Assembly: GCA_020747065.1 (NCBI GenBank)
Contig: JAGMVK010000014.1
Location: 62,001-126,000 of the forward strand
Direction: 5' to 3'
Origin: Cadophora sp. MPI-SDFR-AT-0126
Lineage: Eukaryota; Ascomycota; Leotiomycetes; Helotiales; Ploettnerulaceae
DNA: 64,000 nt
The notes beneath the pieces were generated by a model. It did not search any database. It worked only from the letters and a program-made list of their open reading frames with translations, and was not told the DNA's origin. The translations under genes were made by a program, and so were the position numbers. This document shows positions 1 to 64,000 of this stretch, in pieces (the stretch's first letter is position 1; each line of letters starts with the position of its first letter).

Positions 1-1
1 C

Positions 2-902
2 TGCTCACCTGGCGAGATTGGAGCTGATGTCTGTCATCTTAACTTGCACAAGACATTCTGTATTCCTCACGGTGGTGGTGGCCCAGGTGTTGGACCAATT
101 GGCGTCAAGTCTCATCTGGCCCCTTTCCTTCCAGGACATCCTCTAGTCAAGACTGGTGGAGAGAATGCCATCGCTCCTGTCAGTGGTGCTCCATGGGGAA
201 GCGCAAGTATTCTCCCTATCAGCTGGGCATATGTGAAAATGATGGGCGGACGTGGCCTGACACATGCTACCAAGATCACTCTCTTGAATGCCAATTACAT
301 CATGTCTCGACTTCGACCATACTACCCAATTCTCTATACCAACGAGAACTCCCGATGCGCCCACGAATTCATTCTCGACGTTCGAGGCTTCAAGGAGACC
401 TGTGGTATCGAAGCCATCGATATTGCCAAACGTCTCCAAGATTACGGGTTCCACGCTCCAACTATGAGTTGGCCGGTGGCAAACACCTTGATGATCGAGC
501 CTACGGAATCCGAAGGCAAAGACGAGTTGGATAGATTCATCGACGCCTTGATTTCCATTCGCGGAGAGATCCAAGCAGTTGAAGATGGCAATGTTCCAAA
601 AAAAGGTAACATCCTGAAGATGGCACCACATTCCCAGAAGGACCTGATTGTTGGAGAGTGGAACCGACCGTACACTCGCGAGCAGGCTGCTTATCCTCTG
701 CCATGGCTCAGAGAGAAGAAATTCTGGCCCAGCGTAACCAGATTAGATGATGGTAAGTTTCCAACCTCTTTCTCTCTGAGCATACATAGACTAATACTTC
801 GCAGCTTTCGGCGACATGAATCTCTTCTGTACATGCGGCCCTGTTGAACCAGTCGACGAAGCAGGCGGCATCACCGGCGCGGCCGCGCCCAGCCCCACAT
901 AA
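2..902 (+). CDS. GCV2: Glycine dehydrogenase (decarboxylating), P protein, 3' part
   Basis: This is the C-terminal third of the mitochondrial P protein of the glycine cleavage system, which decarboxylates glycine with pyridoxal phosphate and passes the aminomethyl group to the lipoyl H protein. The reading frame is already open at base 2, so the 5' end lies outside the window. The PLP-lysine motif [17 protein letters not shown] is near the start, followed by the conserved VSGAPWGSA and [16 protein letters not shown] blocks and the C-terminal [12 protein letters not shown] block. Exons are 2-752 and 805-902. The 52-nt intron has a GTAAGT donor and a CTAAT-type branch site. The last exon encodes a short tail ending in a TAA at 900-902. 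Nothing looks damaged. Identification is firm. Confidence 0.95.
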
Positions 903-2179
903 TACGCCGCCACATGAAACGACGAACTAGACTAATGAGCAACGCTTTATGCGATGGAGAGGTAATATCCGTGAAATTCAACATCAAAATTGCATGGAGT
1001 TGGTGGAAGATAACGAGTGAGCGCTTTTGCCAATTCCTTGAATTTTTGGGGGGGAATTTCAGATGATTTTGCTATCGGGTAAGGAAAGGTATAGGATCGG
1101 CGTTCTTAGATACAGGTGCTGGCTTCAACCGCCATTTTGCATTGCTGGGTGGAAATAGATCTGCTTTTCCAGTAGAATTCTTGAAATGTGAAGACGCCTG
1201 CCATTTTACCCCTGCATGTATGCGCTGAGGGAATCTTCAGTGAGATTTCTGCGGACGTCTTCTGTGTTTGTTCTTATTGAGCGCGTGCCACACATTGCGT
1301 TGATGTTTCCGTGTTCGAAGTCCCCTCGCTTATCTCAGGGGCTGATGTAAACAATCATCCGTCCTTGTCATTTCTCATGTTCTGCCTCTGGGTCGGCCTT
1401 GAGACTCTGACAACTTGACGTACTGTCTGTTTTTTTCTATCCTTAATCCGTTTTCGTATTGTGTCCCCAATGCTTCTATATCAGGGTCCGCAATACGTTT
1501 TGTCTGTCCTGGAGTTAGCGTCCTCGGCTCGTTTGGAAAGAGGTTAACAACCCCGAGTCCAAGACTTGCACATGTCTGCATGGTCTCGCAATACGTCTGA
1601 TACTACTCTTCACATTCACTCAAGCTTTGCACACTGATCATGAGCCTTCCGTATTTCCCCCGCTAAGGCTGCCTGAATACAAGAATAAATAGCACCTTCC
1701 CACCTCTCTCCACTTCTCCTCGCGGATTCTCACTTTCATAACAACGCCTTCTCGCAGCGTCAATTAGCAACATCGTGAGGAAGTCTACTCAACACGCCTA
1801 GCGCAGCCCGGCCCAGCTATCTTATGAGGCTTTAGCGTGCTTGCGAAGATTTTGCACTTCGCTGCATTACAACTTCTCTCACTGAACACAATTTTCCGCA
1901 GTGCGGATCACGTTCAGTTTTCGCTCACGTCTCCCTCGATCCTCGCTCATTTCAAGCACAACCAGTGCTCAAGTTGAATTCGGCCCAATTTGGAGCTCAT
2001 CTTCGACGTCTGAATATCTTTAGAAATTTTGAGCAAGGTCGAGAAACTCATTTTCAGCTTCATAAGGATTTCTTCCCCAATACAGTGTTCGAATGAGCTA
2101 TCGCTGCCAGATATTGAAGAACAGTTCAATCTGTTCACCTTGAATTTACGGTCAACCTATCGATCTGTCCTCACACAAC
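903..2179. other. Intergenic region between GCV2 and the GTPase gene
   Basis: About 1.3 kb without a supportable gene. It should hold the GCV2 3' UTR and the promoter and leader of the downstream GTPase. The last 400 bases are rich in CT tracts, typical of fungal 5' leaders. Small open frames on both strands show no protein-like composition. Confidence 0.6.
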
Positions 2180-5100
2180 ATGTCTGACCTATTCGTCAAA
2201 GAAGAGAACAGATGCTTACTACGCAGCCCTCGTCTGAGCAGCCAGATGGACGTCGACGAGAAGTTTCATCAAGGTTCTCATGTTTCTACCACACCATATT
2301 CCAGACCTGGTCAGAACTCTTTCGTGCAAAACCCAGAGTGGAGACAGCATAATGAGAATCATCTGAAGCGTGTTCTTACCAAGGAGAAGGCTGCTAAGGA
2401 CGGCGAAGAAGCTTTGAAAGCTCTGCTGAATGCCATGAAGGCTCATCTACTCTTGAATCCATCGTGTCAGTCCCGCATCAGCAGGATTAGTGGGTCCCCT
2501 TAAATCTCTTCCCAAGATATTGCTTCTTCCATCAAGGCTCGTGCGAAGACGTGTGTCTTTGCTAACACTTTTCATAGATACCGTTCTAAGTCGCAAGAAG
2601 ACTTTTAAAGTATTGGTCGGCTTCCTCGGTATCACAGGAGCCGGCAAGACAACTCTGATCAATGCCTTGATTGGATATCGAAATCTGCTCCCCTCATCTG
2701 CAGAACGTGCTTGCACAGCGGTCGTTGTTGAGATCGCATACAATCCAAGCAACGACAGCGACGCAGTGTTCAGATCGGACATAGTCTATATTACACGAGA
2801 TGAGTGGCGCGACGAGCTTGAGCGGTTCTTTGAAGACCTGGAAGCTCCAGTAGCTAGGGATGACGATCAAGATGAGGAGAGCGACATTGAACGCCGTGAG
2901 AGAATCAAGGAGACATTTGACAAGCTCAAATGTGTGTATCCGCACATCAAAAGCATGGATAAACTACGTTCATCATCAGTCGAAAAGCTCCTATTGGATC
3001 CCGCTGTCTGTAACCTGCTGGGGACCGTTGTCAAGGTGAAATGCGCAACGAAGATGCAGTTTTCCAAAATGATCAAGAGCCACATCGACAGTGGTGATAG
3101 TGATGGTACTTCAGCACAGTGGCCTCTAGTGAAGCTCGTTAGAGTCTTCGTCAAGTCCGAATTCTTGGAAAATGGCATCATCCTGGTTGACTTACCCGGA
3201 AATCTTGATAACAACTCTGCCAGATCAGCCATTGCCGAACACTACCAAAAGGAGCTCTCGGTCACATGCATATTGGCGGAAGCGAAGCGAGGTATTAGTG
3301 AGAAGAATGTGAGTTACCACGTGTGGCTTTTGATGCTAGAGTTAGCTGATATGGACCAGGCGCACGATTTGCTGGAAAAGGTTACGAAACGGAACTTGCA
3401 GCTGGATGGTCTCTACAATGCCGAGTCTTTGTGCTTTGTTCTCTCCCAGACAGATAGAGAGTTTGACATCATAGAATACTTGAACAGCCATCCGGCTCTG
3501 AAAGAGCATTGTGCTGCTGATCATCAGAAAGTCCTCGACTTAGTTATTAGCCTCAAGAATCGTCTGAAGGAAGAGGGAGCCGCCAAGTTAGTTGATTCTA
3601 CCAATCGAAAGCGTGTCAGAGAATTCTCAACCAGGTCCAAAGATCTGAAAGCCCAGCTAGGTATAGCTTCCAATGCATTACCTCCTCCTGGACGCAATGT
3701 GAAGCGTTCAGCTAGTGACATAGATTCAGGTAAGAATTTAGCCTGACATCTGTCAACCTGTCTGTACTGACATATCTCAGCCTCAAACGTCATCCAAGCA
3801 ACAGCTGAACAAATGGCATCTCGAAATGAGCTTGCGGAAGTACAGAAGCTCCTAAATGATGCAAGAAAGGCTTACCATGAAGGGGCGGAGGAGCTAGCAT
3901 CTCTCGGGCGCAGAGTCAGTCACATCCGAAAGGCTCTATTCCATGCCAGATCACGAATCAGAGTTGCGTGCATTCAGAATCGCAACAAGGCAGCTACAAC
4001 TGCGATCAGAAGAGACTATAATGAAACCCTGACCGAGATGGGTAGGGAATCTTCTGGTCCTCTGGAAGTTTTCTGCGTCGCCGCAACAGTTCATTTACAG
4101 TATCTAAGAATGGAACCCTCCTTCGTGCACCCAGGATTCCCGCATCGACCAGACACCCAAATTGGTAGACTCAGAGACTGGCTTGTCAGCACAACATTTC
4201 CTACTCGTGAATCGTATGCACAGGCATTTCTAGAGGATGTTGAAGCAACTCTGGATTCCATGATGCCTTGGATCGAGGACAAATACGCCGATCACAAGAT
4301 GCCCGTTGATATCCGAGAGCAGTGGGAGCCTCAAATGGATAGAGAGTTGAACGAGCTGCAAAATGTAAGTACCCTCCTTGAAAGTTTGCTTCTTTGCCAG
4401 AGAGAATTCTGACTCGAAGTAGCAGTTTTCCCAGCTCAAGTTGCGCGCCTCTGGAGGTTTCAAGCAACTAGTTCGGACAGGTCTCTACCCTAAGATGCCA
4501 GAGGCCGAGCAGGATGCTGTTTCCAGAGCCAAGGATGTCGTTGAAGGCTGGGCAAAGGGTCTGCATTGGAGCACCCACAGATCCATTAATCGAAACCATG
4601 GAGACTGGAAGGACTCTCGTAGGAGAGACCACAAGTGGAATGGACTACTGTAAGTCATGCCACAGGTCCTGTCGCTCTTCCATTGTCTGATCGCATATAG
4701 TGTCCACGAACTCACGACCCCTTTGGTTTCTTCCTGGGATAAGACTTTCACTCGAACGTTCCCCACCGAGCGTGATGCATATGTAGTTGACGGTCAAAAA
4801 CTCATCGCCGATTTCGCAGATAAAGTATCGGATGCCAACTTCTGCCCTGATGTAGCGAATGGCTTAGCAGTCCTCAAAGATCACATCATGAGAACCCAAA
4901 CGTTACTAAAAAGCCAAACCACAAATACGTTCGAGGGCGTCACTAAAGCTATCAGAAAAGCACATAAGACTGCTACCCCAGCCCTCAAGCAGTTTTTAAT
5001 TCCTATCTATGACAAATGCGCCTCAGAAGGAGGAGCTGGTCACTACGCGAGAAACAAAGCCCTCCACAAGAATACGATGAGAAACCGGGGCCTCCAAATG

Positions 5101-5484
5101 TATCAAACAGGCACCCTGGCCATCAGAAGTGCACTCGACAATATGTTGGAGAGTCTCTCGCCCAGTTTCGATGGAATTCACAAGGCGATACTTGACCAGA
5201 TCCGAGAAGATATCCAGCTGTTTTTCGAGCAAAATAGCACAAATGGCAGCAGAAGAAGTGCTCGGAGAGTTGAGTCTCCTTCGAAAATCAAGCTCCAGGA
5301 GGACCTCTTGGTTATCATCGATAATCTAGCACAGGCTTGGAAGTCGGAGGTTAATACGCAACCCAAGCAAGAGATTGATGATGAGGATGACGAGGAGACC
5401 ACCTTCGATGATGCAGAGTTCTTCGTCGTCGACAATAACGATGAACAGGATGAGGATTATGAGTACAAAAGCGATCAGGATTAA
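2180..5484 (+). CDS. Large dynamin-like GTPase, nuclear GTPase SLIP-GC-like
   Basis: A 992-residue P-loop GTPase resembling the SLIP-GC-type proteins common in filamentous fungi. My model has exons 2180-2465, 2578-3308, 3360-3729, 3781-4364, 4426-4649 and 4701-5484, which join in frame. The P-loop GITGAGKT lies at about residues 113-120, the G3 motif DLPG at about 300-303, and a degenerate G4-like SQTD near residue 360. The rest is charged and helical and ends in a very acidic tail (DDEDDEETTFDD). The 51-nt intron at 3309-3359 is a multiple of three without a stop; I call it from its GTGAGT donor, a CTGAT branch-like site and because its removal restores the family-like run EKN-AHDLLEKVTKRNLQLDG. 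The acceptor of exon 4 could be 3 nt earlier. GTPase membership is clear; the cellular role in fungi is not established. Confidence 0.85.
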
Positions 5485-7768
5485 GATCCCCTGACTCTAC
5501 CTCGCCTCAGAAGATACATCACCCTTCGGAACTCACTCGTCCCTCCACTACACATCATATTCGTTTTGTCATTAGACTATCGAAATGCCCCGAGTAGCAT
5601 ATATGCGGACTAGGCGTCATTTCGCACCAATGCTTGCGTTGTCACTGCCCGGCGTTTCATTACACATATGGTCTCGTAGTGAGCGTTTTGATTCGGTGCG
5701 CAACACAAGCATTCTTTACATATCAGCTGGACGGATCTGGAATGAGCTGCATGGAATATTGCCTCCTATGAGTGTGTAACATGGCAGCATGAAATTCGAG
5801 CAGCTAGAGCAATGCAATACATCTCATATCCACTATTTGTTGTGATATCTTTGTGAACTGCTTCCCCACCCATTTCTGTGATTTCGTCTCACAGCTTCAA
5901 TCCTCAGGAAGAAGTCCATCTTCTTAAACCAGAGTACATAATTCTCCCCTCCTGAATTTTCTCCCCAAACAGTCGCAACAAGTTCCCCTCTTCTGCTAAA
6001 CTCCACCCAAGTCGACTCCCAAGCCAACCATTATCCCGAAGCGGCTACGGGTGATAAACCTTAGATCACCTGCATTAGCACGATGCATGCACGCACATAC
6101 CCACGCACATATTAACATGGTGTATGATGTACGGAATAAGCATCAATGCCGATGTGGCCTGACGATAAATGCGAGCCGCGCCGTTGTTAAGTGTGGGGGA
6201 CAGGGCTGCCGTATGCAAGTGCGAATGTTCATTATCCGTTTTGGGAATGGGGATTGATCTGAGAGAAATACAAGATTAGCGCAAAAGCTCAAGAGCTAAT
6301 TACTTACCACCTCAAGTACAAATCCTCTTGTTTCACTCTACACACACCCCAACCATTTCGTACCACCGACTCACAATCAGGAGACTAGACTACGCTTCGT
6401 AGAGGGCGGAAGCAAGGAAAATGGGAACTTGGTTGGGTATTTGCTGGGCTTGGGGCTGAGCTGAAGGATAGGGAAGGGGACTGCATGTGGAATTTGGGTG
6501 AGAGATGAAAGGATATTTCCATGGGGGTTGATTTAGAGTATGTCCTGGTTTAGATTGAGGCATCGATGCGATGAAATTTTTCTAGAACAGCACATCGACT
6601 TGAGGGAATATGCTCAAGTCCAACAACAGTCTGAAAAGAAAACTCTTTCAGACCGGTCATGGCTCAAAAAGAACCTGACTGCTGTTTCAATTAGGAACGC
6701 CAAAACCGATGCTTGTCTCGTGAAGTGCTGACTGCTGAACCTTGTCCAGCTCGAACATTGTAGCAAATGAGCTTCAGTAAACACATTCCCGAAACAAAAT
6801 CATGATTTCGAATCCAAGACTTCCCAACTGCATACAACTGATATGGCTGCCAACTTTTCGTTCTTCGTTCCCATTTAGGAATATGCTACGAAGCCAAGAT
6901 GAACACCTCAACAGCCCGATCCAGCAGCATAGCAGCCTATGTAACCTGGTCAATTTTTCTTTGATCACTGATATGCCCGCACGACTCATTCAGTCATCCA
7001 GTCACCTCGCTTCGCTCGGTTCAGTCAACATCATCATGGTCCGGCAGCCAAACACAACCCGGCATCTTAGCCAAACCCAAAACCAAGACCAAAAGAATAC
7101 CAACGCCAGCCAAAACTAACGCAAATCCATAGAGGATCTTTGGTCCGGAAACAGGAACTAATCAATTACCCTTTTCTGCAAATGATGATTGCGATGTGCA
7201 ACAAAGAACAACATCCCGTTGTTTTGGCGTTCCTGTAAACCTTGTCTGACTTGTGGAACTGGGCTTGTTGGTGGAACGAGATATGCGAGGACGCGGACAT
7301 GGCTGAATGCAAAGGTTGCCTATTTAGGATAATGCTCTTTGCGATGTGCAACACAAAATCCGATGGGGATGGATTGGGACAATGTGGATTGAGTGGGAGG
7401 GGTAAACTGGTTGCTTGATTGGAAATCACCTTGGTTGATGATGCGAGGTTGAGATAGAAATGACCTGAGGTAGGTGTTGTGGTCACCCGCCGCATGATGA
7501 TGGACTTGATTTCTTAAACGGGCAAGGACAAGGAAATGAGAAGCAGCCGAGGATTTTAGATTTTGTTTCATTTCTCTGCTCGCTCCTCATTATGCTATTA
7601 AGTGTATATCCTCCGTCCAGTCCCTATAGAAATCGTTTCGATTCAATATCAACATCTAATGAGAAGAACGGCCTTTTTCGAGGATATGATACATGAACAC
7701 GTACTGTTACAACGGAAGCAATTGCTCCATCACACATTCTCTCGTTCCTCAACTCCGCCAGGCAGCAT
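5485..7768. other. Gene-poor region between the GTPase gene and ERG6
   Basis: 2.3 kb separating the convergent 3' ends of the GTPase gene and ERG6. Open frames here are short, start mostly at non-ATG codons and have no recognisable domains. I see no RNA gene and no clear repeat beyond short CA-rich runs near 6085-6115. Confidence 0.55.
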
Positions 7769-9058
7769 CTACTTCAACGGCTTTCTGGCGACCATCAAGT
7801 ACATGGGTGTGAAGAGATCCTCCTTGCCACCGGCCACCAAACAATCAGCAGCAAGAGCCAAGCTGTTAGCAGTCTTTTGTGTTCCGCCTGGTGCGATGCC
7901 GACCATCTCCAAAACGCCAACAAATCTGTGAGTTATACCTCTTCCCCACTTGGTCATTCGTGCAATTGTTGGGAAATCCCAGATGGATCCCATCATGCTG
8001 AAATCTCCTGCAAGAGGGTAGTACCATGGGGTGGCATCTGGTCTTTTGGCCAAATCTTCGTGGAGCTCCAACTCGAATCCAGCAGCCTTGATAGCGGCAA
8101 GACCCTCAGAGATCTTGACCATGTTGGAAATTCCGTCACCAATCTCGATACCAAGACGAATCTCGCGATGGTGCTCGTTATCGTTATCATATTTATCGGT
8201 CATAAGCCATTCGTACACACCAAAGACGCCACCGGGCTTGAGGACCTTGAAGATCTGGCTGTAGACGCCTTCCAGGGAAGGAGCGTGGACAGTAGCCTCG
8301 ATGGCGTATACACAGTCGAAGGAGTTTTCGGGGAAGGACATTTGCTGTTTGAGTTAGCAAGAGCACAGAAAATCTAGAGAGCTAGACATACCATGAAGTC
8401 ACCCTTTACAAAATCCAATCGATGAGAAAGACCCTCCTTCTGCGCGTATCTTGTGGCACGTTCGATTTGGTAATCGTTGTTGTTCAATCCAGTGATGTGC
8501 GCGCCGGTGAACTTGGCAATTTCTCTCGCAGGGCCACCCACACCGCAGCCAACGTCAAGGACTTTATCTCCATCCTTGATACCAATCTTGGCCGCAAGAT
8601 AATGTTCGTGACGGGCAATGGCTTGGTAGAATGGTTCGCCGTATGCGAATCGGCAGAAATGGAAAGATTGGCCCCAACCGTACTCATAGAGATCCGTGCC
8701 GAGATTGTAGTAACTGAAAAGACTTAGCAATGCAAAAGGGGTTGCCAAAGTGGGACGACATACTGTCTTGTGAGGGTAGCATATTCTGCTTTTCTGGCCT
8801 GGACATCGAGAGTTAGCAATTACTGGTTGTAGACCAAGAGCGTGCGCCTTGTACCTCTCTGATCTCAGGGGTTTCGTCCTTTGCAGCCTTATCATCCCAG
8901 TGCTTGAAGTACTCGTCAACAGCAGCCTTCTGCGCGGCCTTATCCTTCTTCAACATCGCACTGAATCCTCCCTTCGCAGCGGACGAGTCCTTGTGCATGG
9001 CCTTGTTGAAGGCCGCGTCGCGGCTATGGTCCTCAGTCTCGAGTTTTGCGGGAGCCAT
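7769..9058 (-). CDS. ERG6: Sterol 24-C-methyltransferase
   Basis: A 378-residue protein (yeast Erg6 is of similar length) that transfers a methyl group from S-adenosylmethionine to C-24 of zymosterol-type sterols in ergosterol synthesis, at the ER and lipid droplets. Exons on the minus strand are 9058-8855, 8798-8764, 8713-8392 and 8344-7769, all joining in frame. SAM motif [15 protein letters not shown], starts at about residue 132. The sterol-methyltransferase region [13 protein letters not shown] is at about 89-101, and the acidic sterol-binding segment [10 protein letters not shown] follows. The C-terminal sterol_MT_C domain is complete. The start is the only ATG that gives the charged N-terminus [10 protein letters not shown]. 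The gene is divergent from SLT11 across about 640 bp. Confidence 0.97.
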
Positions 9059-9698
9059 TGTAAAGAGTGGAGATGAGATGGAGAGAAGGAATGAAGAAGA
9101 TTCGACAAGTCAGAAGTAGAAGAAAAGAAAGAGTTTCGTTGTGGGAAAGGAGTTGTTGTTTATATTTCGCAAGTAAGGAGGATGGGTGTCAAGTGGCGGG
9201 CGGTGTCTGGAAATTATTGTGCCTGATAGGGGTCGTCGGGTTCTGCCAGATCCACCTGGACCGAGCTAATAATCTCGTTTTCGGATTGAAATACCCACTA
9301 ACCTTAATTAATGGTGATCCTGGTGTTGGAAAGCGCCGCGCAGCAGTTCCAGTGGATATGATTAACATAGAAAAGTATTTTGGATATTCAATTCGACTCC
9401 TTTTTGACTGTACTAAGATGAGATTGGGACTTACAGTATTGGCTCCGCAGATCAACATTCTTTCACTTACCGTAATGCACCAATCAATCTTTAACATCAA
9501 TTGATCAAGTAAAGTCACGTGCTGGCGGTCACGCCTGCTGGCGATAAAGCTGATTACCAGAATTTTTGATATCGGCGTTCCTCAGCCTCACTACCGCATC
9601 ACCACATCGCCACCCCTCGAGCGCAGCTCACAACTACACCCGGACTCGCCTTACATCTTACCGACCATCAAAAAGATAACCGCTTAAGTTCGCTCAAA
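9059..9698. promoter_or_regulatory. Bidirectional promoter region of ERG6 and SLT11
   Basis: 640 bp between the two divergent start codons. It holds both promoters and 5' leaders. The SLT11 side is CA/CT-rich just before the ATG (ACTACCGCATCACCACATCG and similar), as is usual for fungal leaders. Individual transcription factor sites cannot be assigned by eye. Confidence 0.5.
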
Positions 9699-10838
9699 AT
9701 GCCGCCTCAGATCAAGCAAGACCTGAACCGCTCGGGCTGGGAAACCACCGACTTCCCCTCAGTCTGCGAGAACTGCCTCCCTGAGAATCCCTACGTCCAG
9801 ATGATCAAGCAAGACTACGGAGAAGAATGCAAGATCTGTACGCGCCCGTTCACGGTCTTCAAATGGAAAGCAGACCGCACAGCGCGAAGCAAGCGTACCA
9901 ACATCTGTCTCACTTGCGCCCGACTAAAGAACTGCTGCCAATGCTGTATGCTCGATCTCTCCTTCGGTCTCCCAATTGTCGTCCGTGATGCCGCCCTCAA
10001 GATGGTAGCACCTGGTCCACAGAGCGCAGTCAACAGAGAATACTACGCCCAGGAGCATGAGAAGGAGATTGAGGAGGGTAGAGGGGGAGTGGAGGCATAT
10101 GAGAAGACGGATGAGAAGGCCAGGGAACTGTTGAGGAGGCTGGCAAACTCAGAACCATACTTCAAGAAGCAGAGGAGGATAGGTCCTGCCGATGGTGAAG
10201 AAGGCGAGGAAAGTGCGCTCCAAACTTCGTTGACTACGAATGGACCAGGACCGATCCGAACCCGGGATAGCAGAGGAGGGGCAACTTCACGGGGTGCAGT
10301 ACGTGGAGGAAGAGGCGGAGCGAGAGGTGGCAGAACATTCCCGAGCGCCGCGCAATTACCACCTACCGCGCAGGACATCCAGCCGCCAGCCGATCAGTCT
10401 ATTACCTCACTTTTCGTTACTGGTGTCGAGGATGATCTGCCAGAACACAAGATCCGGGACTTCTTCTCGCCGTATGGGAAGATCAGGTCTCTAGTCTGCT
10501 CACATATGTCGCATTGTGCATTCATCAATTACAACACACGAGAAGGTGCGGAAGCTGCAGCGAACGCTTTGCAGGGTAGAGCCGTAATTGCGGGATGTCC
10601 TCTGCGCGTACAATGGGGTAGACCGAGACCTATTGGTACTATGGATAAGGATGAGCGCATAGCAACAGGGAGGGAAGGGCGTAATGCATTTGCAGGCTCT
10701 GGAAGGGGTGGCGCTGCGAGAGGTCAACAGCGGGCAATTCCTGCTCCAGAGAAAGATGATCTGGCTAGCATGTCTGCTGTCGCTGCTCCACCGGGCGCTG
10801 GTGATGTTCAGTACGCAAGTTTGTCTGGGAATCAATAG
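9699..10838 (+). CDS. SLT11: Pre-mRNA-splicing factor SLT11/ECM2 (RBM22-type)
   Basis: Intronless, 379 residues. It belongs to the SLT11/ECM2/RBM22 family, which sits in the NineTeen/active-site module of the spliceosome and contacts U6 and the pre-mRNA. The N-terminal cysteine-rich zinc-binding region (about residues 20-90) has the paired CxxC motifs CENC, CKIC, CLTC and CQCC. A charged linker follows, then an RGG-type arginine/glycine-rich segment (about 190-215). A single RRM at about 236-305 includes SLFVTGV and the RNP1-like CAFINY. A second glycine/arginine-rich tail closes the protein. Length and domain order match the fungal family. Start chosen at the ATG of MPPQIKQDLNRSGWE, the typical family N-terminus. 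Confidence 0.96.
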   Translation: MPPQIKQDLNRSGWETTDFPSVCENCLPENPYVQMIKQDYGEECKICTRPFTVFKWKADRTARSKRTNICLTCARLKNCCQCCMLDLSFGLPIVVRDAALKMVAPGPQSAVNREYYAQEHEKEIEEGRGGVEAYEKTDEKARELLRRLANSEPYFKKQRRIGPADGEEGEESALQTSLTTNGPGPIRTRDSRGGATSRGAVRGGRGGARGGRTFPSAAQLPPTAQDIQPPADQSITSLFVTGVEDDLPEHKIRDFFSPYGKIRSLVCSHMSHCAFINYNTREGAEAAANALQGRAVIAGCPLRVQWGRPRPIGTMDKDERIATGREGRNAFAGSGRGGAARGQQRAIPAPEKDDLASMSAVAAPPGAGDVQYASLSGNQ

Positions 10839-11333
10839 GACTGGGAATTGCATGAGCTTGGCGTCTTGGAAGGCAGCTGTTTATGTCGAAGGATGTTTGA
10901 TTAGCGAGTTTCCTTTGGAATGCAGATTAGACCTTGATGCTCATGACCATCCGTGTGCTTTAATTTAGTTTCCAACTCGTGACGTTGATTTATCTAGCCG
11001 AATCTGGGTCAAGACCTCTTTGAACTTTCGGCATCTGACGATGCACTGCTGCCTTCGCTTATCCGTTCCTGCGATGCAAACAGAAGCAGGTTTAGTTCTT
11101 TTAGCTACTCTCGCACTACATACAGCTCAGCCCACATCAGATAGGCAATTATAGACCTTAGACAGTTGACGAGCAGCTTTAATCAGCGATCACAGCCATT
11201 GATATAATACAATCTAGCCAATCACCTTCATACAACACCATGCTTCCATCAACACAACACAGTCTTTATACATCCCAATGCAACCATCGCAATGCCAATA
11301 ATACACTCCCAATTCTCAAACATCCAATCATCC
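10839..11333. other. Intergenic region between SLT11 and MZM1
   Basis: About 500 bp between convergent genes. It should contain both 3' UTRs. No open frame of note and no repeat seen. Confidence 0.6.
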
Positions 11334-11804
11334 CTAGCGATCAGAGCACTTCTTCCCATCAATAACCACTTTCTGTCCATTTGGCATTTTGACCGTATCA
11401 TTATCACCTCTCTCAGTATGCTCATGAATGCGAAGTTCTGCGAATCATTAGCATGAACATCTCATCCAACTCTCATTTCCAAGCATGAAAAGAATGATTA
11501 CTTACTGTACCGATCGTTCCCCTCCAACTTCCCCTGCACCACATTCTCTCTCAAGATCTTCGCCACCTCCTCAGCATGCGCAATTGCTGGCGCTAATGCC
11601 GGATCGTCAAGACTCATTGATGCATTCTTTCGAAACCCATTACGGGCTTCACTACGTGCGGCGTGGAGGAGGTGTGTGTCGCCTGGAAATTCGTGTGAGT
11701 GGAGTGGAGGCGCAAGATGGTAGAAATTGATAAAAATGGAAGAACGTACCTTGGAACGCTAATCGTGCTGAACGAAGAAGGTGCCTGTATGCTGCTGAAG
11801 CCAT
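11334..11804 (-). CDS. MZM1: Mitochondrial zinc maintenance protein 1 (LYR family)
   Basis: A 111-residue LYR-motif protein of the mitochondrial matrix. In yeast Mzm1 stabilises the Rieske iron-sulfur protein before its insertion into complex III and affects the matrix zinc pool. No single open frame covers it because it has three small exons: 11804-11750, 11682-11506 and 11437-11334. They join in frame (336 nt). The N-terminus [17 protein letters not shown] carries the LYR-like tripeptide. The middle contains [19 protein letters not shown] and the end [17 protein letters not shown], both characteristic of this family. Both introns have canonical GT-AG ends. It is divergent from the decayed gene starting at 11936. 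Confidence 0.93.
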
Positions 11805-11935
11805 TTCGTCGGGATTGTCTGATTGTTTCCTGGTTTGACCATCAGCATTTTGTACTCCATCATTACGAATAGTATGCTTATGGAACTGCGATTGCAACCG
11901 AATAGACGAAAGGAAAGTGCAGGGCCATAGGAAAG

Positions 11936-14871
11936 ATGAGCGACAACGACGAAGCATCTGCGTCGATCCCGGGATCCGAGGCTGAGGAGCCTACACAATT
12001 CACAGACTGGCCAACTTCCATGCCGGAACGTCCCTTTGTCATGATTGGCTTCCCAAAGAAACGCTATCCAGCTCGATGTGCGGTTTACACCATCGGTAAT
12101 GGAAAGGCAAGGCGCGGTATTTGGACGCTATCAGACCAGGTCTCCATGCATATGAAAGAGCCAGAGGAATGGGAGCAGCACAAGTCATGGAACAGCCACA
12201 TGGATTTTAACAGTACGGAAGAAAGACTCCCCACGAGGGTGTTTGGATCTGAAGGTCATGAGGAGGACCATCCAGCCACGTATTCGCCACCCGCACACCC
12301 ACCGTCTGCGCACCCGCCTAGCAAGCTCATATGGACGTGGGATCTTCAAAGATATCGTATACCAAAGGATTGGATGCCTGAACGGCAGGCAAAAGTCCCA
12401 CTCCCTGCGCAGACGAAAAAGGAGGATAAAGACAAGTCCGGGACTAGGACGAGTAAAGGGTTAGGCGGCAATGGAATCGAGATGACAGTGCTGGATTCCA
12501 ACATCGACAGTAAACCGATCGATACTGGGTTAACGCATGGAAAGGGTGATCTTAAGATGCAGGAGACTACCTCATGCCCTGACACTGCCACTCGAATAGA
12601 CGACGTGGAGCCCAAGACCAGCAAGGCGGCAAGCCCGGCGAGTGAAGCGATCATGAATATTGAGGCAGTCGATACTGGACTACCAGATAACGAAGATGAC
12701 GCCCCCAACATCCTGATGGCCAGATCATCGCTCTCTGTTATACACAAGACCAACGAAACCACAAGCTTATCGCCTCGGCCCATGGTAAAAAAACCTTGTA
12801 GTCGATACTGGACGCCCAAACGATAAGAATGAAGTCCCGCCAACCAGAGTTTCTCACTCGCCAACCGAGACTGTCCCCAAGGCCATCGAGGATGCAAAGC
12901 CAATATCTGGCTCAAGCACAAACAAGAAGACAACAACCAACAAGGAATCACAGCGTTGGTCCAACGTGCTTGCGACTGAGTCGGGTACCTCGGAACATAA
13001 GAGTCTGCCTAGGACCATCGACACCGCAAAGATAGCATCTGGTACCGCCATCTTGAGAGATAAAACATCCGATACTATTCTGCCAGATCATAAGGCGACT
13101 GGTCCTGCGATCGATACCTTGGTACCCAACTGTTTTCCCAGGACCATCGGCACTCTAGAACCAGTATCTTATGCCGATATTTTGAAAACTAAGACAGTCC
13201 AGACGAGGCCATCAAATAGCAGGAGTGACTTTCCTTCGATCAGGGGCGCTGGCCATTTACCCGACACTTTGACTGGGAGTATACGGCCGTTGCTACAACA
13301 TCAATATCGCCAAACAGCAAGAGGGCAGCATACGTTCAACTACCAAAGGCTAAGGGCAACGGCGAGGACAAAGCTTCTGCGATTGAGGTGGCTACCACAG
13401 TGCCTACGAAGATCCCTGAGAGCAGGAACACCGCGAATTCGATATCTAACAGCAGCAAGAACAAGAAGGAAAAAAGGACTACGTTGAGCAGGAAGAGTGG
13501 TAAGAGGAAAGTTCCTGGGACTGGGGTAACTACCTCGGTAGCCGACAGTACCGTCCAGCATGAAATTTCGAAGCCTAACAGCAACCAACCCACAGCATCA
13601 AAATATGGGGAGGATAATAATGCATTCAAAACCATGCTAGCGGACGAGAAGGATGACAACCCCGCCATCGAGGTGAGCACCGCCATGCCCGACACTGGCG
13701 CTCAGCATTATTCATTGGAGGCTGAAAAAAAGAAGACTGCAGAATCAATATCTGCAGATAACGGAGACAGTAGAGCCGGGCCTATACGATCGAATACTAA
13801 GAATGCCATTTCGACGATCGAGGTAGGGCTCTCTATGCCCGACACCACCGCTCGGCATGATGACGTGGATTCTGAAGCAATCGAGGGCAATACTGCGATT
13901 CTTAAAGATACGAACAACAAGGCAAACGAATAGGTGCTATCTGGTCATAAAGCGAATTCACATGCGATTGAGGTCACTACTACCTCATCGCCCGACACTG
14001 TACTTCGGCACCATTCCAATGATGAGATTGGGGCCGAAGAAACACTAGCTTCTAAGCTTAAGTACTCCATTTCTCAAGATACTAATATCTCTCCGCGGAA
14101 TAATTCTGCAGATGTCGCAAATATGCCTGAGAATGCAGGAAGTGAAGAGAATGACATGGCGCAAATAAATACTCACTTGTCGGCAATTTCTATAGGGCAA
14201 CCTGAACCGTCCCGGCAAGACGACACGGCAGCCGTCGACCAAGGGCAAGAATTGATCGCGGATGGAAGCAGCAAGTCAAAGGAGAAGAAAAAGCCGAAGA
14301 AGAAGAAGAAGAAGAACGATGGGTCAGCGAGCGAGGCTTTTCAAGCAGTTCAGTCCGAGTGTCCCTATACGAGTGGTCAGTTCGTCTCAATTCATTCCTT
14401 CCTTTCCATAGCACATTCTCACAGGGTTTTGTATGTCTTTACACTCCGAATCCCTTGATTCTCTTTGTTGACTCAAAGTCTCAAATATCTCTAGACAATG
14501 GTAATGGTGCTTGCTGGATTGCACACATGTGTCGAAGGTGGCTTTCAATATCTCGCGGCGGACGCTAGCCATATACAGCATAGCGCAGCCTCCTCTTCCA
14601 AGCTAATCTTTTTTTCAAGAACTCGTTCCTATCACAAATAGTATCCGCAAAGGCGACCTCAACATCTGGGACAGAGATATCAAACTCATCGAGTTTCACT
14701 CTCTGATTCTGAAAACACTCCGCAATATTGGCAAGAGGGTCGAGGAAGTTCAAACCTTCAAGGACACCGTAAGAATCCACAACATTAACGTTGACCTATA
14801 CGACCTACACTACGTCCAAAGCATACAGATTCTGATCGACTGGACGGCAGACAAGGAGGCACACAGAAAAT
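11936..14871 (+). pseudogene. Decayed repeat-rich hypothetical gene
   Basis: I do not recognise a family. The first open frame (11936-12826, ATG start) has a compact N-terminal part with IWTLSDQVSMHMKEPEEWEQ and SKLIWTWDLQRYRIPKDWMP, then low-complexity acidic/Ser/Thr-rich sequence. Protein-like sequence continues in other frames: a shift at the A7 run at 12787-12793, another between about 13200 and 13300, an in-frame TAG at 13931-13933, and a final open block at about 14615-14871 with DRDIKLIEFHSLILKTLRNIG. The middle carries degenerate repeats around AIEV-TT-MPDT-x-x-RH (near 13380, 13670, 13815 and 13970) and a lysine-rich stretch before 14330. Introns cannot repair all of these breaks, so I call it a pseudogene; sequencing error at the homopolymer could explain one of them. 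Confidence 0.55.
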
Positions 14872-15429
14872 AGAGAAGCTTCTCAGTCAGAAGGATCGTA
14901 AAGACTTGGAGGGCATTTCAGGTAGCTTGATATCCCATTGCAGAGCCAACGGGTCTCATTCCGAGTACGCATTTTTCAGAATCAAAGCACAACAGTGGTC
15001 CCCAGTGCTCTGGTTCTGGTTCGTAAGGTCAAGTCTTCACATCCTCGAGACTTTCTACAGGCGAGAGATCAGCCGCGGTGCTCTGAAGGTCAGTTCAACT
15101 TCACATTGCAATCCAACATGTTGGAGATTGTCATTAACTCTGCTGTGGTTTAGCAATCGGTTCGGACTCCAGATCTCGTTGACGACCTAGACCTTGTTGC
15201 AGAACAACATTGTACCTCAGCTCCGAAGAGTATCCACTAGGGGCATTCTACCCTTCCACTGTATTACAGCGAGACGAAATAAACAAACAGTTCATCGAGG
15301 GCGATCAACTTTTTCGTACAGGATATATCCTTTGGGGTCGTTGGCTTCAAACTTGTCCGAACCAAACCCACGACCACCGTCGCACATACGAACAATCGTT
15401 GGCCTCTTTTGATCAATACTACGATCAAG
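14872..15429. other. Upstream region of ZUO1 with protein-like remnants
   Basis: Holds the ZUO1 promoter. One frame (about 15210-15450) reads like protein, with STVLQRDEINKQFIEGDQLF and FDQYYDQDGKPYP, but has no start and runs into the ZUO1 coding sequence in another frame. It probably belongs to the decayed gene upstream, or is chance; I cannot decide. Confidence 0.35.
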
Positions 15430-16813
15430 ATGGCAAACCATACCCAGGTAATCCTTCCCCTGCCCATCCTTCCACAGGGTTGGGCAGCAGAGAAGGACTT
15501 TAAAGCTATTGGAAGCCTTTCAGCAGCAACACAGCGCAGCATCGAGCCTGTCGGACCTCACTTCCTTGCCCATGCCCGCCGAGCCCGCCATAAGCGTACT
15601 TTCTCTGAAGATGATCGCATTCAAGCCCAAGAAAATGTCAAGAAGGTTGAGGACGATGATTCAGGCGAGATCAGTGAGCCGGAAGACCCATCGATGCTCC
15701 TTCGCGATGCCAAGGATTGGAAGGTGAGTGCATGCAGCCTTGCTTAAAATGATTTTTCTAACCTTTCCGCAGAGTCAAGATCACTACGCAGTCCTCGGTC
15801 TATCAAAGTATCGCTACAAGGCTACCGAGGAACAAATCAAGCGTGCTCACCGAAAAAAGGTCCTGAAACATCACCCTGACAAGAAGGCTGCCGCTGGAAG
15901 CACCGAGGATGACAGCTTCTTCAAGTGTATCCAAAAGGCTACCGAGGTCCTACTTGATCCTGTCAAGCGCCGCCAGTTTGACTCCGTTGACGAACGTGCT
16001 GATGTCGAGCCTCCGTCTAAGAAACAAGCCAAGGATGGCAAGTATTACAAGCTCTGGGGCAACGTCTTCAAGGCGGAGGGTCGCTTCTCTCGCATCCAGC
16101 CTGTTCCTAAACTTGGAGATGAGAACAGTACTCAAGAGGAGGTCGAAAATTTCTACAACTTCTTCTACAACTTCGATTCATGGCGCTCCTTCGAGTATCA
16201 GGATGAGGATGTCCCTGATGACAATGAGAACCGTGATCAGAAGCGTCACATGGAACGAAAGAACAACAACGCCCGCAAGAAGAAGAAGAACGAGGATGTT
16301 GCACGCCTTCGTCAATTGGTTGATCAAGTCATGGCAGGAGATGAGCGAATTAAGAAGTTCCGTCAAGCCGCCAATGCCAACAAGAATAAGAAGAAGAACG
16401 AAAAGGAAGCCGCTGAGAGGAAGGCCGCTGAGGAAGCCAAAGCCGCGAAAGAAGCCGAGGCTAAAGCTGCGAAGGAAGCAGAGGAGAAAGCTAAGATCGA
16501 CCGTGAGCAAGGCAAGAAGGCAAAGGAAGCTGCCAAAGCCGCTGTCAAGAAGAACAGACGTGTCATGAAGGGCAGTGTCAAGGATGCCAACTACTTCGTC
16601 TCCGGCGATGCTCCTGCTTCAGCTATCGATGCCGTCTTGAACGATGTCGAGCTTGTTCAGGGCAAGCTTGATGCCGATGAGACTGCCGCTTTGGCTGGCA
16701 AGCTCAACGGTCTTAAGATCGCTGATGAGATCAAAGGTGTCTGGTCTGGCGAAGTCAAGCGATTGGTCGAGGCTGGTAAGATCAAGGATGGTGAAGTCAA
16801 GTCATTGGTTTGA
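15430..16813 (+). CDS. ZUO1: Zuotin, ribosome-associated DnaJ-type chaperone
   Basis: A 444-residue J-protein that forms the ribosome-associated complex with an atypical Hsp70 (Ssz1) and stimulates Ssb at the nascent-chain exit. Exons are 15430-15723 and 15773-16813 with a 49-nt GT-AG intron. The N-terminus contains GPHFLAHARRARHKRTFSEDDR. The J domain starts at about residue 102 with HYAVLGLSKYRYK and has HPD at 132-134. The zuotin homology region (YNFDSWRSFEYQDED) and a long charged Lys/Glu/Ala helix follow, matching the ribosome-binding part. Start chosen at MANHTQVILPLP, the typical family N-terminus. An unrelated frame that stays open from about 15210 to 15503 overlaps the start and may be leftover sequence of the decayed upstream gene. 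Confidence 0.96.
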
Positions 16814-17288
16814 TAGACTGCAATTTGTTGCTGCTGAGAGACTGTATTAGACTATAGATACGTGGGGACAAGTTCTAGATTTGCTTCTAGACTAATTGCA
16901 AAAAATTCGCGTCTTCATTTCCATTCATCGCCTTCGCAGCTGTCCGCTCTGATATCCCTCATAGTCGTGAGGATGTGATTGCTTTGCCAAGACTATGTAC
17001 CAGTGAGGCTGTGACAGCACCAAGGCTGCAGCTTATTTCCCCAGTTTCATCACTTCCACACCCACACAAAGTATAGCTGCATTTGCATCCAAATATATGT
17101 CGAACATAGCACGCCATTCTTAGTTCTTGGACCTTCCGATCAAGATCTGAGCAAAATTATGGTACCGCATTATCTGTTCTTTCCTTCAACGCATAGATTT
17201 ACCAGGACATTCGTCCATCGTCAACCTAAAATCGTACTCTTTCTAATGTTAGACGCAACATTGAGTACAGAATTTCAGGGATTGCACT
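16814..17288. other. Intergenic region downstream of ZUO1
   Basis: About 475 bp that should include the ZUO1 3' UTR. No supportable feature seen. Confidence 0.6.
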
Positions 17289-18397
17289 ATGCCTAGACGA
17301 TTGGATGAGTTCCTGGAAATATCTCTCCATGTCAAGCTGTACATCTGGCAATACCGGAGCCCAAATTCAGAAAGCCAGATCAATCGACATATCTCGTTAC
17401 ATCAATCAGGAGTCCCAATTGCTCCTTACTATAAGCAATTATTCCATGAAATGGTCAGACTCTCGTAAAAGTGAGCAATGACTTCCTCCAATCCCTATGG
17501 TAAGTCGACTATTTGCTTCATTGAGAAATCCTCTGATTTTGAGATATGGCAGGTCGCGCTAAATGATGACTGTGGCCAGCTCATAGCTGCTGAACTCCTT
17601 GGAGATCCTCTGCTACCTCGTATCGCAGTGATCTATCAGTATGTTTGGGGAGACTATATATGGTCGGAGACCAGCAAATGTAATTAACAAGGTCATGATA
17701 CAGCCTCCATGATGGTCAACGATGACATTCTCCTGGAGCATCGAGAAGCCGCCGATCATGAGACCATGTCCTTTGGATCTCGCCAAAGCTACGTCAGTGT
17801 CTGATTATTTTCTCGGTTTGCACTGCTATAGCGAAGGATCAAACACACAGAGGCACAGCCGGGATGGTACTTTTCGCCCATCAATTGTTTATTGCTGGCG
17901 CCCAGTCTTTCGAGGTGAAAAGTGTACGGAGGGCCATAACTGCTACTGTTGCCATCATCACCACCACCACCATCATCGCCATCTTCTTCTTCATCTCTTC
18001 TATGGTGGTCGATGCTCAGCTTATAGTCTTTGTGTATCTGTGGTCGTCCAGATCGGACCTTCCAAGGCGTCATGTCCAAGCCAAGCAGGGAATATTAGCG
18101 AGGTGGGCATTACGAACTTTTCAAGACGATCAGCTCATACTGTTAGAAGCTACAACATATTGGACAGTTGCTTTCCACCTCAAAAGGCCAAGTTGAAATT
18201 TCGCAAGTCGGTGTCCATCCATGTTCTCGAGAGAGGTGATGGCAGAAGTGGTCGATTCGGGATCCAGCAGAGACATGTCGATCAGTCTTCGCGCCTTGGC
18301 AAGTCAGAAAATGGTCTTTGCCGACGAACTGAAATCGATGCTAACCAAAACAGACAGAGAGGATTACATTGGAGGTCAGATGTGGGCACAATGTACA
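17289..18397 (+). pseudogene. Possible relic or unresolved multi-exon gene
   Basis: Several short frames on the plus strand read like exons of one gene, but I could not join them into a continuous model. They are a block starting at an ATG with PRRLDEFLEISLHVKLYIWQ (about 17289-17468), a block with NDDCGQLIAAELLGDPLLPR (about 17553-17638), a block with ASMMVNDDILLEHREAADHE (about 17703-17790), a block with TAGMVLFAHQLFIAGAQSFE (about 17835-17925), and a block with MFSREVMAEVVDSGSSRDMS up to a TGA at about 18397. Intron-like GT-AG pairs lie between them, but at least one join is out of frame. Order and spacing faintly recall an isoprenoid-synthase-like helical protein; this is a weak impression, not an assignment. 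A CAT/CAC-rich run lies at about 17955-17990. Confidence 0.25.
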
Positions 18398-19472
18398 TGA
18401 ACTCCTTTTGAGGATAGTGCATTTTTATTTCTTCAGGTCGTTGCCGGCCGCTCTCGGTGCGAAATTTAAGCGTGGAAAGGCCACAATTGGAGAAGATATA
18501 TTTGCAGCGATACATGGCATCTCTCTCCAACAGCCGCAACGATTCTAGAAGTACCAATATCCATTCGTGCATTAGCACTGTCTGTTTCGCGGGCCACTCT
18601 GAATGTCTGACTTATCACCGAGGTGTAGTATTGATTTGGTAAGCTGAAAATAGGATATGAAAGTGATGCAGTAGACAATATATCTTGTTTGTGCTGGTAT
18701 TAGTGCTGGTTTACTGCTGTCAAACAGACATTGGTCTTCAAGAAGAGAAGTCGGGTCCCATGTCGCAATGCATTACCGACAAACAATTCCAACTGTCGAG
18801 TCTTGTTGTGGGACTAGTATCGCGGTCCAGATGGCTTTTCACCTCGTTTAACGCGGTTATAGCTGGCAATAAAGGCCTTGTCAAGGGCTCCCGAGGGCTT
18901 TCGAGAGTAACAAAATGGCGGCAGAGGACGGCAGAGGGCCGTCTCGGCCTGCAGCTCATTGTGTACTGCAGTGGATATGACAACAGCGTCAGGCTTAGGA
19001 GGCTACGGCGAAACCTGACTAATTGGAGACTTAGCAGCAAATTTTGGATAGTTATTGTTTGGATACTCTGGGGCTCGTGTAATCAAATGTCAACAATTTA
19101 AGCGAGCTAGAACTGCCCCCTAATTTGCCGAGCCATTAGCAAGTGTAATCGGGTGAGATATTTGCAACTTAAGCTCCCTCTCGTCACCTACATGATCGCC
19201 GGCCTGTCGATACTGTGGAAATAACCCCTCATTAGTCCTAAGCATATGCCTGGATACCCGGGCGGGTTACCCTACGTATGAAATGTTCATTAACAAGACA
19301 AAGCTCGCTAGTCATGCTTAGGATCGTGGCTTCTAAATGCATGTGACTATGTACAATGTTTTGATATGATCACTGGCCACAGAATTAAGCAGCCTACCAA
19401 GAATCTATTCATCTTATCTTCTTTGGCATATGACTCAATACCGTCCATCGAATCAAAAGGTCACAGGGCCAT
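18398..19472. other. Intergenic region before the rhodopsin-like gene
   Basis: About 1.1 kb downstream of both the possible relic gene and the minus-strand rhodopsin-like gene. A short protein-like frame near 18440-18550 (GAKFKRGKATIGEDIFAAIH) may be another fragment of the relic. Nothing else is supportable. Confidence 0.4.
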
Positions 19473-21218
19473 TCAGTCTCTTAAGCTATCAGTCTTGACC
19501 GTAAATGCAGTTGTCCTGACAATGCCTCTACCCACATGCATGTCCATTGGTAGGATCTCCTTCTCACTCCCACTATCCCCAGTGGTATCGATCCAACTTT
19601 TATCGCCCTCGGTCCTCTGACTGACATTGGCGCTCACGAACGCGCTGCCCCCAACACTTTTGCCAGCTTCCAAGTCGCGCAATGGCACATCGGACCCTGT
19701 GTCCCTTCCACCAAAACTACGCATTGTACTTCCGCCTGTGCTTTTATGACCGTTGCCACTTGAATCGTATTGACGAAAGTACCCAGATCGTGCGTTACCA
19801 TGAGAGCCGGTTGGACCTCGTGTCCGATGGCCTGAGGAGACTGCGTCGGACAGCCAGGAGAACAAAGGTCTGAGTGCGGGCATACAAGAAGCGATTATGG
19901 AGACGTTGAGTTGCACATATCCCCACATTTGGACCCCTTGAGTCCTGTTTGAGTGGAAAAGTCAGTTCTTATTTACTTCTTGACGTAGTATTGCAAGGGG
20001 AGAAGGAAATTTTGAGTCTGACCAAGTAGCATCTTTGTCTTTTGGCAGTTCGACTTGTTTTATCGCCTTTACTACTCCAAGGCCTACTGCGGCGTATCCC
20101 AAAGACAGAACTCCAATCAACGAGAGTTTCTGGCGTTGATTGATCTGCAGATTCCAGATGATGTGAACGGGAAGAGTAGCCAGAAGGACATCTGTAAACA
20201 TGTTGAAACTGGTATTCATAAGCGAAATATTCGTAAAGTGAATTTGAGGATAGCAGTGCGTTGTTGGTAGACGACGGAGCGAGACATCCCAGAATGCCTT
20301 CACCGGAAGACACCAGAATATCAAAGTTCCCCAGCAGACTATTGTGTAGACAATCAAGAATCCTTTTCACCGATGCAGAGGTCAGAGTTCCACTCTCATT
20401 TCTCCCAGGAGGGTTTGGGATAGTTCTTGTACTTACCAACGATTGACCACAACACGATCTTGTAACCCCTCCCAGTAACAAATCGCATCAGCAAAAAGCA
20501 GATACTGATTTTGACCAAGTGAAGACCTAGTACTGCTCCAACCGTTGAGTATATCAGATTCCCTTTTCGATGAGTGATCATATACGCAGCTGAAATGGTA
20601 TTGGTATGCCGTCCTAAAGAGTGCTGCGATTGCCAACTGAATATTGCCATTGCCACACACGAGCAAGCCTAGATGAGCATTAGATATAATTTCACGCCCA
20701 AAAGATTCTAGCAGGTTCGCTGCTTCAACTCTAAAAGTTGCGACGGTTCCCCAAAAACCAAAGAGCGACACAGAGGCATGTTCAACCTGTGAACCTGGCA
20801 TCCACGCGATTTTGATTTCCAGTAAAACATTGCAGCAATAACCTAAAAGAACAGCCAGAAGCTTACCCTACGCGTTTTAAAGTCAGTAATTGCCAGGACG
20901 GTCATGATTGTTGAATTTCATCTGACAAGTCTTCGTATGTAGATGATGTATCCTGAAGGAAAATCTGGGCTTCAATACGTACATGGCAGCAATCATGATA
21001 TAATCATCAACTCCCATAACCCTAACAAGCCTCAACCGGACGTACGTTCTGAGCGATACCACAATGAACGCAAGAACAAAGAATGGAATGATCATCCCTA
21101 AGATGAACGGGAGATTTGACTCTGCTGCTCTGGCGGCGAACTCTTCTGGACTGAGGGATGGTTTCAAGGCTGCTCCTCCGGTCGCGACAGCAGTCGCACG
21201 GCTTATCGTCGACGACAT
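19473..21218 (-). CDS. Pth11/SAT4-like integral membrane protein (fungal rhodopsin domain)
   Basis: A 427-residue seven-helix membrane protein of the large fungal rhodopsin/Pth11-like family, some members of which act as surface receptors. My exons are 21218-20979, 20668-20437, 20362-20023 and 19944-19473, which join in frame. Helix 1 is LPFILGMIIPFFVLAFIVVS, followed by RTYVRLRLVRVMGVDDYIMI. A later segment includes VYTIVCWGTLIFWCLPVKAF and the family-typical WGYVQLNVSIIASCMPALRP before a polar Ser/Gly-rich cytoplasmic tail of about 120 residues. No CFEM domain is present. The first intron is 310 nt (20978-20669), far longer than its neighbours here. If that intron is mis-modelled, exon 1 and exon 2 join differently. 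Ligand and role are unknown. Confidence 0.75.
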
Positions 21219-23551
21219 CGAGGATGAATTTGACCTTTGGAGATAGACCTTGATTGAACAGGATTTCCACCTTTGTTGCTGATCTTAGAGATCGGAGAGC
21301 AGATCAGATCCAACAAAACTCGAGAAGTGGGTAAGTCGGGATAGGTTCTTCAACACTGCTGAACTCTCCTCCAGACAGCCGAGTGTGAGAGTGACTGCAG
21401 TAATAACAAAAAGAATCCGCTCATATGATCCGTCCAAAGCATCAAGGGATGGAAACTTGACACTTGATGGAAATCCTTACTTCGCAATTCGTACAAGCAA
21501 GATTCGTTTAGCAACAAGAAGCCATGCTACTTTCTAGATGTAGCACTTGTCCGTTATTCATGTTTCACTGGGTGGTGGTCAACTCAGAATGCATGGTGCT
21601 TCTGCTGCAGCTCCAAGGAACAGACGATGGTACCTGTTGGAACAAAGTGGATCCATTCCCAACGGGGTTCGAATCCTCCTTCCGTTCCTGTTTCTCCTTT
21701 GCAGCTCTGCCTCTTACCGAACCGGGGCCATGGGTTGGGTTTCCAAAATCCAAGGCTTTCGCCTCCTTGGCGCATTGGTTAATATCTGCTTTTGCCTCAC
21801 CCAAACACACGAGAGCTAAGATCCTAAAGAATGACATGTAGAATTGCAGCAGTACACGTTGAATTGAAGAGAGGGACGATACATGATTAATGTGAGATGT
21901 ATAGTGACTTGGCTGAGCACTTTGAATACGAATGCCATTTTTCATCTTTTAGTTGCTTTGGTGTCGTGTGATTAACAGACTGACAAGTCGTCAGTGACGA
22001 GACTCGACAGCCATAGTCTAGACAAAAAGATCGGCGATGTCTCCTTGAAGGATTCCCTTCAAGGTATCAAGGACGTCAAATCGTGTCAGAGTTTGATGTA
22101 CGGCTTCGCCGGGACTTACTCCAGAACGTCCAATTCCACGTTAAAGCCATTCATTGTCTTTCCTTTTCGTTTTATAAGGTGCCGAGAATCATTACAACAG
22201 TATTAGTCTACTTTTATGAAGCAACGCGAATCCACGAAGATAGCATATCTGAAGATTTGGGCTAAGTTCCCTTCTCGGTTATGAGAGTGTCATCCTTTAC
22301 AGTACTGTATTAAAAAGGCACAGAATCTTGGCTCCACATTCCGATTCGCTGTCTCGGTACTCCAGGATTCGCAAAATTGGGATTGCATTGGTAGATACAC
22401 TCCTTGGCAAGCCAGCAATTTGGGGATGATGTCCCGGGCCCTTGAGCCAAGCTTCAGGATCCGCCCCCAGTCGAAACTGTGGATGTAAAAAGGAGAGATC
22501 GACATCCGCCCTCCCGGGCCCGGGTAAGTTGACGCCGAATTTATTCAAATAATCGTGCAGCGAGTACCTTCCGTACTGTACTCGAGCTCAGAGCCTTGAA
22601 TAATGAGACCGAATTCAGAGGACTTACAAGAAATAGACTCCTAACTTTGAGTATTAAACACTATGAGCAAAAGTCCTGAGGTTAGATCGCAGAGGCTGGA
22701 AGTCATATGGAACCAGATGCTATTGAAAGGCAGCATACGGAGGTAGTAGCAAACGCGATCCGGACCTTAGTCCTGGGATTTCTCCGATGACAAAATCGGG
22801 TAGGCAGCGCGCGGGTGGCGTGGGAAGAGTGGGAGCTTCAACGTTGGCGGATTATTTTAGCGAGCCAAGCGTTTCCTATTTCGACTTCGTCCAGGGTGCC
22901 AGATCAATTTCGAGCTTCTTCCCTGTTGCATATGGCCAAGAATAATGTTGGTCTACATCAGATGATTGCCCAACGTCCATTTACAGAGTGGGGGCAATAA
23001 TCAGCGAGCCAGGTATCGAATGTTTTCCTGTTCTGGCAGCTGTTAGTTCGATGTTGAATCAAGGACAGGAGTTCTGAAGAATAAGAAGGAAATTCGCACG
23101 ATCCCAAAGGGAGAAAATGATATCCCAGAGGTCTCGATCTCGCTTCTGGGATGATGGGCTCATAGGTTCACATGATTCTGATCCTTCCATAGCAATTCCA
23201 TGCAGCCAAGCGCAAGCTACAACTATTCCCGGTTGACATCTCCGAGCCCCTCTCTGGGCTCTCTCAATCCGCCAGAAACTATTGGCTTCTCGATCTTGTC
23301 AATGCATGCCCGCAATTGCACTTGCCATGTTTTTGACCTGGCCGCCACGTGGAAAATGCATCTAAAGCCCTCTATATTAAGGGCGAAGACCGCAACAGGT
23401 GTCAAATTTGTCCATCCTCAAGCCGTCCACCTTCCTCCTTCTCTCTCCAGCTAGGGTCAATAATTTTACCTGAAACCTAAGGAAAAGTGTCTTTTCCAAC
23501 AGGGCTTTAGGAACCCTTTCGACATCCTCGCTTCTCTCGTAGTCAACCACA
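21219..23551. other. 2.3 kb gene-poor region upstream of tyrosinase
   Basis: Separates two divergent genes, so it contains both promoters. Open frames are short and not protein-like. A sequence at 21665-21677 resembles a tRNA T-loop, but no tRNA can be folded around it. Confidence 0.5.
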
Positions 23552-24916
23552 ATGCATTTTCTCAACCTTTTGGTGGCGGTGACTGCTGTTTCAGCTGTTA
23601 CTCTTGCCCCCAGACAGGAGACTGCAAATGCGTTCGAGGAGATAGAGAATTTCACCCCAGAGGATGACATCGCAAGATTAGGTCTCGCTGGACTGGCGAA
23701 CCTGACTGAGTTTGAGGAGGCAGCTGTCAAGTTTAAGGCCAAGAGAGGTGGCTGCTCTTTGCTTAATGTCAGCATCAGAAGGGATTGGTACGGAGTCTTT
23801 TCCCTACACATAACCATGACAACAATGTACTGATCCGAACAAGGGCTCACATGTTCGCCTCAGAACGCAAGGCCTATATCAGTTCTGTTCAATGCTTGAT
23901 GGCCAAGCCCTCAAAAGTAGACCATACCCTCTACCCAGGTGCCAAATCTCGATTTGACGACTTCATTGTCGTTCACGCCAACTACAGTCGTTCGATCCAC
24001 GGCACGGGGAACTTCTTGACATGGCACAGATACTTCACTTTCGTCTATGAGCAAGCTTTGAAGAACGAGTGTGGATATAAAGGTGCTCAGCCAGTAAGCA
24101 TCTCGTCCAATGTCTTGATACATCGGTCACAATTGACATAATTAGTACTGGAATTGGGGTACATGGGCTCATGATCCAGCCAAGTCACCAGTCTTCGATG
24201 GCTCAGAAACCTCTCTGGGTAGTGACGGCTCTTTCGTCGCACACAATGGCTCTGTTGCAGGACGAGGAGCAATCTGGGTCCCATCCGGCAAAGGTGGTGG
24301 TTGCATGAAGTCTGGACCTTTCAAGAAGTACGCTTCTCGCGACCCCTCTATCATCCATATCTCCTAATCTAATCGCTAACAATTGTCCAGCATGGCCAAT
24401 AACATGGGTCCAATGCAGCCAACAATGGACGGCGTCGTCGCCAACCCAAACGGTTTCTACGCCTACAACCCACGCTGTCTCAAACGCGATATCTCACCCT
24501 ACGCATCCTCAACCTGGACCACAACACCCCAGATCATGACCCTGATCACCACCCGCGGCGTCAAAGCCTTCCAAGACAACATCAACGGCGACTTCGCTGC
24601 CGGCAATCTGGGCATCCACTCGGCAGGACATTACACAATTGGCGGCGACCCTGGTTCCGATTTCTATCAATCTCCTGGTGATCCAGTCTTCTACCTACAT
24701 CACGCCATGGTGGATCGCACGTACTGGATCCACCAGAATTTGAATTTGCCGGGCAGTCTGACGGATTTGGATGGTACGCTTACGGTCTTCAACAACCCGC
24801 CTTCTCGCGAGACTACGCTCGATGATCTGTTGGGTATGGGCCCTTTGGCGCCAGAGTTGAAGATCCGGGATGCGATGAGCTCGCTTGGTGGGCCGTTCTG
24901 CTATATCTATCTGTAG
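23552..24916 (+). CDS. Secreted tyrosinase (type-3 copper monooxygenase)
   Basis: A 397-residue tyrosinase-domain protein, likely secreted: the N-terminus MHFLNLLVAVTAVSAVTLAP is a signal peptide. Exons are 23552-23787, 23844-24093, 24146-24327 and 24391-24916. CuA histidines are at about H123, H131 and H140 (VHANYSRSIHGTGNFLTWHR). CuB histidines are about H299, H303 and the HH pair at 326-327 (GIHSAGHY and DPVFYLHHAMVDR), so the active site looks complete. The short form without a long C-terminal extension fits the fungal tyrosinase-like oxidases. Related enzymes hydroxylate or oxidise phenols and tyrosine residues; in some UstYa peptide clusters a tyrosinase acts on the peptide, but this gene is about 20 kb from the UstYa gene here. 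The substrate is unknown. Confidence 0.92.
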
Positions 24917-25343
24917 ATGAAAGAACAGACCAGGTGGGAGGGACCCGGCGGCAAGTAATTGTTAATAGTGGGGATGTCAAGATACTTTGTACATAGATGG
25001 AGGGAAGTGGTGAAATAGAAGACTGCTTTCCTCCAATTTTTATTGACGCTTCGAAAATACATAAGCGAGGTAAAAAGGGGGTGGATTAACGAAGCTCAAC
25101 TTTCTTTATTCAGTTACCGAACAGTGGACCCAAATCTCTCGCTAGAAACTCCTACTATTTCTTGTTGCATATCGCACCTTTGTTTAATTTCGAAGGTGAG
25201 TTATGTGATCGTGGAAATATTCACCTCTCCCCCAGCTTAGGAGTTCGCTTTAGGTTTCGCTTGACTGTTGACACCCAACGACACCGGTTCCCCCTAACCC
25301 ATCATCGAGAATATCGAAGTCCGTATGCTGAGTATTAAAACGC
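24917..25343. other. Intergenic region downstream of tyrosinase
   Basis: About 430 bp, mainly tyrosinase 3' UTR. No feature seen. Confidence 0.6.
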
Positions 25344-26166
25344 TCAAGGACTTGGTATCTTCTCCTCCCCCGAGCTTGCTGAAACATGTCTTGCATCTCG
25401 TGCAACACTTTTGCGTTGGTTCTCTTTCAGATTCTTCAGCCCGTTCCTGATCTCGATCTGGTCCTGCGAGACCTCGCCCCTAAACGCAACATCGACACCT
25501 TTCGCTTGGGTGGGAATGCTAGGAATATTAGTAATGAAGTGCTCACGCAGGTAAGCGCACAGTTGAATGTCGGAAACGGCATACTTTGAATTTCCAATCT
25601 TGCCCTCATCTCCTACGTAGGCTGGCAGAGAATACTCACTCGCGACGATCTCTTTAGACATTGGGACAGGACTAATTCCTGTTAAGTATAGGATTAACAT
25701 TTCCACTCCTTTACCTTAGGAGAGTCTATGGACAGGCTCACCGCACGCTCTTTAGCTCCCTCCTCACTTCCGCCATCTGTTGCGTTACGTCCTTTTTGAA
25801 CGCAAGTTCATGTTCTGCCGGTTCCGGTCCCAGGCTATTGGTACAATCTTAGCAAGACCAGAGGGTAGAGGGACCATATCAATAATTTCTTGGAGAAAGC
25901 ATCGTATCCTTGATAATCTCCTCCCGCTTTATGAACCTAGCGCAGAGCCAAAACCTCTCCCCTCCATCCTAATACTTCGAGTCAATCTCAGGAAGCTAAG
26001 TCTCGAGTACTTTTAGTGACCCAAGAGCCCGATCTAAAGCTACGTGTAGTCGTCGAAGTAGAATTTCTTCAATACGACCAGGATCTTGCATTTCGAGCTT
26101 CAGCACAAGGTGCTCGACTTCCTCGTGTCGTATTCTAACGTGGCCACGATCTCTCTCAAAGTCCAT
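25344..26166 (-). pseudogene. Gene remnant of unknown family
   Basis: Two protein-like blocks on the minus strand are interrupted by stops. One is a 59-codon block starting at an ATG at 26166, containing RGHVRIRHEEVEHLVLKLE and GRIEEILLRRLHVALDRALG. The other lies at about 25706-25344, containing EYSLPAYVGDEGKIGNSKYA and YLREHFITNIPSIPTQAKGV. The stretch between has several stops in all frames, with a short DVTQQMAEVRRELKS-like piece near 25775. This looks like one eroded gene; the family is not recognisable to me. Confidence 0.35.
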
Positions 26167-26763
26167 TCCGCGTACCTTATTAGTGGACGTGTATCTGAAT
26201 ACTTATGAAGAGAGCACCAGCAAAGGTCAGAATGCCGATGATCTTGCTAGTCACGGAGAGGGCTGTCATCGCAAGACAGGTCTCACATCTTAAAAGTCTT
26301 GTTAAAGTCCCCAAAAACTTCAAACCTCATACCAATTCCGCTTAAATCTTTCCCTTTCAGACCCTTCTATCCACTGTTCCCTCGCATCCCACCTTCCTAT
26401 CAGAATTGGCCCCCAACCCAACTTCCACAAGAGATACAAATTCACAAAGTCAAAAAGATCAATAAAGCGTTCATAATTTGGGGAGGAATTAACGTAGGCA
26501 TGCATGCATGCATGTATGTATGCATGGTAATTTCGGTATCATATCAAGTCCATGGATGTACGGAAAAAGTAGGTATGTGTGTATGCTCGCTAAACCGCCT
26601 TCAAAGCCGACAAATGAAAATGAAAATGCAAACACGAACAAACGGAAATAGAACTATTACAATGTATCGTAACATTACGTAGTAGGTATCAATCAGTCAT
26701 TCATCTCCCCAATCAGCCACTCTCATCGTCACACTCTTCCTTCTCCCCGTACGGTAGTACCCT
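26167..26763. other. Intergenic region with a GCAT microsatellite
   Basis: About 600 bp holding the SSK1 3' UTR. A short GCAT/GTAT repeat runs at about 26498-26525. No other feature. Confidence 0.55.
26498..26525. repeat. GCAT/GTAT microsatellite
   Basis: A run of four-base units GCAT changing to GTAT, about 28 bp, in the SSK1 3' flank. Visible directly. Confidence 0.8.
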
Positions 26764-29218
26764 CTACTTTCCCGCCTCCTCACTCTCCGTAACCTCCTCC
26801 TGAATCGCCAATCGACTCGAATTTGCCCCGGGATTGGCTCCCAGACTACTCCTATTCTTCTTCTTCTTATTCGCAGCCGAGAGCTTGGCGCTCTTGGATG
26901 CAGCTTTATCTTCCGTGTCGGCTTGTTGCGAGAAGTCTTTCCATTTACGCCAGCCGTCGAAGTCGATTAGTGCTTGCATGCAGCCCCATTCCATGACTTT
27001 GCGTTCGAGCCAGACAAAATTGACAGGCTGGTGAGTGGTATCAGCTCGGGTCAACTCTAAATGCAGAATATGGGGTAAATTCGGAACATAGTGTCAAGGC
27101 ACATACCTTAGTCAAGAAATCATTACACCCGGCCGCCAAAGCCTCATGACGATCCGACTGTAACGACGACGCAGTAAGAGCCACAATAATAACCGGACTC
27201 TTAAAAAGCACCGTGCTCGGCAGTTTATCCTCTTCCTCAGGCTCATCCTCTGCTGTCTCTGGCGCAGAAGAACTCGCACTACTGCTGAAGACACCTATGG
27301 AATTCAACCTCTCCAACCGTCGAATCTCCTTCGTAGCTTCCAGTCCACTCATAATTGGCAATTGGATATCCATCAGCACAAGATGAAAACCTCCACCTCG
27401 CCATTTGTTCACGGCTTCACGACCGTTCATAGCTGTCTGCCAGCGGACTTTCAGACGCTTCATGAATGCTTCTAGAAGCTTCAAGTTGATGATGTTATCT
27501 TCGACGATGAGGACATTAATCGGAGGAACGCCACCATTCAGCATTCCCGCCGGAAGGGATGGGTGTTCCGGCTTTGCCTTCTTAGATCTCTTTGGATGAT
27601 TGCTTTGGGGACGAGGAGAAGATACGCGAGGAGGAGGAGTGGCAACGCGTTGGATTTGAGAGGCGAGATCATTGGGTTGAGGTGCAGGTGGAGTGGGAAG
27701 GGGAGGTGCAGCAGGGGGTGCATTGGATTTTTCTGATGCACTTGAGTGAGCTCTTGAACGTGAACCCCGAAGTAGAGCGTGCGTACCATTATTTACCGCG
27801 GGCTGTTGTGACATGCCGCCGATAACCGTAGGGGATGATGTGTGTTGACGACCTATCCGAGGTCTATTGCTATGGTGTCTCCTTGAGGTACTACCAGGCG
27901 AGGGAAGTGCTGGCACATGTCCAGTTGTGAGGACTGACATGGAATGTGCTGCTAGAGGGTGGTGACTATTTTGGCCATTGACGCCAACAGGTATACTATG
28001 TGGGAGATGTGGTGAAGGTGCCGCGGGTGGCATGGGGGGAAAGTAATCTGACCCATTCTCCATAGGTCGAATCTCGTCATAATATATCCTTTGCGGTTGA
28101 GGACTTGGTTTCGGCGTCCTCCTCACTGGGACATCAATAAGCAAAGCCTCATCCACAGTCTGCCCTCCTGGAAAGTATGCATCCAGCGTCCTCCCCATTG
28201 GCTCCTCTGGTCCCAGTGTCCTCTCCTGCCGTTGTTCCCTTGGTACAATCCTTAATGTGACATCTGGCGCATCGAAATTCCTTCCTAACGAGTTGGCATA
28301 TTTCTTCAGGATCATGTCCCGAACATCGTCCACCAAGTCATCTTCATGAATCGTAACCAGTGTCGCCGATGCAGCAGGTCGCTTGACCCAGATCTTCCTG
28401 CTCACCATGTTGGCGCTGATGGTTGAAGGACCGTTTGCAGTGAAATAGTCGAGGTTCGCAGCTCTCGATTGCGGCGGCAGTTCGGTCTCGAGCAGGGTCT
28501 TGATCAATCTCGTCTGCTGATGCGGAAGTAGACTCTGGCGCCTGGAAAGTTCGGCAGGTCTCTGGCTGTTCGCAGCGTTGGCCGTGTTACTGCCAGGGCT
28601 GGTAGCAGTTATCTCTTGGTTGCCGTTATCCCCCGGGCTGATGTTCCCATCGTCCTCTTCCTCTTCCAGCACAGGGTGGATATCGGTGTTGGGTGTGGGG
28701 AAGTCTGCAGTCGAGGAGCTGTCGTGCTTGGGGTCGTCGAGCGGAGAAGTTGCTTCGGAGGTGGGGGGTTGAAGGTTGGATGTTGATAGTAGCGAAGTTG
28801 AGGTTGAAGTTGTGTCGTGTCGATCGCTACTCCCTTGGTGGTTTTGTAGCTTTGTTAACGTTAGGTTCTGCCCGGCGGCGTCCCGACTAACAATCCTGGG
28901 TGGTCCTGGGCCAGCAGCAGCCTCACTATGTACAACGCCTGTTCCTAGTCCACCAGCTGCGACCTCACCATCACCACCTCCTCCTCCCAGCACATCCTTC
29001 TCATCGATTGTCGCGGCTCCGAATGTCGACGGTGGTTTATGACTCGCGCGCGACCTGACCGACCTGGCCTTACGGCCGTGTTCTCCTGGCGTCGATGAGG
29101 AATTGGGAGCTGTACCTTGGGCGTCACCGTCAGCGGAGGACTGCGATATTGTTGATGCCGTGGAATGTCTTCGGGTGAACTTTGCGCGCAACCTTGTCTT
29201 CAGATCCCCTATTGCCAT
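26764..29218 (-). CDS. SSK1: Response regulator of the HOG osmostress pathway
   Basis: A 791-residue cytoplasmic response regulator that receives phosphate from the Sln1/Ypd1-type phosphorelay and, unphosphorylated, activates the Ssk2-type MAPKKK. Exons are 29218-27107 and 27027-26764 with a 79-nt intron. The N-terminal half is Ser/Pro-rich and disordered. The receiver domain near the C-terminus starts with NVLIVEDNIINLKLLEAF and has the phospho-acceptor aspartate at D617 in LMDIQLPIMSG, plus the switch threonine in VALTASS and the lysine in FLTKPVNFVWLE, which is formed across the intron. An acidic Ser-rich insertion lies inside the receiver, typical of filamentous fungal SSK1. Start chosen at MAIGDLKTRLRAKF; the upstream extension of the frame has no ATG. 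Confidence 0.95.
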
Positions 29219-30929
29219 TGAAGTTGGAGTTGAAGTCGACGGCCTTGCACTCGCCCTCCATAGGCACAAGCACGACAGTGCAGCCTGCGAAAGTGGCCAG
29301 CGGAGTCGATTGAAACGACGCCGTGCAGGAAAGTTTGGATGCGAAGAGAAAGGAAGGTAAGAGAAGGGAAGAAGAGTTGCAATAGAAAAGCAAAGGAACG
29401 TCAAGTAGAAGTGGTGTTTCCGGAGGTCTTTTCCTATTCTGTCCTCTGGATATGGAATGCCGTGCTTTGCTTGCTTTGCTGTGCTATGATATGCTTTGCT
29501 GTCTCTCCGTGTCAGGCCAGGCCGGGCACTGTTCGTTCAATGCTCACTCTGCCTGCACCACTCACTTCCCTGTCGTGTACCGCGATGTACCGCGACCGCG
29601 TTCTCGCCTCTCTGTCTTTTCGATGTTGGCCGATAAAATTCGATGTGATGCGATGTGATGCGATGCGATGCCCTGCCAGATTCCGATTCCGACGCCTGTC
29701 TCCGTCCGTACCGTGATCTTAGATCAGCCTATAATTTCCCAATCTAGCACACAGGCCGTCCGACTTTGATTCGATTCACTAGTTAGATGTTGAAAATACT
29801 TAAAATGAAGACAGTAAGAGCTGCTCCCTTATCGTAAAGAAATCTGCTTTACTGTACATAAAGTCAACCTTTCCTTTTCTTTTCCTTGCCTCCACCCAGC
29901 AGATTCGCCTCCTCCACGCCAGCACTTCTCTCCTTGAGCGGCACTTGATTCGCAAGTAAGCCCTGTCCCGCATACCCTAGCATCATGGCATGGCCCCCCA
30001 GGGGTTCCACCAAGTCCACCCAACTTTGCTCTTCCCAACCTATCCACCCAACCGAGCTCAGCAAGCTTTCCCCGGTCTCAAATCTCTGAATTGACTTCAC
30101 GACACGCCATGATTGGTTTCTTTCCTGTATTTACTTGCCACTTCCAAGCTGCAATTCTCTACCGCCGCTGGGCGTCTGTTTGTATTGGACTTTGTGATGC
30201 CACGAGTTTGTTAAATGCGTGCTCGGCGTGTATATTTTGCTTGATATGCATTTGATCTTTCTCTTACCCAGGTAGGTATTTGTGTCGAGTGGGTGGGTGA
30301 GGCCGGAAATGCGGATGCAATGGTCAACAAGCCATAGCATGACATGAAATGGCTTAGTACGCCGTAATCAGCAAAAAAAAATGGGCTTCTGCATGCACAA
30401 CAAAAAGTTGAAAATGCGCGATTTCGGCTTAAGTTTCTGCTTGTAGTTGTTACTCATTTATACATCACGATTTGACATAATCTTGAGGATTTGTGGATAT
30501 GGTGTGCCCAAGCTATTGATGCAGTCAGTTCCTGATTTCCACAGCTCTCAGCTTATTCATGGCAATCCCAATGTTGCAATTCTACAATCACAATCTGAGT
30601 CGTGCAGACAATTGTCGAGAAGGTACTGAATATATATGGTCTTTCCAACTTACCCTCCCCGACCTGCGGCTGCTACCGAATCTTCTGTTGAATCATGCAT
30701 ACGGATCCCCTTCTACCCCACACCATCCTCAAGCCTCAATTATGGCCTCGCAGTATACCACCAGGGTATTTCAAAAGGTAGAAGATCGCCATGCTTCCCT
30801 CCATGATATTTCCTGAAGTTAGTCCATTCCATTGCGCTAAGTGACAACTTCATCGGCAGGAATCCTATCCTAGACTCCCGCCGAAATCAAGCAAAGCGGT
30901 CGAGGAAATACCTTTACACGCATCGCGCA
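29219..30929. other. Upstream region of SSK1 and 3' flank of the kinase gene
   Basis: 1.7 kb. The SSK1-proximal 400 bases are GC-rich with short direct repeats (GATGC/GATGT units at about 29640-29672; TGCTTTGC units at about 29462-29505), probably promoter and leader. The remainder shows only short frames without domains. Confidence 0.5.
29640..29672. repeat. GATGC/GATGT short tandem repeat
   Basis: About six imperfect five-base units in the SSK1 upstream region. Visible directly; no function implied. Confidence 0.7.
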
Positions 30930-33148
30930 TCATGATTCCGTGCCACCAGGAAGTCGGACCAACTTATGCCCAAGATGACTCGTCGGCGGAAGATGATTGT
31001 GATGGACGACCTTAGTCATGGCCTTGGTACGACCACATCTAGCTCGAGATGCATCAATGCTTGTCTTGGGGTCGTCGTAGCTGTCGACCTGACAACACTC
31101 GACATTCTTCAACCATCTGTTCTGAGCGACAGTTGATATTGAGGCTCGCTTTGATGGTTCTGGATTCAACATTGCGAGGAGAATGCGCCGTAGAGCTGGC
31201 GGTTTGATGTGTTGGTCGAAGAATGCCACAAACGGGTAGTCGGACTCGGTTATCCCAGCATTTTCAACCTTATGCTTGGAATTCCATTTCGTCCATCCTC
31301 GGAGCAAGTCATCGTACAGAGGAGAACTTCCTGCCTTTGCTTCACTCCAAAGTACACCATTAGCCGTCATACAGAGCATCACAATAGCCGCACCCCAGAC
31401 GTCCAATGGTCGAGGATCGTACTCCTCTACGCCAAAAGTTAGTATGTGACGGCTTGTGGGCTTTTCTACTTACCTGACTTTGCAATGACCTCCGGGGCGA
31501 CATATGGCGGGCTACCACACATCCCAGGAGGACAGAGTCTGATCTCGCCCATATCCTTTCCACATTGCCCACCAGACGCTCTCAGCCCAGGATGAATACC
31601 GGCAAAGACCTCAGAAACACCAAAATCTGTAATCTTGAGTTTGCTGTCTTTAGTGAGGAGAAGATTCTCTAACTTGACGTCACGATGAGCAATGCCATGG
31701 GTGTGAAGATAATTGATACCCTGGATGAGCTGCTTGAAGAGACAAAGTCGGTCAACAAGGTGATCTTCCCTAGACAGATATTTCTGGCTGACGAGACCGA
31801 AAAGATCCCCTTGATCGCAGAATTCCATTACATGATTCCACCGTCCATTGTGGGTGCATAAACGGAATGTTTCCACGATATTTGGATGGTGGGCGCTCTT
31901 TGCAATTGAATATTCCGACTTGACTTTCTGCTCATAATCCTCATTCTTCTCCTTCATCGACTTGCCCCGGAATTCCTTGACAGCATACGTCTCATGAGGA
32001 GCACCGCCCTTCCGGTTCATGAGCTTGACATGGGCCGTGGCACCCTTACCAACAGTCTTTCCTCTTCGCCCTATGATTTTGCTGTGATCGCAGTATTCCG
32101 AGTACAGCTCCACTTTGTCAACCGTAAAGGCATCGGGAAGACTCATGCTCAAACGCCGTGATTTCAATCCAGTACCTGTATTGGCCGCCAGTCCCCAAAC
32201 TTGTCTCGAAGGAAGTTGCACCTGCGGATCAGCGTGTTGTGTTGCCTCTTGCGAAGGACTTTCAAAACCTATACTCGTAGCGCGATTCCGCCGCTCAGGT
32301 TTTGGCTCAAATTCATGTGGAGCAAACGTGATTTTGTGTTTAGTCAGAAGCTCTCGAAGTCCAAGACCACTAGATGAACGATTTTTCTTCCTGGTGCTCC
32401 CGAACGAGATATTGGAAGGCGAGTCTCCCATGGTAGCGGGCGGCTGCTTCCAACCTCCCTCTATTGGTGAGCCAGGGCATGGAGTTGAACTGGGCCTAGT
32501 CGTGCGGGCTGAGTTTGTGCCGGACATTCTTCGAATGGGCATGCCATGATGTTCTTTGGGCAGTAAGACTTTGGATCCGTTATTATCAGGCGAGCTTGCT
32601 CCAGAAAATGAAGGGACGACTGTCGTTTTGGGGTGTTTCTCGGAGTTGCCATTTCCTGACAGCGAAATGGTCCGCTTGAACAATCCTGACAATCCTCGTT
32701 TGACGGATGGCCTCTCTTGTGCGGTAGCTCTTCGCTGAAGTGGGGTGGTCGGCGAAGCACTTTCGATCTTGTCCTGGTCTGCAGGTAGTGGTGGTGGAGT
32801 TGGTGCTCTGATTAATGTCGTAGGAGGAGGAGGCGGTACAGGATCTGCTCTAGATGGATAGCTTCCAGCGACATGGTAGGCCATTACATTATCAAGTCCT
32901 CCTTGGGGCGAAGACATTTGGGGGTAGTGACAGTCCATGGGCGTGGTAGGTTCGTTATTCGTCTCAATGCTCGTCTCGTCTTCCTCTGCTTCCTCTGGTA
33001 TGGGGATTTTCAAGTCCACTGGTCGTGACTCTGGTGGCGAGTAAAGGGTTGGACTTGACACTTGGATATCATTTGGTAGCGCTTGACGGCCATTTTCCAG
33101 ACTTTCGTCTGTGGCATGGAGTGGAATGTTGATGGACTGACGGGTCAT
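30930..33148 (-). CDS. HAL4/SAT4-type serine/threonine protein kinase
   Basis: A 723-residue kinase of the fungal NPR/HAL5 group. In yeast Hal4/Hal5 stabilise the Trk potassium transporters and support salt tolerance. Exons are 33148-31474 and 31426-30930 with a 47-nt intron. The N-terminal 370 residues are Ser/Pro-rich. The kinase domain has the glycine-rich loop GKGATAHVKLM, VAIK-like AVKEF, catalytic HRDVKLENLLL, DFGVSE and the APE motif VAPEVI just before the intron. The insert after DFG (QCGKDMGEIRLCPPGMCGS) is typical of this group. The second exon continues with EYDPRPLDVWGAAIVMLCMT and ends in a His/Arg-rich tail. Start at the first ATG of the frame (MTRQSINIP). Confidence 0.92.
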
Positions 33149-34427
33149 TGTGACTGCCGATGTTGTAGAAAATGTGAGGAAGCTTGGTAACCAATCGATG
33201 GCAGACGACAACTCTGTGGAGCATCCAGAGGAAGGCCTGGTAAAGAGAGTATCAGTAGTCGCGAAGAACAAGGAAGAAGATATACAGGCAGGGTTCTGGA
33301 AGGGCGGGTCTGCTGGGTCGGGAGTTTGTCTGATGTCTCGTCAGAGGATTGGTTTGTTGTTCCCCCGACGTCATTCACACATTTTGATTTTTTTTGATTG
33401 TTGGTAAACGTGTGTGTTGATTTCTCGAGACCGTCCAGCGTTAGGGACGGGCCGTCGACATTCGCAGTACAATAAAGGTTTGGCGGGCCGCGCCAACAGA
33501 CTGATCGTCAGATGATTTTGTCTGTTGGTGAGCTATGGAGAGGTACCTAGATGGATTCGCAGAGTTGTCTGCAGCTGGAGTAAGTGATGTGAACTACCTG
33601 AATGCCGGGGTTTGAAACCTGGTAGAGTCGAAGAGCTTTGCAAGGTGCGCGCGAGGATCGAAAAGACAGACGTAGAAAATAGGGCTGAGGTTCGAGGAAG
33701 ATGACATCGAGTTCGATGCCAGGAGCCTGTCCCAGACACCGCGAGATGTCTTCGTCACCTCGACATGGCATATAATGGGGCTACAGAAGAAATCTATGCA
33801 CGGGAACTTACTACCAGGTCCAGGCTTGGGTTACGGGTCGATTTGGCGAGGAAGGTGCGAGTCATAGATCAAGTGGGTAGAGTTGCGTCTTTGTTCGTTG
33901 TTGGGCTCTACCTCGGCTGAGAATAACACCTAGATGGCATTCAGTTGATTCAGGGCATGGTTCGAATGCGAAGATAGATTATGATTGGTAGTAAAAGTCC
34001 TGGTGTTCTCTCAAAGTACCAGGGCCCATATCACATCCTCACGCCGAACCTCTTCACCTTCCTAGGTACGTGAGTAAAGTATGATTATACTCCAGGAAAA
34101 CTGACGACACTGATTAATCGAAACGTCCCTTCTGGCTGTTCACATGCCCTTCATTTGTGGAAGTCTCTAACCGAATGACTAGGCTCCAGATATGCGCATC
34201 TTGTGAATGAAGTGGTGGTTTTTGATGTGAAGCTCCAAAATTGGCATCCTTTTTAGCGAGGGACTTCGGAGCTTCGCAATAAGTTTTGGGTCTTCACTAC
34301 TCGTTGAAGGAAAGACATGCAGACATGAACTTATATTACGGTCATACGTTCTTTATTTACCAAATCAACATGCTCCAACGCCCCGTTTCATGTAATCAGC
34401 AAAGAGAAAGTTCACCTTCCACCCAGA
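33149..34427. other. Upstream region of the kinase gene
   Basis: 1.3 kb holding the kinase promoter and leader and the 3' flank of the multicopper oxidase gene. No supportable gene. Confidence 0.55.
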
Positions 34428-36490
34428 CTACGCCGTGAACGGAACCGCCGTCGCATATGCCTCGCGCCTCACCTTCCCCTTGAATTCAGATTGAGTAGGG
34501 GCAGTATCAGACATAGTACTCGTAGCCGTCTTGTAGTACCGCACCAGCGCATCCTCAGCACCCTCAGGATTATCATACGCCTTCAGATCTGCAAAGCCGG
34601 GCAAGACGACACTCATAGCATTATCCAGAGTCTGAAGTGATGCATCGTACTTCCTTGAAGTGAAGCGTGGATCCGTGGGATTGATGAATCGTGCGGTATT
34701 TTCGGGATAGTTGAAGTCTGGGAGGACGGAGACGTTGAACGCTGCCATCATGGCGTGGTCTTCGTGTACGAGGTTGTGGCAGTGGAACATCTGTACAGTG
34801 TTAATTCCGTCTTGGATATCAAAGATGGAGGAAGATGACTTACGTAAAGACCCTCCCATGGAGTATAGCGCGCAAGGACATAAACCTCTTCATTCTGGCC
34901 GAGAAGCACAACATCCTGTAACGCTGCAGCTTCGTAGCTCTGAACTCCACGAGAGCCTTTTTGTCTCGACACGACTTGGAAATCGACTAAGTGCACGTGA
35001 ATTGGATGGGACCATCCTCCACCGTTGTTGACGAGTTTCCAAAGCTCGACAGATCCGCGAGGTGGCCTGGCAAGGACTCGGTTGTTGACATTATCGAATG
35101 TGACGCCGTTGATCTTCCATTCGCCATTCCTTTGGCTTATGTCAACTGCTTGTCTAGTTTTTATGAAGGAATAACGACTCACTTATTTTCAAAGTTAAAG
35201 ATATGATCAGGCTTTGATAGATCTTTGGAAGGGGGGAGTGGAAGTGGTGCAAAAGACTCTGGCATTGGCCCGTTATTGGAATTGTCCGAGACTGACGTTC
35301 CGACATTGAATTTCATGACCTGGTTGGTATTGTTGTATGGTGTATCAGCCTGCACGTTGTAGAAATTCTTCATGTAGATCGACTTTCCGGCATACGGCGC
35401 GAAATCCACGACAATCTCCCATCTCTCTGCCATTGAAATCCAGAGATCGGGAGTTTGGACTGGCTTGGCTGTTCGACCACTGTCGGAACCGACGACGTAA
35501 AATGGGATGTGCTTTGATGTGTCATCTTCGAGAATTCTGAGGTCGGTGACAAAATAAAGGCGGAATGCGCGACTGATTGATACATCCAGCATGCGGAATC
35601 TGTATTTTCTGGGCTCAACATTGAGATATGGCCATGGTTGTCCGTTCCTGGGCGCCGGTTATCAAAAAACTCGATTTTGGCCAGGCAGATACTTACACAT
35701 GTATGATGTCTCCAAAGAGACTGACGCCGGGTTGTGTTGCGGGTGAGACGAGCTGGCCATTAGTTCCGTACTGTTTCGATGCGAGAGCCAACGGGATATC
35801 ATATTTGCCTTGTGGTAGTCCCGAAGCTTTCTCATCGTCGTCTGTGAGAAGGTAGAATCCCGCTTGGCCAAAATAGGCGTTCTCGGCAGTGTGGTCGATG
35901 GCATGGTCATGGTACCAGAGAGTTCGTGATCGCTGGGCATTGGGGTAATAATAGTCTTTGTAGTAACCGACAGGAATTGTGTCTTCAGCCCAGCCGTCCC
36001 ATGGTGGATGCGCTATGGTTGATCTCAGTCAAGCAGTGGGAAGAGTAAGAAGGATTCTGACTTACTGATTGAACCGTGCAGGTGGGTGGTGGTTGCCTTG
36101 TCGTTTCCTTCATTGATAAACCGCACCACTGCCTCAGTCCCGAAAGTCATATGGAATGTAGGACCAGGCGAATAACCATTGTACCCTACGAGTTTGGTTG
36201 GTGGAAGCTCTGGATAGACTTGTTGAGTGAAACCCTTGATGCGGATTTCATAGTAGTCGATCTTTGCACCGTTTGATTTAGTGTAAGTCCTGATCATCGA
36301 GTAAGTCCCTCGCTTCGACTATTAGGATCAGGACTTCAACTTACGCGAGTGGAGTGGCGATTGGCGGCAGAGGTAGCGGAAACTCGTAAAAGTGTTTGTA
36401 TGCTGGACTAGGGCCAACTCCAGCAGCAGAAGTTAGACCAAGTAACAGCAATGATACAAAGCTTGCATCAAGCGGTCTTGGGGTCAACAT
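34428..36490 (-). CDS. Multicopper oxidase, bilirubin oxidase/laccase-like
   Basis: A 599-residue secreted multicopper oxidase; the N-terminus (DASFVSLLLLGLTSAAGVG) is a signal peptide. Six exons: 36490-36345, 36289-36066, 36012-35697, 35647-35183, 35129-34844 and 34790-34428, all in frame. The four copper motifs are present: HLHG near residue 119, WYHDHA at 156-161, HPIHVH at 425-430 and HCHNLVHEDHAMM at 482-494. The type-1 site has C483, H488 and an axial Met at M493. The axial Met and overall layout resemble fungal bilirubin-oxidase/CotA-like enzymes more than classical Leu/Phe laccases. It probably oxidises phenolic or tetrapyrrole-like substrates with reduction of oxygen to water. No direct genetic link to neighbours is visible. 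Confidence 0.92.
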
Positions 36491-39151
36491 GATGACTTAA
36501 AAAATCAAAATGTTTTGAAGAAAGGACCTATGGCGTCCTTTAGGAAAGAGGCAAAATCGTATCGCGATCAACTGGTTAACCTTCCTCTTGGCGAGAGGAA
36601 GCTCTTCTATAAATATTGGGAAATCATGCTCCTTGTGAGTGCTTCTGAAATATGCCTACAGCCGCATATCAAGCCCAAAACCTTTGAACTGAAGCCAATT
36701 GCGACACAATGTCTGGATAGCGACATTTCGTCTGTGGATCCAAGAGCTTTTCTTTGACAGCCTCGAAGGTATTCTTGCGAGAGACACCTGAAGTCGAGGG
36801 CTGGACCAAGCATTTGCGCCTCACAGTGCCGATAGCACAAATTCCTGATATCACGACGGCAGTAGAAGTGCACACCACTGAGAATATCTGACATCTTGCA
36901 CAAGCCTCCCAATAGGGACCCCAAGGACCTGGAGGTGGAACACCAAGCTTTCATTGGCATTTCTTGGTAGTGATAAGCTTTATCTGATGCAAGTATACGT
37001 ACCCGCCATTCTGGACCTGCTAAGAGGAAACTCTCTGTTGAGCCAAACCCTTTGGCTTCCAGTGGTGCCTCCCCCGACGCCACGCATGGCGCATTGGGCA
37101 AATGAGGATTCGGAGTCCGAGTTCGTGATATCATGCACTCGTCAAGCTTTCGCCGAGCACCACCAAATGGTGCTACTGTGAGATTGGCGAGAACACAAAC
37201 ACGCAGCTGAAGACTGCCCGTCAATTTTAGGGAACTTCGCATCTTGACATGCTCGTCAGGTATTGGCATTCCCATCTTCAGAAATCAATTGTGCCATTAT
37301 ACGACAGCGCCTTTAGCCCAAGATCCTTAAATTCTCCCAAACCAAGATTGGGACCTGATCGGCAAGCCTGATACCGAGATCAATGTGTGCCAATTTTGAG
37401 AAGTATTTCTATTTTGAGGCCGAGTGACCTCACAGCTGCATGAATGTGGTGCGACATGAAATGCATGCTTCAGATCATGATTGTTTACCACCTAAGCCTC
37501 CTGTGTGTGCGAAGCCCTAAGCTCAGACCACCTTCACAGTAAGCACTCGGCCGGGTAAAGATGTTTATCTCGGAAGTCGGCTTGCTTGAATGAATCGAGG
37601 TGGTGAGGCGTTCGTGCATGAGACACATGCAGTCTACTGCGGCGCTTCTTGTATTAGTTCCAAATGCGGTCCGGGTCGGGAAACTACGTTCAAAATATCG
37701 CGGTGTCTAAAATCTCGGGTGTGGGATTTTTGGAAATACCATATCAAAGGTTTCAACCAGTCCGCGGGATCGCTTCATCTAAGGTCGTAGATAGCCTGAG
37801 ATGATGTTCTAGGTTTGGGCCGAGACGTGGATGTGGACCTGTTATTCGCGTGAAAAATCGTAGCCGTTGCTGATGTGGGTGACTTTAGCACCAATGATAT
37901 CGAAATGGAATGGCGGCTGACGGCTCATGCAGCAAAGCAAGAGGCTTCTGAAGCGTAAGATGGTATTAGTAGTCCATATTTGTCTCGACCTCGGAACGGG
38001 AAGGCCACACAAATCGACACCTGACAAGGCCTGACATATTCCCACTACATGAGCCACCATCAATCTTGGATTTGCCATAGGGGCAGTCCATGCTGTACTT
38101 TTTCAGCTTTCTCTGTTGACTGACCCCGGTTATTGTTGCTGAGTCGCTTAATTGACAGCCTGATGGCGTACCTATATCACCTGAAAATTAGAAGGCTGGT
38201 TCTCTAATTGGCTTCACTACGACGAAAGAAAATCAAAATACAGAAAAATTTGTACGGACTAGAACAGACCTGAAATAACTCACACCACTTCACGTGCTTC
38301 AATCAAGTGTACAGTATGCCGTCCACATCCCGTTGCCACGTAATCAGATAATCCCCGAATAATTGTTGAGTGAGAATGTATTCATAAGCTCAGATGACTT
38401 GTTCGTGCAGCAACACATGAGATTTCCCCTTTCCGTCGTCTCAGTCCGAGGTCGATTTCCCAGTGGCTTTAATCAGACAGCCCTAGGACCGTCTATTCCT
38501 GCAGCAAGACTCGTTCGTATTTTGGCTTGGGCATGTGTATGTCTCGGTGCTCGCAAGTGATATTGTACGTTCCTGGTGCTTTCAACGCTAGCTGTGTTTC
38601 TGGGAGCAGGATCACTGCAAACATCAGAACTTGCTCAGGGGACTATCCTCCTTCCTGCCAGACGGTATCATGGGTTTGTCATGCATCCATTTTAATTCGT
38701 CGGTTTGTGAGACCTATATCGTGTGGCGCCAATTTTGAAAAGAATTTAACTGGAAATGCTGCACATCCTGACTTTTATGGCTCTGTCAATTTCTGAGCCT
38801 TAGATAAGACACTACCTGCCCAAGCTCTACGCCCACACTTTGTCATTTGACATCACTAACTCATTGCCCTTTCTCTCGAAGACGAGTAATGCAGTCAACC
38901 TATTGGCTTCATTTCCTTGACCCTCTGGACGATATATGTGAACTCATATCTCAGCGCCATAATGGACAATCTTCGTTGACTACAGCGTTCGATCAAGAGA
39001 ATCTGGCTCGTCTCTCCGCAAAAGCGAGTTTGCGCCGTTACTTCCTCAACCTCCAAGTCCGCACGACATAACATCCAAGTCATGTTATGCTGTAGAACAT
39101 TCATTCCAACGTGAAATATTGGGACTCTACCTAACGCTTCGAGTATCCTAC
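36491..39151. other. Long gene-poor region between oxidase and transporter
   Basis: 2.7 kb. It contains the multicopper oxidase promoter and the 3' flank of the MFS transporter. The only sizeable frame is the orphan at 36607-37275, listed separately. The sequence is moderately AT-rich with no clear repeats. Confidence 0.5.
36607..37275 (-). CDS. Orphan open reading frame, 222 codons
   Basis: ATG-initiated frame of 222 codons without introns, in a region otherwise lacking genes. The translation is rich in Cys, Arg, Leu and Ser with no signal peptide, helix pattern or motif I can name. It starts about 800 bp upstream of the multicopper oxidase start. It is long for chance, but its composition is not convincingly protein-like. 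I list it so it can be checked against transcripts or homologues. Confidence 0.15.
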   Translation of the reverse strand: MGMPIPDEHVKMRSSLKLTGSLQLRVCVLANLTVAPFGGARRKLDECMISRTRTPNPHLPNAPCVASGEAPLEAKGFGSTESFLLAGPEWRVRILASDKAYHYQEMPMKAWCSTSRSLGSLLGGLCKMSDILSGVHFYCRRDIRNLCYRHCEAQMLGPALDFRCLSQEYLRGCQRKALGSTDEMSLSRHCVAIGFSSKVLGLICGCRHISEALTRSMISQYL

Positions 39152-41051
39152 TCACACAGTCTCGACTTGATTAGTACTGCTAAGCGGGATAGTTTGTTTC
39201 TCTGGCCCCTTCTCAGTTGCCGAACTTTCTGATGCCTGAATGAGTCCAACATTCCTTCGGATCTCCGCGAGCATGAGAGCGTCCTCGTGACCAGTATGGC
39301 TCTTAAACACGCGATCCATATCCTCGAGCGTCGCACCCTTGGTCTCGGGTAGCGCAAACCAAACCCAGAAGATACCAACGAAGAGGAAGACGGCAAAAAA
39401 TATGTAGGTGCCCCAAGCCCAGGCTGCAAACATGGGAGGGACAAAGAAGGCAACAGCAAAGTTGTTAACCTGACATGTATGTAAATCAGCTTCATTCACT
39501 CTGAAATGTTGGTGGAGGAGGGGGAGGAACAGCATACCCAGTTACTGGAAGCACCAATTGAAGCACCTTTGGCACGAATGGAAAGTGGAAAAATCTCGGC
39601 CACTAGAGTCCATGATACAGGGCCCCAAGTTGCGCCAAATGCACCAACATATATCCAGATGAAGGCCACGGCAACCCAGCCTGCAACCGCGTGATCTACC
39701 CAATCGTGGCGAAATTTCGCAACAATGACACCGGCAATAATCATGGAGATGAGCATAACAGTAGAACCGACGATAAGCATAGGCTTACGTCCGACTTTGT
39801 CGATGACTGCCATGGCAGGCAGGGTACTGACAAAGAAGACAACGCCAGTGACGCCAGTCGCAAGAAGAGCAGTGGTACCGCCGGTCAAACCCAAGCTGAC
39901 GAAGACATTGGAGGCGTAGTAGATAATAGCGTCGATGCCGCTCCACTGCTGGAAAAACATGACCAGCCACGCAGTTGCGACGCGCTTGAAGTTATCCCAG
40001 GATCGCACAATATTATAATATTGGGCAATCTCCCGCATCCAGACGTTCTGCTTCTCCTTCTCGGCCAGCTTGGGGAAGTTCTTCGCAAAGACTTGTGCCT
40101 CAAATAAACTCTCGGCCTTAATCTCCTTGTACTCGACTTGAACCAGCTCATGATCAGACGGGAGCTTTCGCAGATACGCGAGCGTCTTGATGGCCTCCTC
40201 ATCGCGTCCCTTATCAACTAGCCAGCGTGGGGAGAAAGGTAGCCACCAGATACCAAGAGCGAGGCATGCAGCGGGAATTCCTTGGATGATGGATGGCAAA
40301 CGCCATGCGAGATCTGACTGGCCATCACCAGTGCCGCCAATGTAGTTGCTGCCATAGCCGGTCCAGAAAGAGAGCATAATGCCTAGAATTGTGGCAAATT
40401 GATAGAAAGAAACGAGAAAACCGCGCAATTCGGGAGCAGCGAGTTCAGCATTGTATAGAGGTCTGGGAGTTGATGTGGTCAGCTTCTACTTTCTGTTATG
40501 GGATGCTCGTCCGAGCAGCACTCACCCTACGCCGCTGAACGTGCCGACACCGAGACCGGTAAAGAAGCGCCCAGCGTAGAGGAGCTCAGGCTTGTGATAG
40601 CTGGCACCGCAGTATAGATAGCTTCCCAGCACGACCCAACAGCAAGCCATAAACATGGTGTATTTTCGGGAGAAGATCTCACCAAAGATACCAGCCGAGA
40701 GGGATCCGAGAATGCCTCCAAGCTGGAGGACGGAAGTCAGCCAGCCCTGCGCACTGGACGAGTTGGCAATGGTGGGAAAGTTGTCAATGAAGCGCGTCAT
40801 GACAAAGGATTGGCCAAGCACGCCCTGTTGGTAACCATATTCAAATCCACCGAATCTGTCAAACACCGCATGTGAGAAAAGATACATGGAATAGTGGCAT
40901 CAAGGCGAAGCAGCGATAGGGAGACTTACGAGGCGAAGAAGGCAATGAATATGAGCTTCGGGTTATGCAGAAGGGTCGTCCACTTGTTTTTGTATGCAAT
41001 CTGCGCTCGCAGCTCTGCCGTCGTGATGATAGCTGAGTTTCTCGGCTCCAT
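39152..41051 (-). CDS. MFS sugar/quinate-type transporter
   Basis: A 564-residue twelve-helix sugar porter. Exons are 41051-40930, 40855-40526, 40462-39538 and 39469-39152. Early signatures include FGGFEYGYQQGVLGQSFV (helix 1) and the GRFFTGLGVGTFSGVGPLYN loop. The sugar-transporter motif LPFSPRWLVDKGR lies before the central loop. Later helices have QQWSGIDAIIYYA and DKVGRKPMLIVGS, and the C-terminal PETKGATLEDMD motif is intact. The cytoplasmic tail of about 50 residues ends QTIPLSSTNQVETV. It should sit in the plasma membrane and take up a hexose or related compound by proton symport. No regulator adjoins it. Confidence 0.93.
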
Positions 41052-42111
41052 AGTGGTAGGAAGTTGGGAAGAGGGCAGCAATGGATGGAGACAAGACAAG
41101 CCAGAAGATGAGGGAGAGATGTAGGAAATGGCTTGCTTCAAATATAGACAAAAGGCTTGATCTGATACTTGTTGAACCAAGCACTGACTAATTGATGGTG
41201 GAAGTCGACAGTGAGACTATTACACTAAAGGGCAGATCATAGCAAGATATAGGGCTTGCCTTGCTCATCACTTCGCTTAGGAACATTAGTGATGGACAAC
41301 ACGGGGAATTGAGGACGGGTCTTTGGTCCTGCCCCACGGGGAGAGTTCGGCGAAATAAAATGGCAAATCAAAACAAAAGAGGCAGCTGGAGCCTCCGTTG
41401 GCTGAATGGAGCGTGGGTTGGGGATGTGAAAGAGGGGTCCTGGTTCTCGCCTCCCCACTTCCCCGCTTCCCCCGCCTTTTCTCCTCCCTGCATCGATGAC
41501 TCCGAGTAAACAAACCCTGCGGCTCGTCTCATTTCGTCTCGTCTTGTCTCGTCTCGTCATCCAACATACGAACCAACGCCCGCTGTGATGCGACTGCACA
41601 ATGTACTGCATGCACATTGGACAATACAATGCCGCTGCATACTATACTATGATGTTCCATGGACTGCCAGACCAGTGTATGTTACCGAAGCAGGGGTTTG
41701 GGCTAATCAGAGAACAGGATTTCAGTAATTGAGTTTTTATTTACAATCCTCCACAAGCAAAATCAATTGCCTTCGATGCACAAACGGACCGAACAATCTT
41801 TACAACTATACTAAGAGAACATAGCCGTACTTAGTTTCTCCGTCAATCATTTCACGGTCCGCCCAATGTCTGAGCTCACTGCTGATCAATCTCTTCCTCC
41901 CTCTCCCGGTGTTTCTCTACTCTCAAGGATGTATAAAAAAGGCAAAGGAAGCCATGTCCAAGGTTAGTTCTTCTCTCACTTGTTAGCACCGCACCCTTTT
42001 TCTCGTCATCGCTCTCACTCTCACCCTCACTGCCACTCCCAGCCACTCCCACGCCATTACTCAGCAGGAGCCAGCCCTGTGTCTTTGCTTTTGTTCTTCA
42101 TCTTCGTAACC
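41052..42111. promoter_or_regulatory. Intergenic region between two divergent genes
   Basis: 1.06 kb containing promoters for the MFS transporter and the Sde182-like gene. A TCTCG/TCTTG short repeat lies at about 41520-41566. Immediately before the plus-strand ATG the sequence is CT-rich, as expected of a leader. Confidence 0.45.
41520..41566. repeat. TCTCG-type short tandem repeat
   Basis: Several imperfect five-base units (TCTCG, TCTTG, TTTCG) in the intergenic region. Visible directly. Confidence 0.65.
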
Positions 42112-43637
42112 ATGGCATCCAACAAAGGCTGGCGTGTTCTCCTCGCCACCGTGTGGCTCCTCCCGCTCCTTCTCACAAGCGCAGCTTCAACATCTTTAGG
42201 GAACGAACACAAAGAAAGACAATGCGAGTTGTCGCGCTACCAGATGCAGCCGCGCGTTTTCGTCTTGACCGATCTGAGCAATGAGCCCGATGACCAGATG
42301 TCCTTGGTCCGCATCTTGACTTACGCGAACGAGCTTGATATTCGCGGCATCTCTGTTGTCACGTCTGTCTGGAAGAATGACTCGCTTGACCTCTCGATCC
42401 TCCGTGAAGTCATCTCTAATGGATACGCCAATGTCACCCGGAATTTGAATATACATGTCCCTGCAGCCGCTCGGTACCCATCCGCCTCCACACTGCTAAA
42501 TAGAACCCACGCTGGTCATCCTGTCTACGGTCTGGCGGCCCTCGAGCTCCCTCTGAGTGATGCAGCCAGAGCGCTCATCACGGCCGGGGACGAGGCATCA
42601 CCCAAGCGTCCTCTATGGGTTTCAATTTGGGGAGGCGCCAATGTGTTGGCGGAGGCTCTCCAACATGTCACAAAAACGCGCTCCACTAGGGACAAGCAAT
42701 CCTTTGTAGCAAAGTTGAGAGTGTACTCCATTTCAGATCAAGACAACGCCGGTCCTTGGATTCGTTACAATTACCCGCAACTTATGTACATCGTTTCGAT
42801 CCACGGCTTTAGTGAGTACACCCAAGCAACGTGGACTGGTATATCTGGTGAATCATCTCGGGGTTTTGATGCAGGCGGCCCGAACTCCACGCTGGTGACC
42901 AACGACTGGCTCCAAACACATATTCGCATTGGCGATTTGGGCCACTACTACCTGGTCTTTCAGTTTATTATGGAAGGCGACACTCCATCCTTCTTCCCTC
43001 TGATCCAGAATGGTCTTGGCGTGCCAGATCATCCCGAGTGGGGGAGTTGGGGAGGCCGATACACCCTCGCTGATGCTTCGGGCAACACTCGCGTCTACAG
43101 CAATGCCCCAGATTCGGTCCAAGGCGTCAATGGACAGTATTTTCTGAGCGCTTTTGCTACCATCTGGCGATGGCGCCAAGAGTACCAGTTCGACTTCGCA
43201 ACAAGAATGCAATGGACAATCAAGAACAAGTACGAGGACGCCAACCACGCACCGGTCGCCATCGTCAACGACACTTGCGGGCCCGCCCACATGGAGATAA
43301 AGTACAAGCAAGGCAATTCCGTCATCCTAGATGCTTCGAAGAGCTGGGATCCCGATGGCGATGATTTGGGTTTCAACTGGTTCTATTACAACTCCGTAAC
43401 AGAGCCGGCTGGAAGCGCGGTCGTCAGTAGAGCAGTTAACATCTCCAATATCAGCCCGAGTGGAAGTATTGTCAAGGTGACTCCAAATGCAAATACAGTA
43501 TGTTCCCAAGATCCACTTCCCTTATGTATGGCAATGCTAACACGGAATGGACCCTGCACATCATTCTGGCGCTGCAGGACAAGCGCGCCCTCAATGAGAC
43601 GACATATCGCCGTGTTATCTTGTACCCTACGGCCTGA
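42112..43637 (+). CDS. Secreted Sde182/DUF1593 nucleoside-hydrolase-like protein
   Basis: A secreted protein of the Sde182 (DUF1593) family: N-terminal nucleoside-hydrolase-like domain plus a C-terminal beta-sandwich, often annotated as cellulose-binding. The signal peptide is RVLLATVWLLPLLLTSA. The domain opens with RVFVLTDLSNEPDDQMSLVR, whose acidic residues would bind calcium in true nucleoside hydrolases. The C-terminal domain has SVILDASKSWDPDGDDLGFN and VKVTPNANT. Exon 1 is 42112-43497. The canonical intron is 43498-43577 with exon 2 at 43578-43637 (481 residues). A join at 43545 would instead keep EWTLHIILALQ, which fits the family better but needs a CG acceptor (see findings). First ATG of the frame chosen. 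The substrate is unknown. Confidence 0.85.
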
Positions 43638-45175
43638 TATACCAAAATCTTTTGGGGTAGATGAGCCACCCAAAGTCGGAGTATCTGAAAAGGGTTTTCT
43701 GGGTGATCCTCAGCGAGAAAAACTACAATCATTTTATACTGAGTACGTGTACCTACCTAGATTCAGAAAGCTACTTCCGAATACAACGTTTTGATCTACC
43801 TATCTTACCTCAACCTTATATGATGACCATGAACACCTCAAAATACCTTTTAGAGCTCTTAGTCGTACATGTCGTGCATGAATGCACTGAGGAGATAGAG
43901 TAAAGGGCGCCGGATGTGCAGTCTATACTTGCTTCGACTGTTTTTGTAGTGCTTGAGAAGAGCTGGGTGGGGCAGTTATTGCTTGGTCAGCTGTCGGTCG
44001 AGGACATAGAATCGAGCAGATGAATATCCTATGACACTTACCTCATAGCCCCCGCTTTAGAGTTGTTCCATCGTATCTTGCAATATCAGGGCTCAGCTAA
44101 GATTGTTGCGTTTAATGCCGCCCGAAAATATCGTATTACAGTCTCAATCTGCGGGCCACCTTCTCCCATTCTGTTCTGTGCAACCGTGTGGGCTGATATG
44201 CTAAGCAAAAAATGTCGACATCTGTTACTCCCCAGGAGATACCAGGACTAAAACAGGACCATCCCAAGGCTTTGATAGAAGCATTTGCCCACAAGGGCTC
44301 CAAACGAAGGTTCATGACCATAGCCACGACCCGGGACGATAGGTCCTCCTTTGGTAGTGATCGTCGAAATATGATTTTGTTGTCTTTATCCAAGCCGAGA
44401 GTGGGGTTGAGAAGAGGAATCGATCGAAGCGACGAAAGGACCAGAGCCTCCGGGTTGTTGAAGAAGATTCGTGTTAGCGGCCTACATTCGTGCCTCGAGA
44501 TACCTAATTGAGAGTAAAAAGGCCTTCTGCAGTTCGTACTCCTTTTGGGCCCGGGCCGATCACCAAGTGCCGGCAACCGCAGCCACGATCGGCCCCAACC
44601 TTACCCCAGGAAACGCATGCAGGACAAGCATGGCCGTTCAGAAGTTCCCAATCAGGACATTGCAAGCGCAGCCACTGCATGGATTTAGTACAAGTCACTC
44701 AATCACCGATGTGCGAGTCACTCGTTCAATTGTCCATGAGACCAAGACCAATCTTGACCGGTCGTCCATTTACTTGAAATGAGCTTGAAAGAAGACTGAA
44801 AGATCGATCTTAATTGGCGGGCGTAGGAAAAGGAAATAGCACGAAATCTCGATACTTTTTTAGTCGAGAAAATGCCCATGAATGATCTTTCACAAACTCA
44901 TTGGTTTTATAAGAGGCCTATAGTGTACACCGCAGACAGGTAGAGAAAATACTCGGACCTCGCTAGAATAACACTTGCTCCTCATTTTGGCCCACTTTTG
45001 CTTGATTGTTCTGTGAGTCTTGGCGACCTGTGGGGAGTGCTGACTTCGATCTTTCTTCATGCAGATTGACAGAGACATGCATCACCACGACTGAAATGAC
45101 GCACGAATTAAGCTCAAAAATATTTCAATTGCATTTGGAATCCCGCAGTTTCATTCTATTACAGTACCTGTGCCT
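43638..45175. other. Intergenic region between the Sde182-like and UstYa-like genes
   Basis: 1.5 kb between convergent genes. A plus-strand ATG frame of 99 codons (44212-44511) and an overlapping minus-strand frame of 146 codons (44136-44576) exist; neither shows a family signature, and their composition is Arg-rich. I do not annotate either as a gene. Confidence 0.4.
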
Positions 45176-46180
45176 TCACGGTCTGAAAGGGTTCCATAAG
45201 CAGGTCCTATCAGAATCAGTGATGGTTTCCCCACAAGAAATCAAGTGAGATTTCGTACCAAACTTCGGATGAACAACAAGTCCAGGCTGGAACACATCTA
45301 CGAATCTTTCCTTGTTCCATTCTTCCAGAGCTTCCCATGAGCGACAAGTATGTGGCGTAGACCAGTTCGCCGATGGGACTGGTTGTTTTGTGCCCCATTT
45401 GAAGGTGATGAGAGAAGTGTCACCATGACACATGATGGCTTGTCGAAGGGTATCCAGACAGTGAACTGTTTGAAGTCAGTATTGGTATCCACAATTTCAA
45501 TAGAATATTGGCGTCACAATTGTGAGCGCGGAGAAGGAAAAGCTCCTCGGCTGTTGCGTTTGGCCAATAATGTTCAACGTTGAGAAACTTATGAATTCTT
45601 TTCTGTCGAAGTGTCAGTCTGAAGCTTTAAAGCAGTGAAACATCCTACAATGCAGTGAAGATGATGGAAAACGGTCATTTGACCAAAGTAGCCTGAGCCA
45701 TCTGTGAAACGGACCGAATTCTCCATCCGATCAAGCCGTCTGATTTCACTTTCAGGAACTCGAATGTTTGCATCTTCGTGATCTGTCAATCACTGACGTC
45801 ATTTTTTATTGTGGACCTTACTTACATCGCATAAGTTTGTGCCATGCTGCCTCCAATTCATCACTCGGTGCTCCAGTATAAATTCGCGCGGTAGATTTGT
45901 TGAGGTGCGGGTTTACCTCGAACACTTTCTGCACATATGGGATCCCTAGTGAATCGTTGTTCGTGTTGCGCTGGAACGATAGAATATAGATTGCTGTGTA
46001 CGTAAGAATGAGAAGAATATGCAGAATCCAAGGGAGCAGTCTCTGGGCTTTCGATATTGACGACCGGATCTCTGGCCCCAATGCAGTACCAGTCTCACTG
46101 TCTGAGGTAGACAACGGAGTGTAGGAAGAAGCTTTCCATACGACTTTGTCGACTTTGTTTTGGCTTCCAAAAGGCGCCAT
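45176..46180 (-). CDS. UstYa-family (DUF3328) oxidase-like protein
   Basis: A 287-residue UstYa/DUF3328 protein, the family whose members carry out oxidative cyclisation or hydroxylation/chlorination steps in fungal ribosomal peptide (dikaritin) and some other cyclic-peptide pathways. Exons are 46180-45826, 45782-45649, 45602-45518 and 45465-45176, all joining in frame. A single transmembrane helix (about 48-68) follows a short cytoplasmic N-terminus. Both family HxxHC motifs are present: HHLHC at 158-162 and HNFHC at 190-194, the latter assembled across an intron. The stretch EHYWPNATAEELFLLRAH and the following RQAIMCHGDTSLITFKW match the family. It is divergent from the repeat precursor gene at 47485. 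Start is the first ATG in frame; the frame runs on upstream without another ATG. Confidence 0.93.
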
Positions 46181-47484
46181 GTTGGGATTGCGTAGGAGAA
46201 AATGAAGGATTGAGAAGTGAATGAGCAAGTTGGGGATTTGAGAAGTCTCAACTTTGCACCGGAAAAGAAAACCGTTTCGTGCCTGCTTATGTTTCCGATT
46301 CCAATTGCCGTTCTTTTGAATCCTTCGGAGTGTCCGAAGGAAGCTGAAGAAAATTAATGATGCACTCCTGATGTGTGAGTTTCACCAGATTTTGCTATTC
46401 AGCCTATGATTCCTATACGTGCTTGGCGAATATATTGTGCATTCGGCACTCGTCGTACATTCTGACATCCCTGGGGCGTCAGTCAAGTGCAGATTCTGTC
46501 GCTTAGCTGGGCTGCTTACTTGCACAGATCGAGAAATCCTCAGCTTTACGCTTTATCCCGATTTAAGCTTCTGTCACACTGGAGGTACGACTGAGTTCTT
46601 ACCTGCAGGACTAAGCGACGGAGGCAATGTTACGCAGAACGACAAGCGAGGGCTGGAAAATACCCACTTAGGAAGGTCGAGTTCACCCGGCAAGATATTA
46701 ATGGTACACTGCCCGTGTCACCGGAGAACATTGTGGAGAGGAGGACGCGTCCGGACTGAAAGTGATGACTGCATGAGTTAATCTATCTGGAGGATACTGC
46801 GGATGCGGTACCAAGCTCGACTACCCAAACAAACACTAAATCTCGCGAGTCCGTGAATCTCTTGGAACATCACGATATGAAAACTTGATGAACACGTTGT
46901 ATCTCCTTCCTGTACTAGCAGACTCCAAGACATAGATTAGTCTAAACCATGCATGTTGAAAGTACCCGAATGACTGCAGAAGACGGTCTCCACATCGCTC
47001 CCTGCATGGACAAAATCCGTTTTTAGAAACCAAGACCAGTATTTCAGTGTTCACGTTTGTGTATGACTTCGAAAACTGAATACGAAATAACCGTCGGTGA
47101 GATACTCCTCTTCGATCGATCACATGTAGAAGCTGAGAAAGCTTTCTTACTTTTCGGCTCACCGCGTGATCATTTGTAGCTGGATTTTGAATGCCCGTCG
47201 GCCAGATATCCTTGTTATATTGATGTAGTGAAGAAATTTATGGTAAAAATGATGTGAAAGCAGAAGAAGATGACGGTCTTGGTATGATTCAGCTCGAAAA
47301 GTGGCAAAAAATGGTGAAAGCGAGGATAGCATGTCAAGTATAAGAAGCAGTAGTTTCCCCCCTCTTCCATTTGCTCATCATCAACAAGCACTCATCAGAA
47401 CAACACTACAACAACTCCAAACAAATCTTTTTCAAGATTTAGATCAAAACTTCGTCTCAGGTTCCTACCATCTAAACCATCAAA
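46181..47484. promoter_or_regulatory. Shared upstream region of UstYa-like and precursor genes
   Basis: 1.3 kb between divergent start codons. It holds a perfect palindrome at 46321-46341 (listed separately). The last 100 bases before the precursor ATG are CA/CT-rich (ACAACACTACAACAACTCC), a typical strong fungal leader. Open frames within are not protein-like. Confidence 0.5.
46321..46341. promoter_or_regulatory. Perfect 9-3-9 palindrome with CGG-N5-CCG core
   Basis: Arms TCCTTCGGA and TCCGAAGGA around a GTG spacer form a perfect inverted repeat 141 bp upstream of the UstYa-like start codon. The inner CGG and CCG separated by five bases are the pattern bound by Zn2Cys6 dimers. Function is inferred from sequence and position only. 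Confidence 0.5.
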
Positions 47485-48117
47485 ATGCAATTCTCCACCT
47501 CCACCATCATTGCTTTCTTGCCATTTATGGCCATCCTCGCAGTCGCTGCACCATTGACGCGTGAGTTCAAACATGTGTTGATTATTTTACTTGTGTCTTA
47601 AGCTCACAACTAACAGCTTCAACCGTAGCACTCGCAGCTCGATCAGACATTCCAGAGCAGTGCCACTTTGTGAACGGCGATGCTTCATCCCGCGCCATGG
47701 TCTGCGAGTACGCAACTGCGCCAGTCTTTGATTCCAACTTTCCCGGTGCTTGTAAGTAAATCTGGCACTAGTCGTTTTCTCTCTCTCACTCCTTCCAAGT
47801 GACTCCGAGAGGAGTTTTAACTTCCGAATGCTAACCTGCTGCTCTCCACAGGCGTTACCAATGCTGCAGGTGACATTACCTGCACCCTCCCTGAGGGATC
47901 CAAGGACATCAGCATCAACAAGCCCCTTGCTGCTCGTGCCGTTGATGCCGAGGCATACAGACTTGTGATCTCCTGGAAGCGTGATGAGACTTCCGTGATG
48001 GAGCGCGCGGTTGAACAAGAGGCTTACAGGCTCACCATCTCGTGGAAGCGGGATGAGGCCGCTGTCATGGCACGTGCCGTCGAGCAGGAGGCTTATAGAT
48101 TGACCATCTCCTGGTAG
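47485..48117 (+). CDS. Secreted Kex2-type repeat precursor peptide, UstA-like
   Basis: A 158-residue small secreted protein that looks like a ribosomal peptide precursor. Exons 47485-47560, 47617-47751 and 47852-48117 join in frame. The N-terminus (QFSTSTIIAFLPFMAILAVA) is a signal peptide. The middle part has four cysteines (41, 55, 71, 81). The C-terminus carries three tandem 23-residue units starting at A100, A123 and A146; the third ends after 13 residues at the stop codon. Each unit has EAYRL-V/T-ISW, and the first two are followed by KRDE, a Kex2 (KR) site. Single-Arg sites (AAR, MER, MAR) precede each unit. Codons differ between copies while the peptide is kept, so the peptide is under selection. 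It is divergent from a UstYa-like gene. The product of the pathway is not known to me. Confidence 0.85.
47938..48114 (+). repeat. Three in-frame 69-bp repeats of the precursor
   Basis: Units at 47938-48006, 48007-48075 and 48076-48114 (last truncated by the stop codon). Tyr, Arg, Leu and Ser codons vary among copies, but the core residues are the same except Val or Thr at the fifth position of AYRLxISW. Confidence 0.9.
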
Positions 48118-49067
48118 ATGTACTTTACGGATGGTCAAGTCTCGGGAAGGATTGGTGGCGGGTTTTCTTTGGCATTTCTTTCACTTGAGGATGCGAGCGA
48201 TGATGAATTGGCGAGAAAGAGATTTTGGTAAGGAGGAGCTGCAGGAGAGTATGGGAGTCTTGACCAGATGCCGAGTTATTCTGGAAAGATTTCATTTGTG
48301 AGTTGAATGCAGAGCTATTTTTTCAATACTTCTGACTTGAACGTGAGCATTGTTGTTTTTGTTCTAGATCGGGACTACCGATGCAGCCGCTAGCCTAGCT
48401 GCTGAAGTCTCAGTAGCTCTTCCCCCCATGCCCTACTTCATCCAATACAAGCTCCTATTCTCAATTCTTGTTACAGCTTTTCATATTGCACTGGTCATAT
48501 TCACACGTGCTCAAGCCAGTGATGATGGCGTCAAAAGTTGAGCCGTACGAGGCGTTTGACCAAACGCTGCATCCTGTTCAACATACTTCCCCGAGCCAGC
48601 AGCCAGTGAGAAATGATGATAGCGCCTAGTGAAAATCGATCACAAGCGCCCAGTGAGAAACGGAGACAGAGCCTGCCAATGAGAAGTGAAATGACGACAG
48701 GACAGTGAGAAATGGAGAGGAGTTGAGCGACAGTGAAGAGGGCAAAGACTACAAATACTGGGTGAGAAATGAACAAGATAGAGATTCGTGAGACATCAAG
48801 AATCGGTGACAGAGGGAGACTGAGCGGCACTATACATAGTAGCGATGCGCCTTGACTGCGGCCTAGCAGACCTAGGAGACAAGGTCGACACGTTGGCTGA
48901 CCGTGGCTATGAGCTGAGCAGGGGAATGACGAGCGAAGAGAATAGTCGCACAGTCAAGTGATCCTTGACTTGGCCTAATGAGATCGCCGCAACAGGAACA
49001 CGTATGATGGCGATCATGTATACATATGTTAGAATTTTGGCAGTATGCTCTATCGGTCCCTGCTAAT
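48118..49067. other. Intergenic region downstream of the precursor gene
   Basis: 950 bp holding the 3' flanks of two convergent genes. Between about 48590 and 48775 a short motif close to CAGTGAGAAATG recurs five or six times in degraded form. No gene is supportable. Confidence 0.5.
48600..48775. repeat. Degenerate CAGTGAGAAATG-type short repeats
   Basis: The motif AGTGAGAAATG or close variants (AGTGAGAAACG, AATGAGAAGTG, GGTGAGAAATG) appears at irregular spacing of about 30-60 bp. It is too irregular for a CRISPR array and not open as protein. Confidence 0.5.
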
Positions 49068-50836
49068 CTACTGGCTCTTTTCGAACCCTTCTGCTAAGAC
49101 TTTCAGAATGTTGCTCAGCATACTAATTTCCTCCCGAGCTAAGAATGAAGTCAGCCTACTGCTCTAGCTGTGTCTGCTCTACTACTCACAGTCCAGCACG
49201 GTAGTCTTGATTTGTGCGTCGCCGCTCAGGCAGCGATGCAGCTCTTTGAACATTAACGTGTAGTAGTCTTCGTATGTCGGCCGGATTGTCTCTTCAGAAA
49301 AGTCCCCGTTGGGATGCCTGGAGAGCGTAGTCATGGTGATTGGCAAACCTTTGATATACGGCCTAGACCTTAGCAATCCTGTTGAACGGGATAATGGGAT
49401 GGGAGACTCACGAGTCAAAGGCGAGCTTGAGACGCTGATTCTGAGCCAGGACCTCGACGGTCGCGTCCACAGACAAGACCGCATCCTCGCCAGACTACAG
49501 CAGTCAGGATATTGGACGCGTTGAACACGATGTTGATACTGTGCGTTAGACTCACCTCGTACGCAAGAACAAAGCCGTCACTACGAGTAGATTAGCACCG
49601 GCCGGCTCCATGGCCTGGCCTGGGGATTAACTTACTACTGCAGCATAATGGACAAAAAGTTCCCTCGAGCACTTGGCACGGCTGCAATGACATGACGAGG
49701 AAGACCAAACAGCTCTCGCATGAGACTTAGGTCGTGCGGGGAGATGTGGAACTTGCAAGCCCGAATGTACTGCGCGACCGGCGATTTGTAGTCGAGGCCT
49801 GTGTACTCCTCGAATTGGCTCGTGGCGAGTTGACGCCTCTCAGCCGAAGCCTCCTCAGGGATATCTGAACTCAGTGAGCAGACCGAGCATACACGTTGAG
49901 GCATTCAGAGAGACTTGCCCGAGAAACATTGTGAGTAGGTGCCGCTCTGCGAGATAATCCCGTCCTTGACCTATAGAAGCTCATTAGTGTCGAAGCCATT
50001 GGCATCAAGTGAATAGTACTCGCTCTCGATGTAAAGTTGCGGAACCGGACTGGACTAATCAGCAATGTTTCTAATCCTTAAAGAGTGCCCTACCATAGTT
50101 GATCTGGGTTGGATCCAGTTTGCCCACGGCCTCCTTAAACCTCAAGAACGCAGTCGCATATCGTCTCATGTAGCCGACAAAGACCAACTTGCCGGAAGCG
50201 AGGCGTGCGGCCTCGATATCATCCGCTTCTCGTAAGGTCTGGGCCATCGGCTTTTCAATAAAGAGATGCTTGCCGGCTTTCAGACATTGTACTGCGTGTA
50301 CGCTCTGGCTTTATATGAGCTAATATTTAATTGACGTATAGCCGGTAATCTCCTTACGTGGAACTCGCTGAATGTTGAGCTCAGTATTGGCAATCTCTCA
50401 TACTCGACATCATTCGGGAAGGGCATCTCACTCGGAATGACAGATCAATACTATATCTACGTCGGAGCACGCTGCCAGCATTTCCGGCCTGTTGAAGACG
50501 TGAGCACCCGGGGCATGCCTCAAATTTGACCCAACCTACACGTCTGTGAAGGTGCGGGGGATGTTGAACTTTCGCGCACAGTGCTCCACGGCTTGCTTCG
50601 AAACATCTACTATTGCTGTGACATCGTACAGGTGCGAAAGGAGGCCGAGGGTAGGCAGCTAGAGGCCGGATTCAGCTGGACAGGTTGCGACTGCACACAA
50701 GACATGAGGAGCCTCACATGTGTGCACATGGCGATCTCCCCCGCACCGATAACCTGTGCTAAGTGAGCCGGCCAGTCGACTGACTATGTCTGCCGCGATG
50801 ACCTACAGCGACATTGATAACGCGACTCGTGGACAT
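49068..50836 (-). CDS. Gfo/Idh/MocA-family oxidoreductase, 13 exons
   Basis: A 373-residue NAD(P)-dependent dehydrogenase of the Gfo/Idh/MocA family, acting on sugars, inositols or related compounds. No long frame exists; I assembled 13 exons: 50836-50807, 50753-50718, 50658-50540, 50488-50432, 50367-50358, 50304-50094, 50049-50024, 49970-49919, 49864-49636, 49580-49556, 49494-49412, 49362-49190 and 49138-49068. All join in frame. The Rossmann motif is NVAVIGAGEIA, followed by TAIVD; the family signature EKPMAQ (lysine of the EKP motif) is in LFIEKPMAQT. The C-terminal domain has YDGFVLAYESGEDAV, PYIKGLPIT and RPTYEDYYTLMFKELH. Two introns (50023-49971 and 49918-49865) need GC donors. It lies divergent to a second, intronless member of the same superfamily. 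Confidence 0.82.
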
Positions 50837-51204
50837 GTTGAAGCAGAAGGCAGCCGTTGATATCTTCGTACGCGTGAGCAAGCCGTCGACTTAGGCTCTT
50901 CACAAATAGTAGAATGACTGCTTCCCTTCGGGACCAAGGTATATATCAAGCAAGTCCAGGTGGATGAGATTGTGGGGGTGCGACGGCCCCGCACTCTCGG
51001 CCCGATGCCGAGATCCTGTAAGGTCTTGTATGGAGATATCGGAGAGATCCCGGTCTGCCCCTCGGCTGTGGCTTTGTTACTTCCTACGGCATCACCCGGT
51101 CCGACAGCATCTTCCCTCGCGGACTTGATCTAATTTAGTCGAACGGAATACGCAGGCTTTGCTATATACTATACACCAGATCATCATCTGCACTTGCAAC
51201 AACG
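50837..51204. promoter_or_regulatory. Bidirectional promoter of the two Gfo/Idh/MocA genes
   Basis: 368 bp between divergent start codons. A TATATACTATAC element lies about 35 bp before the plus-strand ATG. CGG and CCG triplets are present (for example around 51035-51105) and could serve the nearby Zn2Cys6 regulator, but no clean palindrome stands out. Confidence 0.45.
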
Positions 51205-52203
51205 ATGCGAATTGCCATTTTCGATGTTGGCCACTGGCATTTTCCGCTCTACATTCCTGTCTTGACCGATCCTGGCATCACTCTCGTTGGCATCTGCGAT
51301 GGCGAGGGGTTTGCAGGTCCCGAAATGGCTCGCCGGCTCGACTGCCCGTTGCTGTCACGCGACGCATTGCTCGATCTCGACTTTGACTTCGCGATGATCT
51401 TCAGCCGGCACTCTGAGATGGCAGCGACCGCCCGAAGGGTTATCGACAAAGGACGGCCCTTCCTGATTGAAAAGCCCTGTGGGCTGAACACAGCCGAGGT
51501 TGCTGCGCTGCGTCTAGCAGCCGACAAGGCTGGCCTCTTTGTCGCTGTCCCGTTTATCCTGCGTGTGAGCGACTTGGCCCGCGAGCTCAGTCAGAGCGGG
51601 TCACTATCGCCTGCTGGCTACCGACATCTGTCGTTTCGCTTCATTGTCGGATCGTCCACTCGATACGAAACAAATGGCTGCAAGTGGATGCTTGCCAAAG
51701 CCACGGCTGGCGGTGGATCTGTCCTTAACGTCGGCGCGCACTTTTTTGATCTCCTGGAATCGCTGACCAAAAGTCGAATCATCTCGGTCACGGCGCAAAC
51801 GAGGACATTCCGCAAAGACATCGACATCGACGAATTGGCCATGTTTACAGTAACCATGGAGTCTGGCCAGATTGCCCATGTCCATACAGGATACCTGTAC
51901 CCAGGCACGCCTGATGATCAGCGTGAGTTCAGCTTTTCGGTCTCTCACGATGCTGTACATCTCCAGGGATTTGCCGACCAGATCGTTATAAAGTCCGCCG
52001 ACGGCGTGCTGCAGCACACGACTGTTGAGTACAATACCGATCAATTCTATCCTGTCTTTTTTCGTGACACGCTCGCGCGTTGCCGCGCAGGCCAGCCGCC
52101 GCTTGTCGGTCTTGAGGGGGCGCTGCGCGCATTGTCCGTCGTTGAGGCAGGATATCGTTCAGCTGAGCAGGGTGGCGCTCCGATTTCAGTACCGCAGGGT
52201 TAG
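51205..52203 (+). CDS. Gfo/Idh/MocA-family oxidoreductase, intronless
   Basis: A 332-residue intronless dehydrogenase. The N-terminal Rossmann part (RIAIFDVGHWHFPLYIPVL) has GHWHF where a GxGxxG loop is expected, as in several trehalose/inositol-type members. The EKP motif is in FLIEKPCGLNTAEVAALR. A GGGSVLNVGAHFFDLLESLT helix carries the usual catalytic-region histidine (GxHxxD-like: GAHFFD). The C-terminal beta-sheet domain is complete and short. Intronless structure and compact length differ sharply from its 13-exon neighbour and suggest a bacterial origin by transfer; that is inference. With its neighbour it may form a two-step oxidation/reduction of a sugar or inositol. Confidence 0.88.
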   Translation: MRIAIFDVGHWHFPLYIPVLTDPGITLVGICDGEGFAGPEMARRLDCPLLSRDALLDLDFDFAMIFSRHSEMAATARRVIDKGRPFLIEKPCGLNTAEVAALRLAADKAGLFVAVPFILRVSDLARELSQSGSLSPAGYRHLSFRFIVGSSTRYETNGCKWMLAKATAGGGSVLNVGAHFFDLLESLTKSRIISVTAQTRTFRKDIDIDELAMFTVTMESGQIAHVHTGYLYPGTPDDQREFSFSVSHDAVHLQGFADQIVIKSADGVLQHTTVEYNTDQFYPVFFRDTLARCRAGQPPLVGLEGALRALSVVEAGYRSAEQGGAPISVPQG

Positions 52204-53394
52204 GCGAAGCCGTCCTTCGAGATGTCATCAGGGTGGCAAAGTTGAGAATCAAGTTATGTAATTTGAAGATAGCTCCAGGTGTCAGACAATATAGCGCGAT
52301 CGTTGTCGTAAGATTGTATTCTGTTTGATCGTCTTGCAAGGCTTCAGTGCTTGTTGTGTTACTTATAAACGCGGCCTTGACTCCATCTTCAGACGTCAGA
52401 GGAATGCAGAATGGTGGATGCTGCTGTATCAGGGAATGTAAAAGGGTACAGGTCGCCTCGAACGCTTGACGATAGATAGCAACAGGGTGCTGCATGCTGT
52501 AGTCAAATCTGCGAGTACAGTACTGGTAATTGCAAACATGTACTTACTGTATATATATATGTAGAGTGGAATTCCCACGCCTCACTTCTGTCGTCTCGGG
52601 CTAGCCTTCACTCCGCAGCGAAAGTCAACTTCAGGCGTGACCATTAGTCTTGTCGTTCGTCTTGCTCTTTGACTTTCCAGCAAAACCCTCCTTCTCCAAC
52701 TGTCGTTTCAAAGCGATAATATTGCTGCACCCTTGCTTGACATGATGGCTCGTTATAAAAAAGGCGTAGTCGTGATGTCTGAAAATACTTAAGCGAGAAA
52801 GCCCCCAACTCGTAGTGGGCAAAATTCGGCATCGGGCCAATTCCGAGGCCAGCTGTGCCGATCAGTTTGCTAATGTCTGGGATCATGACGTGCGTATAGA
52901 TACTTGGAACACTGCAGCTTTGCATCTCAGGTCGAACATTTGGGGCACACTCTGGCTCGCCCGATTGTTCATACGATTGAGTGGGCTTGAGTGACCCGAT
53001 ATCTTTGCGCGCCATCCATCATCAAATCACACGACATTCACATCCAGTTCGTGGAGCCAGATTCTCTCAGTGTTACCTCTGGTAATACTATTCACCAAAT
53101 ATAATGGTTCGAGTGGCACGTTTCTATGTCGTCAATTTTTGGGGGGAAAATAAAAGTTTTTGGTAGCATGAATCTTATGCTTGGTGGGCCTAAAGGGAGG
53201 TATAGGAGAGCGGGTGTCGTGCAACAGGGCTGTCTTGCACGACTTGAGATACAAAGTGGAATAGTCTGAGGGGTTTTGGGACTAGACATAACTGTGGCCG
53301 CCACGTGCACATTGCACTGTCCACGTATGTATTGTAGTGCTGCAATGCAAACGATCCACAGAAGAGGACAGGTCCGCTGACATGGGTCCCGACG
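52204..53394. other. Intergenic region with a possible small gene remnant
   Basis: 1.2 kb between the convergent Gfo gene and regulator gene. Besides the fragment at 52631-53015 (listed separately) there is a TATATATATAT run near 52549-52560. No other feature. Confidence 0.45.
52631..53015 (-). pseudogene. Possible frameshifted small gene of unknown function
   Basis: An ATG frame from 53015 (MARKDIGSLKPTQSYEQSG) reads well to about FAHYELGAFSLKYF near 52785. Continuation in the next frame reads RHHDYAFFITSHHVKQGCSN and ends in a Lys/Asn-rich tail with a TGA at 52633-52631. A one-base shift or an intron I could not define separates them. The two halves look like one protein of about 125 residues. 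Family not recognised. Confidence 0.3.
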
Positions 53395-56300
53395 TTAGAC
53401 AGATCCTTCCCCTGCACCAAAGATCATGTTCCAAGGCGTTGCAGGTTGAGTGAAGGACCCCAGATTCCCCAGAGCCGGGTCGAGCCACTCCGTATCCTGG
53501 GCCACACCAACCCCCGACAGGCCGATCACGCAGCTCAAGTCAAAGGGATCATGTCCTGCCCAGAAGGTGTCGGCGTCGTAGAGTCCGGTGTCGTCTGTAC
53601 CTTCTGCGCTCAACAGCGACATTGACTGCTCAGGTACATGAGGCTGATCTCCTCCGCCGTCCCCTGCTACACCGGCTGTAGTCGTGGAATCGTCAGGACG
53701 AATAGCGAGTCCTGCGGCACGAGAAATTCCTCGGATAGTCTGTGCAAAGTAGGTCGACAAGCGCGTTTCTGACATGTCACCCAATTCGAGCAGGTCGACC
53801 GACATAGTGAGGTAATGGCTGACGACTGCGGGGTCGAGCGAGGCTACCTGCTGGACGAGGGGGGATGCCTTTGTTAAGCGGATCAGAAAGACTGCTGCTT
53901 GGGCAAAGGCCATGGTCATATACTATAATCACGTATTCAGCAAGGAGCTCGTATGGTATTTGAACTACGGCAAGGTACGACGACATCATAAGGGGACGAT
54001 GGCCTGAGGAGGAGGAGATGAGGTGGGCAGGGAAGAGCTCAAACTCACGTCTGTAGCAAAGCTCAGAGCGTGATCGGTCTGACTCGATTCGAAGTGTGTT
54101 TGGATTGTGCTCTTTGCTGCATTGAGCGCTTTGCGCAGGTATGTGACACTGCTCTCGTGACTGTCACTGTGGGTCGACGAGCGAAGAGCCATGGCATTGA
54201 TACTCAGGCGAAGGTGCTCGGCCTGCAGTCGGGCTATACGTGCTGATGCGCCGAGATAAAGCGCATGGGACGATCCTGTCACGTCAGCCTGATACCACGA
54301 TAGACATTTTGCTGTCCATCCCCTCCCGACTGCCCGGTCTCCGCACGAAACAAAACTCAGAGGTGGGAGGAAGAGACGTACCGGACCAGACCCAGAGCTT
54401 GCACCAGTCGTCCAGCCTTCCGTTCAGATTCGACAACATCGACAACAAAGACTGCCCGTCCAGAGGCCCAACTGGCGCTTGCTCCTCTACCCACAAGACG
54501 AATAATCGAGCGACATGAGCCAATTGCGCCGTCGCTGCAATATACGCGTCGCCATATAGCGACAAGCTGGCTGGAGTGCCTGGCCGGGGGAGCGGATGAG
54601 ATAAGCGGGCTTTGAGGAAAGCTTGGTCGTCAATGGACTCGAACTGGGTGGATTGAGGTCGACCGAACCCAAATGAAAGGAAGGAATCGAAGCTGCACCG
54701 AGTCAGTCATTCACGTGTGTGTCTCGAATCCGATCCGATACCAACAGGATCCAGGAGAGGGATATACCTGAACCAAGCCAGCCTGTAACAACGATGTCAG
54801 CCGGCGCCTGTCCGCGGGATCTATATGTTCCTTCCCAAAGGGTAGTCAGGTCAGAGTAGCCACTTACCACGTTCTCCATTGTCGCCGCACGGCTGCATCC
54901 ACTTCATCAACCGGAGCCTCGAGCTGTGAATCGTCCCTCTTGGTAGCAGCCACAGCCTGCTCAACGGCCCGATGTATCCCCAGCCTCCTAGACAAACGCG
55001 CCGCATGCCCCGTCAAGACCCAGGCGTCGGGCCCCTTTCCACCACTCTGTAATCCCCAAGCCGCAAGCAGCAAGATGGCCTGCACGTCTGCCAAGGTATG
55101 TTTTTTCCGGAGCAGGGTATGGGCGAGGTGAGATTCAGCTATATCGGCGAGGGCCGCTGGGACACAAGAGTCGATAATGTGCGATGTGGTCGAGTGACGG
55201 AGATAGAACCGGGCGGAGATTGCCAAGATTGCAGAGAAGAGTGACGGATAGCGCTGGACTGAGGTAAATGAGTCGAGGAGGGTGATGTCGACAATGGGCA
55301 AAAAGGGGTGGCAGTGTTTCATAAAACTAGGGCCCAAACGTCAGCAGCGTGGTTGCTCATGCAGTTGGGAAGGCGGAGAGAGGGGCGCCGGATCACTGAC
55401 AATGTGTACAAGGTTCTGGCCGTATCAAGGTCGATCACACCCGAGGTGACTGGTTCGTCTCGTACGCCCCATTGTGGGATGCGGGCAGGCTGCACTGGTC
55501 GTTCATCAGGGAGAGGCGAGCTCCGCTTTGATGCTTCCCGGTTCTCCCAGACCGATGGCTTGGCCGAGTCAGCGACTACCACCCTTCACACAGGAAAACA
55601 GGTCGGACAGACTTACCTGGTATACCAGCGCCTGAAAGGGGGGCTCAAATCCATCCCTGGTGGCCGAAGCCAGCCTCTTCTCGGCCTCCTCCTTGTTATC
55701 CTTTTGCTTTCCGCGTCCCCCTCCTGCATCATATTCTCTTGACGGCGATATTGTCTCGGGTCGGCTAGAATAGGAATGCGGCGAGATGAAGTTGACTTCT
55801 GGCGAATTGCCAAATCTCACCTGCCCTAGCCCCTGGGGCGTTGGAGGACCGGAGGTGGAGAGCAGAGCAGGTGTAGCAGTATTTGTAAAGACCGTAGTAT
55901 CGTAGGTCGGCGGCCCGGGCGCCGGGAGCGCAGCAACAGGAGCAGGAGCAGGGGCCGTGGTGGGGCCTACCACTGGAGGGGCCAATGGGGCTATAGAGAG
56001 AGCTGTAGCAGGAGTCAGGGCCGGAGCAGGGGCCGGAACAGGCAGAAGATTGGCTCCGCTGGCGCCGGGCTTGTCCAGACCAGCCAACAGGTTGGCGATG
56101 CAGCTTTCCAGGTACTCCAATCTAGCTCTCTCATCTCCATCCTCAACTACCTTCCCGTTCGTGTTCGTGTTTGTGCTCGAGCTTGGGGCAGCGGACGCCT
56201 GTCCCAATTTGCTGAAATCACATTCTTTGTTCGCCTTGACGCATCTTGCACATGGCAGGCCACCAAGACAGCGTAGCTTTTGTTTGCGACATCGAAAGCA

Positions 56301-56636
56301 TGCCTGCATCGCTCTACGCTCTTGTTGATGCTGCGGTTCGTGTTGTTGTGCAGCGCCGATGGTGACATTCGGAATGTGAGCGATGTTGCCTGCGTTCCCT
56401 TTGCTGAAGTCACATTCTTTGTTCGCCTTGACGCATCTCGCACATGGCCGGCCGCCAAGACAGCGTACTTTGTGTTTGCGACATCGAAAACATGCCTGCA
56501 TTGCTCTATGCTCTTGAGTTCGCGCCCTCTTGCTTCTCGGAGGCGAGCCTTGATCGTCATCGCTGTCACTACGTACTCGAGCAAGGTCTGACGCATCGTC
56601 GCCATCTGCTAAGCAGGGACGCGCGGGTGACAACAT
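53395..56636 (-). CDS. Zn2Cys6 transcription factor with duplicated DNA-binding domain
   Basis: A 905-residue fungal-specific regulator. Exons are 56636-55617, 55558-55401, 55326-54868, 54782-54768, 54692-54382, 54275-54049 and 53922-53395, all in frame; the fourth is a 15-nt microexon. Two complete Zn2Cys6 clusters occur in tandem: cysteines at 49, 52, 59, 65, 68, 75 and again at 113, 116, 123, 129, 132, 139. A proline/alanine-rich linker follows, then the fungal-specific middle homology region starting near FMKHCHPFLPIVDITLLDSF and containing ILLLAAWGLQSGGKGPDAWV. The C-terminus is acidic and may activate transcription. Start is the first ATG of the frame. Its neighbours (oxidoreductases, transporter) are plausible targets. 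Confidence 0.9.
56208..56507 (-). repeat. 192-bp-period duplication encoding two zinc clusters
   Basis: Copies of about 108 bp at 56208-56315 and 56400-56507 differ at roughly a tenth of positions, so the duplication is recent. Both remain in frame and keep all six cysteines. Confidence 0.85.
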
Positions 56637-57805
56637 GCTGATCAACTTTGTACTGATGTGGACATATGATTGATAAAAACCCAGAATTTCCTGCTCAAGT
56701 ACAAAACCGCGCTCAGGCACTTATACCTCGTGGACGTGAGGCACTAGGCGGGAAGGGTGGACATCCGGAATGGTGTGTTAGGTCTGATAATCTAAGTGAC
56801 TAAGAAGTCGGCTTGGGACTCAGTGGAGAGGGCACGAAGTTGCGAAGCATTGAACAAGCGAATAAATCTTGTATTCCAAGCAGTCATTATAAACAATGAG
56901 TTGGACGTGAGGCACTTGGCGGGGAAGGTGGTGTGACATCTTAGGTCTTCTCGCGTCGGCTCGCTTCAGAAGAGCTTACGTAATACAGGGGTCAATATGC
57001 ATGTATTGAATGCCAAGGAATAATAGGATGCAGGTCAAATTAAAGTTTGGAGATCGGCGTCCCAGCGAGCAGGATTGTGGGGAATTTCCCGAGCATCCTT
57101 TACCCTGTTAACTGAATCCGGAAGCCACGCTCTGATAGTTAACCTGAGGGCGCACATATCACTGCGAATATTTGTAGTTTTTGCGGCTAGCTTGTATCGG
57201 TATACCGCGATAGCTGGCCTCGAGATCCCGCAACATCCCCCCTTCCGCCCCCCGGAAAGCTGCTTATTTCGTATTTCGGAACCAGTTTACAAAGCAACCT
57301 GAAAAACGTCAGCAGCTGTAGCTCTACGCTGCGATCGACTTAGTTTTCCTTCGACAGAAAACAGCGAAGACAAGCCAAACGATTCGAGATTGAACATTGC
57401 AGATGCATTTCGAGATACGACTCTGTGAGCTGGTGATGAAGAAGATCGCCTCTATACCATGGAATTTCCGCGTTATTGTGACCTTTACGGCCAGAAGCAC
57501 CACCACTTTGCGCTGATGTTATCTAAGCGGGCCGAGAATCGGTCGGTCCGCATCGGAGCCGAGGACGCCTTAGCAGCTAGGCCAGAAGTGCCACGACTTT
57601 GCGCTGATGTTATCGGAGCGGGCCGAGAATCGGTCGGTCCGAATCAGAACTGAATACGCTTTGGCAAGTGGGCCCAGACCACCCCTGACCATCATAAATA
57701 ACTATTTCCTGAACTTTCAGAACATGCCTTTAACCACAATCGATTTGAGCATCAATCAGCTTTCAAACAGGCTTTTAAAAACTATCGATTCGAGCATCAA
57801 TCAAG
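56637..57805. promoter_or_regulatory. Intergenic region between regulator and transporter
   Basis: 1.2 kb between divergent genes, rich in local duplications: an imperfect copy of GGACGTGAGGCACTAGGCGG at about 56733 and 56906, the 91-bp tandem repeat at 57489-57670, and two copies of CGATTTGAGCATCAATCA at about 57741 and 57786. It must contain both promoters; no gene is seen. Confidence 0.5.
57489..57670. repeat. 91-bp tandem duplication upstream of transporter
   Basis: Two head-to-tail copies at 57489-57579 and 57580-57670. The central part, including GCGGGCCGAGAATCGGTCGG, is identical; the ends have diverged. It lies about 140 bp upstream of the transporter start codon. Confidence 0.85.
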
Positions 57806-60209
57806 ATGGGGTTTGGCATAGTCGAAGACCGCCCAACACCTCGTCAGTCTCACCAATCTGCTTGAGAGAGATCGCATCAGTGCTGACTCTGTGATGTGCA
57901 GCCGAGGTCTATAATTGGCGAATCTACACATTTGCAATCGTGGCATCGTTTGGAGCTCTCATGTTTGTGGGTTCACTGCGATCTTTGTATCATAAGTCAA
58001 CAAGCTAAGCTCTTGTCATCAGGGTTACGATGGCTCTTTCTGGGGAACAACGCTTGCCCGAGCCAGCTTCCAGGAGGTAAGTCGACAGCATGCAGGTGAA
58101 TCCCCACTATGTTCCCGGCTGACACGCTTCAGCATTTCGGCTTCACGGACATGTCTGCCTCTACTAAGAGATCCAACACGTCAAACCTTACCTCGGTCTA
58201 CCTCGCGGCAGGTTTCTTTGGATCGCTCTTTGCCTGGCCGTCCAGCGAGACGCTTGGCCGGATCCGAGCAATGCAGGTCAACTGCACTGTCTTTTTGGTC
58301 GGTGGTATCCTTATGACAGCTGCGACCTCGAGCTTGCCAATGATGTATGCGGGACGAGTCTTGACTGGCTTTGGCGTGGGTGCCTTGACGGGTATTATTC
58401 CGTCCTACATTGCTGAGGTAGCTCCCACTCCCATCCGTGGACAGTTAACTGGGTGAGTCATTGCTTCTTGGGTGCCTGACACTAAAAAGAGAGCCATGCG
58501 CTGACGATTCAGGTATTTCGACGTATGTATACATCTCTAATGTCAAGATGTGCTGTGCTTACCACCCCCTTCATTCTACAGGTAGCGTACCAGGTCGGGT
58601 AAGTGCACTTCACAGCTTGTCAAGGTGGTGACCCGCGGCTCACATTGCTCCCAGCTCTTTGGTCGGGTTCTGGATCAACTACGGGATCCAACAACACATG
58701 GAGGTCGGTGCAGTGATCACATTCCGCATTCCCATGCCATTCAACTCATCCCCGGAGGTGCTCTGGCCTTGGGAACGCTTATCCTTCGAGAGTCGCCTAC
58801 TTTGCTCTGGCGAAAGGGTAAAAGGGAACAAGCGATCAAGATCCTCTGTTATCTTCGCCAACTCCCCGCCGACCATCAATATATGCTAGAAGAAGTTGGC
58901 AGGATGGAGGCCAGACAGGAGGAGGAAGACCGGCTATCTGGCGGCCGGACAGGCTGGGTGGCGCTACTGCGTGGTTCCACGGCCGAACTGAAGACTTCGA
59001 GTATGCGATACCGGCTGTACGTTCCCGCTCAGAACATGTTTGGCGCGTGCTGACCACCATTCAGCGCCATAATTGTTGGAATGTTTATGTTCCAGAACTG
59101 GTCCGGCTCTATCTGCATCAAGTGAGATATGCTCCCATGGTTGACGACTCGACGCGTTACTGATTTGCCAGCTACTATTCTCCGATCCTTTTTAGGTCCC
59201 TCCTCATCAGCGACGTGGCGCTATACACTGGCATCTATGGAGTCTGCCGGTCGTCAGCAGCTATTACCTTTTATGCCTTCATCGTGAGTCGACCGGAACG
59301 CCAATTTTGCCCCTTCTTCGACCCGACTGACACAACACTCAGGTGGATCGCAGTGGACGTCGAATCCCGTGGCTGATCTCCGCATCGGCATGCTCCCTCG
59401 CACTCCTATACATTGCAATCTTTACAACGGTGGCCGATACAACCCGAGGCACTCCATCTGCCTCTGTCCACGCCGCCGGTACCGGCGCAACCGCGATGGT
59501 GATGATTTACGGAATCTGTATGCCCCCGCATCCTCCTCCATGGTTTCCACCAGTTTGCATTCAGCTGACAACGACATAGTCTGGAGTTTTGGAGGGAACG
59601 GTCTACCGTATGCCTGTCAACTTCTTGTCGTAGCGAAGCGATTAAGCTAACATTGATCAGATGGATCGTCGCTGCAGAGATCTTCCCAGCCCGACTCAGG
59701 CCCATCACCGGCGCCTTTGCCGCCTCTCTGCAGTGGTTCTTTAGTGTATGTCATCCCTCTTGCTTGCAAAAGTACTTTTCTCGGGCTGACCATGCGTGAT
59801 TAGTTCGTCCTCGCGTTGGCCTTCCCGTACATGATCGACTCTGACGTCGGCGCAAACGGAACATTCTTTTTCTTTTCAATGCTCTGTTTCTTGACCGCGT
59901 AAGTTTTGACCCTTTTATCAAAAATGGCTTCATCAGGGTTGGAGTTGACGTTTGAAAAGCGTATTCACTTTCATTTGGGTTCCCGAGACCAAGGCAGTGC
60001 CCATCGAGAGTTGCAAGGCGTTGTTCTCTGGCAAGATGCGGCATGCGGCCTGGCGAGCCAAGAAGCTCTTTCCACCGAACGGTATTCCACCCCTTCCCGA
60101 GAATATCGCGGCGGGCGAAGCGGCATACGTCCAGGCTCATCTGCCATCGTCTCCGTCTCATGACTTCGTCAAGAGCAAGAACGAGATGGACCACATCGAG
60201 TCTGTTTGA
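57806..60209 (+). pseudogene. MFS sugar transporter with a one-base frameshift
   Basis: A sugar-porter gene of quinate/hexose type with many introns. Early exons are 57806-57842, 57902-57966, 58023-58076, 58133-58452, 58513-58522 (10 nt) and 58582-58598 (17 nt), followed by an exon from 58655. They encode GALMFGYDGSFWGTTLARAS, GRVLTGFGVGALTGIIPSYI and FWINYGIQQHM. In the exon starting at 58655 the frame shifts at about 58741: ITFRIPMPF is in one frame and QLIPGGALALGTLILRESPT in the next, as if one C were missing. No intron fits there. Downstream exons are intact to the stop at 60207 (DRSGRRIPW, SFGGNGLPWIVAAEIFPARL, FTFIWVPETKAVPIE). It is either a young pseudogene or a sequencing error. Confidence 0.75.
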
Positions 60210-60997
60210 ACAGTCTTGTCTACATCGATAACAAGATGAGGAACATGTTGGGTGTATTGAGGGAGAGATCTGTGGTGATGATCAGGAGGATCATTCGGCA
60301 AGTGCGATTCCGAGGTGTACGCTGAAAAAGGGTTGATACTGTACGGAGGTCAAGGACTAGTGAATGCATCGACTCATCAACGCTCATATGTTTCTGGCTA
60401 CAGAAGCATTCCCTTCTCTGCCGTGATCCGTCTCCTCTCATCCCTCTCTATCAAATATCGCCCGTCTCATACTAGTAATAGTACATTTTTGAAGTGAGCA
60501 CCGAGTATATACTTGCAAACCTGGCAAACATATCCCCACTGCGTCCACTTATCAAGTCTTGCCTGGACATCAGTCTAAGCTCACTCGTCCCAACAGATCA
60601 ATAGCTTGGTAACGCGAACCACAGCAACGATGTCTTCTCAGTAATCCCGCGAGAGGTCAGTTAGGGTGGCGGGGAATAGTAGGATACCTTATATTTGCCC
60701 TGCAGCAATTGGGGCACTGCGACTGCTTGTCACAACTAACGAGCCTTACGAGTGCGACATACAACGCAGAAAAGGGGATGCGCACACATATGTCAAGGCA
60801 AGTAAGGTATAATAAGTAATGGCTGCCTCGCGTATTTTGAGATTTTTTCCTCTTTTTCTCGACACAATCCTCTCTTCATAACCATGAACGCCACCGCAAT
60901 GCAACCTTTCACAGTAAATCAACAGCGATTTAATAATACGTAGAGCAAGGCAGTTCATTTTTAAGCGGAAATTATTAGAATTTCATTCTTTTGTGGT
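60210..60997. other. Intergenic region between convergent genes
   Basis: 790 bp holding two 3' flanks. No gene or repeat seen. Confidence 0.6.
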
Positions 60998-62194
60998 CTA
61001 TTCCTTGAATGCCTTCTGGTAATTAACCAAAGTGAACCTATACTTCACGTCATTCTTCTTCACTCTCTCCACAGCTTCCTTACAACCCTCTTGGCTGATA
61101 TCAATAGTCTCTACCCAGCTCTTGATGTTCCTCTCACTGGCTAAACTGAGCATTGCTATAGCCTCCGTCCTATTGCCGATATGACTGCCAGACATTGCTG
61201 CGCCGTTGGGGCAGAAGTCCTGTGCTCTCATTTCTGGAAGCGGCTTATCAGGAAGCCCCACATGATGAAAGGTTCCATTAACGGCAAGTGTGCTCATGTA
61301 ATCCTTCAAGTTGAATTCGCTCGTCATATCTGCTGTGTTCAGAATGAAGTCAAACGTGTAGGCCCATGGCTCAGCCCAACCCGCATCATTTGTGCAGATG
61401 AACTCTTTGGCACCCAACCTGATTGCGTCTGATTTTTTGCGTGGGCTGTGCGAAATGGCATACGTTTCAGCGCCTAGCGCGGCTGCAAATAAGATGCCAA
61501 AGTGTCCGAGTCCGCCGATGCCTAAGATTGCAACTTTCTTCCCAGGTCCACAGCCAGCTCGAACAAGTGGACTGTAGGAAGTCAGGCCTGCGCACATCAT
61601 AGGAGCTGCTAATTCGGATGGGATGTTATCAGGGATTTTGAATACGAAGTACTCGTGTACTCGAATATGGCTGGAATATCCTCCCTGTGCGTTGTCGCCA
61701 TTCGGGTACCTCGCGTTGTATGTATCTTTTATTCCAAGGTCAGAAGCTTTAGAAAATAACAAGAATGACTTTGCATACCGACTTGATGAGGGCAGTAATT
61801 TTCCTGCCCACTCTTACAGACTTTACATTCCAGACAAGCCCAAACCTGAGCTCCAACTCCAACTCTGTCACCCACTTTCGTAGAGGTAACTTTCTTTCCA
61901 ACATTTACCACATGACCAACGACTTCATGCCCAACACAAAGAGGAAAGTTTGCTTGCCCCCAACCGCCGGTCAGAGTGTGCACATCACTTCCACAGACGC
62001 CACATGCCTCAATTTCCACGTCGACATCTTTGGGCTCGAAAGCCTTTGGCTTAAACTGAATAATATCTTGTCAGCGCCGTATATTTTCAGCAGATACATC
62101 AACAAAATGATTTACTTGCCTCCGTTTTATTGAAAGTGCTCCATTGAGAATGGCTATCAACCATAAAGCCCTGGAAAGTCTCTGGGTAGACCAT
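60998..62194 (-). CDS. Zinc-dependent NADP alcohol dehydrogenase (ADH6/CAD-like)
   Basis: A 359-residue medium-chain dehydrogenase of the cinnamyl-alcohol-dehydrogenase group, which reduces aldehydes to alcohols with NADPH. Exons are 62194-62120, 62055-61779 and 61725-60998. Catalytic zinc ligands are C in EACGVCGSDVH, H in GHEVVGH and the later Cys; the structural zinc site is the four-cysteine run WACLECKVCKSGQENYC. The Rossmann loop is AILGIGGLGHFG. Length matches yeast Adh6. The first intron (62119-62056) has the donor GCAAGT, a GC-AG intron. Start is the first in-frame ATG (MVYPETFQGFMVDSHSQW). The gene is divergent from the short-chain dehydrogenase at 62658. Confidence 0.92.
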
Positions 62195-62657
62195 GTTGAA
62201 TAGAAAGCTAGGATGTGAAGTAACTTTTGGGTATAGGATGGAAAAGGACCGAATGGGACATAGAATCGAAGACTTGATAATTTCTGACAATCTTTCATGC
62301 CAATATACCTCGTCTAGCCATCGCTAATTTTAGCGATCGTCTGTACGCGTCGGCAAGAAAATGGCCACTTGAAGATAGCCGAGCGACGGAGCCGATGAAG
62401 TCGGCTAAGCCGACTATACTCCTGTTGTCGCCAAGGATGGCTTGGGATCTAGACCTAGTAATTGGAGGGGCCGTCCCTCGTGACAATAGCTCACTATTGA
62501 AGTAGGAGGAAAGTCATAATATCACTTGTGTAGCATTTAAAAGTACTTCCAATCACGAGATGACTGAGAATAAGTCCGACAGATTTTCGTGTTTAAAATT
62601 CATTTATTTAAATCTTGCATCTCCCTCAGGAATACCAAGAGCATTTAAATTTCGAAG
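62195..62657. promoter_or_regulatory. Bidirectional promoter of ADH and SDR genes
   Basis: 463 bp between divergent start codons. GCCGACTTCATCGGC-like symmetry lies around 62391-62413 (GATGAAGTCGGCTAAGCCGA), which may be a regulator site. Nothing else is evident. Confidence 0.45.
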
Positions 62658-63829
<1,172 letters not shown>

Positions 63830-64000
63830 ATACTTTTGTTCTGAATGGGTCGTTGCCGAATACTGTGTTTCATTTCATTAATTACTCATTTACAAATTGA
63901 CAATTTAATAACTATGAGACTTAGGAGGTTTGGGAATCCAAAACTCACCCTTTTTCTACCATTAGTTTCATGCGTATGCGCTCGAGCAGTGAGGGGAAGG
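63830..64000. other. Window end downstream of the SDR gene
   Basis: 171 bp, AT-rich, 3' flank of the SDR gene. No feature seen. Confidence 0.6.

Follow-up and report, generated by a model that had tools for sequence, protein, structure and literature searches.

Genes at the locus

In the window analysed here, a stretch of 64,000 nucleotides from a genome of 54 Mb in 38 contigs, gene models placed a precursor gene on the forward strand next to a UstYa-family (DUF3328) gene on the reverse strand, the two being divergent with start codons 1.3 kb apart (Table 1). The sequence between them likely constitutes a divergent promoter region common to both genes, as judged from the gene models, and the open reading frames within it (46410–46778, forward; 46839–47237, reverse) had no Pfam match. 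Directly downstream of the precursor gene lies a short open reading frame with a membrane-type stretch (48429–48542, forward), which may be due to chance.

The Pfam scan of the window comprised 69 open frames, namely 67 of the 144 frames of at least 100 aa and two shorter ones. It took in all 44 frames of at least 100 aa starting between 38 and 57 kb, with small exons mostly outside its scope. No match to a tyrosinase, methyltransferase or peptidase was obtained among these 44 frames, and the whole-genome PF11807 search gave no second match in the window, in agreement with the original prediction of a single UstYa copy with neither a methyltransferase nor a dedicated peptidase. The dynamin-like GTPase and DUF7605 frames near the start of the window perhaps represent one large gene of unassigned role.

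Table 1. Features of the precursor/UstYa locus, of its surroundings in the window and of other precursor-bearing sites in the genome. Positions are those of the window unless a contig (C) or locus (L) is given.
Feature	Position	Strand	Remarks
Dynamin-like GTPase frame, then DUF7605 frame	2457–5481	+	
Sterol-type methyltransferase frame	7.8–8.4 kb		Pfam
Tyrosinase gene (PF00264)	23767–24913	+	about 20 kb from the pair
Multicopper oxidase gene	34434–35182	−	Cu-oxidase_2 match in two frames
Sugar transporter	about 39.2–40.9 kb		sole transporter among the 38–57 kb frames
Sde182-like nucleoside-hydrolase-type protein	41.97–43.79 kb		Pfam
UstYa-family (DUF3328) gene	45176–46180	−	four exons; 287 aa; no internal stop
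UstYa gene exons	46180–45826, 45782–45649, 45602–45518, 45465–45176	−	GT-AG introns
Inter-gene stretch	46181–47484		1.3 kb, start codon to start codon
Precursor gene	47485–48117	+	three exons; 154 aa; stop TAG 48115–48117
Precursor exons	47485–47560, 47629–47751, 47852–48117	+	gene model with GT-AG introns
Precursor exon 1	47485–47560	+	signal peptide MQFSTSTIIAFLPFMAILAVAA-APLT, cut site by eye
Precursor pro-region, four cysteines (QCHF, VCEY, GACV, TCTL)	47629–47952	+	interrupted by intron 47752–47851
Repeat 1	47953–47982	+	AYRLVISW, then KR
Repeat 2	48022–48051	+	AYRLTISW, then KR
Repeat 3	48091–48117	+	AYRLTISW, then stop codon
GFO/IDH/MocA oxidoreductase frames	50.1–50.3 and 51.1–52.2 kb		Pfam
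Zn2Cys6 regulator	54.9–56.7 kb		Pfam
Precursor 2, core NAYGIAHTLKM	C7:805.8–806.2 kb; L059:422–664, L010:3482–3715	+	three units; signal-type start
Precursor-like frame, ALGNYYE-type units	C33:975.7–976.2 kb; L058:208–735	−	KR sites; signal-type start
UstA/PhomA-like frame, EDYVGG units	C5:1076.0–1076.5 kb; L021:413–661	+	signal-type start upstream

Precursor and core peptide

The N-terminus of the precursor forms a hydrophobic signal-type stretch, as judged by eye. An alternative acceptor for exon 2 at 47617 would add four residues after residue 26 and give a protein of 158 aa; the acceptor at 47629 was preferred because a CTAAC lies, by eye, approximately 15 bases before its AG. A Pfam search with the 158-aa version returned no match up to an E value of 1, and comparison of the precursor with the whole 54-Mb genome returned none besides itself. 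A four-cysteine pro-region is not mentioned in the passages of the dikaritin literature consulted here.

The tail of the precursor reads AYRLVISW-KR-DETSVMERAVEQE, AYRLTISW-KR-DEAAVMARAVEQE and AYRLTISW-stop, with repeat starts spaced by exactly 69 bases. The secreted precursor with three C-terminal repeats that had been predicted from the sequence was recovered in the gene model; of its KR sites, those after repeats 1 and 2 stood, whereas repeat 3 runs directly into the stop codon. A stretch related to the inter-core spacer (LAARAVDAE) precedes the first copy as well, so that the repeated unit takes in the acidic residues ahead of the core.

When the last open frame was shuffled 2000 times, no shuffle contained an 8-mer in three copies matching at 7/8 identity. 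Between repeat units 1 and 2, 20 of the 69 bases are changed, affecting 11 codons synonymously and 4 non-synonymously, and none of 20,000 simulations with 20 randomly placed changes was as synonymous (mean 2.5 synonymous codons). When only the eight codons of the core were compared, the three pairs of copies showed 4, 3 and 4 synonymous vs. 1, 1 and 0 non-synonymous differences, the sole amino-acid change among the cores being from Val to Thr, both beta-branched. Since units 1 and 2 differ mostly silently, selection has preserved the peptide itself.

The core had been described as unfamiliar, and a search of the body text of 5.39 million open-access papers found no record of AYRLTISW, AYRLVISW, YRLTISW or YRLVISW; an unnamed homologue may already be present in a survey list. 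In the whole genome, a degenerate 21-base core pattern occurred at six places (reversed control, none), namely the three repeats and three single places. The latter were rejected as precursors, being in frames with nearby stops or without a repeat. A much looser core pattern, with 1,960 matches vs. 2,704 in the control, was uninformative.

UstYa-family enzyme

The 287-aa protein matched PF11807 with an E value of 2.4e-47 and a score of 162.1 bits (cut-off 25), covering profile positions 17–220 of 220, and has a hydrophobic, membrane-type helix at its N-terminus (by eye). Both motifs of HxxHC(x)nHxxHC are present, as HHLHC in exon 2 and HNFHC at the junction of exons 3 and 4, which bears out the earlier identification of a divergent UstYa-family gene carrying the two motifs. 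HNFHC arises solely on splicing of exons 3 and 4, and its presence speaks for the correctness of the gene model. A C20 paralogue, aligned at both motifs, showed 29% identity over 164 positions, and the best-scoring match outside the locus (C33:977.6 kb) showed 41% identity within one exon. Searching the sequences of solved structures gave no match up to an E value of 1. For CctR, a member of the UstYa family, published work describes a binuclear copper centre formed by the HxxHC pair, loss of activity on mutation of the motif, copper-dependent oxidase activity and a model with the C-terminal domain in the organelle lumen (PMC12435403).

Other UstYa sites in the genome

The whole-genome search with PF11807 gave 46 exon matches, 45 of them above the cut-off, which grouped into about 26 sites. 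Of these, 22 were examined for precursors with 1.5 kb of flank (30 loci, L009–L038), and four, the window included, held a Kex2-repeat precursor, each with a different core. At least three further Kex2-repeat precursors thus adjoin UstYa genes in the same genome (Table 1). The NAYGIAHTLKM precursor is divergent from a UstYa match on the opposite strand (C7:803940–804656). This pair (C7:803.9–806.2 kb) resembles the one in the window in having the UstYa gene on the reverse and the precursor on the forward strand, an intron right after the signal peptide (by eye) and three KR-separated repeats; it differs in lacking a cysteine-containing pro-region, and its core is unrelated to AYRL[V/T]ISW. Several UstYa matches lie beside the ALGNYYE-type frame, as does a tyrosinase match at C33:981.5 kb. 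The EDYVGG frame adjoins a UstYa match and tyrosinase matches and has an in-frame stop inside its first repeat. The core strings of these three sites were likewise absent from open-access paper text.

The 19 loci selected on grounds other than UstYa (L001–L008, L050, L054, L055, L060–L067; 58 kb) showed no Kex2-repeat precursor, and the comparison of three of 21 other UstYa sites with none of these 19 loci is suggestive only. At least four UstYa genes lie within about 10 kb at C20:134–146.5 kb (L056, L057), where repeat scans showed no Kex2-repeat precursor. Two sets of repeats were discarded: a 48-base tandem repeat on C36 (L017), which was open in three frames on both strands and was interpreted as simple DNA repetition rather than a precursor, and the internal repeats in L004, L007, L061 and L062, which were considered domain repeats or of low complexity. 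The L062 frame was secreted-looking and had a single KR. A Kex2-like protease gene was located at C37:766 kb (P-domain match; subtilisin part by eye).

Class assignment and alternative interpretations

The precursor/UstYa pair very probably represents a minimal ustiloxin-type RiPP (dikaritin, ust-RiPS) locus. The original assignment of the pair to the UstA/UstYa type is supported by the gene models, the Pfam match, the repeat selection test and published surveys, and the same pairing recurs at three other sites in the genome. The precursor has an N-terminal signal peptide (by eye) and KR (Kex2) sites separating repeated cores, and its divergent neighbour is a DUF3328 gene, reported as encoding the class-defining enzyme of ust-RiPS (PMC12048977). 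An early five-gene definition listed several DUF3328 genes, a tyrosinase, a methyltransferase, a peptidase or a transporter in the cluster, and later reports described clusters that function without some of them (PMC12048977); the pair described here does not present that set. A minimal unit has a precedent, since the asperipin-2a cluster also has a single UstYa-type enzyme. Nearness to a UstYa gene alone is no proof, because such genes are numerous in this genome and members of the family act on non-ribosomal peptides, as CctR does on cyclochlorotine (PMC12435403). We regard the locus as a real and probably functional ustiloxin-type unit of the minimal, asperipin-like kind.

A survey of 1,461 fungal strains reported 7,878 Kex2-processed repeat proteins; for 1,758 of them (22%), the nearest 15 genes included one of the DUF3328 family. 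The proteins were grouped into 838 types and 2,560 that stood alone (PMC7329392). DUF3328 counts were highest at the gene next to the repeat precursors, and 65.6% of the repeats that had a DUF3328 neighbour contained Tyr vs. 38.2% of those without (PMC7329392). The high novelty first attributed to such a system is not supported in view of these 1,758 precursors with a nearby DUF3328 gene and their highly diverse repeats (PMC7329392).

It is improbable that the repeat protein is processed by Kex2 to linear, unmodified signalling peptides of a pheromone-like kind, with the UstYa gene a coincidental neighbour. A C-terminal Trp, as in the core here, also occurs in fungal alpha-pheromones, whose core is of the type W-C-x3-G-x2-C-W; AYRL[V/T]ISW is devoid of cysteine and does not show this pattern. 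In the genome, the pattern gave six matches vs. four in the reversed control, none of them repeated and KR-flanked, so that the alpha-pheromone of this genome was not located. The precursor gene adjoins an intact, divergent UstYa gene. In favour of linear peptides, 6,120 of the 7,878 repeat proteins in the survey were without a DUF3328 gene within the nearest 15 genes; against them, a nearby DUF3328 gene was missing in 98.6% of its putative fungal pheromones and 100% of its yeast alpha-factors (PMC7329392).

We likewise consider it unlikely that the pair belongs to a larger cluster with the tyrosinase and the multicopper oxidase, although tyrosinase and Cu-oxidase domains do occur inside the window and the tyrosinase is 7 genes away from the precursor in the ustiloxin cluster and 8 in the phomopsin cluster (PMC7329392). 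Frames with kinase, response-regulator, sugar-transporter and Sde182-like domains intervene, and the tyrosinase is about 20 kb away, compared to about 0.5–6 kb between tyrosinase and UstYa matches at four other sites (C33:981, C5:1074, C12:970 and C7:1007 kb). With 43 tyrosinase exon matches in the genome, a tyrosinase within 20 kb is weak evidence. Finally, it is highly improbable that the four-cysteine pro-region is the functional product (e.g., a small effector) and the tail a mere processed appendage: the 154-aa protein is of secreted type with four cysteines, and precursors of dikaritins are reported to be frequently taken for ordinary secreted proteins, so that both look alike (PMC9632046), but the protein sequence of the tail units was kept though their DNA diverged, KR sites separate these units and the UstYa gene is adjacent.

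Proposed biosynthesis and significance

For the precursor/UstYa pair as a minimal dikaritin-type unit, we infer the cleavage, the action of the enzyme on AYRL[V/T]ISW, which bond it makes and what the product does. The precursor would enter the secretory pathway, where Kex2 would cut after each KR to release fragments ending in AYRL[V/T]ISW, with KR being removed by Kex1-type trimming and the acidic stretch before the core being taken off by further peptidases. The UstYa-type copper enzyme, presumably membrane-anchored and facing the lumen, would then oxidise the core, most likely by linking the side chain of Tyr with that of a nearby residue, namely Leu, the beta-branched Val/Thr, Ile or the C-terminal Trp. 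Published precedents are the Tyr-Ile bond of ustiloxins and phomopsins, the ethers between Tyr side chains and beta-carbons of asperipin-2a, and the Phe-Leu bond of victorin (PMC7329392, PMC6514808, PMC9233826). A more tentative idea, which we regard as possible but doubtful, is that the single UstYa-type enzyme gives a cationic octapeptide a crosslink topology unseen in ustiloxins, phomopsins, asperipin-2a, victorin and epichloecyclins (e.g., Tyr to Val/Thr or to the C-terminal Trp), with the four-cysteine pro-region folding as a leader domain that presents the cores.

Since transfer into a laboratory host would involve no more than one precursor and one enzyme, the two-gene unit is a small and convenient system for asking how a DUF3328 copper enzyme acting alone selects its crosslink. 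One position of the core varies naturally between Val and Thr, which provides a built-in probe of the linked residue, and the four precursor/UstYa pairings in one genome provide related enzymes with different cores for comparison of specificity.

Comparison with known systems

Several such systems in one fungus have been reported before, with nine dikaritin-type clusters in Venturia inaequalis (PMC9632046). The locus shares with the ustiloxin and phomopsin systems (UstA/UstYa/UstYb/UstQ; PhomA, PhomQ) a signal peptide, KR-separated repeats and a DUF3328 oxidase (PMC7329392). Acidic residues precede the core in the EDYXI motif of the ustiloxin type (PMC6339444) and as VEQE/VDAE here. The ustiloxin/phomopsin core is Y-x-I-x, whereas Y-R-L-[V/T]-I lacks the Y-x-I spacing. 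Those clusters were reported with two and five DUF3328 genes, respectively, a tyrosinase, which both pathways also need, and more tailoring genes (PMC7329392), none of which is adjacent to the pair. The multicore, likely Kex2-processed precursor resembles GigA of the epichloecyclins, whose longer core has Tyr at an internal position and a bond between Tyr and Ile (PMC9233826); in a comparison that left the pro-regions aside, epichloecyclins are nonapeptides with Lys methylation (PMC6514808, PMC9233826), whereas the core found here is an octapeptide with Arg.

A close parallel in layout is the asperipin-2a cluster of Aspergillus flavus (aprA/aprY/aprT/aprR), with a repeat precursor and one DUF3328 gene (PMC7329392) and, as reported, neither a tyrosinase nor a methyltransferase in its four-gene set. 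There, aprY was essential in heterologous expression and was proposed to act in sequential oxidative macrocyclisation (PMC6514808). Aspergillus oryzae served as the host for asperipin-2a. The asperipin-2a core, FYYTGY, contains three Tyr and yields a bicyclic product, in contrast to AYRL[V/T]ISW with its one Tyr, and near the pair only a sugar-type transporter and no reductase of the asperipin kind was recognised. The core AYRL[V/T]ISW looks undescribed, and the pair otherwise looks like a member of the known dikaritin family.
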